A DNA stretch of 64,000 bases, taken from the NCBI GenBank assembly GCA_021819435.1, contig JAKARB010000003.1:62001-126000 (forward strand), in the 5' to 3' direction. Of the stretch, positions 1 through 64,000 are shown piece after piece. The stretch's first letter is position 1. Each line of letters begins with the position of its first letter. The DNA is from Pseudomonadota bacterium. Lineage in GTDB: Bacteria; Pseudomonadota; Gammaproteobacteria; Burkholderiales; Burkholderiaceae_C. The notes below the pieces were generated by a model. The model ran no database searches and was not told where the DNA came from. It worked only from the letters and a program-made list of their open reading frames with translations. The position numbers and the translations under genes were made by a program.

Positions 1-1623
1 GCCACTGGCGCGCATTCGGGCTCGCTGCCAGGTGCCCCCGCGTACGAAGACGTGCCTTCGCTGCCTGTCGTCGCACCGCCGGGTCAGGTGCCCGCATCGT
101 TCTCGGGCGACCTGCCGCTGGATGCGCACAACCCTGCTGCGGTCACGCAGGGCCTGCAACCCCAGTTGACACTCAACCCGCTCGACTGGGGCTTGCCCAG
201 CGACCAGGACCTGAGCGAGCTGCTGAGCCTGCGCTCGCCCACGCGCACCCCGCAGGACGCCGCCGGCATCGGCCAGGCGCCGTCGTTCTACTTCCTGACC
301 CAGGGTTTCGCCGGCCTGGCGGGCCACTCGCCCGGCTTGCAGGTGCCCGGTCAGGCAGCCCGGCCGCTGTCGCCCCAGGCCAATGGCTTCAACCCGGGCG
401 TCGATGTCAACCTCGTGCGCCGCGACTTCCCCGTGCTGCGCGAGCACGTCAACGGCAAACCGCTGATCTGGCTGGACAACGCCGCCACGACGCACAAGCC
501 GCAGTCGGTGATCGACCGCATCGCGTACTTCTACGCACACGAGAACTCGAACATCCACCGCGCAGCGCACGAGCTGGCCGCGCGCGCCACGGATGCCTAC
601 GAGGCAGCGCGCGAGAAGGTGCGGGGCTTCATCAACGCGCGCTCGGTCAACGAGATCGTGTTCGTGCGTGGCACCACCGAGGCCATCAACCTGGTGGCCA
701 AGAGCTGGGGCGAAGCGAACCTGCGCGAGGGCGATGAGATCGTGGTGAGCCACCTGGAGCACCACGCCAACATCGTGCCCTGGCAGCAGTTGTGCGCCCG
801 CACGGGCGCGAAGCTGCGCGTGATCCCGGTGGACGACGACGGCCAGGTGCTGCTCGATGAGTACGCGAAGCTGCTGGGTCCGCGCACCAAGCTCGTGTCC
901 TTCACGCAGGTGTCGAACGCGCTGGGCACGGTCACGCCCGCCAGGCAGATGGTGGCCATGGCCCACAGCGCTGGCGCCAAGGTGCTGGTCGATGGCGCGC
1001 AGTCGGTTTCGCACATGCGCGCCGACGTGCTCGATCTGGACTGCGACTGGTTCGTCTTCTCGGGCCACAAGGTGTTCGCGCCCACGGGCATCGGCGTGCT
1101 CTACGGCAAGGAGGCCTTGCTCAACGACACCCCGCCCTGGCAAGGCGGCGGCAACATGATCAAGGACGTGACCTTCGAGCACACGCAGTACCACGATGCC
1201 CCGGGCCGCTTCGAAGCCGGCACGGGCAACATCGCGGACGCGGTGGGGCTGGGCGCGGCCATCGATTACGTGCAGAAGCTGGGCATCGAGAACATCGGCG
1301 CCTACGAGCACCAGTTGCTGCTGTACGCGACGCGCCTGCTCAAGGACGTGCCGGGCCTCAAACTCATCGGCACGGCCCCTGACAAGGCCGCGGTGCTGTC
1401 CTTCACGCTGGAGGGCTACCAGACCGAAGAGGTCGGCCGAGCCCTCAACGAAGAAGGCATCGCCGTGCGATCGGGCCACCACTGCGCGCAGCCCATCCTG
1501 CGCCGCTTCGGGCTGGAGGCCACGGTTCGTCCGTCGCTGGCGTTCTACAACACCTGCGGCGAGATCGACACGCTGGTGGGCGTGCTGCATCGCCTGTCGG
1601 GCGGCCGTCGGCATCGGCGTTGA
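1..1623 (+). CDS. Cysteine desulfurase, family 2A encapsulin cargo type (5' partial)
   Basis: PLP-dependent SufS/NifS-class cysteine desulfurase, which takes sulfur from L-cysteine as an enzyme persulfide. The frame is open from base 1, so the start lies outside the window; the GTG at 52 is only the first track start. The first ~118 residues after that GTG are Pro/Gly/Ala-rich and probably disordered, with islands LNPLDWGLPSD and PSFYFL. The catalytic domain then begins at VDVNLVRRDFPVL. Visible active-site elements are LDNAATT, the PLP lysine in FSGHKVF and the persulfide cysteine in RSGHHCAQP. Plain SufS is about 405 aa, so the extension is extra. As I recall, this extension and its FYFL segment are typical of desulfurases packaged in family 2A encapsulins (SrpI shells), whose shell gene usually sits next door; that side is cut off. 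Sulfonate genes follow, which fits a sulfur role. Desulfurase is certain; encapsulin cargo is likely. Confidence 0.85.
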   Translation, partial: ATGAHSGSLPGAPAYEDVPSLPVVAPPGQVPASFSGDLPLDAHNPAAVTQGLQPQLTLNPLDWGLPSDQDLSELLSLRSPTRTPQDAAGIGQAPSFYFLTQGFAGLAGHSPGLQVPGQAARPLSPQANGFNPGVDVNLVRRDFPVLREHVNGKPLIWLDNAATTHKPQSVIDRIAYFYAHENSNIHRAAHELAARATDAYEAAREKVRGFINARSVNEIVFVRGTTEAINLVAKSWGEANLREGDEIVVSHLEHHANIVPWQQLCARTGAKLRVIPVDDDGQVLLDEYAKLLGPRTKLVSFTQVSNALGTVTPARQMVAMAHSAGAKVLVDGAQSVSHMRADVLDLDCDWFVFSGHKVFAPTGIGVLYGKEALLNDTPPWQGGGNMIKDVTFEHTQYHDAPGRFEAGTGNIADAVGLGAAIDYVQKLGIENIGAYEHQLLLYATRLLKDVPGLKLIGTAPDKAAVLSFTLEGYQTEEVGRALNEEGIAVRSGHHCAQPILRRFGLEATVRPSLAFYNTCGEIDTLVGVLHRLSGGRRHRR

Positions 1624-1631
1624 CAGCCCAT

Positions 1632-1695
1632 CGCCATTTCCGCATGAACGCATGCGGAAATGGCGCTTCACAAGCCGGCAGCGGCTGGTGAGACT
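1632..1695 (+). promoter_or_regulatory. Perfect 15-bp inverted repeat followed by promoter-like boxes
   Basis: CGCCATTTCCGCATG is followed after AACG by its exact reverse complement (1632-1646 and 1651-1665). No T-tract follows, so it does not look like a classic terminator. Overlapping its right arm is CGCTTCACA, giving a -35-like TTCACA at 1667-1672 and, 17 bp on, GAGACT at 1690-1695, about 30 bp before the porin start at 1725. The 38-bp stretch 1641-1678 matches 31 of 38 positions at 8336-8373 ahead of dsbD, and part of it recurs at 50555-50579. I read it as an operator plus promoter for the porin/ssu genes. Attenuation or termination after the desulfurase is the alternative. Confidence 0.5.
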
Positions 1696-1724
1696 GACCG
1701 TTCATCCAAAAACGCAGTCACACC

Positions 1725-3047
1725 ATGCCGTTGTTGTCCTTGTCATCCGCACCGTCTCCTTTCACCCCCGCCTCATCTTTCCGCCGGCCTCAGCGCCGCC
1801 ACAGGCTGCTCATCACAGCGGCGCTGCTGGCGGCTTCGTTTGGGTCTGCGCACGCCACCAACGGCTACTTCGCACACGGGTATGGCGCGCAGTCGCTGGG
1901 CATCGCCGGGGTGGCCATCGCCTTGCCTCAAGACGCGCTGGCGATCGCGTCCAACCCGGCGGGCATCGCGCAACTGGGCTCTCGGTTCGACGCCGGCCTG
2001 ACCCTGTTCCGCCCCGAGCGCAGCGCCACCATCCGTGGCAATGGCGTGCCGGGTTTCAACGGCGAATACAGCGGCGACGGCAAGAAGAACTTCTGGATTC
2101 CTGAGCTGGGCTACACCCGCGCCATCGACCCGAAGCTGAGCGTCGGCCTGGCCATTTACGGCAACGGCGGCATGAACACGCGCTACGAGCGCAACCCCTT
2201 CGGCGCCATCGGTGGCCAGGGCCGAGCCGGGGTCAACCTCGAACAAATCTTCGTTTCACCCGCGCTGGCCTACAAGCTCGACGACCAGCACACGCTGGGC
2301 GTGGCGCTCAACCTCGTGCACCAGCGCTTCTCGGCCGAAGGCCTGCAGCCCTTCGCACAGGCCGGCACCTCATCGGCGCCTCAACACGTCACAAACCAGG
2401 GCACCAGCAGCAGCTCGGGCGCTGGCATCCGCCTGGGCTGGCTCGGACAGTTGACGCCAGACTGGCAAGTGGGCGCCAGTTGGTCGTCGAAGGTGAACGG
2501 TTCCTTCGACCGCTACCGTGGCTTGTTCGCTGAAAGCGGCGGCTTCGACATCCCGGCCAATTGGGGATTGGGGGTGGCGTGGCAGGCGAGCCCTGACGTG
2601 AAGATCGCAGCGGACTACCAGCGCATCCTCTACAGCCAGGTGAAGTCGGTGGCCAACCCCTTGTCCAGGCTGCTGGCAGGCCAGGCGCTGGGCACGTCGG
2701 ACGGCCCCGGCTTCGGCTGGCGCGACATCAACGTCGTCAAGCTCGGCGTGAGCTGGCGGCAGTCGCAGCAACTGACGCTGAGGGCCGGCTACAGCCACGC
2801 CGACCAGCCCATTCCTTCAGACCAGACGCTGTTCAACATCCTCGCACCCGGCGTGGTGCAGGACCACCTCACGGCGGGCTTCACCTGGCGCATCGACGCG
2901 CATGGCGAAGTCACCGGCTACTACGCGCACGCGCTCAACAAAGAGGTCAAGGGACAAGGCTCCATCCCGTCCACGTTCGGAGGTGGCGAGGCCGACATCC
3001 GCATGAAGCAGAACATCTTCGGCGTGGCCTACGGCTGGAAGTTCTGA
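1725..3047 (+). CDS. OmpP1/FadL-family outer-membrane channel
   Basis: Predicted outer-membrane beta-barrel of the OmpP1/FadL/TodX family (440 aa), which carries hydrophobic compounds across the outer membrane. The N-terminus has a long basic stretch, a hydrophobic core and a likely signal-peptidase site before TNGYFAHGYGAQ. The mature start, followed by an alternation of Gly/aromatic strands and the NPAG motif (SNPAGIAQLG), is typical of the family. It ends in an aromatic residue (FGVAYGWKF), as barrels usually do. It sits 100 bp downstream of the cysteine desulfurase and 105 bp before ssuA, on the same strand, so it probably admits an organosulfur compound. The start at 1725 is the only ATG before the signal core. 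Substrate is inferred from context only. Confidence 0.85.
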   Translation: MPLLSLSSAPSPFTPASSFRRPQRRHRLLITAALLAASFGSAHATNGYFAHGYGAQSLGIAGVAIALPQDALAIASNPAGIAQLGSRFDAGLTLFRPERSATIRGNGVPGFNGEYSGDGKKNFWIPELGYTRAIDPKLSVGLAIYGNGGMNTRYERNPFGAIGGQGRAGVNLEQIFVSPALAYKLDDQHTLGVALNLVHQRFSAEGLQPFAQAGTSSAPQHVTNQGTSSSSGAGIRLGWLGQLTPDWQVGASWSSKVNGSFDRYRGLFAESGGFDIPANWGLGVAWQASPDVKIAADYQRILYSQVKSVANPLSRLLAGQALGTSDGPGFGWRDINVVKLGVSWRQSQQLTLRAGYSHADQPIPSDQTLFNILAPGVVQDHLTAGFTWRIDAHGEVTGYYAHALNKEVKGQGSIPSTFGGGEADIRMKQNIFGVAYGWKF

Positions 3048-3152
3048 GCACGACATGCGCAAACCGTCTTTGCTCCACACCAAAGCTTCGTTCACCGCGC
3101 AGGCCGTTGCACCTATCTTTGTTTCCGCTGCATTCAACAAAAAAGGACCCTC

Positions 3153-4145
3153 ATGAATTCCCGGATCGCCTTTGCTCGCCGCCATTTGCTGGGCACCTTG
3201 GGCCGTGGACTGCTGTCGACCCTGATGGCCGCGAGCCTGTTGGGCGCCGGCCTGGCACAAGCGCAGGCACAGAACGCGGTGCTGCGCGTGGGCTACCAGA
3301 AGTACGGCACGCTCACCATCCTCAAGGGCAAGGGTGACCTGGAAAAGCGCCTGGCACCGCTGGGTGTCAGCATCAAGTGGGTGGAGTTCCCCGCTGGTCC
3401 GCAACTGCTCGAAGGCTTGAACGTCGGCTCCATCGACTTCGGCACCGTGGGCGAAGCCCCGCCCATCTTCGCGCAAGCCGCTGGGGCCGACCTGGTCTAC
3501 GTGGCCAACCAGCCGCCCGCGCCAACGGCAGAGGCCATCGTCGTGCCCAAGGGCTCCACCATCACATCGGTGGCTCAGCTCAAGGGCAAGAAGGTGGTGC
3601 TCAACAAGGGATCGAACGTGCACTACCTGCTGGTCAAGGCGCTCGAGAAAGCCGGCCTGCAATACAGCGACATCCAGGTGGTCTTCCTGCCTCCGGCCGA
3701 TGCACGCGCGGCTTTCGAGCGTGGCAGCGTGGACGCCTGGGCCATCTGGGACCCCTTCCTCGCGGCCGCTGAAAAACAGATCGGTGCACGCGTGATCGCC
3801 GATGGCAAGGGCATCGTCGCCAACCACCAGTTCTACCTGGCCTCGCGCAAGTACGCGAACCAGAACCCCGGGGTGATCAAGGCCATCGTGTCCGAGCTGC
3901 AGAAGCTCGACGTGTGGGCCGCCAACGATGTCAAGGCGGCAACCGCCGTCCTCGCACCAGAAATTGGCCTGGGTCCGGAGATCACCGAGCGGTCCCTGCG
4001 CCGCATGGCTTATGGCATCCAGCCCATCACCGCCCAGGTCGCGGCAGAGCAGCAGAAGGTGGCCGACACCTTCGCTGGCTTGAAGCTCATCCCCAAGCCC
4101 ATCCGCATCACCGACGCCTTGCCCGAAGGCGTGGCCACGAAGTGA
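3153..4145 (+). CDS. ssuA: Aliphatic sulfonate ABC transporter, substrate-binding protein
   Basis: Periplasmic binding protein of the SsuA/TauA/NrtA class (330 aa). A signal peptide ends near AQAQAQ, followed by NAVLRVGYQKYGTLTILKGKGDLE, the typical SsuA mature start. Other family segments are VEFPAGPQLLEGLNVGSIDFG, PPIFAQAAG and the hallmark AFERGSVDAWAIWDPF. The start at 3153 has an AAAAAAGGA ribosome-binding region. It opens the ssuA-ssuD-ssuC-ssuB set and would bind alkanesulfonates in the periplasm for SsuCB. A second protein sharing many of these segments lies at 7180-8154 on the other strand. Confidence 0.93.
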   Translation: MNSRIAFARRHLLGTLGRGLLSTLMAASLLGAGLAQAQAQNAVLRVGYQKYGTLTILKGKGDLEKRLAPLGVSIKWVEFPAGPQLLEGLNVGSIDFGTVGEAPPIFAQAAGADLVYVANQPPAPTAEAIVVPKGSTITSVAQLKGKKVVLNKGSNVHYLLVKALEKAGLQYSDIQVVFLPPADARAAFERGSVDAWAIWDPFLAAAEKQIGARVIADGKGIVANHQFYLASRKYANQNPGVIKAIVSELQKLDVWAANDVKAATAVLAPEIGLGPEITERSLRRMAYGIQPITAQVAAEQQKVADTFAGLKLIPKPIRITDALPEGVATK

Positions 4146-4174
4146 CCTGACCGAGCACCCGACTGGAGTCCACC

Positions 4175-5365
4175 ATGCGCATTTTCTGGTTCATCCCGAC
4201 CCACGGTGACGCCCGCTACCTCGGCACCAGCCACGGCGGCCGGGACGCCACCTTCGCCTACTTCAAGCAGGTGGCCATCGCGGCTGACAGCCTGGGTTAC
4301 GAGGGGGTGCTGCTGCCCACCGGGCGTTCTTGTGAGGACTCATGGATCCTGGCGGCCAGCCTGATCGACGTGACTCGCCAGTTGAAGTTCCTGGTGGCGC
4401 TGCGCCCGGGCTTGATCCAGCCTGCGCAAACCGCGCGCATGGCCGCCACGCTGGACCGCATCTCGGGCGGCCGCTTGCTGGTGAACCTGGTGACTGGCGG
4501 CGACCCAGAGGAACTCGAAGGCGATGGCCTCTTCCTGAGCCACCAGGACCGCTACGTGCTGTCGCGCGAGTTCCTGACCATCTGGCGTGAGGTGCTGTCG
4601 CGCAGCCACGCGGGCGAAGGCTTCGATTTCGACGGCCAGCACCTCCAGGTCAAGGGCGCCAAGTTGCTGTACCCGCCGGTCAACCGGCCATACCCGCCGA
4701 TCTTTTTCGGCGGCTCGTCGGAAGAGGCGCACGAACTGGCGGCCGAGCAACTCGACACCTACCTCACCTGGGGCGAACCACCGGCCGCCGTGGCGGCCAA
4801 GGTGGCCGACATCACCCGGCGCGCCGAGAAGCATGGCCGCAAGCTGAGCTTCGGGATCCGGCTGCATGTCATCGTGCGCGAAACGGAAGACGCCGCGTGG
4901 CAGGCCGCGGGCGAGCTGCTCTCGCACCTCGACGAAAGCACCGTCAAGGCCGCGCAGCAGAAGTTCTCACAGATGGATTCCGTCGGGCAACGCCGCATGG
5001 CCGAGCTGAACAAGGGCCGATTCAACCGCCACAACGTGCGCGAAGGACTTGAGGTGTATCCGAACCTGTGGGCAGGCGTGGGCCTGGTTCGCGGTGGTGC
5101 GGGCACCGCCCTGGTGGGCAATCCCCAGCAGGTGGCCAACCTGATCAAGGAGTACGCGGCGCTGGGCCTGGACTACTTCATCCTGTCCGGCTACCCCCAC
5201 CTCGAAGAAGCCCACCGCTTCGCCGAGCTCGTCTTCCCGCTGCTGCCGCGCAGCGTTCAGGATCGCTTCACCCAGCAAGCTCCACAGGGCCCACGTGGCG
5301 AGATCGTGGCGAATGCCTACGTGCCCCCAGACACGCAGCCCGTGCCGCAAACATCGGCCAGTTGA
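4175..5365 (+). CDS. ssuD: FMNH2-dependent alkanesulfonate monooxygenase
   Basis: SsuD of the bacterial luciferase-like flavin monooxygenase family (396 aa; usual length about 380). It cleaves the C-S bond of alkanesulfonates with FMNH2 and O2, giving aldehyde and sulfite in the cytoplasm. The start [23 protein letters not shown] is diagnostic, and [17 protein letters not shown] and [21 protein letters not shown] are classical SsuD segments. It begins 29 bp after ssuA with a GGAG-type site and is followed by the permease gene. No NADPH:FMN reductase (SsuE) gene is in the window, so reduced flavin must come from elsewhere. Confidence 0.96.
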
Positions 5366-5384
5366 ATCAATCAGCGACACTGCC

Positions 5385-6188
5385 ATGGCTCATCAAACCC
5401 TCTTCTCATCGCTTCGGAGCGTCCGCGCCAATCGCCTGCTGCCCTGGCTGCTGCCGATCGGGCTGATGGCCGTTTGGGAGCTGAGCGCCCGCGCCGGCTG
5501 GTTGTCCACCCGCATCCTGCCCGAGCCCTGGTCGGTGCTCACCTCATTCTGGCAACTCGCGGTGAGCGGCGAGCTGTGGCAGCACCTCGGTGTGAGCGCG
5601 GCTCGTGCCCTGACCGGGCTGGCCATCGGGGGCGGCCTGGGGCTGCTGCTGGGCCTGCTCACAGGCAGCGTGCGCTGGGCCGAGACCCTGCTCGACACCA
5701 GCTTGCAGATGGTGCGCAACATCCCGCCGCTGGCCTTGATCCCGCTGGTCATCCTTTGGTTCGGCATCGACGAGACGGCCAAGCTGTTCCTGGTCGCTGT
5801 GGGCGTGTTCTTCCCCATCTACCTCAACACCTTCCACGGCATCCGCTCGGTGGACCCGGGTCTGATCGAGATGGCGCGCAGCTACGGGCTGAGTGGTTGG
5901 CAGCTTTACCGACAGGTGATCCTGCCGGGCGCGCTGCCCTCCATCCTGGTTGGCTTGCGTTTTTCGCTGGGCCTGATGTGGGTGCTGCTGATCGTGGCCG
6001 AAACCATCTCCGCGCAATCAGGCATTGGCTACATGACCATGAACGCGCGCGAGTTCCTGCAGACCGATGTGGTGCTCGTGGGCATCATCCTGTACGCCCT
6101 GCTCGGCAAGATCGCCGATGTGCTGGCACGCGGCCTGGAGCAAGTGGCCCTGCGCTGGCACCCGGGCTATCAACCTGAAACAGCCTGA
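5385..6188 (+). CDS. ssuC: Sulfonate ABC transporter permease
   Basis: Inner-membrane permease of the BPD_transp_1 superfamily (267 aa from the ATG at 5385). The track start at 5295 would overlap ssuD by 71 bp and add a hydrophilic extension, so I chose 5385, where MAHQTLFSS leads directly into the first hydrophobic helix. About six transmembrane segments are visible. The EAA-type coupling loop for the ATPase reads DPGLIEMARSYGLSGWQLYRQVILPGALPSI. It would pair with SsuB (next gene) and SsuA to import sulfonates. Confidence 0.92.
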   Translation: MAHQTLFSSLRSVRANRLLPWLLPIGLMAVWELSARAGWLSTRILPEPWSVLTSFWQLAVSGELWQHLGVSAARALTGLAIGGGLGLLLGLLTGSVRWAETLLDTSLQMVRNIPPLALIPLVILWFGIDETAKLFLVAVGVFFPIYLNTFHGIRSVDPGLIEMARSYGLSGWQLYRQVILPGALPSILVGLRFSLGLMWVLLIVAETISAQSGIGYMTMNAREFLQTDVVLVGIILYALLGKIADVLARGLEQVALRWHPGYQPETA

Positions 6189-6197
6189 CCGCCTCCC

Positions 6198-7073
6198 ATG
6201 AGCAGCCCTGTCCACACCTTCGCCCAACAAACATTTCCCTCGGCTCAACACGGCGTCAGCCTGAGGGTGCGCAAGCTCGGACAGCGCTTTGGCGAACGCC
6301 AGGTGCTGACCGACATCGACCTCGACATCGCACCAGGGGGCTTCGTGGCCATCGTCGGGCGCAGCGGTTGCGGCAAAAGCACTTTGCTGCGATTGCTGGC
6401 CGGCCTGGACCACGCCAGCACCGGCCACATCGAGGTCGACGGACAGGCGCTGGATCTGCGCTCGCCGGCCAGCCAGGGTGTGCGGTTGATGTTCCAGGAC
6501 GCTCGTCTGCTGCCTTGGAAATCGGTGGGCGAAAACGTGGCCTTGGGCCTTCACGGCCGAGATGTGGCCCAACGCGTGAAGGAAGCACTCGCCGCCGTCG
6601 GCCTTGAAGACCGTGCCAACGACTGGCCCGCCAAGCTGTCGGGAGGCCAGAGGCAACGCGTGGCGCTGGCCCGGGCCCTGGTACACCGCCCGCGCCTGCT
6701 GCTGCTCGACGAGCCCTTGGGTGCGCTCGATGCCCTCACCCGCATCGAGATGCAGCAGCTCATCGAGGGCCTTTGGCAGGCCCATCGCTTCACCGCCGTG
6801 CTGGTCACCCACGACGTGTCCGAGGCCGTTGCGCTGGCCGACCGCATCCTGCTGATCGAAGAGCAGGTGGTGGCCTTGGACCAGACCGTGGCGCTGCCCC
6901 GGCCGCGCCCACGTGGCAGCGCCAGTTTCGCCGCGCTCGAAGACGCGGTGTTGCAGCGTGTGCTGAAAAAGCAGCCTGCCACGCAAGCCTCATCGCACAC
7001 CGCACCGCAAGCCGCTGGCGAAACGCCATCGTCGCCCGCGGCCCCCATCCCTCGCTTCGACCTCGCGGCCTGA
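6198..7073 (+). CDS. ssuB: Sulfonate ABC transporter ATP-binding protein
   Basis: ABC ATPase (291 aa). Walker A is GRSGCGKST, the signature [15 protein letters not shown], Walker [14 protein letters not shown], with the switch His in VTHDVSEA. It begins 10 bp after ssuC. N-terminal residues before the ABC core (about 20) and a Pro/Ala/Ser-rich tail of some 40 residues make it longer than the usual ~255 aa SsuB. It closes the ssu set; the next gene converges from the other strand, leaving a 106-bp gap without an obvious strong terminator hairpin. Confidence 0.93.
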
Positions 7074-7179
7074 GCCGACACGTCCTGGCCTTGGTCGCCG
7101 CGCGGCCCGGGCACCATCGATCGCCACCATCCAGGCATGGCCGAGGGGCTCCGGGGACCGCTCAGGCACGGCCGAACAT

Positions 7180-8154
7180 TCACGACCGGGCCTGCCACAC
7201 CACCTCTGACACCTTGACCGCCTTCGGGATCAACCCCTGCTGGTGGAAGGTGTCGGCCACCCGTTGCTGCTCGGCGATGAGCTCGGGCCACAAGGGACGG
7301 GTGGGTGTGGCCGGCCTGCGCTCCAGGAACTTGAACACGGTGGCCAGGCCAAGACCACTGAACTCGGACAGCAGCCGAGCGGCATCGGGCCGGTTGGCCT
7401 GCACCCAGCGGTCCACCTCGGTGAGGCTGTTGAGCAGGGCCGTCACGGCTTGCGGGTGCGCCCGCACCCAGTCGGGGTGCCCGAGGTAGAAGGAGTTGTT
7501 GTCGGACAGGCCTACACCGTTGCTCAGCACGCGGGGCTTCACATCAACCTCGGCCGCCGCGTAGAACGGATCCCAGATGCCCCAAGCATCGACGCTGCCA
7601 CGCTCGAAGGCTGCGCGAGCCTCGGAAGGCGTCAGGTAAAGCGGCTGGATGTCCGCCCAGGGAACGCCAGCCTTGGCAAGCGCGCGCACCACGAGGAAAT
7701 GCGCACTCGAACCCCGCTGGAAAGCCACCCGCTTGCCTCTGAGATCGCCCAGAACCCTCAGCGGAGAAGACGCAGGCACCAGGATCGCCGAACTCTGTGG
7801 CTTGGGCAGCTCAGCGCCGATGTAGAGCAGCGACTTGCCCGCTGACTGGGCGAACACGGGTGGTGAATCACCCGTGAAGCCCACGTCGAGGCTGCCCACC
7901 GACAAGGCCTCGAGGATTTGCGGGCCGGCGGGAAACTCGACCCACTGCAGCCTCGTGCCCGGGAAGGCGCGCTCAAGCAAGCCGCGCTGCTTGAGAACGA
8001 CGAGGTTGACCGAACTCTTCTGAAAGCCAATGCGCAACTGCGCCGGCACGGAGCCCCTGGGGCTGGCCTGCGCATGGGCCCAGGCAGGCAGGGCCGATGT
8101 CGCCGCGCAGGCAGAAGCGATCAGGAAGCTCCGACGGTCATCGAAAAGGGGCAT
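7180..8154 (-). CDS. Second SsuA-like sulfonate-binding protein
   Basis: Periplasmic binding protein (324 aa) of the same family as the SsuA at 3153-4145; segments such as AQLRIGFQKSSVNLVVLKQRG, VEFPAGPQILEALSVGSLDVGFTGDSPPVFAQSAG and AFERGSVDAWGIWDPFYAAAE are shared. The N-terminus (DDRRSFLIASACAATSALPAWAHAQ) looks like a Tat or Sec signal. It has no permease or ATPase beside it on its own strand, so it may feed the adjacent SsuCB with a different substrate. It is divergent from dsbD, with the shared 280-bp region holding the conserved regulatory element at 8336. Substrate is unknown. Confidence 0.88.
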   Translation of the reverse strand: MPLFDDRRSFLIASACAATSALPAWAHAQASPRGSVPAQLRIGFQKSSVNLVVLKQRGLLERAFPGTRLQWVEFPAGPQILEALSVGSLDVGFTGDSPPVFAQSAGKSLLYIGAELPKPQSSAILVPASSPLRVLGDLRGKRVAFQRGSSAHFLVVRALAKAGVPWADIQPLYLTPSEARAAFERGSVDAWGIWDPFYAAAEVDVKPRVLSNGVGLSDNNSFYLGHPDWVRAHPQAVTALLNSLTEVDRWVQANRPDAARLLSEFSGLGLATVFKFLERRPATPTRPLWPELIAEQQRVADTFHQQGLIPKAVKVSEVVWQARS

Positions 8155-8335
8155 GGGCGCAGTCTCCGCTCAGTCATGGTTGGGAAGGAAAGACCGCCAT
8201 CAATCTACGACCAGCCCAGCCTTGCCACAACCATCCGTCACGCATGCTCAAGCTCGGTTTCCGCATGTGCAAGGCGGGCACTGGCAAGAGGGTCATGCAA
8301 GGCCACACAGGGTCACGCGGCACATATGCCGCCAT

Positions 8336-8391
8336 CGCATGAGCGCATGCACAAGGGTCGCTTCACAGGCCGGAACTGCCTTCCATAGACT
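8336..8391 (+). promoter_or_regulatory. Repeated GCATG/CGCTTCAC element with promoter-like boxes ahead of dsbD
   Basis: The 38 bp at 8336-8373 match 31 of 38 positions of 1641-1678, including CGCTTCACA. The -35-like TTCACA (8362-8367) is followed after 18 bp by TAGACT (8386-8391), and the dsbD start lies 43 bp further. The left part holds two GCATG words 8 bp apart and could be a regulator site. It sits between ssuA-2 (minus) and dsbD (plus), so it could serve both. Promoter assignment is inference from the base pattern. Confidence 0.5.
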
Positions 8392-8434
8392 CCGCGCTCG
8401 ATTTCGTCCCGCATTCAGCCTGCCTTCATCCAGG

Positions 8435-10696
8435 ATGCCTCCGAGTTCTTTTCCCTCCGCATTGCTGCGCCTTGCACACACCGCCAAACGGGCCAGCCTG
8501 GCGATGGGGCTTGCTCTGCTGTCGACATCGGCCGCACAGGCGGTCGAGGCCCTTGCACAAGCTCGCACCGAGCAGGTCACCGTGAGCTTGCTGCCCAGCC
8601 ACGGCCAGGTGGTGCCCGGCGGCACGTTGCGCGTGGGCATCCGCCAGGTGCTGGCTCCGCACTGGCACACCTATTGGGTGAACCCGGGGGACTCCGGCAT
8701 GGCCACACGGTTGCAATGGCACCTGCCACCGGGTTGGCAGGCTGGCGCCATCCAGTGGCCCGTTCCGCAGCGCATCGATGTCGGGCCCATCACCAACCAC
8801 GGCTATGAGCGCGAGGTGACGCTGCTCGTCGATGTGGCAGCGCCGCGCGATGCGGTGGTCGGCCAAGCCACCGAGCTCGCGGCGGATGTGAGCTGGCTCG
8901 TCTGCCAGGACGTTTGCATCCCGCAGCAGGCCAGCTTGTCGGTGCCCGTCACCATCGGTCATGAAGCGGTGGCGATCGATGCCAACCGCGAGGCGTTGCT
9001 GGCCGCGCAGCGCTCTCTGCCGCGCCACACCGATGTGCCCACTGAGGTGCTGCACACATCCCAGGGCTTGTTGATCGGGCTGTCGGGCCAACCCGCCACG
9101 GGGCAGGAGGTCTACTTTTTCGCCGAAGCCTGGGGCGTCACGCAGCACAACGCCAAGCCAGTCGTCCATCAGGCCGGTGGCCGCTGGTGGTTGCTGGCGC
9201 CGCATGGCGACGATGCGCGCCACGCGGGCGACGAGGTCTCGGGGGTGTTGCGCATCGGCGCAGCCGGCACCGAAGTGCGGACCACGCTCGTCGCAGCACC
9301 GCCAGCCCTGCTAGCTGGTCTGACCTGGACGCGGACGCAAGCCGATTCTTCCGATGCGAAGGCCCATATCACACAGCCAGGCCCTGACGCCCCGCACGCG
9401 CTCGCACCTGTGGCGGAAATCGATTTCGACGCGATCACCTTCCTCACCGCCTTGAGCCTGGCCTTTCTCGGTGGCGTGATCCTCAACCTGATGCCCTGTG
9501 TGTTCCCGGTGCTGTCGATCAAAGCCCTGTCCCTTTTGCAGCACCCAGACCGCAGCCGTTCACAGCGCATCGCGCAGGGCTCGGCCTACGCCTTTGGCGT
9601 GGTGCTGAGCTTCGTGGCGCTGGCGGCGTTGCTGCTGGCCCTGAAGGCCACGGGGCGAGAGGTCGGCTGGGGCTTCCAGTTCCAGCAACCCACCTTCGTG
9701 CTGCTGCTCGGCGGCTTGCTGTTCGCGGTGGGCCTGAACCTGCTGGGCGTGTTCGAAGTGGGCCAGGGCCTCGCGGGCATCGGCGGTCAGTTGGTCGAGC
9801 GCGAGGGCCTTGGCGGCAGCTTCTTCACCGGCGTGCTGGCCACCGTCGTGGCCACGCCTTGCACCGCTCCGTTCATGGCCAGTGCGGTGGGCTATGCGCT
9901 CACGCAAACGGCCGGCGTGGTGCTGGCCATCTTCACCTCGCTGGGCCTGGGCCTGGCCACGCCCTACCTGTTGCTGAGCACCTGGCCCGCGCTGCAACGC
10001 CGCCTGCCCCGACCTGGCCCGTGGATGCTGCGCTTCAAGCAGGCCCTGGCATTTCCGATGTTCGCGTCGGTCGTGTGGCTGGTGTGGGTGCTGGCGCAGC
10101 AGACCGGGCCCGATGGCGTGGTGGTTGCCTTGGGGGCGCTGCTGGCCATCGGCCTGGCAGGTTGGCTGCTGGGCACGGCCCAGTTCAGCCGTGGTGCGAC
10201 CTGGCCACGCCTTGGCCGAGGGCTGGCCGGCGCGCTCGTGCTGGCCACCATCGGCGTTGGCGCCTGGTCGCTGCCCGAGACCGGGGGCGCTTCATCGACA
10301 CCGACAGCCGCATCGGCCCCGAACGGCGCCGCATGGGAGCCGTTCTCACAAGCCCGGCTGGACGCCTTGCGCGCCGAAGGCAAACCGGTGTTCGTCAACT
10401 TCACCGCGGCCTGGTGCATCACCTGCCTCGTCAACGAACGGACTGCGCTGAGCCAGGATCGCGTGCTGTCTGCGTTCAAGTCGCTGGGCGTCACCTACCT
10501 CAAGGGCGACTGGACCCACCAGAACCCCGAGATCACACGCGTGCTGGGCCAGCATGGCCGCAGCGGGGTGCCGCTTTACCTCTTCTTCGGCGCTGGCTCA
10601 CAGACGCCCGCCGCCGTGCTGCCTCAGGTGCTCACGCCAGATATCGTCATCCAGGCCATCGGTGGCGCTCACCTGAGCGCGTCTTCCCAACCCTGA
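8435..10696 (+). CDS. DsbD/ScsB-family protein-disulfide reductase
   Basis: Inner-membrane thiol transporter of the DsbD superfamily (753 aa from the ATG at 8435; the upstream part of the track ORF covers the promoter and is rejected). Order: signal peptide to about AAQAVEA; periplasmic N-domain with HWHTYWVNPGDSG and CQDVCIPQ; roughly eight membrane helices carrying the two family motifs NLMPCVFPVLSIKALSL and ATPCTAPFMASAVG; and a C-terminal thioredoxin-like domain with AAWCITCLVNE. Electrons from cytoplasmic thioredoxin would pass to periplasmic partners. The N-domain resembles ScsB/DipZ-like proteins more than classical E. coli DsbD. It is followed 15 bp on by a redoxin, and periplasmic thiol reduction is also needed by the Ccm system at 22-28 kb. 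Confidence 0.9.
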   Translation: MPPSSFPSALLRLAHTAKRASLAMGLALLSTSAAQAVEALAQARTEQVTVSLLPSHGQVVPGGTLRVGIRQVLAPHWHTYWVNPGDSGMATRLQWHLPPGWQAGAIQWPVPQRIDVGPITNHGYEREVTLLVDVAAPRDAVVGQATELAADVSWLVCQDVCIPQQASLSVPVTIGHEAVAIDANREALLAAQRSLPRHTDVPTEVLHTSQGLLIGLSGQPATGQEVYFFAEAWGVTQHNAKPVVHQAGGRWWLLAPHGDDARHAGDEVSGVLRIGAAGTEVRTTLVAAPPALLAGLTWTRTQADSSDAKAHITQPGPDAPHALAPVAEIDFDAITFLTALSLAFLGGVILNLMPCVFPVLSIKALSLLQHPDRSRSQRIAQGSAYAFGVVLSFVALAALLLALKATGREVGWGFQFQQPTFVLLLGGLLFAVGLNLLGVFEVGQGLAGIGGQLVEREGLGGSFFTGVLATVVATPCTAPFMASAVGYALTQTAGVVLAIFTSLGLGLATPYLLLSTWPALQRRLPRPGPWMLRFKQALAFPMFASVVWLVWVLAQQTGPDGVVVALGALLAIGLAGWLLGTAQFSRGATWPRLGRGLAGALVLATIGVGAWSLPETGGASSTPTAASAPNGAAWEPFSQARLDALRAEGKPVFVNFTAAWCITCLVNERTALSQDRVLSAFKSLGVTYLKGDWTHQNPEITRVLGQHGRSGVPLYLFFGAGSQTPAAVLPQVLTPDIVIQAIGGAHLSASSQP

Positions 10697-10711
10697 ACAT
10701 CAGGAGTCCTC

Positions 10712-11329
10712 ATGCAACGCAGAACGCTCGTCTCGACCCTGTTCGCCGGACTGCTCGCCAGCGCCGCTTTGCCTCCGGCCTGGGCCGTTGAGGTGCAGCA
10801 GGCCGCACCCGATTTCACGGCACCAGGAGCCGATGGTCGGCCCATCCAGCTCAGCGCCTACCAAGGCAAGGTGGTGGTGCTGGAGTGGACCAACCACGAC
10901 TGTCCCTTCGTCAAGAAGCACTACGAGAGCGGCAACATCCCCAAGCTGCAGAAGGAAGCCGCGGCACAAGGCGTGGTGTGGCTGCAGGTCATCTCGTCGG
11001 CCCCCGGTCAGCAAGGGCATGTCGACGCCGCCACGGCCAAGCAGGTCAACGCATACCGCGATGCCAAGCCAGCAGGCATCGTGCTCGATGAAAACGGCGC
11101 GGTGGGCAGGCTGTATGGTGCGCGCACGACCCCGCACATCTTCGTGATCGACCAGCAGGGCAAGCTGGCCTACAAGGGTGGCATCGACAGCATCCCGTCG
11201 AACCGGCCCGAGGACATTGCCGAGGCAGAGCCTTATGCACGCAATGCCATCCAGGCCACGCTCAAGGGCCAGCGGGTGGCCAAGGCCAACACCCAGCCTT
11301 ACGGCTGCTCGGTGAAGTACGGCGGATGA
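10712..11329 (+). CDS. Secreted redoxin / AhpC-TSA-like thioredoxin-fold protein
   Basis: Thioredoxin-fold protein of 205 aa with a signal peptide (cleavage near PAWAVE). The core reads APDFTAPGADGRP, then the active-site region WTNHDCPFVKKHYESGNIP with a single cysteine, and a cis-Pro region RTTPHIFVID. The mature chain has one other Cys near the C-terminus (YGCSVKYGG). This matches the redoxin family often annotated as AhpC/TSA. It starts 15 bp after the dsbD-type gene, so it is a plausible periplasmic partner of that reductase. Substrate is unknown. Confidence 0.85.
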   Translation: MQRRTLVSTLFAGLLASAALPPAWAVEVQQAAPDFTAPGADGRPIQLSAYQGKVVVLEWTNHDCPFVKKHYESGNIPKLQKEAAAQGVVWLQVISSAPGQQGHVDAATAKQVNAYRDAKPAGIVLDENGAVGRLYGARTTPHIFVIDQQGKLAYKGGIDSIPSNRPEDIAEAEPYARNAIQATLKGQRVAKANTQPYGCSVKYGG

Positions 11330-11385
11330 TCAACAGCTTTCGCTCATGCTCGGGTGTGCGAGCCGATCGTCGCCATGAGTGCGTT

Positions 11386-11424
11386 GTGCGCATGCACGAA
11401 CCGCAGCATCCACATGGCGGCTAG
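11386..11424 (+). promoter_or_regulatory. Possible further copy of the GCATGC element upstream of the haloperoxidase gene
   Basis: The 299-bp gap 11330-11628 holds no gene. In it GTGCGCATGCACGAA resembles the TGAGCGCATGCACAA at 8340-8354, but the CGCTTCAC half is absent. GGCTAGCCA follows at about the distance of a -10 region. No terminator hairpin with T-run is evident after the redoxin gene. This is a weak candidate. Confidence 0.25.
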
Positions 11425-11628
11425 CCAACAGTGCGTCGCGTCGGCATCCACTGACCCATGGGAATTGACGGTCATGACCAGCGATTTCCTCCGCTAGACA
11501 CGTCGCAAGCCCCTGCTCATGACCCTGGAACAACCCTTGCGCAATGAAGCCCACCTGCTGTCGTTTCAGCAGGCTGGTGACCACCGGCCAACCGAACAAC
11601 CGGCCGATCAACACACAAGGAAGATTCC

Positions 11629-13404
11629 ATGTCCAGACAGGTCAAACCAACGCTCGAGGCTGTCCCAAACGATGCTTCTCAGGAAGTTCCCGCCCGTCGC
11701 CGTTTCATCGGCACCACCGGTTCGCTGGTGGTCGGTGGCGCGCTGACGGGCTTGAGCGCCCAGGCCGAAGCCACCGACCTCTGGTCGCGTGGCTTCGGCC
11801 ACGGCTCGCTCGATGAGTCGCTCAAGGCCCGCACACTTCGGCTGCGCACCGAACGCGCGATCTCCAACCACCAGGTGCCCATTCCGCGTCACCAGGACAA
11901 CGACGACGAAGAGCGCTACACCAACCTCATCGGCACCGACACCCGTGGCCTGCCGCACAACGCCCGCGGCGAGGTCGACCTGGCCGCATGGGCCACGCTC
12001 AAGCAGGCCGTGACCACGCGCACGGTGGCCGATTTCGAGAAGGTCCAGCTCGGTGGCGCACGCAAGCTGGTCAACCCGCTGGGCACCTTGGGGCTCAACC
12101 TGACGGGCCTGGCCTCCAACCAGATCGCCGTGCCGTCCGCGCCCGCCTTGGCCAGCGCCGAACGCGCCTCCGACGCGGTCGAGATCTACTGGCAATCGCT
12201 GCTGCGCGAGGTGCCCTTTCACGAGTACCGCGCCGACACCAGCAACGCCTTGCTGCGCGCCGCCGCCGCCGAGATCAGCCAGTTGCCGGGTTACGTGGGC
12301 CCGCGAAACGCCGCCGGCCAGGTGACGCCGGACCTGCTCTTCCGTGGCACGGCGCGCTACCTGGACCGCAGCGACGGCAGCGGCCGCACCGCGCGCACCG
12401 TCGTGCCGCCGGGCGTGGCCATCGGTCCCTACATCTCGCAGTTCCTTCTGCTTGACGTGCCGTACGGCGTGTCCTTCGCCTCGGCCTTGATCCGCACGCA
12501 AACACCGGCCAACGAGTTCCTGAACCAGCCCGCCGAATGGCTGGCCATCCAGAACGGCCAAAATCCAACACGCTCCTTGGCCTTCGACAACACGCTGCGC
12601 TACGTGAGCACGGGGCGGGACCTGGCCGAGGTGGCCCGGGGCTCGGCCGGCGCCGGCGCGGCGTTGCAGATCCTGTCGACCGCGCGCAGCAGCAACCCAT
12701 TGCGCGTGGGCGGCATCGGGGCCGCGCTCAGCCCCACCAATCCTTACCTGCAGGCGATCACGACCTCGGCCAGCGCGGCGGGCAGCTTCTCGGCCGCTTA
12801 CCTGCAAGGCCTGCTGCCGCTGGGCGTCTCGCGCGGCATCCGCGCGGCCTACTGGCTCAAGTGGTTCGTGCACCGCACGCTTCGCCCCGAAGCCTATGGC
12901 GGGCTCGTCCACCAGCGGCTGGCCAACCAGGTGGCCTACCCCCTGCATGCCAGCATCCTGCAATCCGAAGCGGTCTCGCGCAGCCGGCAGAAGCACGGCA
13001 CCTTCCTGCTGTCACACGCCTACCCCGAAGGCGCGCCGATCCACAGCTCCTACCCGGGCGGCGCATCGGTGAGCGCGGCCGTGCAAGTGACACTGCTCAA
13101 GGCCTTCTTCGACGAAAGCACGCCCATCCCCAACCCGGTCCAACCCGATCCGCTGGACCCGACGAAGCTGGTGCCCTACAACGGCCCCACCCTGACGGTC
13201 GGCGGTGAACTCAACAAGCTGGCCACCAACCTTGGCGTGGGCCGCAACTGGGCGGGCATCCACTGGCGATCGGACGCAGGAGCATCGCTGGCCCTCGGTG
13301 AAGAAGTCGCTATCGCCCTGCTGCGCGATGAGAAGCGGACCTTCGCCGAACCCTTCGAGGGCTTTCGCTTCACCCGCTTCGACGGCAGCGCCGCGGTGAT
13401 CTGA
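11629..13404 (+). CDS. Vanadium-dependent haloperoxidase-like (PAP2 superfamily) protein
   Basis: 591-aa member of the vanadium haloperoxidase / acid-phosphatase superfamily, exported by a probable Tat signal (RRRFIGTTGSLVVGG). Family motif 1 is KWFVHRTLRPEAYGG. Motif 3 is GRNWAGIHWRSDA, which fits R-x5-H-x3-D. At the motif 2 position, normally P-S-G-H, it reads SSYPGGASVSAAV: the His that acts as acid/base is replaced by Ala in an ungapped match. The GELNKLATNLGVGRNWAG segment recalls algal and cyanobacterial bromoperoxidases. ATG 11629 follows an AAGGAAG site. It may be a redox-inactive relative, a phosphatase-like enzyme or a vanadate-binding protein; haloperoxidase activity should not be assumed. 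Confidence 0.82.
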   Translation: MSRQVKPTLEAVPNDASQEVPARRRFIGTTGSLVVGGALTGLSAQAEATDLWSRGFGHGSLDESLKARTLRLRTERAISNHQVPIPRHQDNDDEERYTNLIGTDTRGLPHNARGEVDLAAWATLKQAVTTRTVADFEKVQLGGARKLVNPLGTLGLNLTGLASNQIAVPSAPALASAERASDAVEIYWQSLLREVPFHEYRADTSNALLRAAAAEISQLPGYVGPRNAAGQVTPDLLFRGTARYLDRSDGSGRTARTVVPPGVAIGPYISQFLLLDVPYGVSFASALIRTQTPANEFLNQPAEWLAIQNGQNPTRSLAFDNTLRYVSTGRDLAEVARGSAGAGAALQILSTARSSNPLRVGGIGAALSPTNPYLQAITTSASAAGSFSAAYLQGLLPLGVSRGIRAAYWLKWFVHRTLRPEAYGGLVHQRLANQVAYPLHASILQSEAVSRSRQKHGTFLLSHAYPEGAPIHSSYPGGASVSAAVQVTLLKAFFDESTPIPNPVQPDPLDPTKLVPYNGPTLTVGGELNKLATNLGVGRNWAGIHWRSDAGASLALGEEVAIALLRDEKRTFAEPFEGFRFTRFDGSAAVI

Positions 13405-13511
13405 TCCCCATGCCAGCCAGCGCGCTCCGAACCGGCAAGGGGCGCGCCAAGAGCCTGCCGCAGGAACCTGGTCACCGGGGCCTGCGGGGCGAGGGCCGGC
13501 AGGCAATGCGT

Positions 13512-14075
13512 TCAGGACTTGCGGGCTTTCGGCAGGTAGTGCCAACGCGTGCTCAGCAGGATGATGCCGACCGACACCAAGGTCACGCCCGCCGACAACC
13601 ACAGGGGCCAGGCCGAGGCGCCGAACCGATCGGGATAGAGGTTCCAAGCCGTGGCCAGGCCCACGCCGCTGCCTCCAAGCACCAGCACCGCGCAAGCGTG
13701 GTCGTGAAAGCGCCTCGCCTTGTTGGCTTGCGCAGCCCAACGGGCGTCGGTGTTGTAGCTCGGCAAGTGCTGGTGCGCACCCTCTAGCTGCTCAAGCTCT
13801 GACAGGAACTGCCGCAGGTTGGTGATGGCCCGCTCGCTCTTGTGATTGAGCAAGGCCAGGCAGGCCGCCGCCACCGGAAAGCCCTGCACCAGCCACTCGA
13901 CGGGCAGCACGATGCTGTCGCGCTGGATGCGCAAGGCCACGAGCGCGGCCAGCAGGCTGACCACCAGCGTCACGTACAAGGCCAGCGCCTGCTGCCGCTG
14001 GCCGATGCGGGCGTTGACCTCTTGGTAAGCAGCGACGAAACGGTAGTTGGCATCGACGAAGGATTTGGCGCTCAC
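13512..14075 (-). CDS. Four-helix membrane protein of unknown function
   Basis: 187 aa. Two hydrophobic hairpins are visible: about residues 30-50 (ALYVTLVVSLLAALVAL) and 60-78 (LVQGFPVAAACLALLN), then about 128-146 and 152-170. Between them lies a charged, probably helical cytoplasmic segment. The layout is reminiscent of SLATT-type membrane proteins but I do not recognise a family. It lies 47 bp downstream of groEL on the same strand and may be cotranscribed. No function is assigned. Confidence 0.7.
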   Translation of the reverse strand: MSAKSFVDANYRFVAAYQEVNARIGQRQQALALYVTLVVSLLAALVALRIQRDSIVLPVEWLVQGFPVAAACLALLNHKSERAITNLRQFLSELEQLEGAHQHLPSYNTDARWAAQANKARRFHDHACAVLVLGGSGVGLATAWNLYPDRFGASAWPLWLSAGVTLVSVGIILLSTRWHYLPKARKS

Positions 14076-14122
14076 GGTGTCTCCTCAAGCGGCATGACAC
14101 CGCTCGCGCCATGATGCCCGAA

Positions 14123-16110
<1,988 letters not shown>

Positions 16111-16144
16111 GGGAAGCAGGCTCCAGGAATGGTTGAACAAGGTA

Positions 16145-16162
16145 GCGGTTCGGCTGAACCGC
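16145..16162 (-). promoter_or_regulatory. Hairpin in the groES leader
   Basis: GCGGTTC and GAACCGC flank GGCT, 35 bp upstream of the groES start. This could form a short stem in the mRNA leader. No CIRCE element (TTAGCACTC-N9-GAGTGCTAA) and no convincing heat-shock sigma promoter were seen in the 120 bp before groES. Whether the stem regulates anything is unknown. Confidence 0.3.
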
Positions 16163-16231
16163 CCTTGCTGTCGAAGTGAGACCGACTCTAGCGACCTGCA
16201 AGAGCGCCCGTTTGGATGAATGCGCAGATGC

Positions 16232-17689
16232 TCATGCGTTATGCGAACCAACGCTCAGGCCACCACGGATGGGTCGATCCCAGCGCTGTCTGCCCGTGAG
16301 GAAATGAACCCAACCCCAGACACCGCCGGCCAGGCGCAACAACTGAAACGTCCAGGGCTCGATCACGGCCGTCAACAGGGTGCCTCCCAGCGACAAACTC
16401 CCGACGTCGCCACGCCAGCGGCGATGGCCGCGCCACAGCCACGCCTGACAGGCGAGGTCGAACAGGGCTTTCACGCCCACACAGGACGCGACCACAAACA
16501 CCAGCGACATCCGGCCGCGTGCCAGCGACCACAGCAGCATCCACCAACCGCCGACCCCGATCAGGGGCTGCACGGTGTCAAGCGCCTTGATGGGCAGCAT
16601 CCGCAGGCCAACCGGGCCATATCGCCGCACACCCACCATGTCCCGATACCACCACTGTGTTTGCAGGAAGCCGGCGTACCAGCGGCGCCGCTGGCGCAGG
16701 AAGGCCATGGCCGGGGCAGGTGCTTCGGTGCGGGCCTGGGCGTCGCCCAGCACGGCGGTGCGCCAGCCGAGGCGACGCTGTGCGCCGACCCGCCGCAAGC
16801 GGTGGATGACTTCGTAATCCTCTACCAGGCAGTCCGGGTCGAAGCCGCCGACGTCGCGCAAGGGTCCGCACCGGAAGGCCGCGAAAGCCCCTGAGATCAG
16901 CAACAGGCCGCCCAGGTTCATCCATGCGCGCCGGGCCATGAAGTTGCGCAGGTACTCGTGCTGCTGGAACCACTGAAGGAGCCGGCCTCTCGCGGTCGGA
17001 ACGCAGACGGGCGTGAGCACGCCTGTGGCAGCCACCAGCCGGTCGTCTTGCGCGAAGGCGCTGACGACGGCCTGCAAGGCGCCCGGCTCCAGCCAGGTGT
17101 CGGCGTCGACCGTCAGCACGATGTCGGCCTCCACGGTGGCGATGGCCGCGTTCAGCGCCGAAGCCTTGCCGCCATGCGACAGGCGCATCCAGCGCAGGTC
17201 CGCCGCGTTGGGCGATGCCTCACCGACGACCTCACCGCTGCCGCTCGGCACGAGCCCGAACCGATGGCGCAACAAACATTCGGTGGCATCTGTCGACCCA
17301 TCGTCCGCGATGACGATCAGATCGGGCTTGCGTGACTGGCCCCGCAAACCCGCGATGGTCGCCGGCAGCACCGTTGCTTCGTTGTGCGCGGCGACGATGA
17401 CCGCCAGACGCAACTCGCTCCGCTGCGCAATGAGTTCAGCGGGGCGGCGCTGCCTTCCTCGCACCAGGTCGCGGTTGAGCCAGCAGACCAGGCCCTGCGT
17501 CAAGCCGTCATGCAACAGGAACCAGGCCGCCAGCCATGCCCAGCCACCTGGTGGGTCGAACGCGATGACCAAGAGCAAGCCGATCCAACCCATGATCGCC
17601 AGCCCGTGCCAAAACAGGCTTGCCCATGGCACCACGAGTGCGTGGTGGCGCGGAGCGTGCAACCGGCGCGCTTCGGCCAGCGCCTGCAT
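16232..17689 (-). CDS. Membrane glycosyltransferase, family 2
   Basis: GT2 enzyme of 485 aa using the ATG at 17689; the longer track start would run into the upstream gene. N-terminal hydrophobic helices ([32 protein letters not shown]) precede the catalytic domain: [22 protein letters not shown], the DxD-type [17 protein letters not shown] and the R/QxxRW-type [10 protein letters not shown]-terminal helices follow. The pattern matches processive or poly-N-acetylglucosamine-type synthases (BcsA/PgaC group), but the sugar cannot be told from sequence. It lies 58 bp after the dienelactone-hydrolase gene and 121 bp before groES. Confidence 0.87.
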
Positions 17690-17747
17690 GGCCGTGCAGG
17701 CCACAGCGGATGGACCTGATCCAGGGCAGGCCACTCCTGTCGCGGGA

Positions 17748-18650
17748 TCAGCCACGCAGGTGCTGATTGAAGAACGCCACCGTGCGCTGCCAGGCCAGCT
17801 TGGCCGCCGCCGCGTCGTAGCGGGGCGTGGTGTCGTTGTTGAAGCCGTGCTGTGTGCCGGGATAGACATGTGCCTCATAGCGCACCTTGGCCTGCTTGAG
17901 CGCGGCCTCGTACTTGGGCCAGCCGGCGTTGATGCGCTCGTCGTTCTCGGCGTACTGGATCAACAGCGGCGCCTTGATTCGGGCCACGTCCTCTTCGGGC
18001 GGCTGGCCGCCGTAGAAAGGCACCGCAGCGTTCAATTCGGGTAACTGCACCGCGAGGTAGTTCGAGATGCCGCCGCCATAGCAAAAGCCCACCACGCCCA
18101 CCTTGCCGTTGCCCGCCGGCAGGCCCTTGAGCCATTGCGCCGCCGCGACGAAGTCGGCACGCGACTTGGGCTGCTCCAGCTTCTGGAACAGCTCTCGCGC
18201 CTTGTCCTCGTCACCGGGGTAGCCGCCCAGCGGAAACAGGGCATCGGGCGCGAAGGCAACGAAGTTGTCCAATGCCAGGCGCCGTGCGATGTCGGCGATG
18301 TGCGGGTTCAGGCCACGGTTCTCGTGCACCACCAGCACGGTGGGCAGCTTGCCCTTGGCCGCGGCTGGTTGCACCAGGTAGCCACGCACCTTGCCGTATC
18401 CCTGCGGTGAGTCGATCTCCACCCACGAGGCGATGATGCGCGGGTCCTCTGGCGGGACCTGCTGGGCATTCGCGAAGTTCGGTGCCAGTTGTGCCAACAA
18501 GGCCTCGGCGGAGACCGCTGCCGTGGCGTACTTGCCCGCACCATGCAAGAAACCACGCCGGTCCACCAGGCCGTGGACGTACTGGTCGAACAGGCGCAGC
18601 ACTTCGGGCGCGAAGTCTTGGGCGGTCAATCGGGTCTGGTTGGATGCCAT
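17748..18650 (-). CDS. Dienelactone hydrolase family protein
   Basis: Alpha/beta hydrolase of 300 aa, start chosen at ATG 18650 (MASNQTRLTAQDF) with a GAGGAGAACC site upstream. The cysteine nucleophile elbow GFCYGGG and the late His in PGTQHGFNND are visible, with the acid expected near YAENDERI. An internal hydrophobic stretch after DRRGFLHGAGKYATAAV resembles a twin-arginine leader, so export is possible. Family members hydrolyse dienelactones or other esters; the substrate here is unknown. Confidence 0.88.
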   Translation of the reverse strand: MASNQTRLTAQDFAPEVLRLFDQYVHGLVDRRGFLHGAGKYATAAVSAEALLAQLAPNFANAQQVPPEDPRIIASWVEIDSPQGYGKVRGYLVQPAAAKGKLPTVLVVHENRGLNPHIADIARRLALDNFVAFAPDALFPLGGYPGDEDKARELFQKLEQPKSRADFVAAAQWLKGLPAGNGKVGVVGFCYGGGISNYLAVQLPELNAAVPFYGGQPPEEDVARIKAPLLIQYAENDERINAGWPKYEAALKQAKVRYEAHVYPGTQHGFNNDTTPRYDAAAAKLAWQRTVAFFNQHLRG

Positions 18651-18761
18651 GGGGTTCTCCTCGGGGAACTGAGCGGGTGAAGGTTCACTTGGCGCGACCG
18701 CTGGCAATGCATGCCCCTTCGCGTTGATTTGCGTGCACATGCTCGAGGCATCGTCACGGCA

Positions 18762-20525
18762 TCAACGCGCGACTTCGTCAGCGGCCGTCAAGCTCTCGAA
18801 ATAGGCCTGGCTGCTGTAGCGCTGGCCCACCCGCTCGGCCAGGCGGGGCACCTCGACCACGCCATTGCGATGCGAGTAGGCGGCGTAGCCGGCTTTCAGT
18901 TCGGCGAGCTTCTCGGGGTGCTGGGCCGCCAGGTTGACCTGCTCTGCGCGATCGGTCTTCAGGTTGAAGAGCTGCCAGTCGCCGGGGCCATAGGGGGGCA
19001 CCGAGTAGACGATCTTCCAGTCGCCCTGCCGGTAGGCCTTCTGGCCGAACAGCTCCCAGCCTTTGTCGAAGCGGCCGAGCTCGTCATGGCCCTCGAACAA
19101 AGACACCAGCGAGCGCCCCTGCAACGGCGCGACTTCATGCCCCTGGTGGCGCGCCGGGTAACTGGCGCCAGCGAGCTGCAACAGGGTCGGCGCGATGTCG
19201 GTCACGTGGCCCGGGGTGGGCAGCACCTTCCCACCCTGCGGCGAGCCGGGCCAGCGCACGATGGCGGGCACCGTGATGCCACCTTCGTAGCTGTAGCCCT
19301 TGAAGAGGCTGAAAGGCAAGGCGCTGACCTGGGCCCAGTTCGGCCCGTAGCCCACGTAGGAATTGGCGCGGCCCACGTTGGCCAGGCGGTTGTCACGCGC
19401 AATGGCATCGCCTCGGGGGGCAACGTGGTTGCCTTCCGCCCCGTTGTCGGAAATGAAGACGATGACGGTGTTGTCGTACTCGCCCGAGGCCTTGAGCTGC
19501 GCGATGACCTTGCCGATGTTGCGGTCCATGATGTCGACCATGGCGGCGTAAGTGGCCATGCGGCGGGCCTCCTGGGCCTGCTGTGACGGCGTCAGGCGTT
19601 GCCATGCTGGGAACAGCGACAGCGCCTTGGCGGGCTGGAAGTCCTTGGGCAACAGGCCGCTGGCTTTCTGCTTGGCGATGCGCGCCTGCCTGATCGGCTC
19701 GTAGCCGGCCTTGTAGCGATCGGCGTACTTGGCGATGACGTCTTCAGGCGCTTGCAGCGGCCAGTGCGGCGCGGTGAAGGTGAGGTAGGCGAAGAAGGGC
19801 TTCCTGGCCTCGCGTGCATCACCTCGGCCTTCTCTCAGGTAGGACACGAGTTTGTCGCCATAGAAGTCGCTGGAGTAGAAATCAGCGGGCACGGTGGCGA
19901 GGCGGCCGTCTTCGCGGTAATAGGGCTGTGCCGGGTCGATCTTCGTGCTCCAGGGCTGCGCGTAGTGGTCGTCAGCGCCACGCAGCAGGGCGAAGGAGCG
20001 ATCAAAGCCACGCGCCTTGGGACTGCGCTCTTCGGTCAACCCCAGGTGCCACTTGCCGGCCATGTAGGTGCGGTAACCCGCCTGCTGCAACAAGGCCGGA
20101 AAGGCCACCACGCGGTCATTGAGGTAGCCCTCGTAGCCCGGCTTGCCCTTTTGCTCATCGAAAGTGATCTCGGCCATGCTGCCGATGCCAGCGATGTGGT
20201 GGTCCACGCCCGACAACAGCATCGAGCGCGTGGGCGAGCAGGTGGCGGCGCTGTGAAAGTCCGTCAGGCGAGCGCCTTCTCTGGCGAGGGCGTCGAGGTT
20301 GGGCGTGTCGATCTCGCCGCCAAAGGCCCCGATGTCGGAGAAGCCCAGGTCGTCGGCCACGATGATCAGGATGTTGGGGCGCGAGCCCGGTCCAGCCGGA
20401 GCGGCCCGGGCCGAGGTAGCCAACGAGGTCACGGCCACAGCGATGAGCGACAGCGTCAGGCCGATGTGGCGCAGGCCGTGCATGGGAGCCAATGAAGAAG
20501 CGGATGAGTCGTCGGTCAGGTTCAT
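18762..20525 (-). CDS. Arylsulfatase, formylglycine type
   Basis: Type I sulfatase, 587 aa from the ATG at 20525 (MNLTDDSSAS); the longer track start overlaps the FGE gene. A signal sequence ends near ATSARAAPA. Metal ligands lie in NILIIVADDLGFSD, and the catalytic motif C-x-P-x-R is CSPTR, with Cys-96 to be converted to formylglycine. FISDNGAEGN and the C-terminal GDWKIVY/LFNLKTDRAEQVNLA segments are typical. It hydrolyses sulfate esters to release sulfate in the periplasm. The FGE gene lies 43 bp upstream, giving a self-contained sulfatase plus activator pair. Confidence 0.94.
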   Translation of the reverse strand: MNLTDDSSASSLAPMHGLRHIGLTLSLIAVAVTSLATSARAAPAGPGSRPNILIIVADDLGFSDIGAFGGEIDTPNLDALAREGARLTDFHSAATCSPTRSMLLSGVDHHIAGIGSMAEITFDEQKGKPGYEGYLNDRVVAFPALLQQAGYRTYMAGKWHLGLTEERSPKARGFDRSFALLRGADDHYAQPWSTKIDPAQPYYREDGRLATVPADFYSSDFYGDKLVSYLREGRGDAREARKPFFAYLTFTAPHWPLQAPEDVIAKYADRYKAGYEPIRQARIAKQKASGLLPKDFQPAKALSLFPAWQRLTPSQQAQEARRMATYAAMVDIMDRNIGKVIAQLKASGEYDNTVIVFISDNGAEGNHVAPRGDAIARDNRLANVGRANSYVGYGPNWAQVSALPFSLFKGYSYEGGITVPAIVRWPGSPQGGKVLPTPGHVTDIAPTLLQLAGASYPARHQGHEVAPLQGRSLVSLFEGHDELGRFDKGWELFGQKAYRQGDWKIVYSVPPYGPGDWQLFNLKTDRAEQVNLAAQHPEKLAELKAGYAAYSHRNGVVEVPRLAERVGQRYSSQAYFESLTAADEVAR

Positions 20526-20568
20526 GGCAACAGGTTCGGTGAGGCTTGAAAGCGTGGATGAAGGAGGT

Positions 20569-21525
20569 TCAGGGTCGACTGACCGTGCGAAAGCCAACGT
20601 GCGAGGTCGCGAGGTCGGGCTCCTGCGCCTCTCTGGCCGAGGCCCGGTAGCGCACGCAGTAGTCGGGTGAGCACAGGAAAGAGCCCCCCTTGATGACGAC
20701 TCGGGCGCCCTGTTTGGCCAGGCCGGTGCGCAGCAGCGACGGGTCACCGTTGGCATGGCTTTGATGAGGCCCGGTGTGCACGTCTCGCGTCCACTCCCAG
20801 GCATTGCCGATGAGGTCGTGCAGGCCCCAGCGGTTGGCGGCATAGCAGCCCACCGGCGCGAGGCCCGCGAAGCCGTCCTGCGCCAGGTCGTTCAAGGGGA
20901 AGCTGCCTTGCCAGTAATTGGCGGTCGGCTGGCCACGTGGGTCGGTCGGCGCGGCGTCCAGGCGCCGATCGTCGCGGCCCGCCTTGGCGGCGTGTTCCCA
21001 CTCCGCTTCGGTCGGCAGATCGCGGCCAAGCCAGTGCGCATAGGCCAGCGCATCGGCCTGCGTGACCAGCACCACAGGCTCGGCCCAGTGGCCGCGCAGA
21101 TCGCTGTCCGGACCCTTGGGGTGACGCCAGTTGGCGCCTGACACAAAGCGCCACCACGCCAGCGGCCGCTCGCGCAAGGCATCGGGCGTGGGCACCTCGA
21201 ACACCGCGCCACCGCCTTGCTTTTCGGCGTCGGTGACGTGGCCGGTGGCTTTCACGAAGGCCGCGAACTGGGCATTGGTCACCTCGGTGCGGTCCATCCA
21301 AAAGGCCTTGACGTGCACGGGTTCAGCGGCAGGTCGCTCGTCCGGGTAGCCGTCTTCGGTGCCCAGGCGGACCCAGCCCGCAGGCACCAACACCTGGCCG
21401 GCGTGTGCCTGTTTCGCAAAGCCCTTGGGCAACTCGCCCAGGTCGGCACGACAGGCCGCCTGCCCCGAACCCATCCACATCAGCGCGGCCACACCTGCCA
21501 TGAACCAACCCAGCGACAGCTTCAT
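20569..21525 (-). CDS. Formylglycine-generating enzyme (sulfatase-modifying factor) homologue
   Basis: 318-aa SUMF1/FGE-sulfatase domain protein with an N-terminal signal (LGWFMAGVAALMWMGSGQA), so it probably acts outside the cytoplasm. Domain landmarks: LVPAGWVRLGTEDGYPDE, MDRTEVTNAQFAAFV, LPTEAEWEHAAK, LIGNAWEWTRD, and GGSFLCSPDYCVRYR, where the two cysteines match the copper-binding active-site pair of genuine FGEs. That pair supports real formylglycine formation rather than a non-catalytic relative. It overlaps ccmI by ATGA, so it is translationally coupled to the cytochrome c maturation operon, and it precedes the sulfatase it most likely activates. Confidence 0.9.
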   Translation of the reverse strand: MKLSLGWFMAGVAALMWMGSGQAACRADLGELPKGFAKQAHAGQVLVPAGWVRLGTEDGYPDERPAAEPVHVKAFWMDRTEVTNAQFAAFVKATGHVTDAEKQGGGAVFEVPTPDALRERPLAWWRFVSGANWRHPKGPDSDLRGHWAEPVVLVTQADALAYAHWLGRDLPTEAEWEHAAKAGRDDRRLDAAPTDPRGQPTANYWQGSFPLNDLAQDGFAGLAPVGCYAANRWGLHDLIGNAWEWTRDVHTGPHQSHANGDPSLLRTGLAKQGARVVIKGGSFLCSPDYCVRYRASAREAQEPDLATSHVGFRTVSRP

Positions 21526-22268
21526 TTCGCCCGCCTGACCTGCGCCTCGCGGACCGAGAGTTCACGCGCCTTGTCGATCTGGGCTGTGATGCGTGTGCGC
21601 ACCTCGTCATCCGCAGGCACGATGCGCAGGATTTGCTGCCAGCGCTGGATGGCGCGCTCATAGTCATGACGCTCATAGGCGGCGCTGCCCGACAGGGCCA
21701 GCGCCTGAACATGGCGCGGGTCACGCCTCAGGACCTCATCGAGGATCTGCTCTGGCTCACCGGTCAAGCTCTGCCCACGCGCCATGCCCAGCGTGACCGC
21801 ATACGCCGTGAGCTGGTCCGCATCGGGCGGCACCAGTTGGAACAGACGCTGCCAAGCCAGCACCGCTTCATCGAATCGGTTGAGCGTCTCGTATGAGCGC
21901 ACGAGCATGCGCCAGCCGGCCTCATCTTCGGGGTTGCGCTGCAGGCGCTCGGCCAGTCGCTGCACCATGCCTTCGACCTGGGCCTGGCTCATTTGAGGCG
22001 AGGTGGCCGCGTCCGTGGGGCCCGCTGGAGCCGGCTCCTCGCCTTGTGCCGCGTCCGCCTGCGCAGCTTGCTCATGGCTCACACGATCAGCCCAAACTCC
22101 GGGCTGCCCCAACCACGCGTACATGCCGATCGCCCACACCAGCAACCCCGCCGGCAAGGCGATGGCTGCACCACGTGCAACGCGCCACAGCGGTTGCACC
22201 AGCACAAAGGTCGACAAGCCCAGCAACGCCAGGGCACCCAACGCAAACGAGAGATCGGAGGTGTTCAT
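21522..22268 (-). CDS. ccmI: Cytochrome c maturation protein CcmI (CycH)
   Basis: 248 aa. Two N-terminal membrane helices (FALGALALLGLSTFVLV, IALPAGLLVWAIGMYAWL) are followed by a periplasmic TPR domain (NPEDEAGWRMLVRSYETLNRFDEAVLAWQ, and HVQALALSGSAAYERHDYERAIQ). CcmI is the apocytochrome chaperone of the haem lyase complex CcmFHI. It overlaps ccmH by 4 bp. A Gln/Ala/Pro-rich linker sits between the membrane and TPR parts. Confidence 0.9.
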   Translation of the reverse strand: MNTSDLSFALGALALLGLSTFVLVQPLWRVARGAAIALPAGLLVWAIGMYAWLGQPGVWADRVSHEQAAQADAAQGEEPAPAGPTDAATSPQMSQAQVEGMVQRLAERLQRNPEDEAGWRMLVRSYETLNRFDEAVLAWQRLFQLVPPDADQLTAYAVTLGMARGQSLTGEPEQILDEVLRRDPRHVQALALSGSAAYERHDYERAIQRWQQILRIVPADDEVRTRITAQIDKARELSVREAQVRRAK

Positions 22269-22792
22269 GCTGTCATGTGGCCATCGGCCCGCGCTGGCGG
22301 ATCTCCCGCCGCGTTGTGGTCATGGCGATGTTGGCCGCCGCCCTCGTCGCCGAAGTCACCGGGCTCATCGTCCGGTTCACCCGAAAGCAAGCGCCGCTTG
22401 CGCAGCACGATGGCGAGACCGATGAGCCCACACAGCAAGATCACCACCGGCCCGATCCACAAGGCCAAGGTGCTCGCCTTGATGGGCGGTCGGTACAGAA
22501 CGAAGTCACCGTAGCGCTGGACCATGAAGTCACGCACCTCGTCGGCGCTGGCGCCAGCGGCCAGTTGCTTGCGCACCTCCTGCTTGAGCTGCACGGCGAG
22601 TGGCGCATGGGAGTCGGCCACGGTCTGGTTCTGGCAGACCAGGCAGCGCAGCTCAGAAGCCAGTTGATTGACGCGTTCATCCAGCGTCAATGCCTGGGCA
22701 TCGCTCGTGCCAATCGGTGCCGCCAAGGCAAACGCCGTGGCGCCGCAAGCCAGCCACGCAGCCAACAACCCGGAGATCACGCGGTCACGCAC
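22265..22792 (-). CDS. ccmH: Cytochrome c maturation protein CcmH
   Basis: 175 aa with signal peptide, the redox motif LRCLVCQNQTVADS (LRCxxCQ), and a single C-terminal membrane helix (WIGPVVILLCGLIGLAIVL). It reduces apocytochrome CxxCH cysteines for haem ligation. A His/Asp-rich C-terminal tail is unusual but not alarming. It overlaps ccmG by 8 bp and ccmI by 4 bp. Confidence 0.95.
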   Translation of the reverse strand: MRDRVISGLLAAWLACGATAFALAAPIGTSDAQALTLDERVNQLASELRCLVCQNQTVADSHAPLAVQLKQEVRKQLAAGASADEVRDFMVQRYGDFVLYRPPIKASTLALWIGPVVILLCGLIGLAIVLRKRRLLSGEPDDEPGDFGDEGGGQHRHDHNAAGDPPARADGHMTA

Positions 22793-23384
22793 CTTGCAGC
22801 CCCCGGACGAGTGGCAGCAGGGTCTTGCGCCAGTCCTCCTCGCTCACCGGACCGGTGAACTTGTGGCGGATGCGCCCCTGCTTGTCGATGACGAAGGTCT
22901 CGGGCACCGCGACGATGCCGAGGTCAAGCCCGAGCCGACCGGTGGGCTCGGCGAAGGTGAGCCGATAGGGGTTGCCGTGTCGCGCGAGCCAGGCGCGGGC
23001 TTGCTCGTCGGTGTCTTGGTGGTTGAAGCCCACCAGGGTCACACCGCTTTGCTTCGCCTGAGCCAACAGCACCGGGTGTTCGCGCAGGCAACTGGTGCAC
23101 CAAGAGGCCCACACGTTGAGCAACCACACCTGCCCCTTGAGCTGCTCGGGTTGGAATCGGTCTGGCGCACCGGCAGGCGCGGTCAACACCGGCGCGTCGA
23201 AGGCTGGCACGTCTCGGCCGATCAGCGGCGAGGGCAAAGCCGTCGGATCGCCCACATCGGCCTGGTGCTTCAAGCCCAGGCCGAGTGTGGCGGCCAACGC
23301 CAGGAAGAGCAGCAAGGGCAACACGAACCGGGGGGCGAGGTGTTGCGCGATGCGGGGCACGATGGCCAAGCCCGGACGGCTCAT
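22785..23384 (-). CDS. ccmG: Thiol:disulfide interchange protein CcmG/DsbE
   Basis: 199-aa membrane-anchored thioredoxin-fold protein: N-terminal anchor (FVLPLLLFLALAATLGLGL), active site WASWCTSCLREHP, and the cis-Pro region VAVPETFVIDKQGRI. It keeps CcmH/apocytochrome thiols reduced and would draw electrons from a DsbD-type transporter such as the one at 8435-10696. ATGA overlap with ccmF. Confidence 0.95.
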   Translation of the reverse strand: MSRPGLAIVPRIAQHLAPRFVLPLLLFLALAATLGLGLKHQADVGDPTALPSPLIGRDVPAFDAPVLTAPAGAPDRFQPEQLKGQVWLLNVWASWCTSCLREHPVLLAQAKQSGVTLVGFNHQDTDEQARAWLARHGNPYRLTFAEPTGRLGLDLGIVAVPETFVIDKQGRIRHKFTGPVSEEDWRKTLLPLVRGLQGA

Positions 23385-25450
23385 GCTTCGGCTCCTTTCG
23401 CGGCTGCGGCAACCACCGAGCCGACCGGCATCACAACGGGTAGCCCGGACAACGGTTCATCGCCGCCCCCGCGCGCATGCCCTTGCGCCGGCCGCCGAGC
23501 ATGCGCACGGACCTTGCGGTAGCGGGCATCGGCTGCCGCGACGGCGCCACCCAGCGAGATCAGCAAGGCACCCAGCCAGACCCAGCTCATGAAGGGCTTG
23601 ACCTGCACGCGCACGCCCCAGGCCCCGTCAGGCCCGGTTTCAGCCAACGAGACGTAGAGGTCACGCGTGAAGCGGCGGTCGATGGCCGCCTCTGTCATCG
23701 GCATGCGCTGAACCAGGTAAAGGCGCTTCTCGGGGTGCAGCGTGGCGATCAGCTCGCTGCCCTGCCTGACCTCGAAGGTGGCTCGCGCCGCAATGTAGTT
23801 CGGCCCCTGCTCGCGTTGCAGCCCCTTGAAATCAAACTGATAGCCCCCCACGGAAACGCCCTGTCCCACTTGCAGGCTTGCGTCCTGCACGTGATCGAGG
23901 CCTCGCACCAGGGTCACGCCGAACACGAACACGCCCACGCCCAGGTGAGCCAACACCATGCCCCACCACGCCGCCGGGATGCTTCGCCAACGTTGCGCAA
24001 ACGACCAGCGCTCACCGCCTGCCAGCAGGCGCTGCAAGACCAGGTGCAAGGTGCCCACCGCCACCCAGACCGACAACAGCACCCCAAAAGCCAGGCCCGC
24101 GCTCAGGTGGGCCAGCAAGGCCAGCGCCGCGCTCGACACCAGGCCGAGCAACACCCATGCCGGCCAGGCACCGCGCACCCGTGCCCACAACGCGGCCCAG
24201 GCATCGCGCTTCCAGTGCAGGAATGGGCCCAGCGCCATCAGCACCAGCACCGGCACCATCAAGGGCACGAACACGGCCTCGAAGTACGGTGGTCCCACCG
24301 AGATGCGCCCGCCACCGAAGGCGTCCAACGCCAACGGGTAAAGGGTGCCCAGCAAGATGGTGGCCGTGCTCACCAGCAGAAAGACGTTGTTGAGCAGCAG
24401 CCCCGTTTCGCGCGACAGCAGGGCGAAGCGCCCGCCCAGGCCCACCGAAGGCGCGCGCCAGGCGTACAGGGCAAGCGATCCGCCAATCACCACGATCAGG
24501 AAAACCAGGATGCAGAGACCGCGCTGCGGGTCACTGGCGAATGCATGCACGGAGCTCAGCACACCCGAGCGAACCAGGAAGGTGCCCAACAGCGACAAAG
24601 AAAAAGCGAGGATGGCCAGCAGCACCGTCCAACTCTTGAACGCCCCGCGCTGCTCGCTGACCGCCAGCGAATGCAACAAGCCGGTGGCCACCAGCCAAGG
24701 CATGAAGGAAGCGTTCTCCACCGCGTCCCAGAACCACCATCCGCCCCACCCCAGTTCGTAGTAAGCCCAGAAGCTGCCCAGCAAGATGCCCAACGTGAGG
24801 AAGCTCCAGGCCGCCAACGTCCAGGGCCGCGACCAGCGCGCCCAATCCGCATCAAGCCGGCCGCTGATCAGCGCGGCAATCGCGAAGGCGAAGGCCACCG
24901 ACAGGCCCACATAGCCCATGTACAGCAAGGGCGGGTGGAAGATCATCCCCGGGTCCTGCAACAAGGGGTTCAGGTCGCGGCCATCGAGCGGTGCGGGCAA
25001 GGCGCGCTCGAAAGGGTTGGAGGTGAACAGGGTGAAACCGATGAACCCGACGCTGACCAAGCCCAGCACCGAGAGCACGCGCGCCACGGTGTCGTCGGGC
25101 AGGTCGCGGCTCAAGCGCGCCACCGCCAGGCTCCAGGCCGACAGCATGAACTGCCACAACAACAGCGAGCCCTCGTGCCCACCCCAGGTGCCAGCCACGC
25201 GCAGCGGCCAGGGCAGCAGCGAATTGGCGTGCTGGCTCACGTAGGCCACCGACCAGTCCATCTGCACGAAGGCCGCCACCAGCAAGCCGAAAGCCGTCGC
25301 CACCAGCACGAACTGGCCCAGCGCCAAGGGTCGGGCGAGCGCCACCCAGTGCGGCACCTGCCTCTGCGCGCCCCACAGCGGCAAGGTGCCTTGCAGCAAG
25401 GCCAAGCCGAGCGCCAGGATCAGGGCCACCTGCCCGAGTTCGGCGCTCAT
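23381..25450 (-). CDS. ccmF: Haem lyase subunit CcmF
   Basis: 689-aa polytopic membrane protein with the tryptophan-rich haem-handling WWD signature ([20 protein letters not shown]) and family segments [15 protein letters not shown] and [12 protein letters not shown]. It transfers haem from CcmE to apocytochromes. Length is normal. It overlaps ccmE and ccmG by 4 bp each, so the whole ccm set is translationally coupled. The long plus-strand ORF 23477-25477 is a shadow. Confidence 0.96.
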
Positions 25451-25941
25451 CGCCCTGCCCCTTGCCCTTGCCCTTGAGCCATGGCGGGCAGCAGGCCAGG
25501 GTGATTGGCATCCCCACCCGCCTTGGCCTGCTCAATGGCACGGGCGGCCTCGGGCGGCATGTAATTCTCGTCGTGCTTGGCCAGCACCTCTTCGGCCAGG
25601 AAGCTGCCATCAGCCTGCAAGCGCCCTTGCGCCACCACGCCCTTGCCTTCCTTGAACAGATCGGGGATCAGCCCCTGATAGCGGACCTCGACGCGCTGCG
25701 CCATGTCCGTCACCACGAAGCGGTGCGTCAGGCCATCGGCCTGCCGGAGGTGACTGCCTGCCTCGACCATGCCACCGATGCGGAAGCTGCGCCCCACCGG
25801 CACCTCGCCCTTGGCGATCTGCGAAGGCGTGAAGAAGAACACCATGTTCTGCTGAAAAGCCTGCAGCACGAAGAAGGCCGCGACGCCCAGGGCCGCGACG
25901 CCACCCAGCACCAGTGCCAGACGTCGGTGTCTGGGCTTCAT
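25447..25941 (-). CDS. ccmE: Haem chaperone CcmE
   Basis: 164 aa. One N-terminal anchor helix after [14 protein letters not shown], a beta-barrel OB-like domain ([15 protein letters not shown]), and the covalent haem-binding His in [13 protein letters not shown]. It carries haem from CcmC to CcmF in the periplasm. The C-terminal extension rich in Gly/Gln is flexible, as is usual. Overlaps ccmD and ccmF by 4 bp each. Confidence 0.95.
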
Positions 25942-26195
25942 GGCCGCGCCCCTTCGTGGAACGACCCATCGAATGGTTCGCCGAATGCCGCGCCGAAATG
26001 AGGATGGAACTCACCGCCACGGCCCTCCACCTCATCCACCCAACGCTGTCGGATGGCGAGGCGGCGCTGCGCATCCTGTCGCCGCAGGCTCGCCCACTCG
26101 ATCAGCAACGCCAGCGCCACCACGCCGAACGAACCCCACACGAAGCGCGCATGACCGCCCATGTCGACGAAGGCCTGCCAGCTTGACCAGTTCAT
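25938..26195 (-). CDS. ccmD: CcmD
   Basis: 85-aa small membrane protein with one helix ([20 protein letters not shown]) followed by a basic stretch. It sits exactly where ccmD is expected, between ccmC and ccmE with 4-bp overlaps. CcmD helps release holo-CcmE from CcmABC. The C-terminus is about 20 residues longer than many CcmDs. Confidence 0.88.
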
Positions 26196-27028
26196 GCTTG
26201 GCCTCCATCTTCAACCAAAGCCTGTTGACCGGCTCGATGGCCCACACCGCCCCCGACTTCTGCACGCACCCAGGCTGCGTCTTGTTCGCGCTCGAGGATC
26301 AGTCCCTGCAGGCGGCGCAACACGACCACGCCCGTCCACGCCCACAGGCCCAGCGTGCACAACAACATGCCAGCCAGCATTGACGCAGCCATGGTCGGGG
26401 CCGCCTTGAAGCTGATCGAAGCCCCCTGGTGCAAGGTGTTCCACCATTGCACCGAGAAATAGATGATGGGCACGTTGACCACGCCGACGATGGCCAGCAA
26501 CGCGCCAGCACGGTCGCCCCGGCGCGGGTCGTCGATGGCCGCTTGCAAACCGATGACACCGAAATACAAAAACAGCAGCAGCAGTTCGGATGTCAGGCGC
26601 GCGTCCCACACCCACCAAGTGCCCCAGGTGGGCTGCCCCCACAAGGCACCCGTCCAAAGGGCCAGGAAGGTGAACAAGGCGCCCGTGGGCGCGATGGCGC
26701 GCGCCAACAGCGACGACACCCGCGTGTTGAAGACCCAGCCCACCGCAGACCAGAAAGCCATCGCGACGTACAACAGCATCGACAACCAAGCCGCCGGCAC
26801 ATGCACGAAGATGATGCGGTAAGCCTCGCCCTGCTGGTGATCGGTGGGCGCGACGAAGAAGCCGATGTAGAGGCCCGCCAGCAAGGCCGCCACGGCGATG
26901 GCCAAGGCGGCTGGCTGCAGGCGGCCCGCCAACCAGAAGGCGGCCTGCGGCGATGCGAATCGCCAGATGCCGCGACCGGCCGAGGCCGCTGCGCGTTGTC
27001 CATCGAGGGACCAGGTGGTGGCGTTCAT
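26192..27028 (-). CDS. ccmC: Haem exporter/handling protein CcmC
   Basis: 278 aa from the ATG at 27028, chosen because the track start at 27097 overlaps ccmB and a GAGAGGAC site precedes 27028. Six membrane helices and the WWD-type motif WGTWWVWDARLTSELLLLFLY. It loads haem onto CcmE. A C-terminal hydrophilic tail follows the last helix. Confidence 0.94.
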   Translation of the reverse strand: MNATTWSLDGQRAAASAGRGIWRFASPQAAFWLAGRLQPAALAIAVAALLAGLYIGFFVAPTDHQQGEAYRIIFVHVPAAWLSMLLYVAMAFWSAVGWVFNTRVSSLLARAIAPTGALFTFLALWTGALWGQPTWGTWWVWDARLTSELLLLFLYFGVIGLQAAIDDPRRGDRAGALLAIVGVVNVPIIYFSVQWWNTLHQGASISFKAAPTMAASMLAGMLLCTLGLWAWTGVVVLRRLQGLILEREQDAAWVRAEVGGGVGHRAGQQALVEDGGQA

Positions 27029-27057
27029 GAGGTCGTCCTCTCGCATGTGTTCCGGTT

Positions 27058-27726
27058 TCAGCCCACCGAGACCTTCAAGCCCTCGGCGATGGCCCAAGGC
27101 CCCAGGGCGACGCTGGCGGCCAGCAAGGCGGCCAACAGGTAGAGGTGAGCAGCCACGCCCAAGCCACTGGCTTGGGCCGACACCGCGCCGGCCCCGAAGA
27201 TCAGCACCGGCGTGGTCAGCGGCAGCACCAGCAGGTTGACCAGCACACCGCCGCCCTTGAGGCCCAGCGTCAGCGCAGCACCGATGGCACCCAGCAGGCT
27301 TAGCACGGGCGTGCCCAGCAACAAGGTAGCCAGCAGCAACCAGATGGCGTCGGCCGGCAGGTAGAACTGCAAGGCCAGCAAGGGGGACAAAGCCACCAGC
27401 GGCAGGCCGCTGACCAGCCAGTGCGCCAGCACCTTGGCCAACACGATCAGCCCCAGCGGCTCGGGCGAAAGCAACAGTTGCTCCAGCGAGCCGTCGGCAT
27501 GGTCGTGCGCGAACAAGCGCCCGAGCGACAAGGTCGACGACAACAGCGCTGCCACCCAGAGCACCCCGGGAGCCAACTGCCGCAAGATCTCGCGCTCAGG
27601 ACTCACGGCCAGCGGAAACAGGCTGCACACCATCAGGAAGAAGAACAGCGTGGTCCACACATCGGAGCGTCGCCTGAAAGCCAGTTGCAAATCCCGATGG
27701 AGCACGGTCAAGAAGACCTGCGCCAT
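27058..27726 (-). CDS. ccmB: Haem ABC transporter permease CcmB
   Basis: 222-aa polytopic membrane protein. The ATG at 27726 overlaps the ccmA stop by one base (TGATG), so it is preferred to the track start at 27741. Typical segments: LFFFLMVCSLFPLAVSPE, the region FAHDHADGSLEQLLLSPEPL, and LGTPVLSLLGAIGAALTLG. It is the membrane part of the CcmAB ATPase complex that releases holo-CcmE. Confidence 0.94.
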   Translation of the reverse strand: MAQVFLTVLHRDLQLAFRRRSDVWTTLFFFLMVCSLFPLAVSPEREILRQLAPGVLWVAALLSSTLSLGRLFAHDHADGSLEQLLLSPEPLGLIVLAKVLAHWLVSGLPLVALSPLLALQFYLPADAIWLLLATLLLGTPVLSLLGAIGAALTLGLKGGGVLVNLLVLPLTTPVLIFGAGAVSAQASGLGVAAHLYLLAALLAASVALGPWAIAEGLKVSVG

Positions 27727-28361
27727 CAGCACGCCCTCCACATGGAAGCTCGCCCCAGGCGCAAGGTATGGTGAGCACGCGCCGCCAGCCTGCGTGGCTG
27801 GTGGGTGGTGTAGATCAGCAGCGAACCACTTTGCAGGCGATCCTCCAGCGTCTTCGCAAGCACATCCGACGCATCGGCATCGAGCGCGGTGAAGGGCTCG
27901 TCAAGCACCAGCACACCTGGCTGACGAGTGAGCGCGAGGCGCGCCAAAGACACCCTCCGGCGCTGCCCTTGCGACAAAGAACGCGCCGGCATGCTGGCGA
28001 GCGAAGCCAGGCCGAATCGGCCCAAGGCTCGCAGCACATCGTCGTCCGTGACCCGAAAGCCCGCCACCATGGCATTGACACGCAGGTTCTCGTGCGCACT
28101 CAAGTCGTCCTTGAGCGCCGGAGCGTGGCCGATGTAGCTGAGGTGGTGACCGCGCCGATTCACGCGCCCCGCGAGCGGCTCGGCCAAGCCGCACAGCACG
28201 CGCAGCAGCGTCGTCTTGCCCGCGCCATTGGGTCCAGCCACATACAAGGCCTCGCCGGCACCAACCTTCAGATCAACGCCCGCGAACAAGCGCCGCCCTG
28301 ACGGCCCGGCCGCCAGTCCAATCGCTTCCAAGCTTGCATGGGGATCAGGTCTTGCCAACAT
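27726..28361 (-). CDS. ccmA: Cytochrome c biogenesis ATPase CcmA
   Basis: ABC ATPase, 211 aa from the ATG at 28361 (MLARPDPHASL); a start 27 bp upstream is possible. Walker A GPNGAGKTT, signature LSQGQRRRVSLARLAL, Walker B VLVLDEPFTALDA. It is the first gene of ccmABCDEFGHI. In the 105 bp before it, GGAAATGGCGCTTC (plus strand, near 28400) repeats 14 bases of the palindrome element at 1656-1669. Confidence 0.94.
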   Translation of the reverse strand: MLARPDPHASLEAIGLAAGPSGRRLFAGVDLKVGAGEALYVAGPNGAGKTTLLRVLCGLAEPLAGRVNRRGHHLSYIGHAPALKDDLSAHENLRVNAMVAGFRVTDDDVLRALGRFGLASLASMPARSLSQGQRRRVSLARLALTRQPGVLVLDEPFTALDADASDVLAKTLEDRLQSGSLLIYTTHQPRRLAARAHHTLRLGRASMWRAC

Positions 28362-28465
28362 GGGAGCGGACTTTATCGACCGCACCACTCGGATCCAACG
28401 AAGGAAATGGCGCTTCCTTATGCCTTATCCAATGGACATGCACACATGCGAAACCAACCCCACGA

Positions 28466-29773
28466 TCACCCCTTCGCCACGGCACCGGAGGCGGCGGCGG
28501 GCTTGGGTGCCCCCGCTTTCAAAGGCTCTTTCGTCGACTCTTTCGGTGCTTCCTTCGCGCGCACCTTCTCCCCCTCCTCGATGGTGTCTGGCGGATTCAG
28601 CACAACCGCTTCGCCTTCGACCAGCCCATCGGTCACCTCGACCGCCCGCCCCAAATCGCGACCCAGCTTGACCGGCGCCATGCGCAAGGTCTGGTCAGCA
28701 TTGAGCACCGCCACACGCGGGCCGTCCTGACGGAATTGCAAGGCCGTTGGCGGCAACAACAAGGTCTTCTGAGCACCCGATAGCTGCAGCCCCACCTCGA
28801 CGTACGTGCCGGGTCGCAACTGGCCAGCGCGGTTGGCCACGCCCACTTCCACCTGCACCGATCGGGTGGCCGGGTCGATGCCACCGGCGATGCGGCGCAC
28901 CTGGCCAGACAGCTTGACCTGGGGCCGCTCCAGCAGGCGCAGGCTCACGTCCTGGCCCACCTTCACGCCTTCGATGTGGCTCTGCGGCACGGCCACGCTC
29001 AGCCTCAACTCGTCGTCCTGAGCCAGGTAGAACAGCTCGCGGTTGGTGCTGGCGCTGCCCGCAGCCACCAGCGCGCCCACCTCGACATTGCGACGCACGA
29101 CCACCCCATCGAACGGGGCCACGATGCGCCCGAAGCGCTGCAAGGCCTCCAGGCGCTGGACGTTCGCATGCGCGGCCGCCAGGTCGGCCTGGGCCGACTG
29201 AAACGCGGCGCGGCGCTCATCGAGCTCCTGCTGCGAAACAGCGTTGCTGCTGCGCAAGCCCTCCCAACGCGCCAGCGAAGCCTGCGTGAGGCTCAGGCGG
29301 GCCTGGATTTGCTGAGCCGTGGCACGGGCCTGGGCCAGGTCCTGATCGACCTCTGGCGTGTCGATCACGGCGAGCAAATCGCCCTGCCTGACACGGTCGC
29401 CGATGTCCTTGTGCCAGGACTTCACGTAGCCATTGGTGCGCGCATGGATGGCCGCCTCCTGCCGGCCCTTGAGCGTGGCGGGCAGGTTCAGCGTGCGTTG
29501 TCCTTTGGCCACCTCCGGCCGAGCGAACAGCACAGAACGAACAGCCGACTCACGCGTTTCAAGGGCCACAGCCTTGGCGTGAGCCACGTTCACGTAGGCA
29601 CGCACTCCGCCTGCCACGGCCAGCAGGCCGAGCAAGCCCCAAGCCCAACGCGTGGCGCGGCCCAGGACCCGGCTGTCACCTGCTGCCCCGCCGATGTCGG
29701 TTTCGGCGCGAGGCAGGTGATGTGACGCGCCCTCATCTTCCGGGACTCCGATGGGATTGAGCAATGCGTTCAT
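28466..29773 (-). CDS. RND efflux periplasmic adaptor (HlyD/MFP family)
   Basis: 435 aa from the ATG at 29773, which overlaps the RND stop by ATGA; the longer track start is a shadow. A single N-terminal helix (WAWGLLGLLAVAGGVRAYV) is followed by a lipoyl half (GRQEAAIHARTNGYVKSWHKDIGDRV), a coiled-coil hairpin (DLAQARATAQQIQ to LAAAHANVQRLE), the second lipoyl half (GRIVAPFDGVVVRR) and beta-barrel domains. The tail is Lys/Ala/Pro-rich. It links the inner-membrane RND pump to an outer-membrane factor, but no TolC-like gene is present in the window. Confidence 0.92.
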   Translation of the reverse strand: MNALLNPIGVPEDEGASHHLPRAETDIGGAAGDSRVLGRATRWAWGLLGLLAVAGGVRAYVNVAHAKAVALETRESAVRSVLFARPEVAKGQRTLNLPATLKGRQEAAIHARTNGYVKSWHKDIGDRVRQGDLLAVIDTPEVDQDLAQARATAQQIQARLSLTQASLARWEGLRSSNAVSQQELDERRAAFQSAQADLAAAHANVQRLEALQRFGRIVAPFDGVVVRRNVEVGALVAAGSASTNRELFYLAQDDELRLSVAVPQSHIEGVKVGQDVSLRLLERPQVKLSGQVRRIAGGIDPATRSVQVEVGVANRAGQLRPGTYVEVGLQLSGAQKTLLLPPTALQFRQDGPRVAVLNADQTLRMAPVKLGRDLGRAVEVTDGLVEGEAVVLNPPDTIEEGEKVRAKEAPKESTKEPLKAGAPKPAAASGAVAKG

Positions 29774-32700
29774 GGGACCTGGACGGGTTCGAGGTTGAAA
29801 GGAGCGGCGGGCGAAGAAGAACGGAAGGGGCGGCGCGCTTGCAGCCAGGCGTGCACACCGGCATAGACCAGCGGCACGAAGAGCAGCGTCGACAGCGTGG
29901 CCGCCATGAGGCCGCCGATGACGGCGCGCCCGAGCGGGGCGTTCTGCTCGCCGCCTTCGCCCAGGCCCAGCGCCATCGGCACCATGCCGATGACCATGGC
30001 CAGCGCCGTCATGAGCACCGGACGCAGCCGGGTGGAACCAGCTTGCAGCGCCGCCGTCAGCGCGGGCACGCCCTCGGCGAGGCGCTGCCGCGCGAAGGAC
30101 ACCACCAGGATGCTGTTGGCCGTGGCCACGCCCACCGTCATGATGGCGCCGGTGAGCGCGGGCACCGACAGCGATGTGCCACTGAGGTAGAGCATCCAGG
30201 CAATGCCACCCAGCGCCGCCGGCAGCCCGCTGAGGATGAGGGCCGCATCCAGCCACGACTGGAAATGCACGACGAGCAGCAGATACACCAGCACCACCGC
30301 CACCGCCAGGCCCGAGAAGAGCGCGCCATGAGCCGTGTTCAAGGTATCGACCTGGCCGCGCACGGTGATCTCGGAGCCCCTCGGCAGCTTGTCGCGCACA
30401 TCGTCGATCAGGCGCTCGATGTCGGCGTAGGTGCCGCCCAGGTCGCGGCCTTCGACGCCCACATGGATGTCGAGCACGTTGGCGATGTTGTAGTGGGAGA
30501 CGTTGCCTTGCAGGCTGATGGGCTTGACCTGAACGAGGCCGCCCAGCACCTGCGGCTCGCGCGCCTGGCCCGCGCCTGACGTGCTGTTCGGCACGTTGAC
30601 AGGCAGGCTCAGCATCGCACCCAGGCTGTCGATCTGCTGCTGAGGCACCTGCACCGCCACGTTGTAGACCGTGCCGTTGACCGGGTTGAGCCAGTAAGTG
30701 GGCGCGGTCTGGAAGCTCGAACTCATCGACACCATCACGTTCTGCGCCACGTCGCGCGCCACCAGCCCCGTCTGGGCCAGCGCGGCGCGGTCCATCTCCA
30801 GCGAGATGGCGCGGCGATTGAAACGCTGGTGCAGGGTCACGTCCACCGCGCCTGGAACCTGGCGCACCTGGTTGATGAGCTCGGTGGCCACGGCCAGGTT
30901 CTCGTCGGTTTTGTTGCCCTGGATCTGGATGTCGATGGGCGCGCTCAACCCGAAATTGAGCGTCTGGCTGACCATGTCGGCGGGCTGGAAGAAAAACTCG
31001 TTGCCAGGGAACCTTTGCGGCAACTCGCGACGCAGGGTTCGGATGTGCTCAGCCACCTTGCGCAAGCCTGGCTGCAGGGTCACCAAGACCTCGGCATCGC
31101 TGCTGTCGAATGTGCCGTTGTTGTTGTAGAGCGTGTTGTAGGGCGAATAGGGACCGCCCACGATGTCGACGATGCCAACCAGCTCATCAGCCGGGATCAG
31201 CTTGCGGATGTGAGCCTCCACCTGGTCGATGAAAACCGGCATCTCCTCGATGCGGGTGCCCAGCGGGGCGCGCACATGCAGGCGGATCTGCCCGGCGTCG
31301 ACCACTGGGAAGAAGTCCCGGCCGAGCACGGCGAACAGGCCGCATGACAACACGGTCAGCAACATGAAGGCAGCGCCCACCCGACGCCTGCGCCGCAACA
31401 AGGCCGCCAGGAACACCGTGTAACCCTGACGGAATCGCTCGAACCAAGCCTCGAACGCCAGGTGGATGCGGCGCAGCGGCCCGGCCTGCCCTCGCGCGCG
31501 CCCGCCCGAGCGCGCCTGATGCCGCATCAAATACATCACCAGCGTGGGCACCAGGGTGCGCGACAGCACATAAGAGGCCAACATCGCGAACACCACGGCC
31601 AGCGCCAGCGGCTTGAAAAGCTGGCCCGCCACGCCAGGCAGGAACAGCATCGGCACGAAGACGATGCAGATGCACAGCGTGGCAACCAAGGCCGGCCCGG
31701 CGATTTCGCGAGCCCCATCGAGGATGGCCTGGACCGGTTCCTTGCCCATGTGCAAGTGGCGCTCGACGTTCTCGATCTCGACCGTGGCATCGTCCACCAA
31801 GATGCCAACGGCCAGCGCCAGCCCACCCAGGCTCATGATGTTGACCGTCTCGCCGATGAGGTGCAGCGTGATCAAAGACACCAGGATGGACAGCGGGATG
31901 GACACCGCGACGATGGCCGTGCTGCGCCAGTTGCCGAGGAAGAGCAACAGCAGAGCCGCCGTCAGGCAACCCGCGATGAGGGCTTCGTGCACGACCGACT
32001 GGATCGCCGCATCGACGAACACCGACTGGTCGGCCAGCGGCGAGACGGTGATGTCTTCGGGCAGGCTCTGGGTGAAGCGCGGCAGGTCTCGGCGTATCTG
32101 CCGGATGATGTCCAGCGTGGACGCCGTGCCGTTCTTGAGCACGGTCATCAAAAGCCCCCGCTCGCCATCGCGGCGCACCACCGTTGTCTGGGCCTGGAAG
32201 CCATCCTTGACCTGGGCAACGTCACGCACGAACACCGTGTTGCCGTTGACCGTGGTGATGGGGATGTCGCCCAGCCCCTGCATGGTGGCGGGCGACCCGT
32301 TGAGCTGAACACTCACTTCCTGCGCGCCGATCTTGGCCGAGCCGGAAGGCAGCGTCAGGTTCTGCACATTCAAGGCATTGACCACGTCAACCGCAGTCAG
32401 GCCACGGGCCGCCAGAGCCGGGCCATCGAGGTCAACAGACACCTGTCGAAAGCGCCCGCCATAAGGCGCCGTCACCGCCACACCCGGCACGGTGATGAGC
32501 TTGGTGCGCAGGACGTTGAAGGCCTGCTCGTTGAGCTCCTGCTCGCTGCGGATCGGGCTGCTGATGCCCAACTGCAAGATGGGCAGGTCGGTGGCGCTGT
32601 ACTTGATGATGGTGGGCGGGGTCGCGCCCGCTGGCAGCGAACGCAGGGCGGCCTGTGTGCTGGAGACCACCTGCGCGATCGCCGTGGCCTGGTCCACCTG

Positions 32701-32994
32701 GGGCTGGAAGAACACCTTGATGATGCCCAGGCCGGCCATGGTCTGCGACTCGGTGTGTTCCATGTCGCTGACCGCGTTGGCCAGGTTGCGCTCGATCGGC
32801 GTGATGATGCGGTCGGTCATCTCCTTGGCGTTCAGGCCGTTGTAGCTCATCAGGATGGCCACGACCGGCACATCGATCTTCGGGAAGACATCGACCGGTG
32901 CCTTGCGCAACAGCAAGGGCGCGGCCAGCAGGATCAACAAGGCCCCGACGAGGAAGGTGTAGGGGCGCCGCAGGGCGACTTGGACGATCCACAT
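29770..32994 (-). CDS. RND efflux transporter, inner-membrane permease
   Basis: 1074-aa HAE1/AcrB-type RND protein with twelve membrane helices in two repeats and two large periplasmic loops. The proton-relay region of helix 4 reads GILVDDATVEIENVERHL. The start MWIVQVALRRPYTFLVGALLILLAAPLL is normal. It lies last-but-one in the minus-strand block that begins with the DUF1549/DUF1553 gene; only 16 bp separate it from the lectin-like gene. It could export a toxic product of that block. Drug or metal specificity cannot be told. Confidence 0.94.
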   Translation of the reverse strand: MWIVQVALRRPYTFLVGALLILLAAPLLLRKAPVDVFPKIDVPVVAILMSYNGLNAKEMTDRIITPIERNLANAVSDMEHTESQTMAGLGIIKVFFQPQVDQATAIAQVVSSTQAALRSLPAGATPPTIIKYSATDLPILQLGISSPIRSEQELNEQAFNVLRTKLITVPGVAVTAPYGGRFRQVSVDLDGPALAARGLTAVDVVNALNVQNLTLPSGSAKIGAQEVSVQLNGSPATMQGLGDIPITTVNGNTVFVRDVAQVKDGFQAQTTVVRRDGERGLLMTVLKNGTASTLDIIRQIRRDLPRFTQSLPEDITVSPLADQSVFVDAAIQSVVHEALIAGCLTAALLLLFLGNWRSTAIVAVSIPLSILVSLITLHLIGETVNIMSLGGLALAVGILVDDATVEIENVERHLHMGKEPVQAILDGAREIAGPALVATLCICIVFVPMLFLPGVAGQLFKPLALAVVFAMLASYVLSRTLVPTLVMYLMRHQARSGGRARGQAGPLRRIHLAFEAWFERFRQGYTVFLAALLRRRRRVGAAFMLLTVLSCGLFAVLGRDFFPVVDAGQIRLHVRAPLGTRIEEMPVFIDQVEAHIRKLIPADELVGIVDIVGGPYSPYNTLYNNNGTFDSSDAEVLVTLQPGLRKVAEHIRTLRRELPQRFPGNEFFFQPADMVSQTLNFGLSAPIDIQIQGNKTDENLAVATELINQVRQVPGAVDVTLHQRFNRRAISLEMDRAALAQTGLVARDVAQNVMVSMSSSFQTAPTYWLNPVNGTVYNVAVQVPQQQIDSLGAMLSLPVNVPNSTSGAGQAREPQVLGGLVQVKPISLQGNVSHYNIANVLDIHVGVEGRDLGGTYADIERLIDDVRDKLPRGSEITVRGQVDTLNTAHGALFSGLAVAVVLVYLLLVVHFQSWLDAALILSGLPAALGGIAWMLYLSGTSLSVPALTGAIMTVGVATANSILVVSFARQRLAEGVPALTAALQAGSTRLRPVLMTALAMVIGMVPMALGLGEGGEQNAPLGRAVIGGLMAATLSTLLFVPLVYAGVHAWLQARRPFRSSSPAAPFNLEPVQVP

Positions 32995-33010
32995 GGCCGC
33001 GCGCTCCGGG

Positions 33011-33760
33011 TCACTTCGCCGCGAAGCAGTAGAAGTAACCGGCGCCGCCCGTGCTCACCAGCTTGGGCTGGCTGCAGCCACGGCTGGCGTGGGCCGAGTT
33101 CCACGACAGCGCGGTGTGCACACCCCCCGTGCGGTCGAAGTGGCCCACCTGCACGGCGCCGTCTTCGGCGCTGCTCGTGTAGTTCTTGCACGTGCGATCG
33201 GAGGTGTCGTTGACGAAGGCGCGGCCATCGGGCTGCGAGCCGGTCAGGATGTCGTGCTCGTTGGGTGTGTCGCCAGCGCGCTTGACGGGCTGCCCCTGCT
33301 CGGTGAGCGCCGTGGCCCAGTTGATGGCGTTGCCGATTCGTGCATCTTCGAGGTTGTCGCCATGCAGGTGGGCCACATCGCGCGCGATCAACGCACCCTT
33401 GACATTGAACCAGGGGCCGGTGCCGATGCGGTCGCGGGCATTGATGGCGGGCTTGCCATCCCACGACTGGGTGCTCAGGTAGGCGCGCCAGGTGCGGTTG
33501 CCCGCACCCACCGCCGCAGCCAGCTTCTGGCAGTGCGCATCGGCGCCTGCAAGACCACCCAGGTCGGCGCCCTTGCCCGAGCCCACGCTGGTCACGAAGA
33601 AGCTGAACGGGCCGGTCTCGCGGTTGGCCGGCAAAGGCGCCGTGGCCACCGGTGCCGACTGGGCCAAAGCAGTGGTGCTCACCACCAGGGCGCTCATCAA
33701 AGTGCCCATCAAGGCGCTCATGCGGCCGGTGAGCACAGGGGAAACGAAATGAACTCTCAT
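33011..33760 (-). CDS. Secreted lectin-like protein, unknown function
   Basis: 249 aa from the ATG at 33760 (MRVHFVSPV). A signal peptide ends near TTALAQ. The mature part contains SFFVTSVGSGKGADLGGLAGADAHC-type start, WRAYLSTQ, and four or more cysteines (HCQKLA, TCKNY, RGCSQ, YFYCF) placed as in C-type-lectin-like folds. I recognise the general pattern of small exported proteins of this type but not a precise function. It lies between cytochrome c' and the RND gene with 7-bp and 16-bp gaps, so it is part of the same operon. Confidence 0.65.
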   Translation of the reverse strand: MRVHFVSPVLTGRMSALMGTLMSALVVSTTALAQSAPVATAPLPANRETGPFSFFVTSVGSGKGADLGGLAGADAHCQKLAAAVGAGNRTWRAYLSTQSWDGKPAINARDRIGTGPWFNVKGALIARDVAHLHGDNLEDARIGNAINWATALTEQGQPVKRAGDTPNEHDILTGSQPDGRAFVNDTSDRTCKNYTSSAEDGAVQVGHFDRTGGVHTALSWNSAHASRGCSQPKLVSTGGAGYFYCFAAK

Positions 33761-33767
33761 GGCGTCA

Positions 33768-34244
33768 TCAGTCCTTCTTGCGGAAATCGTCGTGGCAGGC
33801 CTTGCAGGTGCCTTGCAGCTTGCCCAGTTGGGCCTTGATCTGGGCGACATCGCCCAGGGCGGCAACGCGGGCGAGCTCGTTGGCTTCCTTGTTGAAGGCG
33901 GCGGCCACTTCACCAGCCTTCTTGTCGGTGAAGAGCTCCGGTTTGACGGCGGTTTCCTTCCAGCCCTTGCCGGTTTCAGTGCCAGGCGCGAAGAGCGCGC
34001 CCAGGCCTGAATTGGCCAGCGCCGCGATGGTGTTGGCGGCCTTGATGACGTCTTCCTTGTTGTAGGTGCCTTCAATGTTGGCCTTGACGCGGCCCGTGTT
34101 CCAGGCGATGACCTGGTAGGCCGACTGGCGCCACTTGATCAGTTGCTCGGGCTTGGGGGCCTGCTGCGCCTGGACGGACTGAGCAGCCACCAGGGTGGCC
34201 AGGGCCAGGCCGATGATGGCGCCGATGCGGGTGCTTGATTTCAT
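33768..34244 (-). CDS. Cytochrome c' (class II)
   Basis: 158 aa from the ATG at 34244. Signal peptide to VQAQQ, then a four-helix-bundle sequence ending with the haem site CKACHDDFRKKD close to the C-terminus, the hallmark of class II cytochromes c. The early IKWRQSAYQVIAWNTGRVK helix fits cytochrome c'. Such proteins bind NO or pass electrons; here it is probably an electron carrier or gas scavenger in the operon. It needs the Ccm system for haem attachment. Confidence 0.88.
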   Translation of the reverse strand: MKSSTRIGAIIGLALATLVAAQSVQAQQAPKPEQLIKWRQSAYQVIAWNTGRVKANIEGTYNKEDVIKAANTIAALANSGLGALFAPGTETGKGWKETAVKPELFTDKKAGEVAAAFNKEANELARVAALGDVAQIKAQLGKLQGTCKACHDDFRKKD

Positions 34245-34290
34245 GGTCTTCCTTGTGGTGGGTTGAGGATGAACTCGTGGGTGCAAAAAA

Positions 34291-34890
34291 TCAGGACTTG
34301 CGCGCCTTGCCGGCGCCAAGCTGCTGAACGATTTCCAGCGCCTTCTGCACATTGGCATCGGGCGCGACACCACCCACCGTTGCGGCGACACGGCCATCCG
34401 GTGTGACGATGAAGGTGGTGCGGTCGGTGCGGGCGTGGTCGATCTCGACGCCGCGTGTGTCCTTGCGGCCGGCCGGGATCTCGGTGATCGGCAAGTCGAA
34501 CGCGCGGGCCACTTTGCCGTCGGCATCCGAGGCCACCGGGATCTTGCCGGCGCAGAACTGCGGGTCGGCAGAGAACTCGTTGAGGCGGGCGATGCTGTCG
34601 AGCGAGACCCCGATGATCGTGGCGCCAGCGGCGGCGAACTTCTCTGCGTTTTCGGCGAACAGGTGGGCCTGCACGTTGCAACCGTTGGTGAAAGCCGATG
34701 GGTAGAAATAGACGACGACCGGCCCCTTCTTGAGCGCGTCCTTCAAGGCGTAACTGAAGGGCTTGCCGGCCTGCGAGGCTTGCAGCTTGAAATCGGGGGC
34801 GGCATCGCCCTCTTTGAGCGCGGCCTGGGCCGGCAGGGCCAGCCAGGCGGCAGACAGCGCGAGGGCTGCGGCGGTGAAGGTCGTTTTCAT
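34291..34890 (-). CDS. Secreted peroxiredoxin
   Basis: 199 aa from the ATG at 34890 (MKTTFTAAALALSAAW). Signal peptide to PAQAAL, then APDFKLQ and the peroxidatic region FYPSAFTNGCNVQAHLF with a possible resolving Cys in DPQFCAGKIP. It resembles BCP/AhpC-type thiol peroxidases. A periplasmic peroxidase in a cytochrome operon suggests that the chemistry makes peroxide or reactive sulfur species. Gap to the neighbouring cytochrome genes is 46-61 bp. Confidence 0.85.
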   Translation of the reverse strand: MKTTFTAAALALSAAWLALPAQAALKEGDAAPDFKLQASQAGKPFSYALKDALKKGPVVVYFYPSAFTNGCNVQAHLFAENAEKFAAAGATIIGVSLDSIARLNEFSADPQFCAGKIPVASDADGKVARAFDLPITEIPAGRKDTRGVEIDHARTDRTTFIVTPDGRVAATVGGVAPDANVQKALEIVQQLGAGKARKS

Positions 34891-34951
34891 GTGGGTGAGT
34901 CCGGTTTGAACGAAATGAGGGAACAACGTTTTGTGAGGGGCATCAAGCGGC

Positions 34952-35653
34952 CTACAGGCCGGAGAGGTGCGTGGCCAAGGCTTCGATCTCGGCATCGGTG
35001 AGGGCATGCGTGACCAGGTTCATGACTTGCCCGGCGCTGTTGCGGCGATCACCGCTGCGCCAGTCGCGCAACTGCTTGTCGAGGTAACGCCACTCTTGCC
35101 CGCCAATCCTGGGCGCCAGCGCTTGGTCTCGTCCTCCCCGCCCATCTGTGCCATGGCAGCTTGCACAAGACACCACGCCACGCGCGGCATCGCCTTGTTC
35201 ATACAAAGCCCGGCCGATGGCGCTCACGTCCTTCGGATCACCTTTCATGGCAGGCAGGCCGGAGAAGTACGCCGCGATGTCGGCCGCGTCTTCGTCGGTG
35301 ATGCTGCGCGCCATGATGGCCATCTGGTCATGCTTGCGGTCGCCCGAGCGGAAGTCCCTGATCTGCTTGAGGAAGTAAGAGGCATCTTGTCCCGCCAGGC
35401 GAGCGAACTTGCCTTCTGGTCCGTTGCTGTGCCCCTGGCCCTGTCCGTCGACGCCATGGCATTCGATGCAGCGCTCCGAATCGGCTTTCTCCCGCCCCAG
35501 CGCCGCATCGCCCTGCCCAGCGGGCGCGGGCCTTGGCACCGGGGCGGCAGACTTGGTGGCGGCGGTGCGGCCCTTGTTGGCAACGCCCGCCATCGCCCAC
35601 GACGACAGCAGCAGCAACGTGATCAGCACCACGCCCTGAATCGCGCTCTTCAC
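34952..35653 (-). CDS. Di-haem cytochrome c (c4-like)
   Basis: 233 aa. I chose the GTG at 35653 because AAGGAACGAGCT precedes it and the track start at 35701 overlaps the previous gene. Signal helix LITLLLLSSWAMA, then two cytochrome c domains, each with a haem motif: CIECHGVDGQGQG and CASCHGTDGRGG. The duplicated arrangement and the DFRSGDRK/DWRSGDRR segments match cytochrome c4-type or c553-like periplasmic electron carriers. Confidence 0.88.
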   Translation of the reverse strand: MKSAIQGVVLITLLLLSSWAMAGVANKGRTAATKSAAPVPRPAPAGQGDAALGREKADSERCIECHGVDGQGQGHSNGPEGKFARLAGQDASYFLKQIRDFRSGDRKHDQMAIMARSITDEDAADIAAYFSGLPAMKGDPKDVSAIGRALYEQGDAARGVVSCASCHGTDGRGGRDQALAPRIGGQEWRYLDKQLRDWRSGDRRNSAGQVMNLVTHALTDAEIEALATHLSGL

Positions 35654-35673
35654 AGCTCGTTCCTTCACGCGAA

Positions 35674-36054
35674 TCAGGATTGTTTGTAGAAGGTGTGGCA
35701 AGCACGACAGGTTCGAGCCAGCTCCGTGGCCGAGTCCGATGCGCCCTCGAAGTCCTTGGCACCGACCTGATCGCGGATCTTCTTGGTCAGCGTCAGGCTC
35801 TTGCGCGACAGCTCCAGGCCATCAGGCGCGTCGGGCTTGGCCTGGTAATGGCCTTCAACGACCTTGAACAACTCATGCAGTTCCTCGGCATCCTTGATCG
35901 ATGCAGGGGCATCGCGCAGGGCGATGCTGGAAGCCATGCTCTTGTTGACGTCCTCCACGTTTTGCATCAGCTCCATGTCCAGCACCGCATTGGCGGCATG
36001 GGCGAAACCGATGGCCAGGAAAAGCCCCCCCAGGGGGATGAACAGCTTTCGCAT
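35674..36054 (-). CDS. Small c-type cytochrome
   Basis: 126 aa from the ATG at 36054 (MRKLFIPLGGLFLAIGFAHA). The haem motif CRACHTFYKQS lies at the very C-terminus, as in class II (cytochrome c'/c556) proteins; the chain before it is helical and charged. It follows the DUF1501 gene by 87 bp. Likely a periplasmic electron acceptor for the neighbouring enzymes. Confidence 0.85.
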   Translation of the reverse strand: MRKLFIPLGGLFLAIGFAHAANAVLDMELMQNVEDVNKSMASSIALRDAPASIKDAEELHELFKVVEGHYQAKPDAPDGLELSRKSLTLTKKIRDQVGAKDFEGASDSATELARTCRACHTFYKQS

Positions 36055-36141
36055 GCGAATCACACTCTCTCCGGCGGGCTCGTTGGGCCCGCTTCTTTGT
36101 TTCAAGGGTGGCGACAACCCGCGTTGCCACCACCCTCGTCA

Positions 36142-37611
36142 TCAGGCCAGGATGTCCTTGATGACCTTGCCGTAAACCACCGTCGGTCGCTCGGAGCGAC
36201 CGTTGTGGATGAAGGTGGTTTTGAGGTGGTCCAGGCCCATCAGGTGCAGCACCGTGGCGTGCAGGTCATAGGTGTCAACCGACTTTTCCTTGTCGGCCAC
36301 TTGCAGGCCAATGTCGTCGGTCTCGCCGTAGGTGAAGCCGGCCTTCAGGCCGCCACCGGCCAGCCACTGCGTGTAGCCCCAGGGGTTGTGGTCGCGGCCG
36401 CTGCCTGACTCACCCCACGATGTGCGCGAGAACTCCGATGTCCACACCACCAGGGTGCTTTCCAGCAGGCCACGCTCCTTGAGGTCGTGCAGCAAACCGG
36501 CAATCGGCTTGTCGACCATGCGTGCCATGACGGCGTGGTTCTGGTCCAGCTCGCTGTGCGCGTCCCAGCTCTGGCGGTCGATCTCCGCGCCTTCGGGGAA
36601 GCCGGAGACCACCTGCACGAAGCGCACACCGTTTTCAACCAAGCGACGTGCGCGCAGCAGCACCTCGCCATAGCTCTGGCTGGTCTTGTCGTTCAAGCCA
36701 TAGAGTTCCTTGGTCGCGGCCGACTCGTTGCTGATGTCGACGGCCTTGGGCGCGGCGGCCTGCATGCGATCGGCCAGTTCGTAAGACTGCAGGCGGGCCT
36801 TCAGCTCGGAGTCGCTGGGATAGCGGTCGGCACCGATGTTGTTCAGGCGCTTGAGCAGGTCCAGCGATGCGCGTTGCTGGGTGGCGCTGCGCAAGTCAGG
36901 TCGATTGAGATAGAGGATGGGGTTCGGCCCCGGACGGAAAGCGGTGCCTTGGTACACAGCAGGCAGGAAGCCTGCCGACCAGTTGACCGAGCCAGCCTGC
37001 GGTTCGCGGTCACCGTTGTAGAGCACCACGTACGAAGGCAGGTCGGGGTTGTTCGAGCCCAGCGCGTAGTTGATCCATGCGCCCAGCGACGGACGGCCCG
37101 GGTTCAGGTCACCGGTGTTGAGCTTGAGGATCGAGATGTCGTGGGTGGCGCCCACGGTCGTGCTCGACTTGATGAAGGTCAGCTTGTCGGCGTGTTGGGC
37201 CAGGTTGGGCAGCAGGTTGGAGAACCAGGCACCGCTTTCGCCATGTTGCTTCCAGGTGCGCTCCTTGGAGGCGTAAAGCTTGCCCACACCGCCTTGTGTG
37301 CTGGTCTTGATGCCCTTGAGGAAGGACGCGGGCACCGGTTGGCCCGCCAGGCGCTCCAGCTCGGGCTTGTAGTCGTACAGGTCGAGCGTGGAAGGAGCAC
37401 CGTTCTGATGCAGCCAGATGACCGACTTGATCTTGCCAGGGAAGTGCGGGGCCTTGGGAGCCAGCGGGTCCACCAGGCTGGCCGACCCAGCCAGTTCGGC
37501 AGCCGTCACAGCGTTGATGGAGCCGATGCCAGGCAGGAAGCCGCCCAGTGCGGCGCCACCCAGACCCAGCCCAGCCTGGCGCAGGAAGGCGCGACGTTGA
37601 TCGATGCTCAT
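36142..37611 (-). CDS. DUF1501 protein (Tat-exported)
   Basis: 489 aa, PF07394 family. The N-terminus has a twin-arginine-type signal (QRRAFLRQAGLGLGGAALGG). Landmarks: VIWLHQNGAPSTLDLYDYKPEL, a region with FIKSSTTVGATHDISILKLNTG, and WTSEFSRTSWGESGSGRDHNPWG; this alkaline-phosphatase/sulfatase-like arrangement of Asp/His near the C-terminus is typical of DUF1501. The biochemical role of the family is not established to my knowledge. DUF1501 genes are usually paired with DUF1549/DUF1553 genes in Planctomycetes, and the same pair is seen here 47 bp apart. Confidence 0.88.
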   Translation of the reverse strand: MSIDQRRAFLRQAGLGLGGAALGGFLPGIGSINAVTAAELAGSASLVDPLAPKAPHFPGKIKSVIWLHQNGAPSTLDLYDYKPELERLAGQPVPASFLKGIKTSTQGGVGKLYASKERTWKQHGESGAWFSNLLPNLAQHADKLTFIKSSTTVGATHDISILKLNTGDLNPGRPSLGAWINYALGSNNPDLPSYVVLYNGDREPQAGSVNWSAGFLPAVYQGTAFRPGPNPILYLNRPDLRSATQQRASLDLLKRLNNIGADRYPSDSELKARLQSYELADRMQAAAPKAVDISNESAATKELYGLNDKTSQSYGEVLLRARRLVENGVRFVQVVSGFPEGAEIDRQSWDAHSELDQNHAVMARMVDKPIAGLLHDLKERGLLESTLVVWTSEFSRTSWGESGSGRDHNPWGYTQWLAGGGLKAGFTYGETDDIGLQVADKEKSVDTYDLHATVLHLMGLDHLKTTFIHNGRSERPTVVYGKVIKDILA

Positions 37612-37658
37612 GTTGATTCCTTGTTTTGAAAATGAAAGGTTCGATTCACAGGCTTCGG

Positions 37659-40010
37659 TCAGAAGCGGTAGGCGAAGTCGTTCGAGTTGGCGACCGTGTG
37701 GACCAGGTCAACGAAGGCCGCTGACTTGATCGGGTCGTAGGACTTGGTGTCCTTCAGCCCCCAAGGCACGGCGACTTCGAACTTGCCGTCAGCGGCCTTC
37801 TGGCGGATGGCGATCTGCTGTTCGGCCAGGAACTGCTTGAGCGCGGCGCGTTCGGTCTTGCTCGGCTCACGCGAGAACAGGATCTGGTAGACGCGGTTGA
37901 GTTGAGCGTCCTCGGAAGAACCGGCTTCGTTGATCACGCGTCCGGCCAGCGCCTGGCTCCAATCGAAGACGATCTCGCTGTTGAACAAGGTCAGGGCCTG
38001 CAGCGGCGTGGTCGTCACATCGCGCTTGTGGTGCGGGTTGTTCGGGTTGGCCGGGTCGAAGTTCTGCGTGATCGGGTACGGGAAGCTGCGACGCGTGAAC
38101 ACGTACAGGCTGCGGCGATACCAGTCCTGCTTGTCATCGGACACGGACCAGGCGCGGTTGCCAGCAAAGTCTTGCGACTTGCCCACGTCTGCGCCACTTT
38201 TGAGGATCGGCGGGAAGACCGAGGGGCCACCAACCTTGTCGACCAGCAGGCCCGATGCGTACAGCAGCGAGTCGCGGATCTCTTCGGCCTCCAGGCGCTT
38301 GCGTGGGTAGGCGGCCAGCAGCTTGTTGTCCGGGTCGAGCTTGGCAAGGTCACGGCGCTCGTCCGAAGACTGACGGTAAGTGGCCGACAGCAGGATCTCG
38401 CGATGCAGCTTCTTGACGCTCCAACCGTTCTCGACGAACTTGGCGGCCAGGTGGTCCAGCAACTCAGGGTGAGTCGGCTTCTGGCCAGCGCGGCCGAAGT
38501 CGGCCACCGTCGCGACGATGCCCTTGTCGAAGTACTGGGCCCACACGCGGTTGACGTAGACACGCGCGGTCAGCGGGTTGTTGTCCGCGCTCAGCCACTG
38601 GGCCAGCACCGCACGGCGACCGGAAGATTTCTCCAACGGGGCAATGGCGACCTCACCCTTGCCTCCCCACAGCGCCGGGATGCCGGGATTGACAGCCTCC
38701 AGCGGCTTTTCATGGATACCGGTGAAGCGCACGTGTGTGGCCGGTACTTCCTTGTTGGTCAGCTCGAAGGCGGTGGTGAGCTGGTTGCTGCCCTTGGCTG
38801 GCTTGAGCTTGTCAAAGGCCTTGAGCTCATTGACCAGGGCCTGGAACTGCTTCCAGTCCTTGGCGTGCTCTTCGCTGTAGCCAGCGAAGTCCTTTTCTTC
38901 GCCCACCTTCTTCAGGTAGGAGATGATGTCGTTGTCAGAGGCCACGGCCTGCCTGCGCCAGTTCACCCATTTGTCGAGTGCTGTCCACTCGGCCTCGGGC
39001 TTGAAGATGGCGGCGCGGCTGTCATCGAGGTACCGCTCGTTGTAGTACTTGCGGCCTGCCTCGCGCACCGTGTCCAGGATGGCCTTCTGGCGCGCGCGGA
39101 TGTCCTTGGTGGCCTCGTTGTAGATCGCCTGCTGCTTCAAGAAGGCCTGGTCGAATTCGGTCTCGGTGCCCTGGGCCAGCGGCGCCTTCTCGTTGAAGGC
39201 GGTGTTGGCAAAGAAGGCTTGCAGCTGGAAGTACTCCTTCTGGCTGATGCGATCAGACTTGTGGTTGTGGCAGCGCGCGCAACCAATGGTCTGCGACAGG
39301 AAGACCTCGCCGACCAGATCGGTCATGTCGGTCTCGATCTGGTACTTGCGCTGAACCAGGTCGCGCGAGTTGAAGTTGTCGGGGTAGCCGGCCAGGAAGC
39401 CCGTGGCGATGCGGGCGTTCTGGTCTCCAGGCCACAACTCATCACCCGCCACCTGCTCCTGAATGAAGCGGTTGAAGGGCTTGTCGGTGTTGAAGGCGTT
39501 GATCACGTAATCGCGATAACGCCAGTTGTTGGGACGGGTGTTGTCGTTCTGGAAGCCCGTGCTGTCCGCGTAGCGGGCCAGGTCCAGCCAGCGGCGAGCC
39601 TGGCGCTCACCGAAATGATGTGAAGCCAGCAGGCGGTCAACCAGCTTCTCGTGCGCATTGGGCGACTTGTCGTTGACAAAGGCCTTGACCTCGTCGGGCG
39701 TGGGCAGCAGGCCCCAGGCGTCCAGCGTGGCGCGACGAATGAAGGTGGCGCGGTCGGCTTCGGGCGAAGGCTTGAGGCCGGCGGCTTCCTGCTGGGCGAG
39801 CACGTAGTTGTCGATGGCGGAGCGCGCCCATTTGCGGTCCTTCACAGCCGGCACGCCTGGCGCCTTGAGGGGCTGGTAAGGACTCCAACGCGTGGCGGTG
39901 GCCGCAGATCGCTCCGCCTTCTCTGGCGCGGTGGTCGGCTGAGGTTCTGCCGCCTGCAAAGCCGTGGCGAATACGCCAAAGGCTGCCAAGACGAGCCATT
40001 TCTTATTCAT
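37659..40010 (-). CDS. DUF1549/DUF1553 (PSCyt2-PSD1) c-haem protein
   Basis: 783-aa secreted protein (signal WLVLAAFGVFATALQAAEP). N-terminal DUF1549 part: AIDNYVLAQQEAAGLKPSPEADR, RRWLDLARYADSTGFQNDN. A c-type haem motif CARCHNHK lies near residue 240. C-terminal DUF1553 part: LTARVYVNRVWAQYFDKGIVATVADFGRAGQKPTHPELLDHLA and a late TTPLQALTLFNSEIVFDWSQAL. These architectures are abundant in Planctomycetes and Verrucomicrobia and unusual in betaproteobacteria, so transfer is possible. It is first in the minus-strand operon and has a consensus sigma-54 promoter 142 bp upstream. Enzymatic activity is unknown; a redox role is inferred from the haem. Confidence 0.88.
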   Translation of the reverse strand: MNKKWLVLAAFGVFATALQAAEPQPTTAPEKAERSAATATRWSPYQPLKAPGVPAVKDRKWARSAIDNYVLAQQEAAGLKPSPEADRATFIRRATLDAWGLLPTPDEVKAFVNDKSPNAHEKLVDRLLASHHFGERQARRWLDLARYADSTGFQNDNTRPNNWRYRDYVINAFNTDKPFNRFIQEQVAGDELWPGDQNARIATGFLAGYPDNFNSRDLVQRKYQIETDMTDLVGEVFLSQTIGCARCHNHKSDRISQKEYFQLQAFFANTAFNEKAPLAQGTETEFDQAFLKQQAIYNEATKDIRARQKAILDTVREAGRKYYNERYLDDSRAAIFKPEAEWTALDKWVNWRRQAVASDNDIISYLKKVGEEKDFAGYSEEHAKDWKQFQALVNELKAFDKLKPAKGSNQLTTAFELTNKEVPATHVRFTGIHEKPLEAVNPGIPALWGGKGEVAIAPLEKSSGRRAVLAQWLSADNNPLTARVYVNRVWAQYFDKGIVATVADFGRAGQKPTHPELLDHLAAKFVENGWSVKKLHREILLSATYRQSSDERRDLAKLDPDNKLLAAYPRKRLEAEEIRDSLLYASGLLVDKVGGPSVFPPILKSGADVGKSQDFAGNRAWSVSDDKQDWYRRSLYVFTRRSFPYPITQNFDPANPNNPHHKRDVTTTPLQALTLFNSEIVFDWSQALAGRVINEAGSSEDAQLNRVYQILFSREPSKTERAALKQFLAEQQIAIRQKAADGKFEVAVPWGLKDTKSYDPIKSAAFVDLVHTVANSNDFAYRF

Positions 40011-40151
40011 TTTCGTGGCCTCCAGATGCGATACGCGAAAATTTCATTTGCTTGCTTTCCTGGGATATATGCAATAACCATGACCCGCCACAGAAACCAC
40101 CCATCCGGAGCGATGCCACGTCCGGCAGAGTCGATTGCGGAGCCTCTCTTT

Positions 40152-40167
40152 TGCAACTAGCGTGCCA
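40152..40167 (-). promoter_or_regulatory. Sigma-54 promoter for the DUF1549/DUF1501 operon
   Basis: On the minus strand the sequence reads TGGCACGCTAGTTGCA, an exact match to the -24/-12 consensus TGGCACG-N4-TTGCA with GG and GC ten bases apart. The operon start codon lies about 140 bp downstream. The region is intergenic and AT-rich, which argues against a chance hit inside coding DNA. Confidence 0.85.
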
Positions 40168-40239
40168 ATTCAAGCACTTCTTCACCTCACACCAAAACAA
40201 TCGCAAGTATTTGATTCACAAGCAAATTTACCCAAGTCA

Positions 40240-40354
40240 TCAACTCATGCAATTCCCTCATTTCAAAACAGATCGAGGGCGACCAGGTCAACGGTTGAAT
40301 ACTCAACACATGTCTTGCTGAAAAATCAACACCTCACTTTTCATAAATCAACAC
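40240..40354. repeat. TCAAC repeats between divergent sigma-54 promoters
   Basis: TCAACAC occurs at 40303, 40326 and 40348, spaced 23 and 22 bp (about two helical turns), all in the same orientation. Related words are TCAACTC at 40240 and the near-palindrome TCAACGGTTGA at 40288-40298. They lie 40-105 bp upstream of the plus-strand -24 box and 140-200 bp from the minus-strand one, the usual zone for sigma-54 activator sites. Candidate enhancer for both promoters. The whole gap 40011-40459 has no gene and is clearly AT-richer than its flanks. Confidence 0.5.
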
Positions 40355-40391
40355 AAGATCACAAAAACCTTGAACAAACCCTTAAAAAGGC

Positions 40392-40407
40392 TGGCACAAA
40401 GTCTGCA
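40392..40407 (+). promoter_or_regulatory. Sigma-54 promoter for the porin/ABC operon
   Basis: TGGCACAAAGTCTGCA has TGGCAC at -24 and TGCA at -12 with ten bases between GG and GC; it departs from the strict consensus at two positions. The porin GTG start is 53 bp downstream. It faces away from the exact-consensus promoter at 40152-40167. Confidence 0.78.
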
Positions 40408-40459
40408 TAAAGGTGGCCTCTCTATATTCACGACAGCCATCGAATCAGGAGTTATCAAG

Positions 40460-41971
40460 GTGTCCTTCCAGAAGAAATCACAGGTGGCCATTGCAGCGCT
40501 GCTCGCGCTGTACGGAGCCACCGCCAACGCCCAGTCCAACAGCGAAGTTCAAGCCCTCAAGAGCACGGTCGAGGAGCTGCGCCGCCAGGTGGAAGAACTG
40601 CGCGGCCTGCTCAAGCAACCTGCCGCCGCCGCGACCCCAACCACCAACGCCGAGCCGCAGGAAGGCGAAAGTCAAGAATCCCTGGATGCACGCACAGCGG
40701 CTTCCAAGGCCGACATCCAAGGCCTGCGCACCGACCTTGAAAACTACAAGTACGACCAGTCGCGCCTGCAGGAGCGCAACATCCCCAGCGTGACCCGCAA
40801 CACCAAGATCGGCGGCACGGTCACCTTGGGTTACGAAACCCGCACCCCTGCCTACGCCGCTGGCGACTCGCAGACCACCGCAGCCACCAACGCCTCCCCG
40901 GCCGAGCCTCGCAGGACCGGCTTCCGCGCCCCGCTCGTTGCGCTCAACCTCAGTGGCAACCTCTATCGCGATTACGCAGAGGGTCGCAACCTGACCTACC
41001 GCTTCGCGTTGAACGCCGGCACCACCGGCACCAACGCCACGAACAACTCGCAGGTGAACCTCACCGACGCCTGGGTCCGCTACAGCTACGAGCCCAACAC
41101 CGGCAACCTGGAAGACCGACAAGGCACCATCACACTCGGACAGCAACCCGTCCCCTTCGGCCTGGACGCGCCAGCACTGGATCCAGAAGTGCGCGCCGTG
41201 ATCAACAGCGCCCTGTTCGTCACCGGCCTGGACGTGGGCACCCGGCAGGTTGGTTTGCTGGTGCAAGGCGACATCGAGCCCTACGTCGACTTCACCAACA
41301 ACTACCGCGCACCGCTGCTGGCCTACTCGCTGGGCTTCTTCAACGGCAACGGCCCGAACAAGAACGACAACAACTCGTCACGCGACTGGATCGGCCGCCT
41401 GGCCTTCACCCTGCCGGTGGACTACACGAGTTGGCTGCGTCAATTGCAGATCGGTGCGACCTACTACAAGCGCTACCTCTCCGTGGCGCCCAACGCCACA
41501 GCCACCATCGGCCAAAAAGGCAACAACGACATCACCGGCTTCGATGTCAACTGGACGCACCTGCCCTTTGCAATCGCCTATGAATGGGCGCGCGGCAAGA
41601 GCGACATCTCGCCCACGGCTGCCAACCTCGCCATCAACCCCGATGGCAAGAAACGAGGCGTGGGCCAGTACATCAACTTTGGCTACACCTTCGGCGAACA
41701 GTTCCTGGCCAGCTCTCGCAACCAGGGCAAGTTCGATGACTACTGGCCCACGTCTTTCCAGGCATTCTTGCGCATCGACACCTTCGACCCCAACGACTCG
41801 GCCAAGTCCATCAAAGACCGCCAGTTCCGCAACACGCTGGGCCTGAACGTGTTCTTCGCAGAGACCACGCGCTTCCAGATCAACTACTTCAGAGACCGCA
41901 ACCAGGCAGGCACGAACGCACAACCCAAACGTTCGAACGGCTTGCAGGCCCAGTTCGTGGCCGGTTTCTGA
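40460..41971 (+). CDS. Outer-membrane porin with coiled-coil N-terminus (phosphate-selective porin-like)
   Basis: 503 aa starting at GTG 40460, chosen because AGGAG lies 8 bases upstream and VSFQKKSQVAIAALLALYGATANA then forms a normal signal peptide; the track start at 40370 would place the sigma-54 promoter inside the gene. After the signal comes a coiled coil (EVQALKSTVEELRRQVEELRGLL), then an Ala/Pro/Glu linker, a second helical segment, and a beta-barrel ending QAQFVAGF. The barrel has OprO/OprP-like segments (LGQQPVPFGLDAPA). It would let an anionic substrate such as a sulfonate or sulfate ester through the outer membrane. First gene of the sigma-54-dependent plus-strand operon. Confidence 0.82.
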   Translation: MSFQKKSQVAIAALLALYGATANAQSNSEVQALKSTVEELRRQVEELRGLLKQPAAAATPTTNAEPQEGESQESLDARTAASKADIQGLRTDLENYKYDQSRLQERNIPSVTRNTKIGGTVTLGYETRTPAYAAGDSQTTAATNASPAEPRRTGFRAPLVALNLSGNLYRDYAEGRNLTYRFALNAGTTGTNATNNSQVNLTDAWVRYSYEPNTGNLEDRQGTITLGQQPVPFGLDAPALDPEVRAVINSALFVTGLDVGTRQVGLLVQGDIEPYVDFTNNYRAPLLAYSLGFFNGNGPNKNDNNSSRDWIGRLAFTLPVDYTSWLRQLQIGATYYKRYLSVAPNATATIGQKGNNDITGFDVNWTHLPFAIAYEWARGKSDISPTAANLAINPDGKKRGVGQYINFGYTFGEQFLASSRNQGKFDDYWPTSFQAFLRIDTFDPNDSAKSIKDRQFRNTLGLNVFFAETTRFQINYFRDRNQAGTNAQPKRSNGLQAQFVAGF

Positions 41972-42000
41972 CCCCTCATTTCCCAAAGGAGCCTCAAAAC

Positions 42001-43098
42001 ATGAAACGTCGTTCATTCAGCGCGGCCCTCGCTTCGGGCCTGGCCGCCCCTGCGCTCATCGGCCTGTCCAGCGGCACCGCGCGCGCCCAGTCCAGCGGCA
42101 AGCCCGCCACCATCCGCATCGGCTTTCCCGGCGCCGGCACCGGTGGCCGCCCGCTGCCCACGTCCGGCTTCACCGCCAACGTCGTCTTCCGGGGTGACCT
42201 GGAGCAGGAATTCGCCGCCGACGGCATCAAGATCGAATGGAAGTACTACGTGGGCGCCGGCCCGGCCTTGAACGAGGCCTACGCCAACGGCCTGCTTGAC
42301 TTCTGCTTCGGCCACGGCGACCTGCCTTTGATCGTGGGCCGCTCCACCGGGCTGAAGCACAAGATCCTGCTGTCTTCAGGCCGTGGTGGCGACGTCTACT
42401 TCATCACCCCCGCCACATCCAGCGCCAAGACACTCAACGACCTCAAGGGCAAGACCCTGTCGGTGCAAAAGGGCACGGCCGGCCAGCTCACGCTCTACCG
42501 CTTCCTGGAGAAAAACGGCTTCAAGGAACCCGAGAAGGAGTTCCGCATCATCAGCCAGATCCGAGACGACCGCGTGGCCGCCCTGTCCACGGGTGACGTG
42601 CATGGCGCCATCGAGACGCCCTTCGGCCTCGAAGCGCGCGGCGTGGCCAAGCGCCTGGCCGAGGTTTTCGACGACCCCTTCATCAACCGCCCCGGCACGC
42701 TGTGGGTCGGCGAGGCCTTCGAACAGAAGTACCCGGACCTGGTGCAGCGCATCGTCAACCGCGTGGTCAAGAACGCCCACTGGAGCAGCCAGGAAGCCAA
42801 TCGCGAGACCCAGTACCAGTTGTGGACCCGTTCGGGCGTGAACACCTACATCGACAACAAGCGCACGTGGGATCGCACCAAGGACCTGCGCACCCGGCAC
42901 AACCCGCTGCTCGACGAGTACTACACCGCGTCCATCCAGCGCTCCATTGACGAAATCAAGGGCTACCGCCTGACCCGCCGCGACGTGAGCCTGGAAGGCT
43001 GGCTGGAGCCCAAGTACCTCAACAACGCGCTGCGCGATCTCAAGCTGGAGACGTACTGGCCCACCCAGGACGCCAACGGCAAGTTCATCCGGACTTGA
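42001..43098 (+). CDS. Sulfonate/nitrate-class ABC substrate-binding protein
   Basis: 365-aa binding protein of the NMT1/SsuA/TauA superfamily. Signal SFSAALASGLAAPALIGLSSGTARAQ, then IRIGFPGAGTGGRP, and the characteristic GAGPALNEAYANGLLDFCFGHGDLP and LKGKTLSVQKGTAGQLTLYRFLEKNG. It begins 30 bp after the porin with an AAAGGAGCC site. It is longer than the SsuAs at 3-8 kb and differs in sequence, so a different organosulfur substrate is likely. Works with the two permeases and ATPase that follow. Confidence 0.88.
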   Translation: MKRRSFSAALASGLAAPALIGLSSGTARAQSSGKPATIRIGFPGAGTGGRPLPTSGFTANVVFRGDLEQEFAADGIKIEWKYYVGAGPALNEAYANGLLDFCFGHGDLPLIVGRSTGLKHKILLSSGRGGDVYFITPATSSAKTLNDLKGKTLSVQKGTAGQLTLYRFLEKNGFKEPEKEFRIISQIRDDRVAALSTGDVHGAIETPFGLEARGVAKRLAEVFDDPFINRPGTLWVGEAFEQKYPDLVQRIVNRVVKNAHWSSQEANRETQYQLWTRSGVNTYIDNKRTWDRTKDLRTRHNPLLDEYYTASIQRSIDEIKGYRLTRRDVSLEGWLEPKYLNNALRDLKLETYWPTQDANGKFIRT

Positions 43099-43128
43099 TC
43101 CTGCGTCACCCCCAAGGAGAGTTTCACC

Positions 43129-44043
43129 ATGGCCGTTTCCAGCGATGACATCGCGATTTTCCCGCCCGAGCCGCTGAGCGCACCTGCCAGTTCGCGCGGA
43201 CGGGCTTCATCCAAAGCGAAGGCAGGGCAAGGCCGCACCCGCTCGTTGGCGCAACGCCTCGCCGCTGGCGTGGCCTGGCTTGGCTCTTCTGCCCTGACAG
43301 CTGGACTGGGCCTGATCCTGCCAGCCTTGTTGTATGGCCTGTGGTGGACAGCAGCAGACCGCCACTGGATCGCTGAGCAGATCCTGCCTTCTCCGGCCTT
43401 CGTGTGGGAGTCGCTGGGCATCGTGTGGGACAGCGGCGAACTGCTGGGGCACGTCGGGCACAGCGCCCGGCGCGCCGCCCTGAGCCTGCTCATCGGCGGT
43501 GGCATCGGCCTGGTGCTGGGCTTCGGCATGGGCCTGTCAGAGCGGGTGAAGGCCTATGTCTTCCCCACCTTCAACGCGCTGTCGCAACTGCCGGTGCTGG
43601 GGTGGATCCCTCTGCTCATCATCTTCGTCGGCATCGAAGAGGGCCTCAAGCTGTCGGCCATCTCGATAGCTGTTGTGGTGCCTGTCTCGCTGAGCGCACT
43701 CAATGGCATCAGCAACATCCCCGCCGCGCTGCTTGAGGTTGGACGGGTATACCGCTTCAGCGCCTGGCAAACGCTCACGCGCATTGTGTTGCCCGCCACC
43801 ACGCCGGCGCTGTTCACGGGCTTGCGCCAGGGCGTGATGCAGGCCTGGCTGACCACCATCTTCGTGGAGCTGTTGTCTTCCAGCGAAGGCCTGGGCTTCT
43901 TCATGTCTTACAGCCGCTCGCTCAGCCAAATCGACATGGTGATCGTCTCCATGTTCGCCATCGGCGTTCTGGGCATCGCCATTGAACTGGCACTGAGGCT
44001 CATCGAATCGCGCCTGCAAGGCTGGCGCCGCAACGCCTTTTGA
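43129..44043 (+). CDS. ABC transporter permease 1 (SsuC/TauC class)
   Basis: 304 aa. A cytoplasmic, basic N-terminus of about 50 residues precedes the first helix (LGSSALTAGLGLILPALLYGLWWTA). The coupling loop reads PAALLEVGRVYRFSAWQTLTRIVLPATTPALFTGLRQG. Being paired with a second, different permease (next gene), it probably forms a heterodimeric channel. Confidence 0.88.
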   Translation: MAVSSDDIAIFPPEPLSAPASSRGRASSKAKAGQGRTRSLAQRLAAGVAWLGSSALTAGLGLILPALLYGLWWTAADRHWIAEQILPSPAFVWESLGIVWDSGELLGHVGHSARRAALSLLIGGGIGLVLGFGMGLSERVKAYVFPTFNALSQLPVLGWIPLLIIFVGIEEGLKLSAISIAVVVPVSLSALNGISNIPAALLEVGRVYRFSAWQTLTRIVLPATTPALFTGLRQGVMQAWLTTIFVELLSSSEGLGFFMSYSRSLSQIDMVIVSMFAIGVLGIAIELALRLIESRLQGWRRNAF

Positions 44044-44062
44044 AGTCAGGCAAGGCCACACC

Positions 44063-44848
44063 ATGTCTCAACACAAGCTGAAATCTCCCCGCATCGACTG
44101 GCGCGGCTGGGTGCTGCCCATCGCCTTCATCGCGCTGTGGTTCATCGCCACGCAACAACACTGGGTCAACACCCGCCTGATCGTGCCGCCGGTGGGCGTG
44201 CTCACCACCGGCTGGCAAGAGCTGCAGCAGTCGTCCTTTTACGAGGGGGTGGCACTGAGCCTGTGGCGCGACCTTTCTGGTTTCGCCATCGGCTCGATCA
44301 CGGGCGTGGCGCTGGGCACGCTGATCGGCGTCTCGCGCCTGGCCGACAAACTGATCGGCCCGACCTTTCACACGCTGCGTCAGATCTCGCTGTTCGCCTG
44401 GCTGCCGCTGCTGTCGGCCATCCTCGGCACGGGCGATGCGGCCAAGATCCTGTTCATCGCCTTCTCGACCTTCTACCCCGTCGTGCTGGGCACGCTCGAA
44501 GGCGTCAAGGGCGTGACGCAAGCCCACGCCGAAGTGGCACGCGTCTACCGCTTCACGCGCTGGCAGACGCTGCGACGCCTGGTGTGGCCGGCCGCCGCGC
44601 CGCAGATCCTAGGAGGCCTGCGCCTGGGCCTGATCTACGCCTGGCTGGCGACCATCGGCGCCGAGTTCCTGCTGGTCAACGACGGCCATGGCCTCGGCAA
44701 CATCGTCTTCAAGGGCCGCAACGTCTTCAACGTCGAGCTGATTCTGTTCGGGTTGATCGCCATCGGTCTGGTCGGCGTGATCTTCAACCGCATCGCCACC
44801 ACCGCCGAGCAGCGCCTGCTGCACTGGCGCGCGCCGCAGCGTCGCTGA
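44063..44848 (+). CDS. ABC transporter permease 2 (SsuC/TauC class)
   Basis: 261 aa of the same superfamily as its neighbour: six hydrophobic segments and the coupling loop KGVTQAHAEVARVYRFTRWQTLRRLVWPAAAPQILGGLRLG. The 19-bp gap to permease 1 and shared VARVYRF/EVGRVYRF words suggest duplication followed by divergence. Confidence 0.9.
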   Translation: MSQHKLKSPRIDWRGWVLPIAFIALWFIATQQHWVNTRLIVPPVGVLTTGWQELQQSSFYEGVALSLWRDLSGFAIGSITGVALGTLIGVSRLADKLIGPTFHTLRQISLFAWLPLLSAILGTGDAAKILFIAFSTFYPVVLGTLEGVKGVTQAHAEVARVYRFTRWQTLRRLVWPAAAPQILGGLRLGLIYAWLATIGAEFLLVNDGHGLGNIVFKGRNVFNVELILFGLIAIGLVGVIFNRIATTAEQRLLHWRAPQRR

Positions 44849-44914
44849 TCGAGGCAAACCGGCCTCAACAGCTCTGTCGCAACCCAACGCACCCATCCCC
44901 ATAAGGAGCCTCCC

Positions 44915-45727
44915 ATGTCTCAAGCAGGCACCATCGACATCCAGCAACTCCACAAGCAGTACGAGGTCAAGGGCCAAGCCTTGAAGGTGCTGCAAGACAT
45001 CAACCTGTCCATCAAGCCGGGCGAATTCATCAGCATCGTCGGCTCCAGCGGCTGCGGCAAGTCCACGCTGCTGCGCCTGCTCATCGGGCTGGAGTCTGGC
45101 TACAGCGGCCGGCTGTTGCTCGACGGCAAAACCATCAGCGGCACCAGCCTGGAGCGCGGCATCGTGTTCCAGGAGCACCGCCTCTTTCCCTGGCTCAACG
45201 TCGAGGAGAACGTCGCCCTGGGCCTGCTGAACGCACCAGGCTCGCAGGCCGAGAAGGCGCGCAGCGTCAAGGAGCACATCGAGCTCGTCGGCCTCAAGGG
45301 CTTCGAGAAGGCCTACCCCTATCAGCTCTCGGGCGGCATGTCACAGCGCGTGGCCATCGCGCGCGCGCTGGTCAACCGACCCGAAGTGCTGCTGCTGGAC
45401 GAGCCTTTCGGGGCCCTCGATGCCTTGACGCGCACCCGACTTCAGCAGGAGCTGCAACGCATCTGGCAAGCAGAGGGCATCACCGCGATCCTGGTCACGC
45501 ACGACGTCGAAGAAGCCGTTTACCTGGGCGACCGCATCGTCGTGATGGAGCCCCGTCCTGGTCGCATCAAGCGCATCGTCGACGTGCCACTGAAGCGCCC
45601 ACGTGATCGCGTCAGCGCCGATTTCGTTGCCGTCAAAGACGACGTGCTCGGCGAGTTCAACCACGAAATCAACCATGCCACCGTGGCCGAACGGCTGGAG
45701 CGATCCAGCGACCCGCTGGCCGCCTGA
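44915..45727 (+). CDS. ABC transporter ATP-binding protein (SsuB/TauB class)
   Basis: 270 aa. Walker [10 protein letters not shown], signature [15 protein letters not shown], Walker [14 protein letters not shown], switch His VTHDVEEA. Starts 66 bp after the second permease with an AAGGAGCC site. Energises the importer formed with the genes at 42001-44848. Confidence 0.93.
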
Positions 45728-45758
45728 TTCACCCACCCAAACCACAAGCACTCCAACC

Positions 45759-46304
45759 ATGAAATCTCGCACCCAATTCGCCGCGCTGGCCCTGATCACG
45801 CTGACCACCTCGCTGGCGCTGCACGCCCTGCCCGCTGTTGCACAGGAAGCCGCCGCCGCAGCTGGCGCCGAAGCCGCCTCGGCACCCACGCCCTACGTGG
45901 CCCCGCCCTGGACCTACAAGACCAAGCAACTCAGCCGCAATGACGTGGACAAGCTCCTGGGCAACCCGAAGAAGCTGCTCGTCATCGACGTGCGCCGTCC
46001 AGACGAACTCAGCAAGTACGGCAGCCTGCCCGTCTACCTGAACGTGCAGATCAAGGACCTGCCCGTCGCGCTGGACTACATCCCCCGCGACCGCGTCATC
46101 GTGACGGTCTCCAACCGGGCGCACCGCGCTGGCGCCGCCGGAGACCTTCTCTCGCAAGCAGGCTTCAAGGTGGCTGGTGCCCTGGGTTCGGAAGACTACC
46201 GCGAAGCCGGTGGCAACGTCGTCAAGGTCACGGCACCGGTGCGCACGGCGGCTGCGCCCTCGGCTGAAGCACCCACCAAGACCGCCACAGCTGCCACAAA
46301 CTGA
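45759..46304 (+). CDS. Secreted rhodanese-like protein lacking the catalytic cysteine
   Basis: 181 aa from the ATG at 45759, with signal peptide ending near PAVAQEA. The rhodanese fold is shown by LLVIDVRRPDELSKYGSLP and the active-site loop VTVSNRAHRAGAAGDLL. In active rhodaneses the loop is C-x4-R; here it is S-N-R-A-H-R, i.e. Ser (codon TCC) at the Cys position. The whole protein has no cysteine. It could bind a sulfur anion without transferase chemistry. It lies 31 bp after the ATPase gene and 11 bp before the b-type cytochrome, so it is part of the operon. Confidence 0.82.
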   Translation: MKSRTQFAALALITLTTSLALHALPAVAQEAAAAAGAEAASAPTPYVAPPWTYKTKQLSRNDVDKLLGNPKKLLVIDVRRPDELSKYGSLPVYLNVQIKDLPVALDYIPRDRVIVTVSNRAHRAGAAGDLLSQAGFKVAGALGSEDYREAGGNVVKVTAPVRTAAAPSAEAPTKTATAATN

Positions 46305-46315
46305 GGAGGCCCGTC

Positions 46316-47140
46316 ATGGCCATCGCCAGCGCCCCATCTGATGCCGCCAACGACGCCACCCTTGGCGCCGCGGCAGACATCGCCACCGCAGAGTCCGGCC
46401 AGGCTGACACGCTCGCCGTGACCAACATCCACGTGTGGGACTGGCCCCTGCGCCTGTTTCACTGGCTGCTGCTGGCTGCGGTGACCACGGCCATCGCCAC
46501 GGGGCTGGCAGGAGGAGCGTGGATGGCCTGGCACGGCCGCGCTGGACTGCTCATCGTGGCCTTGCTGGGCTTTCGGCTGGTGTGGGGCCTGGTGGGTTCG
46601 ACCACCTCCCGATTCAGCCATTTTCTTCCCACGCCCTCACGCCTTCGCGCGTACTTCAGCGGGGCGTGGCAGGGTGTGGGGCACAACCCGCTGGGCGCCT
46701 TGTCGGTGATCGCCCTGCTCGGCCTGCTGGCCCTGCAAGTCACCACGGGCCTGTTCAGCAACGACGACATCGCGTTCGCGGGGCCACTGGCCCAACTGGT
46801 TGGCGAAGAAGCCGTGGGCAACATCACCGCCTGGCACCACCGGCTCATCAACGTCGTTTATGGCCTCATCGGACTGCATGTCGCAGCCATCGCCTTTTAC
46901 GCACTGGTCAAACGTGATCGCCTGGTGCCCCCCATGGTGACCGGCAAGAAACCCATCGACGCACGAACCCGGCACGTGCCGAAAGGCACTTCGCGACCCC
47001 GCGTTTGGGCGCTGTTGTTCGCCATCGCGCTGGCCGGGCTGCTCACCTGGGTGGCTTCCGGAGCCTGGATTGCACAGCCCCCAACCCCTGCCCCGTCAAG
47101 CAATGCCACAACCGCCACCACGCCGGCGCCGGCATGGTGA
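46316..47140 (+). CDS. Cytochrome b561-like membrane protein
   Basis: 274 aa. The start [28 protein letters not shown] is typical of the cytochrome b561 / Ni-Fe-hydrogenase cytochrome b group, with four helices and paired haem-ligand histidines in LFHW, AWHGR and [26 protein letters not shown] fifth hydrophobic stretch near the C-terminus ([17 protein letters not shown]) is added after a basic linker. It would carry electrons between the quinone pool and periplasmic cytochromes. A membrane-bound b cytochrome is expected if the divergent cytochrome c operon is a redox pathway. Confidence 0.85.
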
Positions 47141-47216
47141 AGCCCCGGCCTGCGGATCCACCCAGAGCGTGCAAAAACCGCATATGCATCCACACATTGA
47201 TTCGTTCTCCGCATGA

Positions 47217-47232
47217 AGGCCGGCTCCTAGCA
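47217..47232 (+). promoter_or_regulatory. Weak sigma-54-like site before the sulfate-binding protein gene
   Basis: AGGCCGGCTCCTAGCA keeps GG and GC ten bases apart, 34 bp before the sbp start, but only about two thirds of the consensus positions match. The same 125-bp gap holds GCATATGC and CGCATGAAGG words. Either a poor sigma-54 site or chance. Confidence 0.25.
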
Positions 47233-47265
47233 TTTGCTTACCAAATTCATCAACGCATTGCTTCC

Positions 47266-48282
47266 ATGACCCAAAAGACTTTCACCCGCCGCGCCGTTCA
47301 CGCCCTGGCCCTCGCCGCCGCCCTCACCGTGGGCGGGCTGGCCCACGCCAAGGACATCTCCCTGCTGAACGTTTCCTATGACCCGACGCGCGAGCTTTAC
47401 CAGGAATACAACGCCGCCTTCGCCAAGTACTGGAAAGCCAAGACCGGCGACAACGTCACCGTCAAGGCCTCTCACGGCGGCTCGGGCAAGCAAGCCCGCT
47501 CGGTGATCGATGGCCTGGAAGCCGACGTCGTGACCCTCGCGCTGGCCTATGACATCGACGCCATCGCCGAGAAGGGCCTGCTCAAGACCGATTGGCAGAA
47601 GTCTTTCAAGGGCAACAGCTCGCCCTACACCTCCACCATCGTCTTCCTGGTTCGCAAGGGCAACCCCAAGCAGATCAAGGACTGGTCTGACCTGATCAAG
47701 CCTGGTGTCGCCGTCATCACCCCGAACCCCAAGACCTCGGGCGGCGCCCGCTGGAACTACCTGGCCGCCTGGGCCTATGAACTGAAGAAGACCGGCTCCG
47801 AAGAGAAGGCCAAGGAGTTCGTGAGCCGCATCTACCAGAACGTGCCCGTGCTCGACTCCGGCGCCCGCGGCTCCACCGTGACCTTCGCCGAACGCGGCCA
47901 AGGCGACGTGCTGCTGGCCTGGGAAAACGAAGCCCACCTCTCGCTCAAGGAATTCGGTGCCGACAAGTTCGACATCGTCTACCCCAAGTTCTCGATTTAC
48001 GCCGAGCCGCCCGTGGCCATCGTCGACAAGGTGGTCGACAAGCGTGGCACCCGCGATGTGGCCAAGGCTTACATCGAATACCTCTACAGCGCCGAAGGCC
48101 AGGACATCGCCGGCAAGAACTTCTACCGCCCAACCGACCCGAAGGCCGCCGCCAAGTACGCCAAGCAGTTCCCGAAGATCGAGCTCGCCAAGATCGATGA
48201 CGTCTTCGGCGGCTGGACCAAGGCCCAGAAAACACACTTCGCCGATGGCGGTGTGTTCGACCAGATCTACACCAAGAAGTGA
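47266..48282 (+). CDS. Sulfate/thiosulfate ABC transporter substrate-binding protein
   Basis: 338-aa Sbp/CysP-family protein, start at ATG 47266 ([20 protein letters not shown]) after a long rejected upstream frame. Signal ends at AHAKD. Diagnostic segments: [63 protein letters not shown]. It captures sulfate or thiosulfate, but no cysT/W/A genes accompany it here, so it would use a transporter encoded elsewhere. A strong terminator follows at 48348. Confidence 0.95.
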
Positions 48283-48347
48283 AACCGGCTCCTGGCAAGA
48301 ACGAAGTGGGGGTGCCTGAGGACTGAGAAGTCATCCGGCACATTGGC

Positions 48348-48382
48348 AACGGTCCTGACTCTCCGGTCAGGACCGTTTTTTT
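48348..48382 (+). terminator. Rho-independent terminator after sbp
   Basis: AACGGTCCTGAC, loop TCTCCG, then GTCAGGACCGTT running into a T7 tract: a 12-bp perfect stem 66 bp after the sbp stop. Confidence 0.93.
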
Positions 48383-48410
48383 ACGTGGGGCCAGGTCACC
48401 ATCTGATCTC

Positions 48411-48446
48411 AAAAAAATGCCCCGACCTGGCAACAGATCGGGGCAT
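48411..48446 (-). terminator. Rho-independent terminator after the sigma-54 activator gene
   Basis: On the minus strand ATGCCCCGA, a 12-base loop and TCGGGGCAT are followed by a run of T. It ends transcription of the regulator pair 48494-50417 and is placed back to back with the sbp terminator. Confidence 0.9.
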
Positions 48447-48493
48447 GAATCGCCGTCGGCACCAGCCAACACGCGAGGACATCGTTGGCTCTT

Positions 48494-49714
48494 TCAAGCC
48501 GGATAAGGCAGCGACTCCGGCTCGTTCAATTCATCAGGCGGAAGCAAGGCACCTTCATCGGCATGACCCAGCAACCCATGCCGCTTGAGCTGCGTGCGCA
48601 GCACGTTGCGCGTGATGCCCAGCAGACGCGCCGCGCGCACCTGGTTGCGACCAGCCTGGTCAAAGGCCACGTGCACAAGGGTCGATTCGACCGTGTCGAA
48701 CAAGGCCTCGCCGCCTGCATGCAACAGCTCGGCCAGCACATCCTGCAAGCGCTGCAACACATCTCCCGATGGCTCGGCGGGCCGCAAGCCCGGATGAGCT
48801 TTCGAGAAAGCCGGCGCAGCCAGATCGCCGGCCGATCCGGGCGAAGGGCCCAGCCCCCCCAGACCACCGACCACCAGCCGCGTCGCATCGGACGACTGAC
48901 TCGCCCCCACGAGCGGCACCAGCCGGATGTCTTCGGGCTCGATGCAATGTTCGCGGCAGACGATCAGCGCGTAGTGAATGACGTTTTCGAGTTCGCGGAT
49001 GTTGCCTGGCCAGGTATAGCTCAACAAGGCTTCCTGGGCGCGCTCGCTCACACGCACATCCGGCAGGTTCAGGCGCTGCCGGTACACCGAGATGAAGTGC
49101 CGCACCAAGGGCAGGATGTCGGCGGGCCGCTCGCGCAGCGGCGGCAGGCGCACAGCGGCCACGCTCAACCTGTAAAACAGGTCGGCGCGGAAGTGCTGGG
49201 CCTCCACGGCGCGACGCAAGTCGATGTTGGTGGCCGCCACCAGGCGCACGTCCAGCGGGATGCCTCTGCGTGAACCCAGCCGCACCACCTGGCGCTCCTG
49301 CAGCACTCGCAGCAACTTGACCTGCAAGCCCAGCGGCAGGTCGCCGATTTCATCGAGGAAGAGCGTGCCGCCATTCGCAGCCTCGAACCAGCCCGCACGC
49401 GCCTGCGAGGCCCCGGTGAAGGCGCCGCTCTCATGGCCAAACAACTCCGCGTCGATCAGGCTTTCGCTGAAGGCACCGCAATTCACGGCCACGAAAGGTC
49501 CGCTGCGGCCACTTATCGCGTGGATGTGTCGCGCGATCAGTTCCTTGCCCGTGCCGGTCTCGCCAGTGACCAACACGGTCGCCTCGCTTCGAGCGATGCG
49601 CTCGACATCCAGCAACAGCCTCAGCGAGGCCGGGTCATGAAAGACCAACGCCTTTGCCCGGATGGACAAAGGCGCCGTCGGCGAGTCTGGCAGGGTCAGC
49701 AGGCGCTCAGGCAT
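48494..49714 (-). CDS. Sigma-54-dependent activator without sensor domain (SfnR-like)
   Basis: 406 aa from the ATG at 49714 (the track start is a TTG three codons upstream). After a short N-terminus the AAA+ domain starts at once: Walker A GETGTGKE, sigma-54 contact loop ESGAFTGA, Walker B GGTLFLDEIGD, R-finger region FRADLFYRL and WPGNIRELENV. A Gly/Pro-rich linker leads to a Fis-type helix-turn-helix (QVRAARLLGITRNVLRTQLKRHGLL). Absence of a receiver, PAS or GAF domain matches SfnR-type activators of organosulfur genes. It overlaps the XRE gene by 8 bp. It is the obvious candidate activator of the sigma-54 promoters at 40.15 and 40.39 kb. Confidence 0.9.
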   Translation of the reverse strand: MPERLLTLPDSPTAPLSIRAKALVFHDPASLRLLLDVERIARSEATVLVTGETGTGKELIARHIHAISGRSGPFVAVNCGAFSESLIDAELFGHESGAFTGASQARAGWFEAANGGTLFLDEIGDLPLGLQVKLLRVLQERQVVRLGSRRGIPLDVRLVAATNIDLRRAVEAQHFRADLFYRLSVAAVRLPPLRERPADILPLVRHFISVYRQRLNLPDVRVSERAQEALLSYTWPGNIRELENVIHYALIVCREHCIEPEDIRLVPLVGASQSSDATRLVVGGLGGLGPSPGSAGDLAAPAFSKAHPGLRPAEPSGDVLQRLQDVLAELLHAGGEALFDTVESTLVHVAFDQAGRNQVRAARLLGITRNVLRTQLKRHGLLGHADEGALLPPDELNEPESLPYPA

Positions 49715-50417
49715 CTGATTCAACCCTGCGGATCACCACGAAGGCCTGCACCTGCACCTGCCCGTTGTTGCGCCAGGTGAGCTCGTCAACGGATTCGTAT
49801 TGCAGCGCCTCGCGCGGACGCACAAGATGGCGCTGCCCTTCGAGGATGACATCGAGCACGCCCTGCGAAACCGCCACGTTGACTCGCCGGGCCTGCGAAC
49901 CCACCGGCAGGCTCAGCGTGCTGTTAGGCGCCAATCGCAGCTCGTAGAAAGCCTCGTGGTGGCCATCGCGTGCCTGCTGCAGCGGGCGCAGTTCTGACTC
50001 GCCCTTCTCCAATGACAAAGGGCTGTCCGCAGGCGGCTGCAGCAACACGATGGATTCGTCGTGCGTCGGCTCCAGGAACCACGACACCGACACGCCCAAG
50101 GCGCGCGCCACCTGCCACAGCGTCTTGATGCTGGGGATGCTCTTGCCTTGCTCGACCTGGCCCAACATGGCCCGCGAGACCCCGCTGTGCGCGGCCAACT
50201 GCTCCAGCGAAAAGCGCTGCTGGCGACGCAACCGGCGCAGGTTTCGTCCCACCAACGCACACACCACCGCCTCGCTCACCGAAGCGCGATCGCTGTCGTG
50301 CGTCACGGGCTTCTCGGTTCGTGGGGCCAGGGGCAAGTGAGCCAACTGATCTCTGGCGCGCAGGGCAGCGTTCAGGACTTGCGGATCACGGACCCAGACG
50401 GTGGAAGGGGCGCTCAT
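49707..50417 (-). CDS. XRE-family regulator with cupin domain
   Basis: 236 aa. Helix-turn-helix at about residues 50-110 (LGRNLRRLRRQQRFSLEQLAAHSGVSRAMLGQVEQGKSIPS-type pattern), followed by a cupin_2 sensor half (ELRLAPNSTLSLPVGSQAR, EGQRHLVRPREAL). Such proteins sense small metabolites; in several bacteria relatives control sulfur or amino-acid genes. First gene of a two-gene regulator operon with the sigma-54 activator. Confidence 0.88.
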   Translation of the reverse strand: MSAPSTVWVRDPQVLNAALRARDQLAHLPLAPRTEKPVTHDSDRASVSEAVVCALVGRNLRRLRRQQRFSLEQLAAHSGVSRAMLGQVEQGKSIPSIKTLWQVARALGVSVSWFLEPTHDESIVLLQPPADSPLSLEKGESELRPLQQARDGHHEAFYELRLAPNSTLSLPVGSQARRVNVAVSQGVLDVILEGQRHLVRPREALQYESVDELTWRNNGQVQVQAFVVIRRVESDA

Positions 50418-50533
50418 GTGCTTGCCTCGGATGGAAGGTCAGATCGGGACAGCAGAAGGATGTCTGCCAGACTCGCTACCTTAGAGAGGCCGCCCGCTTC
50501 CGCCAACGATCCGATTCGCATGGCCTTGCGTGC

Positions 50534-50599
50534 TTTGCGCATGTGGAAGTGGCACATGCGCAAACGTCGCTTCACGCGCTGCACGGCGATGGCTAAGGT
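50534..50599 (+). promoter_or_regulatory. 12-bp inverted repeat and promoter-like boxes ahead of the RBBP9-type hydrolase
   Basis: TTTGCGCATGTG and CACATGCGCAAA are exact reverse complements separated by 7 bp. The right arm runs into CGTCGCTTCAC, so that CATGC..AA..G.CGCTTCAC (50555-50575) recurs as at 1651 and 8346. TTCACG (50571-50576) and TAAGGT (50594-50599) have a 17-bp spacer. The start codon at 50607 is only 7 bp past the -10 box, so the transcript may have almost no leader. Confidence 0.5.
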
Positions 50600-50606
50600 G
50601 GCGAAC

Positions 50607-51380
50607 ATGAACACCCATCCCGCACCCACCAGCGCCCAGCCCGCTTCACACGCGGCCCAGGCAGGCTGGCAGCCCAGCGCCCGACAACCGCGCCGCTCGG
50701 TGCGGGTGCTGCTCATCCCCGGCCTGCGCGACAGCGGCCCCGCGCACTGGCAGACCTGGCTGCAAGGCCAGTACGTCGACGCAGTGCGCGTGCAGCAGCG
50801 CGACTGGCACCGGCCAGACCTCGAAGCCTGGTCGGCGCGCATCGAGGAAACCTTGTCGCGCCACAGCCGCCACACGCAGTGGGTGGCCGTGGCACACAGC
50901 TTTGGCACGCTGGCTCTTGCGCACCACATCGCCACGCGGCAGATGGCGCACGCGGATTCTTCAGCCCACGGCGATGCAACCGGTGTCGGCCTCCGACACG
51001 GTCGCATCGTCGCGGCACTGATGGTGGCGCCAGCCGACCCAGTTAAGTTCCAGCTCGAAGAGCACCTGCCACGCCATCGGCTCGACTTGCCCTTGAGCGT
51101 CATCGGCAGCGAGAACGACCCCTGGATGCCGCTGGAGCGCGCCCGCGATTGGGCCCATGCCTGGGGCGCGGGTTTTCGCAACCTCGGTCAGGTTGGCCAC
51201 ATCAACACCGAATCGGGCTTCGGGCCTTGGCCGCTGGCGCGCCAAAAGGTGGACGAACTCATCCGCCGGCAATTGCGCCAAGAGCCATGCTTGTGCGCTC
51301 TGGGTGAGGGCATCGCGCGTGCCGACATGGCGAACGTGGCGAACCAGGCCATCGCGACAAGTCGAAGCTGCCCGGCCTGA
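50607..51380 (+). CDS. RBBP9/YdeN-family alpha/beta hydrolase
   Basis: 257 aa from the ATG at 50607. RVLLIPGLRDSGPAHWQTWLQ is the family hallmark; the nucleophile elbow is VAHSFGTLA, the acid lies in GSENDPWMP, and the His in GQVGHINTESGFG. Members are small serine hydrolases of uncertain substrate. The gene shares its upstream element with the porin/ssu and dsbD genes, suggesting the same regulon. Confidence 0.88.
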   Translation: MNTHPAPTSAQPASHAAQAGWQPSARQPRRSVRVLLIPGLRDSGPAHWQTWLQGQYVDAVRVQQRDWHRPDLEAWSARIEETLSRHSRHTQWVAVAHSFGTLALAHHIATRQMAHADSSAHGDATGVGLRHGRIVAALMVAPADPVKFQLEEHLPRHRLDLPLSVIGSENDPWMPLERARDWAHAWGAGFRNLGQVGHINTESGFGPWPLARQKVDELIRRQLRQEPCLCALGEGIARADMANVANQAIATSRSCPA

Positions 51381-51392
51381 GCCCGGAACCGG

Positions 51393-52310
51393 TCAACGCA
51401 CCGGCCGCGCCTGCACCGCCCCGACCTCGCGCATCGACTGCTCCATGCCGTTGCGCGGCACGATGGCCCCCGCGCGATCGCTGATGCGCGGCCAGGCCTC
51501 GGCCACCCGATCTGCCGCATCCGCCCCGCCGCCGATGAACACCGGCTCCCCCAAACCCACGTGCGAGGCCGCGAACACGCCCGCGCCAGCATTGAGGATG
51601 GCGCGCGTGGGCGCCTCGTCGCTCACCAGGTAAACCAACCCCGGTGAAACGCTTTCTGGCGTCAACACAGCCAGCGCCTCGGGCGGCAAGATGCCCTGCG
51701 TCATCGCCGTGGCTGCCGTGGGCGCCAGGCAGTTGACGCGGATGTTGGCCTTCTCGCCCTCGATCGACAAGGTCTGCATCAGCCCGACCAGCGCCATCTT
51801 GGCCGCGCCGTAGTTGGCCTGCCCGAAGTTGCCGAACAGCCCCGAAGACGAGGTTGTGAACACGATGCGGCCAAACTGCTGCGCGCGCATCGTCTCCCAC
51901 ACGGCCTTGGTGCAGACGACCGCGCCCATCAGGTGAACGTCGACCACCAGGCGGAAATCGTCGAGCGACATCTTGGCGAAGCTCTTGTCACGCAGGATGC
52001 CGGCGTTGTTGACCAGGATGTCGATGCGCCCGAAGCGCCCGAGCGCCTGCTCGACCATGGCTTGCACGGCAGCCTCCTCGGTGACCGAGCCCGCGCAGGC
52101 CAGCGCCACGCCCCCGGCTGCGCGCACCTCTTCGGCCACGGCCTCGGCCGGCGCGAGGTGCAAATCGTTGATCACCACGCTGGCTCCCCGGGCCGCCAGG
52201 GCCAGGGCGTGCGCTCGCCCCAGGCCGGCGCCAGCGCCGGTGACGAGGGCAATGCGGCCATCCAGTCGAAGCTGAGAAGGACAGGGGTGGGATGTGGATG
52301 GAGCGTTCAT
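51393..52310 (-). CDS. Short-chain dehydrogenase/reductase
   Basis: 305 aa from the ATG at 52310 (MNAPSTSHPCPSQL). Cofactor motif TGAGAGLGRA, NNAG, and the active-site YGAAK with an upstream Ser in TTSSSGLFG. The sequence resembles the SDR part of multifunctional enzyme type 2 (3-hydroxyacyl-CoA dehydrogenase), which also carries a C-terminal extension like the one here. NAD(P)-dependent oxidation of a hydroxyacyl-CoA or steroid-like substrate is possible. Convergent with the RBBP9-type hydrolase gene, with a 12-bp gap. Confidence 0.88.
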   Translation of the reverse strand: MNAPSTSHPCPSQLRLDGRIALVTGAGAGLGRAHALALAARGASVVINDLHLAPAEAVAEEVRAAGGVALACAGSVTEEAAVQAMVEQALGRFGRIDILVNNAGILRDKSFAKMSLDDFRLVVDVHLMGAVVCTKAVWETMRAQQFGRIVFTTSSSGLFGNFGQANYGAAKMALVGLMQTLSIEGEKANIRVNCLAPTAATAMTQGILPPEALAVLTPESVSPGLVYLVSDEAPTRAILNAGAGVFAASHVGLGEPVFIGGGADAADRVAEAWPRISDRAGAIVPRNGMEQSMREVGAVQARPVR

Positions 52311-52530
52311 GGGACCTCTTGGCGCTCGGTTGATCGGGTGGGGCGTGAAGAATGAACAGGAGAACAGGCAGGAAACAGTCGGTAAGAGGGAACAGGGAAG
52401 AGGGCGAGGCGCACGAACCTGGTCTGAGAGCGCCTCCAAGGCACCAAAACCTGGTGATAACCCCGAGACCACCTCAGCCAGCCTCCATCGGCGAACCCCT
52501 CAGTGTCGCCCAGGATGCCCACCTGTCGCA

Positions 52531-52567
52531 TTGACGTGCACGTCAAGCAACTAACGATTACTAGACT
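52531..52567 (+). promoter_or_regulatory. 16-bp palindrome and -10-like box upstream of the PF10118 gene
   Basis: TTGACGTGCACGTCAA (52531-52546) is a perfect palindrome. TAGACT (52562-52567) lies 29 bp before the start codon. Palindromes of this shape are commonly bound by TetR- or MerR-type repressors of acyl-CoA catabolism. The palindrome is central to the divergent 286-bp region shared with the SDR gene, so one regulator could control both. Confidence 0.5.
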
Positions 52568-52596
52568 TCACCCATTCGCAGCGCCGAGGAGATCCC

Positions 52597-53478
52597 ATGA
52601 ACACATCCAAGCACAACGGCCCAGAGCACATCGTTCCCCGTGAAAAGCTCGATTTCGAGCTCGACGAAAACACCCCGCGCTGGTGGTACGGCAACGACGC
52701 TTTCAAAACCCGCCTGTTCGACGGCATGCAAGCCGCCTTCCCCGATGGCGAGCGCTACTTCATCACCAGCGTGCGCGCCTTCCGCCACCTGATCACCGAC
52801 CCCAAGCTGGCCGAGGACGTGAAGAACTTCATCCGCCAGGAAGGCCAGCACGGCATCGCCCACACGCACTACAACGACCTGCTGCGCAAGCAGGGCTGCG
52901 ATGTCGACACCATCATCCGCGATGCCAAGGCCCTCTTCGACGACTACACGAAGAAGTACTCGGCCAACTACAACCTCGCGCTGACCGCCGCCTTCGAGCA
53001 CTTCACGGCCATGATGGCGCAGATGCTGTTCGAGTCGAAAGAGGTCATGGCCCCCGCCGATGCGAAGGTGCGCGCCATGTGGGCCTGGCACGCCATCGAA
53101 GAGATGGAGCACAAGGCCGTGGCCTTCGACGTGATGCAAAACGTGGCCAAGGTGGGCTACTTCATGCGCTGCGCCGCCATGACCCACGCGCTCTACAAGG
53201 TCGTGGTCGACAGCATGCGCCTGACCAACCGCCTGCTGATCGGCGACAAGATCTCGGCGCCCAAGCGCTTCTGGCTGTGCCTAAAGGGCTCGTGGTGGGT
53301 GTACGGCCCCAAGGGCCTCTTCGCGCGCAACACCCTGAAGCTGCTGGACTACTACCGCCCCGGCTTCCACCCCTGGCAGCACCAGGTCATCCACAGCTAC
53401 CCGGTGTGGATCAAAGCCTTCGAAGAAACCGGCAACCCCATGAAGGCCGGGGACGCGCTCTTTCAGGCCGCCTACTGA
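52597..53478 (+). CDS. Metal-dependent hydrolase (PF10118 family)
   Basis: 293 aa. Two ferritin-like helices carry the metal-ligand pattern: [17 protein letters not shown], and further on [19 protein letters not shown]. Strongly conserved start [25 protein letters not shown]-type region is followed by [30 protein letters not shown]10118 is annotated as a predicted metal-dependent hydrolase; substrate is unknown. It is followed by a clear terminator. Confidence 0.88.
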
Positions 53479-53514
53479 GTCGCGTCACCCTCTCACTCTT
53501 GAATGCATCGTGTT

Positions 53515-53552
53515 GGCCGCCTTCGCTGTTCGCAGCGGGGCGGCCTTTTTTT
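53515..53552 (+). terminator. Rho-independent terminator after the PF10118 gene
   Basis: GGCCGCC and GGCGGCC with an inner stem CGCTG-TTCG-CAGCG, then seven Ts, 37 bp after the stop codon. Confidence 0.92.
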
Positions 53553-53609
53553 GCGGCGACTTGTTTTGATGGATGAGGGTTTTGGGGATTTGGGTTCGTG
53601 CGGCGGCTG

Positions 53610-54004
53610 GTGCGCGGCTCGGTGGGCGGGGTGGGTGTGATCCGGCCCTGCGCGGGGCATCACCGAGCTTTGCTGAGGTCACCCCTTGAACACCGGCCAG
53701 GTGGTTGCCGAGCCATGACACCGCACATGTCGGGCCGGCTCACACCCACCCCACCCACCGAACCCGAACCACCGCGCACTGCGGGGTTGGCGGAAGAAGA
53801 AGGGCGAGGCTTGCGTCGCCCTTCTTCTTCCTTCTCCGCCTGCCACGTTGTGTCGCGGGCAGGGGGCGAGGGGTGCCTGCGCAGGCCCGACATGTGCGGT
53901 GTCATGACTCGGCGCCTGCTTGGCTCGCGTTCAAGGGGTGATGGTGGCAAAGCTCGGTGATGCCCCGCGCAGGGCCGGAGCAGGCACCCCTCGCCCCCTG
54001 CCCG
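53610..54004. repeat. Nested palindromic mosaic (X-Y-X'-hairpin-Z-Y'-Z')
   Basis: This non-coding stretch is built from inverted repeats. A 93-bp unit Y (53644-53736) recurs inverted as Y' (53884-53976), same length and roughly 80% identical. Y is flanked by X (53610-53648) and its inverted copy X' (53732-53779). Y' is flanked by Z (53856-53880) and its exact 25-bp inverted copy Z' (53980-54004). In the middle sits a perfect 16-bp stem GGAAGAAGAAGGGCGA/TCGCCCTTCTTCTTCC with an 8-base loop (53792-53831). Track ORFs here (53598-53960 and 53660-54052) mirror each other and are artefacts. The rest of the 673-bp gap 53479-54151 holds the terminator above and no gene. It may be a REP/BIME-like or other non-autonomous palindromic element. 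Confidence 0.85.
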
Positions 54005-54151
54005 TAGCTCAACCGTGGCCCCACCCACCCAAAGAGCCAACACCCTGAACACACACCAAGCCCTATTTCACACTCACCCAAAGGGCCTCAGGGTCTGCCC
54101 TCGTTGCCACACCCACCGCAAGTGCGACGATGAAGCCATCGGGAGCAAACC

Positions 54152-55564
54152 ATGGCCATCTCGGTGTTCGACCTCTTCAAGGTGGGCATCGGCCCATCCA
54201 GTTCCCACACCGTGGGACCGATGCGAGCCGCCCGCCTCTTCGCGCTCAGGCTGCAGCGCGAAGGCCTGTTGATGCGCGCGGCACGGCTGCGCTGCGAACT
54301 GCTGGGCTCCCTGGGCGCGACCGGCCGAGGCCACGGCAGCGACCGTGCCGTGCAACTCGGCTGGATGGGGCACGAGCCCGACACCGTGCCACTCGACGCC
54401 ATCCCCGGCTGGCTGCAAGCCGTGCGCGACACGCACCGCCTCGCGTTGCTCAACGAGCGAGACGTGGCCTTCGACCCTGACCACGACCTCGTGCTCGACG
54501 GCCGGCGCAGCCTGCCCTTCCACCCCAACGCGATGACCATGGCGGCGCTCAACGCATCAGGCGAGGTGCTGCTGAGCGAAACCTGGTACTCCGTCGGCGG
54601 GGGCTTCGTCGTGTCGCAAGACGTGGCCGATCACGCCGACCGGCAGGCCGACATCGCCCCGGGGCCCGACACCCTGCCCTTGCCCTTCCACAGCGCGGCG
54701 GAACTGCTGGCGCTGTGCCAGAAGCATGGCTTGAGCGTCGCCAGCGTGATGCGCCGCAACGAAGGCCACTGGCGCGACGATCAAGCCACGCGCGAAGGCC
54801 TGCAAGCCATCTGGCAGGCGATGCAGGCCTGCGTGCGCCGAGGCTGCGGCATCGACGAGGTGCATCAAGGCGGGCTACCCGGTGAACTGCCCGGCGGCTT
54901 CCAAGTGCGTCGCCGCGCGCCCCAGGTGCGCCAGCGGCTGTTGAACACGTCGGACAACACCCCCGACCCGCTTCAGCACATGGACTGGGTGACGCTCTAC
55001 GCCCTCGCCGTGAACGAAGAGAACGCCTCGGGCGGCCGCGTGGTCACGGCCCCCACCAACGGCGCGGCCGGCATCGTGCCAGCGGTGCTGCACCACGCCA
55101 TGTTCCACCTGCCCCATGCCACCGAAGAACGCATGGAGGACTTCCTGCTCACCGCCGCCGCCATCGGCCTCTTGTGCAAGGAGAACGCCTCCATCTCAGG
55201 CGCCGAAGTGGGCTGCCAGGGCGAGGTGGGCGTGGCCTGTGCGATGGCCGCCGCAGGCCTGTGCGCCATCATGGGCGGCACGCCCGAGCAGGTCGAAAAC
55301 GCCGCCGAGATCGGCCTGGAGCACCACCTGGGCCTGACCTGCGACCCGGTGGGCGGCCTGGTGCAAATCCCCTGCATTGAACGCAACGCGGTTGGCGCGG
55401 TGCAGTCCATCCACGCCGCGCGCCTGGCCCTGCTCGGCGACGGCCGCCACCGCGTCAGCCTCGATCAGGCCATCCTCACCATGAAACAGACCGGCGCCGA
55501 CATGCAAAGCCGCTACAAGGAGACCTCGCTGGGCGGACTGGCCGTCAACATCGTGGCCTGCTGA
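54152..55564 (+). CDS. sdaA: L-serine ammonia-lyase, one-chain type
   Basis: 470-aa iron-sulfur L-serine dehydratase converting serine to pyruvate and ammonia. N-terminal start [27 protein letters not shown] is diagnostic. The catalytic half has [17 protein letters not shown] and the cluster cysteines expected in [19 protein letters not shown] and [14 protein letters not shown]. Length is normal for the fused alpha-beta type. Confidence 0.96.
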
Positions 55565-55658
55565 CGACACCGCCCCGTCCTGCCGCAACCCCTGCCCCAC
55601 ACCGGCCCTTGGCGAACCTAGACTCGGCACTGGCGGGGAGGGCCCGCATCGAGGCTTC

Positions 55659-56129
55659 ATGCAAGACACGGAACCTTTTGTCCCGCGCGTTCCCGGCATC
55701 GACTACGGCGTGCTCGACACCTTTCTGGGCTACGCGGTTCGCCGCGCCCAGATCCGGCTCTACGAGGACTTCATCGCCTCGCTCGCGCCCTGGGGCATCA
55801 CGCCGCCGCGCTTCACGGCCATGGTCATCGTTTCGCGCAACCCAGGCCTCAAGCTGATCCAGCTCGCCAAGGTGATGGGCATCGCGCGCTCAGGCGCCGT
55901 GATCCTCGTGGATGCGCTGGAGGACCTGGGTTACATGCAGCGCCACCCCGTGCCGGAAGACCGGCGTGCATTCAACCTGGCGCTAACCGAAAAAGGCCGA
56001 ACCGACCTGGTGAACATCATCCAGGCCGTGCAGGAGCACGACCAACGCATGTCACGCATGTTCTCCACCGAAGAACAAGCCCGCTTGCGCCGGCAGTTGA
56101 TCCAGCTGGCGGGCGGCACCCCGGAGTAA
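55659..56129 (+). CDS. MarR-family transcriptional regulator
   Basis: 156 aa. Winged helix segment [65 protein letters not shown], with the typical DRR wing. A -10-like CCTAGACT lies about 45 bp upstream. It is not obviously linked to the neighbouring sdaA gene. Target is unknown. Confidence 0.9.
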
Positions 56130-56180
56130 ACCGGCAGGCCGTTGGCGTCGCTCAACCCGTTCTCACCCAATTCAAACCAA

Positions 56181-56777
56181 TCAACGCCGCACGATGGCCA
56201 CCACCGTGCGCCAGATCAGCCACACGTCCAGCCACAGAGACGACCGCTCCACGTAGCGCGCGGCGAGCGCCAGCTTGTGCGGCAGCACCTCGTGCACATA
56301 GGCGTGCTCGGGGTTGGCGGCGCGGGCCAGCACAGCGCTCTCATCGCGGTATTCGATGGAGGCGATGTCGGTGATGCCCGGCCGCACCGACAGCACCTTA
56401 TCGCGCAGCTCGGCCGGGTAGTGCGCCACGTAGCGCGGCACCTCGGGGCGGGGCCCGACCAGGCTCATGTCGCCCAGCCACACGTCCAGCAACTGCGGCA
56501 GCTCGTCGAGCTTGGAGGCGCGAAGGAAGCCACCCACGCGCGTGATGCGGCGGTCCGCCCCCACGGTGATTTGCAGCCCCTGCCCCGTCGGCTCGTGGCG
56601 CATGGTGCGGAACTTGTGGATGCGAAAGGGCCTGCCAAAGCGCCCCACGCGCTCTTGCCTGAACATCACCGGCCCCGGCGAGTCGAGCTTGATCAGCGCG
56701 GCGATCAGCAGCAGCAACGGCGCAAGCAGCAGCAGTCCCAGCGTCGAGAGCAGCAGGTCAAAGAGGCGTTTGGCCAT
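56181..56777 (-). CDS. Undecaprenyl-phosphate sugar (phospho)transferase
   Basis: 198-aa bacterial sugar transferase of the short, PglC-like type, with a single membrane segment (LLLSTLGLLLLAPLLLLIAALI). Catalytic features: the KFRTMR motif (IHKFRTMRHEP), SLVGPRPEVPRY and RPGITDIASIEYRDE. It would transfer a sugar-1-phosphate to the lipid carrier and so start a glycan. It is the last gene of the minus-strand glycan cluster. Confidence 0.92.
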   Translation of the reverse strand: MAKRLFDLLLSTLGLLLLAPLLLLIAALIKLDSPGPVMFRQERVGRFGRPFRIHKFRTMRHEPTGQGLQITVGADRRITRVGGFLRASKLDELPQLLDVWLGDMSLVGPRPEVPRYVAHYPAELRDKVLSVRPGITDIASIEYRDESAVLARAANPEHAYVHEVLPHKLALAARYVERSSLWLDVWLIWRTVVAIVRR

Positions 56778-56803
56778 GGGCTGGGCTCGTGGAGGCGCCT
56801 GGC

Positions 56804-58003
56804 TCAGGGCTGAGCGACCGACGCGAAGGCCCGGCGCACCGAGTCCACGACGCGGTCGACGTCGGCGTCCGTCATGCGCGTGTACAGCGGCAGGCTGACC
56901 ATGCGTTCGTACGCCAGCTGGCTGTGCGGGAACTGCTCGGGCTTCAAGCCGTAGCGGTCGCGCCAGTAGGGGTGCAGGTGCAGCGGGATGTAGTGCACGC
57001 TCACGCCGATGCCATCGGCGAACAACTGCTCGATGAGCTGATCACGCGTGATGCCGGCCTCGTCCTTCAGGCGCACCACGTAGAGGTGCCACGAGTGGCA
57101 GTCGCCCGCGTGAACGGGGCGCGGCGGCAGCACCAGCGGCAGGTCGGCCAGGGCCGCGTCGAAGCGCTGTGCCAGGTGCTCGCGCTTGTGCTGGAAGCCC
57201 TCGATGCGTTGCAACTGGTGCAGGCCCAGCGCGGCGGCGATGTCGGTCAGGTTGTACTTGAAGCCGGGCGCCACGATCTCGTAGTACCAGCTCGGCACCT
57301 TGGCCGTGAAGCGGTCGAAAGCATCTCGGTTGATGCCATGCAGGCGCATGACCTTGGCGCGCGCGGCCAGCTCGGCGCTGCGTGTGACCAGCATGCCGCC
57401 TTCGCCCGTGGTCATCGTCTTGTTGGCGTAGAAGCTGAAGACGATGGCGTCGCTGTCATGCAGGCCGATCAGCTTGCCGCGCCAGGTCGTGGGCAAGGCA
57501 TGCGCTGCGTCCTCGACCACCTTCACGCCATGCTTGCGCGCGATGGCTTGCACCGCGTCCATGTCCACCGCCAGGCCGGCGTAGTGCACCGGCATGATGG
57601 CTTTCGTCTTCGGCGTGATGGCCGCCTCAAGCTGGGCCAGGTCGATGTTGAGCGTGGCCGGGTCGATGTCCACCAGCTTCACATCGGCACCGAGGTAGCG
57701 CACCACCTCGGCCGTGGCCGTGAAGGTGTGCGTGGTGGTGATGACCTCATCGCCCGGCCCGATGCCCAGTGCTTCGAGCGCCAGGTGCAGACCGGCGGTG
57801 GCCGAGTTGACGGCGATGCAATGCAGCCCCGGCTCACCCAGGAAAGCGCCGAAGGCCTCTTCGAACTTGCGCGCCTTCGGGCCCGTGGTCACCCAGCCCG
57901 AACGCAAGGTGTCAACGACCTCGGCGATTTCTTCTTCGCCGATTTCAGGCAGGGCGAAGGGCAGGAACGGTGTTTTCGTGGAGGGGTTGTTCTCAGCGCT
58001 CAT
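56804..58003 (-). CDS. DegT/DnrJ/EryC1/StrS-family sugar aminotransferase
   Basis: 399 aa from the ATG at 58003. PLP fold with [34 protein letters not shown]-type start, the PLP lysine in [16 protein letters not shown], and the C-terminal [15 protein letters not shown]. It aminates a nucleotide-linked keto-sugar used by the glycan cluster, such as a 4-keto-6-deoxy sugar; the exact sugar is unknown. Confidence 0.92.
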
Positions 58004-58102
58004 GGTGGGATCGCAATGCAGCAACGGTGCGAAAGGTATGCGGGAAAGATTGGGCAGGGTGCAGCAGGTTCGGCAGATGCCAGCGACGGTGGTTGTGCAC
58101 GT

Positions 58103-59230
58103 TCAGCGCGTGAGGCGGCCAAACGCCGGGTCGGGCCGGCCACGCACCAGGGCGTCGAACCAGCCGCGCAAGGAGCCAAAGCCATAGCCGAAATGGTAGG
58201 CCGCGATCACATCGGGCAGGTGCCAAAACAGATCGCGCCCTGCCTCGCCCGCGATGCGCCAACTCACCGCCAGCACGGCCGAGCCATAAAGCAGCGTCAG
58301 CCCCATCAAACCAGCGATGCCAACGGCCGAGACCCACAATGCGCCCAGGCGGTGGTTCTGCCCCGGCTCGATCAGCAGGGCCATGGCCGAGCCGGCGATC
58401 ATCATCAGCACACACAACAGCAGCGCGGCCACGAACATGCCGGGGATGAGGTGGCGCAGCGCAGCGGCCTGGCCATGCTTCTTCATGACGAAGGGCTTCC
58501 AGTAGCCGTACTGGCGGTATTGCCGAAAGACATCGCCCTTGCTGCTGCGCGGAAAGTAAACCGATCGGATGGCCGAGGACTGCCAGATGCGCCCGCCACC
58601 CAGGTGGATGCGCAGGTTGTGCTCGTCGTCCTGGTTGCGCACCAGGTTCTCGTCGAACACGCCGAAGCGTTCGAAGGTCTGTCGCGGCCAGGCGCCCAGG
58701 TAGACGGTGTCGGCCTCGCCGTTGTGGGCCAGGTCGCGCGAAAGCGCGCCGCCCGCCACCCACTTCGACTGGAAAGCCGCGGCCACGGCACGCTGCACGC
58801 GGCCACGCGGGCCTTCTTCGCCCTGGGCGCGCCAGGGGCCGCCCACGTTGTCGGCGCCCGTGGCCTGCCAGGTGGCCAGGCATTGGGCGATGTAGTCCTC
58901 GGCGTAGACCGTGTGCACATCCAGCCGGACGATGAACTCGCCGGTGGCGCGCTCGATGCAGCGGTTCAGGCCGGTCGAGACGATGCGCCCGGGGTTGTCG
59001 ATCATCGTGAAGCGGGCGTCGTTTTCCTCGCAGAAAGCGGCCAGCCGCTCACGCGTGCCATCGTTGCTCATGCCATCGGCGATCCACACCTCCAGCATCC
59101 AGCCTTCGGGCAGGCGTTGCGCCGCCACGCTCTGGCAAAAAGGCACGATGTGCTCGACCTCGTTGCGGCAAGGCACGATGACGGAAACACGCCGCGATGC
59201 CACGGGTTGACCCATGCTGTCACTGCTCAT
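58103..59230 (-). CDS. Family 2 glycosyltransferase
   Basis: 375 aa from the ATG at 59230. GT2 core VSVIVPCRNEVEHIVPFCQSV, DGMSNDGTRE and the D-x-D-type RLDVHTVYAEDY, then a C-terminal part with about three membrane helices. It adds a sugar to the lipid-linked oligosaccharide of this cluster. The start is 8 bp after the stop of the upstream GT4 gene (59239). Confidence 0.9.
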   Translation of the reverse strand: MSSDSMGQPVASRRVSVIVPCRNEVEHIVPFCQSVAAQRLPEGWMLEVWIADGMSNDGTRERLAAFCEENDARFTMIDNPGRIVSTGLNRCIERATGEFIVRLDVHTVYAEDYIAQCLATWQATGADNVGGPWRAQGEEGPRGRVQRAVAAAFQSKWVAGGALSRDLAHNGEADTVYLGAWPRQTFERFGVFDENLVRNQDDEHNLRIHLGGGRIWQSSAIRSVYFPRSSKGDVFRQYRQYGYWKPFVMKKHGQAAALRHLIPGMFVAALLLCVLMMIAGSAMALLIEPGQNHRLGALWVSAVGIAGLMGLTLLYGSAVLAVSWRIAGEAGRDLFWHLPDVIAAYHFGYGFGSLRGWFDALVRGRPDPAFGRLTR

Positions 59231-59238
59231 GCGCGCCC

Positions 59239-60366
59239 TCAACCGCTGACCGCGCGCTTGCGCTGCATGCGCAGGCCGCCGCAGTTCAGCAGCTTCTGGT
59301 AGTGGCGCCACATGGCGTCCATCTGCCCGCGCCGGGACGCGTCACGCTCGATGCGGTCGCGGTTGCGCGGGCCCATCTGCGCGGTCTGCTCGGGGTGGTC
59401 GTGCAGGCGCAGCAGGGCTTGCGTCAGCGCATCGGCATCGCGCACAGGCACGATGCAGCCGCCCTGCTCGTCCACCCACTGGCGGTTGGCCGGCAGGTCC
59501 GAAGCCACGATCGGCAAGCCGCAAGCCATCGATTCGAGCACCGACACCGAGGTCGCATCCGAGGTGGGCACCGACACCGACACCCGGCTTCGCTGGATGG
59601 CATCGACCATCGCGCGATCACCCACGCGGCCATGGAAGATCACCTGATCGACCAGCCCCAGGTGCTTGACCTGCTGCTCCAGCTCGCCTTGCAGGCTGCC
59701 GCCGCCCAGCAGGTGCAGGCGCGCCGCCGCATCGGGCCGCTCAGCCACGAAACGCGAGAAGGCGTTGACGATCACGTCGATGTTGTAGTTCGGCTCCCAA
59801 CTGCGCAGGCTGACGATGTCGAAGCTCGCAGGCTTGAGAGCAGCCTCCAGCGGGGTGAACAGCTCGGTGTCCGCGCCCCACAGGATCTGATGGCACGGCG
59901 CCGAGGGGTGGTAGAGCGCGATCTCGTCGATCATGTCCATCGAGTCGGCCGTGATGAGGTCGGCGCGGCGCAGCGACCAGGCCACGATCAGGCGCATCAG
60001 CCGGCTCTCGCGCGGCGTGACCAGGATGTCGCTGCCCCAGGCGGTGAGCACCGTCGGGCAGGTCAGCCCGCAAGCCGCTGCCCACAACCCATACGACGTG
60101 ACGTAATGGCCATGCACCAGCGTGGGCTGGAAACGCGCGGCCACCTCGCGGGCCACGCGGCGCACCTCGGGCAGCGCCTTGAACCAACCCAGCTTGTCCC
60201 CACCCGGCCGGATGGCAATGACTTCTTTCGCACCAGGCACCTCGGCCGGCTGTCGGGTGATGACGATGGCTTCACCACCCCGGTCCACCACAGCCTGCAC
60301 CCAGCGGCGCGTGTGCACGCTGGCCGCGTCGGCAAAAAAGAGGATGCGGGTCGGGCAGGTGTTCAT
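59239..60366 (-). CDS. Family 4 glycosyltransferase
   Basis: 375 aa. N-domain ILFFADAASVHTRRWVQAVVDRGGEAIVIT; GT4 C-domain with LHLLGGGSLQGELEQQV and the acidic motif PTSDATSVSVLESMACGLPIVASDLPANRQWV. Retaining glycosyltransferase using a nucleotide sugar. Overlaps the acyltransferase gene by 4 bp. Confidence 0.92.
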   Translation of the reverse strand: MNTCPTRILFFADAASVHTRRWVQAVVDRGGEAIVITRQPAEVPGAKEVIAIRPGGDKLGWFKALPEVRRVAREVAARFQPTLVHGHYVTSYGLWAAACGLTCPTVLTAWGSDILVTPRESRLMRLIVAWSLRRADLITADSMDMIDEIALYHPSAPCHQILWGADTELFTPLEAALKPASFDIVSLRSWEPNYNIDVIVNAFSRFVAERPDAAARLHLLGGGSLQGELEQQVKHLGLVDQVIFHGRVGDRAMVDAIQRSRVSVSVPTSDATSVSVLESMACGLPIVASDLPANRQWVDEQGGCIVPVRDADALTQALLRLHDHPEQTAQMGPRNRDRIERDASRRGQMDAMWRHYQKLLNCGGLRMQRKRAVSG

Positions 60367-61037
60367 GCGGTGAACGAGCGGTTCGTGGAGCGGCCCTCGT
60401 CGCCCTGGGCGACCAGCCCATCAAGCGCGCGACGCAAGTGATCCTTGCCCGCCCACTGGGCGTAAACAGCGTGCAGCTCGGGGTGCCGCTGCAACAAGGC
60501 CCGATCAAGCTCGCGGGTGTCGCCCAGCACAGCGGCCGGTTTGCCATGCGCCTCGGGGCCGACGATGGCGAAGTCTGGCACCACGCCCGAGACAAAGCTG
60601 TAAGCCTGCACGATCACGCCCTTGCCGATCTGCGCACCGGGCGCGACCACGCTGTGCGGGCCGATGAAGCTGTAGGCACCCACCCGCGTGGCCTTGCGGA
60701 TGTAGCCCACCGGCTGCGGGTCACCCAGGTAACGCCGCCCCATGACGCGCACCGCGCGGTGGCTGGAGTGGCTGAGGATGGACACGTAATTGGTGACCTG
60801 CACGCCTTCTTCGATCAGCAGCCCGTTGGAGCCATCCAGCCGGTTGAAGTGGCCGATGAAAACATGATCTTGCAAGACCAGGCCTTCGAGCCCCTCCAGG
60901 CAGGTGTGGGTGCTCACGCGCGTGCTGGCGCACCAGCCACCATCCGGGTTCGACCAACCGTACACCATGCGCGGGCCGGTGAACGCCGCGACGGCGCGCA
61001 CCAGGGGGCGTTTGAGTTGCTGGATCAAAACCGACAT
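60363..61037 (-). CDS. Hexapeptide-repeat acyltransferase
   Basis: 224 aa. The left-handed beta-helix is seen in VFIGHFNRLDGSNGLLIEEGVQVTNYVSI, YSFIGPHSVVAPGAQIGKGVIVQAYSFVSG. Such enzymes acetylate sugars; a DapH/WbbJ-like role is likely. Located between the flippase and the GT4 in the glycan operon. Confidence 0.87.
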   Translation of the reverse strand: MSVLIQQLKRPLVRAVAAFTGPRMVYGWSNPDGGWCASTRVSTHTCLEGLEGLVLQDHVFIGHFNRLDGSNGLLIEEGVQVTNYVSILSHSSHRAVRVMGRRYLGDPQPVGYIRKATRVGAYSFIGPHSVVAPGAQIGKGVIVQAYSFVSGVVPDFAIVGPEAHGKPAAVLGDTRELDRALLQRHPELHAVYAQWAGKDHLRRALDGLVAQGDEGRSTNRSFTA

Positions 61038-61056
61038 GGGTCCGCATTCTCCCCGA

Positions 61057-62481
61057 TCAGCCGGCGGCCCGGGGCGTTGCGTCGCGCCAAAGCGCGCTCA
61101 GCGGCAGGCCGGCGTGGCGCAGGAACACGCCGTAAGCCACCACGATGGCACCGATGTAGCCCGAGCTCGACGCCGCCGCCGCCCCCACCGCCCCCCAGAC
61201 CGGCACCCACCACAGGCCCAGGCCGAAGCTGATGAGCAGCGACAGCCCCGCGATGGCGCCCGAGAGCTGCGGCCGCCCCAGGTGGTTGGTGTAGAACGCT
61301 GACAGGCTGGACGCCGCCGCATAGGCCGCCACGCCCGGCAACAGCGCCGCCAGCGGCAGCAACGAAGCCTGGTAGGCCTCGCCCAGCACGCTCGGCAGCG
61401 CCCACCAGGCGCCCAGCATGAGCAGCGGTGCGGCCACCAGGGTGGCGAGCACATTGATGCGCACCGCATGCACCGTCATGGCGGCGGCGGCGGCACGCTC
61501 CGGGTGACCGATGCGCGCATAAACCGACACCGTCACAGAAGAAGACAGCAGCCACAGCAACTCGGCCACCGTCACCGCCACCGAGTAAGTGCCCACCGCT
61601 TCCAGCCCATGAAATCGCTCCACGAGGAACAGCGAAGCACGGTAGTTCAGCAAGCTGATGACGTTGGTGACGCCGATGGTGGCCACGAAGCGCCACTCGC
61701 CGTGCCAGCTTGGCGATGGCAACCAGGTGACGCCGGTCTGGCCGGGGTGGGCCTCACGGGCCTCGAAGGCCTCGTCGCGCTGGCTCGCGTGGCGCAAGGA
61801 CGCCAGCGCCGTGAGCAGCGCCACCAAGGCCTTGCCGCTGACCCAGGCGATCAGCACCATCACCACCACCGGTGCGCGCCCAACGTAATCGGCCGTCAAC
61901 CAACCCGCCCCGAGCAGGCCCGCCAGCACCACCGCCGGCGCGGCCACCTGGGCCAGGTTGATGGGCCACATGCGGCCCTCGCCCAGCCACAGCCCCGTGG
62001 CGGTGGGCACCAGCAACAAAAACGGCGCCGCCAGCGCCAGCAGCCAGAGCTGCGAATAAGGCATGGCCGTGGCCTGCCACGACACCAGCGAGAGGCCGAC
62101 CGCAGCCAGCGCGCCCAGCACCACGGCCGCGCGCAGCACGCCCACCAGCATCGGCAGCGAACGCCAAACATCGCCCCTCACCTGACGCGACATCTGCCGC
62201 GCCAGCCACAGCCCCAGACCCGAGAACAAGGTCAGCAGCCCCGACTCCACCGCCACGAACAGCGCGAAAGCGCCCTGCACCTTGGGCCCCATGCGCGCCA
62301 CCAGCACCGTGATGGCCAGGCCCAGGCCGACGATGGCCAGCTTGGCCATCAGGTTGCCCAACGCGGCCCGGGGCACGTTCGCCAGCGCCTGCTGCAAGCG
62401 AGCGCGCCAGCCAGAGGCGGAGGCGGCGGGAGCGGGGACAGATGCGGAAGCCGCGGACCGGGGGGGCAAGGAGTCGGACAT
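61057..62481 (-). CDS. Polysaccharide/oligosaccharide flippase (Wzx-like)
   Basis: 474 aa from the ATG at 62481 (MSDSLPPRS). An Ala/Ser/Pro-rich N-terminus precedes about twelve to fourteen hydrophobic helices (LAIVGLGLAITVLVARMGPKVQGAFALFVAVE first). The MATE/Wzx pattern VQGAFALFV and FSGLGLWLARQMSR fits O-antigen type flippases. First gene of the cluster; no Wzy polymerase or ligase is in the window. Confidence 0.88.
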   Translation of the reverse strand: MSDSLPPRSAASASVPAPAASASGWRARLQQALANVPRAALGNLMAKLAIVGLGLAITVLVARMGPKVQGAFALFVAVESGLLTLFSGLGLWLARQMSRQVRGDVWRSLPMLVGVLRAAVVLGALAAVGLSLVSWQATAMPYSQLWLLALAAPFLLLVPTATGLWLGEGRMWPINLAQVAAPAVVLAGLLGAGWLTADYVGRAPVVVMVLIAWVSGKALVALLTALASLRHASQRDEAFEAREAHPGQTGVTWLPSPSWHGEWRFVATIGVTNVISLLNYRASLFLVERFHGLEAVGTYSVAVTVAELLWLLSSSVTVSVYARIGHPERAAAAAMTVHAVRINVLATLVAAPLLMLGAWWALPSVLGEAYQASLLPLAALLPGVAAYAAASSLSAFYTNHLGRPQLSGAIAGLSLLISFGLGLWWVPVWGAVGAAAASSSGYIGAIVVAYGVFLRHAGLPLSALWRDATPRAAG

Positions 62482-62562
62482 GGGCCGCATTGTCGCCGAC
62501 CAAGGCCATTCAAGGCGGCACACCAGCGCATGGGACACGTCGTCGCCGTCGGCCTCGAAAAG

Positions 62563-63078
62563 TCAACGAAGCAGAAATTCCACAAGCCGCCCCAACGCAG
62601 GCTCCCTTTGGCGAGCGGCTTCCAGCAAATCTCTGGGGAAATGGCGCTCAAACAAACCTGGCGTGTGAGCCTCCATCCCAAATTTTTTCTCGAATGCGCT
62701 CTTGCACTGCTTCGTGGTGTGGGGCACGCGATGACCGGCCACGCGCAACAGCAGTGCCTCCAGGCAGGGCTGCGCCTCAAAAACCTCGATGTCCTGTTTC
62801 GCAGCCAAGGCGCGCTGCGCGTCGTTCCAATCGGTGTCCGTGTCGAGCAAGGCCCCGACTTGGTCATAAGCCGCTTGAGCGCTCTGGCGATGCGTGTGAT
62901 TCAGAACATTCGCTCCGCCTTTGCCCTTGGCTGTCTTCACGGTGACGTGCTTGCTACCCCGCAACACATAGATCGCCTTGAGGTGGTTCAAGAAGGCCTG
63001 CTCAGCCAGCCCCTCCCCCACCAACAAGGCGGTCTTGCGCTGTGAGCGCCCTCGTGAAGCCAAGGCAGAGCGCGCCAT
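62563..63078 (-). CDS. TOPRIM/RloB-like protein
   Basis: 171 aa. Starts TALLVGEGLAEQAFLNHLKAI, with a Glu in VGEG, and later has an acidic LLDTDTDWNDA (D-x-D-x-D), the TOPRIM-type pattern of metal-dependent nucleases such as RloB. The start codon overlaps the stop of the ATPase gene (TGATG), so the two are translationally coupled. Together they resemble AAA plus TOPRIM phage-defence pairs (OLD, RloAB, PARIS-type). Family placement is by eye. Confidence 0.6.
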   Translation of the reverse strand: MARSALASRGRSQRKTALLVGEGLAEQAFLNHLKAIYVLRGSKHVTVKTAKGKGGANVLNHTHRQSAQAAYDQVGALLDTDTDWNDAQRALAAKQDIEVFEAQPCLEALLLRVAGHRVPHTTKQCKSAFEKKFGMEAHTPGLFERHFPRDLLEAARQREPALGRLVEFLLR

Positions 63079-64000
63079 CAGAGTTGTGGCACGGCGCCAT
63101 AGGCGCCCGCCATGTACTTGGCGTAGAAATTGTCGTCATTGCGGATGCCAAGGATGCTGTCCATGCGCCAGGCAGTGCTCTCGCACTCTTCGTTCTTTTC
63201 GACCAGCATCACCTGCGACTTGTGCAACACATTGAGCACCTCCATTGCATGGCAGGTGAAGATGATTTGCGCCTTGTGGGGATTGGTTTCTTTGTGGGCG
63301 AACAGGTCAAGGATGGGCTCCAGCATGTGGGGATGCAAGTCGTTCTCGAACTCGTCCACCACAACCAAGCCACCCTCAGCCAAGGCCGGCAACAGGCCTG
63401 CCAACAGCACAAACGCGCTTTGAGTACCGCTTGATTCGTTAAAGAACGACAACTCGTGCTTCAGGCCTTGCCGGTCGGTGTGCACACCAAACGGCAGCCA
63501 GACTTTCTCAGGCTCTTCACCGGGCATCTGCAAGGTTTGCTCACGCACTTGCACATCGCTCAAGCCCAAGTTCCAGGACTTCAACAAGGACACCATCCAG
63601 GCCTGCTGCTCTTGATTGAGTGCAAAGTGCCGCGCTGCCACGGGCAAATCCCTGTCAGCTCGAAAGGACATTCGGCCCGTGGCCACCACGTTGGTCTGCA
63701 GATGGATGCGGGTGAACATCTGTGCTTGCTCAACGCCGTATTGGGCCGCGGTAGAAATCAGCGAAGCGTTAGGGCGAACTTTGCGGGCCTCGGATGGCGC
63801 CATGCCGAAGTCCTGCTGTTTGACTTGATAGTGCTGCGCAGATTCATCCCAATCGCGCACGAACACGTAGCTGAATCCCTTGACCTTTTGCTGATAGAGC
63901 GCCTCGTGCAGCACTCGCTGGGGCGTCAGGCGCAGCACATAACGCCACAGTTGGCCGTCCGGATCTTCGGCCTCGACCTCGAACTCGGTTGGCTCATCAA
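63078..64000 (-). CDS. AAA-family ATPase, 5' partial (ABC-like, defence-type)
   Basis: The frame is open through the window edge at 64000; the GTG at 63938 is not a real start. C-terminal part visible: AFVLLAGLLPALAEGGLVVVDEFENDLHPHMLEPILDLF, a Walker B with the E-x-x-x-x-H-type D-loop seen in AAA_15/AAA_21 and RecF/SMC-like ATPases, followed by AQIIFTCHAMEVLN. The Walker A part lies outside the window. The coupled TOPRIM gene downstream suggests a two-gene defence system. Confidence 0.75.
   Translation of the reverse strand, partial: DEPTEFEVEAEDPDGQLWRYVLRLTPQRVLHEALYQQKVKGFSYVFVRDWDESAQHYQVKQQDFGMAPSEARKVRPNASLISTAAQYGVEQAQMFTRIHLQTNVVATGRMSFRADRDLPVAARHFALNQEQQAWMVSLLKSWNLGLSDVQVREQTLQMPGEEPEKVWLPFGVHTDRQGLKHELSFFNESSGTQSAFVLLAGLLPALAEGGLVVVDEFENDLHPHMLEPILDLFAHKETNPHKAQIIFTCHAMEVLNVLHKSQVMLVEKNEECESTAWRMDSILGIRNDDNFYAKYMAGAYGAVPQL

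Follow-up and report, generated by a model that had tools for sequence, protein, structure and literature searches.

A family 2A encapsulin operon and its cysteine desulfurase cargo beside sulfate and sulfonate uptake genes in a Burkholderiales genome

The desulfurase gene at the edge of the window

We have analysed a window of 64,000 nucleotides (the whole stretch of DNA, C4:62001-126000) belonging to a genome of 4.41 Mb in 27 contigs that is 99.84% complete. The first gene, on the forward strand (1..1623), is open at the left edge of the window, and its remaining part was read from the upstream stretch of the same contig (L002, C4:50001-66000, in which base x of the window is base x + 12000). 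The full gene codes for 616 aa (C4:61773-63623, L002 11773-13623) and its ATG is found 228 bases to the left of the window, which carries the last 540 of the 616 codons (codons 77-616). Across aa 7-608 the product matched the NCBIfam model of the cysteine desulfurase CyD, the cargo of family 2A encapsulins (NF041166, 902 bits against a cut-off of 800), and its catalytic half is of the SufS type (TIGR01979, 559 bits, cut-off 475). Two residues, K433 in SGHK (1069..1071, +) and C571 in GHHCAQP (1483..1485, +), were invariant in 22 relatives and, by homology to SufS, would be the PLP-binding lysine and the active-site cysteine, respectively.

The operon of acetyltransferase, shell and cargo

Immediately upstream of CyD, and already outside the window, lies a gene for a shell protein of 305 aa (C4:60869-61786, L002 10869-11786), the end of which overlaps the start of CyD by 14 nt. 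It scored 534 bits with NF041162 (cut-off 380) and 353 bits with PF19307, it matched SrpI (PDB 6x8m) with an E value of 3e-157, and the sole Pfam domain detected in it is SrpI-like. This is the one shell gene of the genome. Directly upstream of it there is a serine O-acetyltransferase (SAT) of the EpsC type (about C4:59911-60831, also outside the window; the frame is open from L002 9827, with 9911 as the likely start), at 162 bits for a cut-off of 150. An earlier note on the window had recognised the SufS-type catalytic half, had taken the Pro-rich extension that precedes it for that of a family 2A cargo, and had asked for the upstream sequence to be read in the expectation of an SrpI-like shell gene and perhaps a serine acetyltransferase. 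Both genes are there, and neither of the two outcomes that it named as fatal (no shell gene anywhere in the genome, or an extension unlike that of known cargo) has occurred. CyD is thus predicted to be enclosed in a virus-like protein shell, and since the shell and partner genes stand just upstream of it, nothing is missing from the locus, which is an ordinary representative of a bacterial family of sulfur compartments that is already known.

The family 2B encapsulins have the shell fold in common with this protein, and the 2B model was also above its cut-off here (431 bits vs. 400), with a lower score than that of the 2A model. However, family 2B carries a cyclic-nucleotide-binding domain. 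With a 2B profile of length 450, a shell of 305 aa is too short to accommodate this domain, and nothing in the protein matched it. We therefore class the shell, as judged from its sequence, as family 2A, SrpI-like and of the HK97 type, without a cyclic-nucleotide-binding domain. The family 2A shell of Acinetobacter baumannii is 74% identical to it over the whole length.

The first family 2A encapsulin to be described was SrpI/CyD of Synechococcus elongatus PCC 7942, on plasmid pANL, where the genes follow the order cysK-epsC-srpI-cyd-rhodanese. The order epsC-srpI-cyd is the same here, with identities of 78% for the shell, 73% for the catalytic part of CyD and 57% for SAT. There are also differences. 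The shell and cargo genes, overlapping by 14 nt in our genome, are separated in S. elongatus, and the cysK and rhodanese genes that flank the cyanobacterial operon were not recognised beside this one. Of the two accessory genes enriched in family 2A loci, for serine O-acetyltransferase and rhodanese, only the former was thus recognised here.

Within the same bacterial family, a shell gene above the cut-off was present in 55 of 301 genomes, and in all the loci examined (53 of 53, this genome included) SAT was upstream and CyD downstream of it. In many Bacteroidota the acetyltransferase is found downstream of CyD instead. The order shell-CyD-SAT (cysE) was seen on plasmid p3 of Azospirillum brasilense (L224), near denitrification genes and not nif genes. 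In two relatives the shell gene appears to be broken, either into two pieces in different frames (G004, L182) or by one in-frame TAG (G040, L177), and SAT and CyD still adjoin it. We considered a fusion of SAT and shell, suggested by three relatives in which the frame around the shell stays open for 463-623 aa, and rejected it, the two genes being in different frames. As for the divergent intergenic region ahead of the operon, no block clearly common to all emerged when six relatives were aligned, and a sigma-70 scan found nothing.

The cargo extension

The extension (aa 1-209) is strongly biased in composition, with 12.9% Pro and not a single Lys, compared with 3.7% of each in the remainder of CyD. 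The two elements singled out by the earlier note, LNPLDWGLPSD (aa 134-144) and PSFYFL (aa 170-175; 280..297, +), are real, and both are kept in relatives well above shuffled controls. Nichols et al. 2021 (PMC8049743) describe a pair of motifs for the extension of such cargo, LARLANEFFS and AASPYYFLDG, and we found a counterpart of each. The first is LAQLANQFFS (aa 17-26), which lies outside the window and was hence invisible to the earlier note; the second is QAPSFYFLTQ (aa 168-177), within the window and including PSFYFL, a motif assigned by pattern match and by its conservation in relatives. Searched as simple patterns in 92 relatives, motif 1 appeared in 19 and motif 2 in 50 (shuffled sequences gave ca. 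0 and 0.4). These motifs, together with the span of the cargo model (aa 7-608), make the extension resemble that of known cargo.

In the AlphaFold model of CyD the mean pLDDT was 65.7, with low confidence for most of aa 28-206, and the extension is predicted to be disordered. Only two short helices appear in this region and the N-end, at aa 14-26 (motif 1) and at aa 144-152, both with a modest confidence near 60. The second of them falls in a stretch that we consider to be a third conserved element of CyD's extension, LNPLDWGLPSDQDLSELLS (aa 134-152; 172..228, +), which begins with LNPLDWGLPSD. This sequence and the stretch that follows are nearly invariant within the Aquabacterium-like group. 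A profile of the element scored above 3 bits in 15 of 114 other cargo extensions, two of which (L006 and L130) come from that same group, while ten sets of shuffled sequences gave 0-1. The element (LNPLDWGLPSD..LL) is neither of the two motifs that PMC8049743 names in its text, and the extension of S. elongatus, which is divergent and shares with ours the second motif, does not have LNPLDWGLPSD. Its position is variable: in the Aquabacterium-like group and some relatives it comes ahead of the PSFYFL motif, and in the remaining members of the family that matched it comes after it. It is possible that this third helix-forming element, with a place relative to motif 2 that changes from one lineage to another, may act as a further docking contact.

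CyD and the Suf pathway

The score of the catalytic domain, above the cut-off of the SufS subfamily, could be taken to mean that CyD is an ordinary SufS devoted to Fe-S cluster assembly and that its extension has no meaning. We give this explanation virtually no probability, since CyD matches the cargo model over its full length and the shell gene overlaps its start. Moreover, SufE (PF02657) and SufB (TIGR01980) had zero matches in this 99.84% complete genome, while control genomes did give matches, and therefore a role of CyD in a canonical Suf system is excluded. Besides CyD, the clear cysteine desulfurases of the genome are two of the IscS type and one NifS-like (under the NifS cut-off), which leaves the encapsulated CyD as the only SufS-type desulfurase found.

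The sulfur uptake neighbourhood

Downstream of CyD, all on the forward strand, there is a gene for an outer-membrane protein of the FadL/TodX type (1725..3047, PF03349, 101 bits) and then a block for the uptake and use of sulfonates (3153..7073). The latter consists of ssuA (3153-4145) and ssuD (4175-5365), both identified by NCBIfam models, and of ssuC (about 5295-6188) and ssuB (6198-7073), assigned by reading the translations and by their matches in relatives. A second sulfonate-binding protein of the ssuA type faces the ssu operon from the reverse strand (7180..8154; NF008588, 358 bits, cut-off 299). Thus the sulfonate uptake genes that the earlier note had placed next to the compartment do adjoin the operon. 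Farther along, the translations of about 8030-10696 and about 10712-11329 read like a putative thiol:disulfide interchange protein of the DsbD type and a putative thioredoxin-family protein, respectively. The FadL/TodX-type gene, which sits between CyD and the ssu genes, has parallels at three other loci (L130, L157 and L176), where such a gene was found within 10 kb of the shell, in comparison with 0 of 40 background stretches.

To the left of the operon, on the opposite strand, we found a sulfate-binding protein (TIGR00971, 411 bits), a CysTWA importer and a CysB-type regulator, followed by nifA and nifB. Uptake genes of this kind are not peculiar to our genome. When we counted sulfate/sulfonate uptake genes in 20-kb stretches around the shell, they were near 21 of 53 encapsulin loci vs. 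2 of 40 background stretches (fixed coordinates in shell-bearing genomes), an enrichment (one-sided Fisher p = 7e-5) whose p value is only approximate because the loci are phylogenetically non-independent, related genomes being treated as independent.

The nitrogen fixation genes

Beyond the sulfate importer, and left of the window, extends a nif cluster (C4:32832-54771; L096 832-15367 plus L002 616-4771) with its genes identified by NCBIfam models: nifE, nifK, nifD, a NifS-like desulfurase, nifB (681 bits) and nifA (690 bits). Its right edge joins the sulfate importer that adjoins the encapsulin operon, so that the operon is ca. 6 kb from nifA with the importer in between. Because the importer has the operon on one side and the nif cluster on the other, one has to consider that the compartment serves nitrogen fixation here, buffering sulfur for the Fe-S clusters of nitrogenase. 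The proximity (nifA and nifB at 6-10 kb to the left of the shell gene, nifDKE farther out) speaks for it, and the comparison with relatives speaks against it. A nifD above the cut-off and a shell gene occurred together in 6 of the 301 genomes, when about 4 were expected (p 0.40), and only in this genome were they close to each other, the other five having them on different contigs or far apart. A member of the same genus (G242) has the block nifB-nifA-cysB-cysAWT-sbp, 89-97% identical, and no shell gene; conversely, four loci (L003, L007, L008 and L012) have the encapsulin and the sulfate importer, and nif genes are absent from the stretch examined. Neither a sigma-54 nor a NifA-type site was found when we looked ahead of the acetyltransferase. 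One-mismatch candidates for such sites did appear ahead of nifB and close to where the gene preceding nifD starts, with patterns that were barely above chance. We consequently reject a conserved link between nif genes and encapsulin, with no co-occurrence beyond chance, no conserved adjacency and no promoter site of the NifA type, and consider it very improbable indeed that the compartment serves nitrogen fixation in this organism. The locus gives the impression of two syntenic blocks with a sulfate importer in common. A narrower version, in which the compartment of this nitrogen-fixing lineage would have become joined to the nif locus through the shared importer and would buffer nitrogenase sulfur, also appears quite improbable to us. 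As a novelty, the third element of the cargo extension is smaller than such a nif-joined compartment, but better supported.

A sulfur store or a guarded desulfurase

The reading that we favour, with a probability of roughly 0.85, is that SAT, shell and CyD form a complete family 2A encapsulin operon in which CyD would be caged and sulfur from cysteine would be stored as a reserve, within an island for sulfur acquisition and storage. By homology, the shell would assemble into a closed icosahedral cage, and the disordered N-terminal domain would carry CyD inside it, as in the published work on loading. In S. elongatus, passages of PMC8049743 report that the N-terminal domain loads CyD, that sulfate starvation induces the system and that encapsulation raises the activity. 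The caged CyD would then take sulfur from cysteine and, to judge from the published relatives, the sulfur would be kept inside. Along similar lines, sulfur storage is ascribed to family 2A systems in passages of PMC10960027 and PMC12407261, by way of work cited there. The acetyltransferase would provide O-acetylserine for the synthesis of cysteine and the adjoining sulfate and sulfonate importers would bring in sulfur, and it is this combination that would make the locus an island of sulfur acquisition and storage.

The main rival to storage is a guarded desulfurase with directed sulfur transfer, in which encapsulation would limit the acceptor proteins and direct the sulfur of CyD to particular targets. 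This was proposed for these systems in PMC8346489, with transfer directed to a rhodanese, and the rhodanese gene after cyd in S. elongatus is in agreement with it. Here, however, we recognised no gene next to CyD for a rhodanese or another acceptor of sulfur, a difference from S. elongatus that also counts against our favoured reading. Moreover, SufE is absent, and the later papers (PMC10960027 and PMC12407261), in the passages mentioned, call these systems sulfur stores. We consider the guarded desulfurase unlikely, and storage of sulfur in the cage remains our preferred reading.

In summary, the truncated gene of the window belongs to a complete sulfur encapsulin, a well-formed member of an already known family, and our results support the guess of the earlier note on all the points that could be checked. 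What this locus adds is modest: the third cargo element, the missing Suf partners, and a neighbourhood of uptake genes that provides a quantified link between encapsulin operons and sulfate/sulfonate uptake in this Burkholderiales family. With SufE and SufB absent, and with CyD as the sole SufS-type desulfurase found, this is an organism in which the role of CyD could be examined without interference from the Suf pathway.
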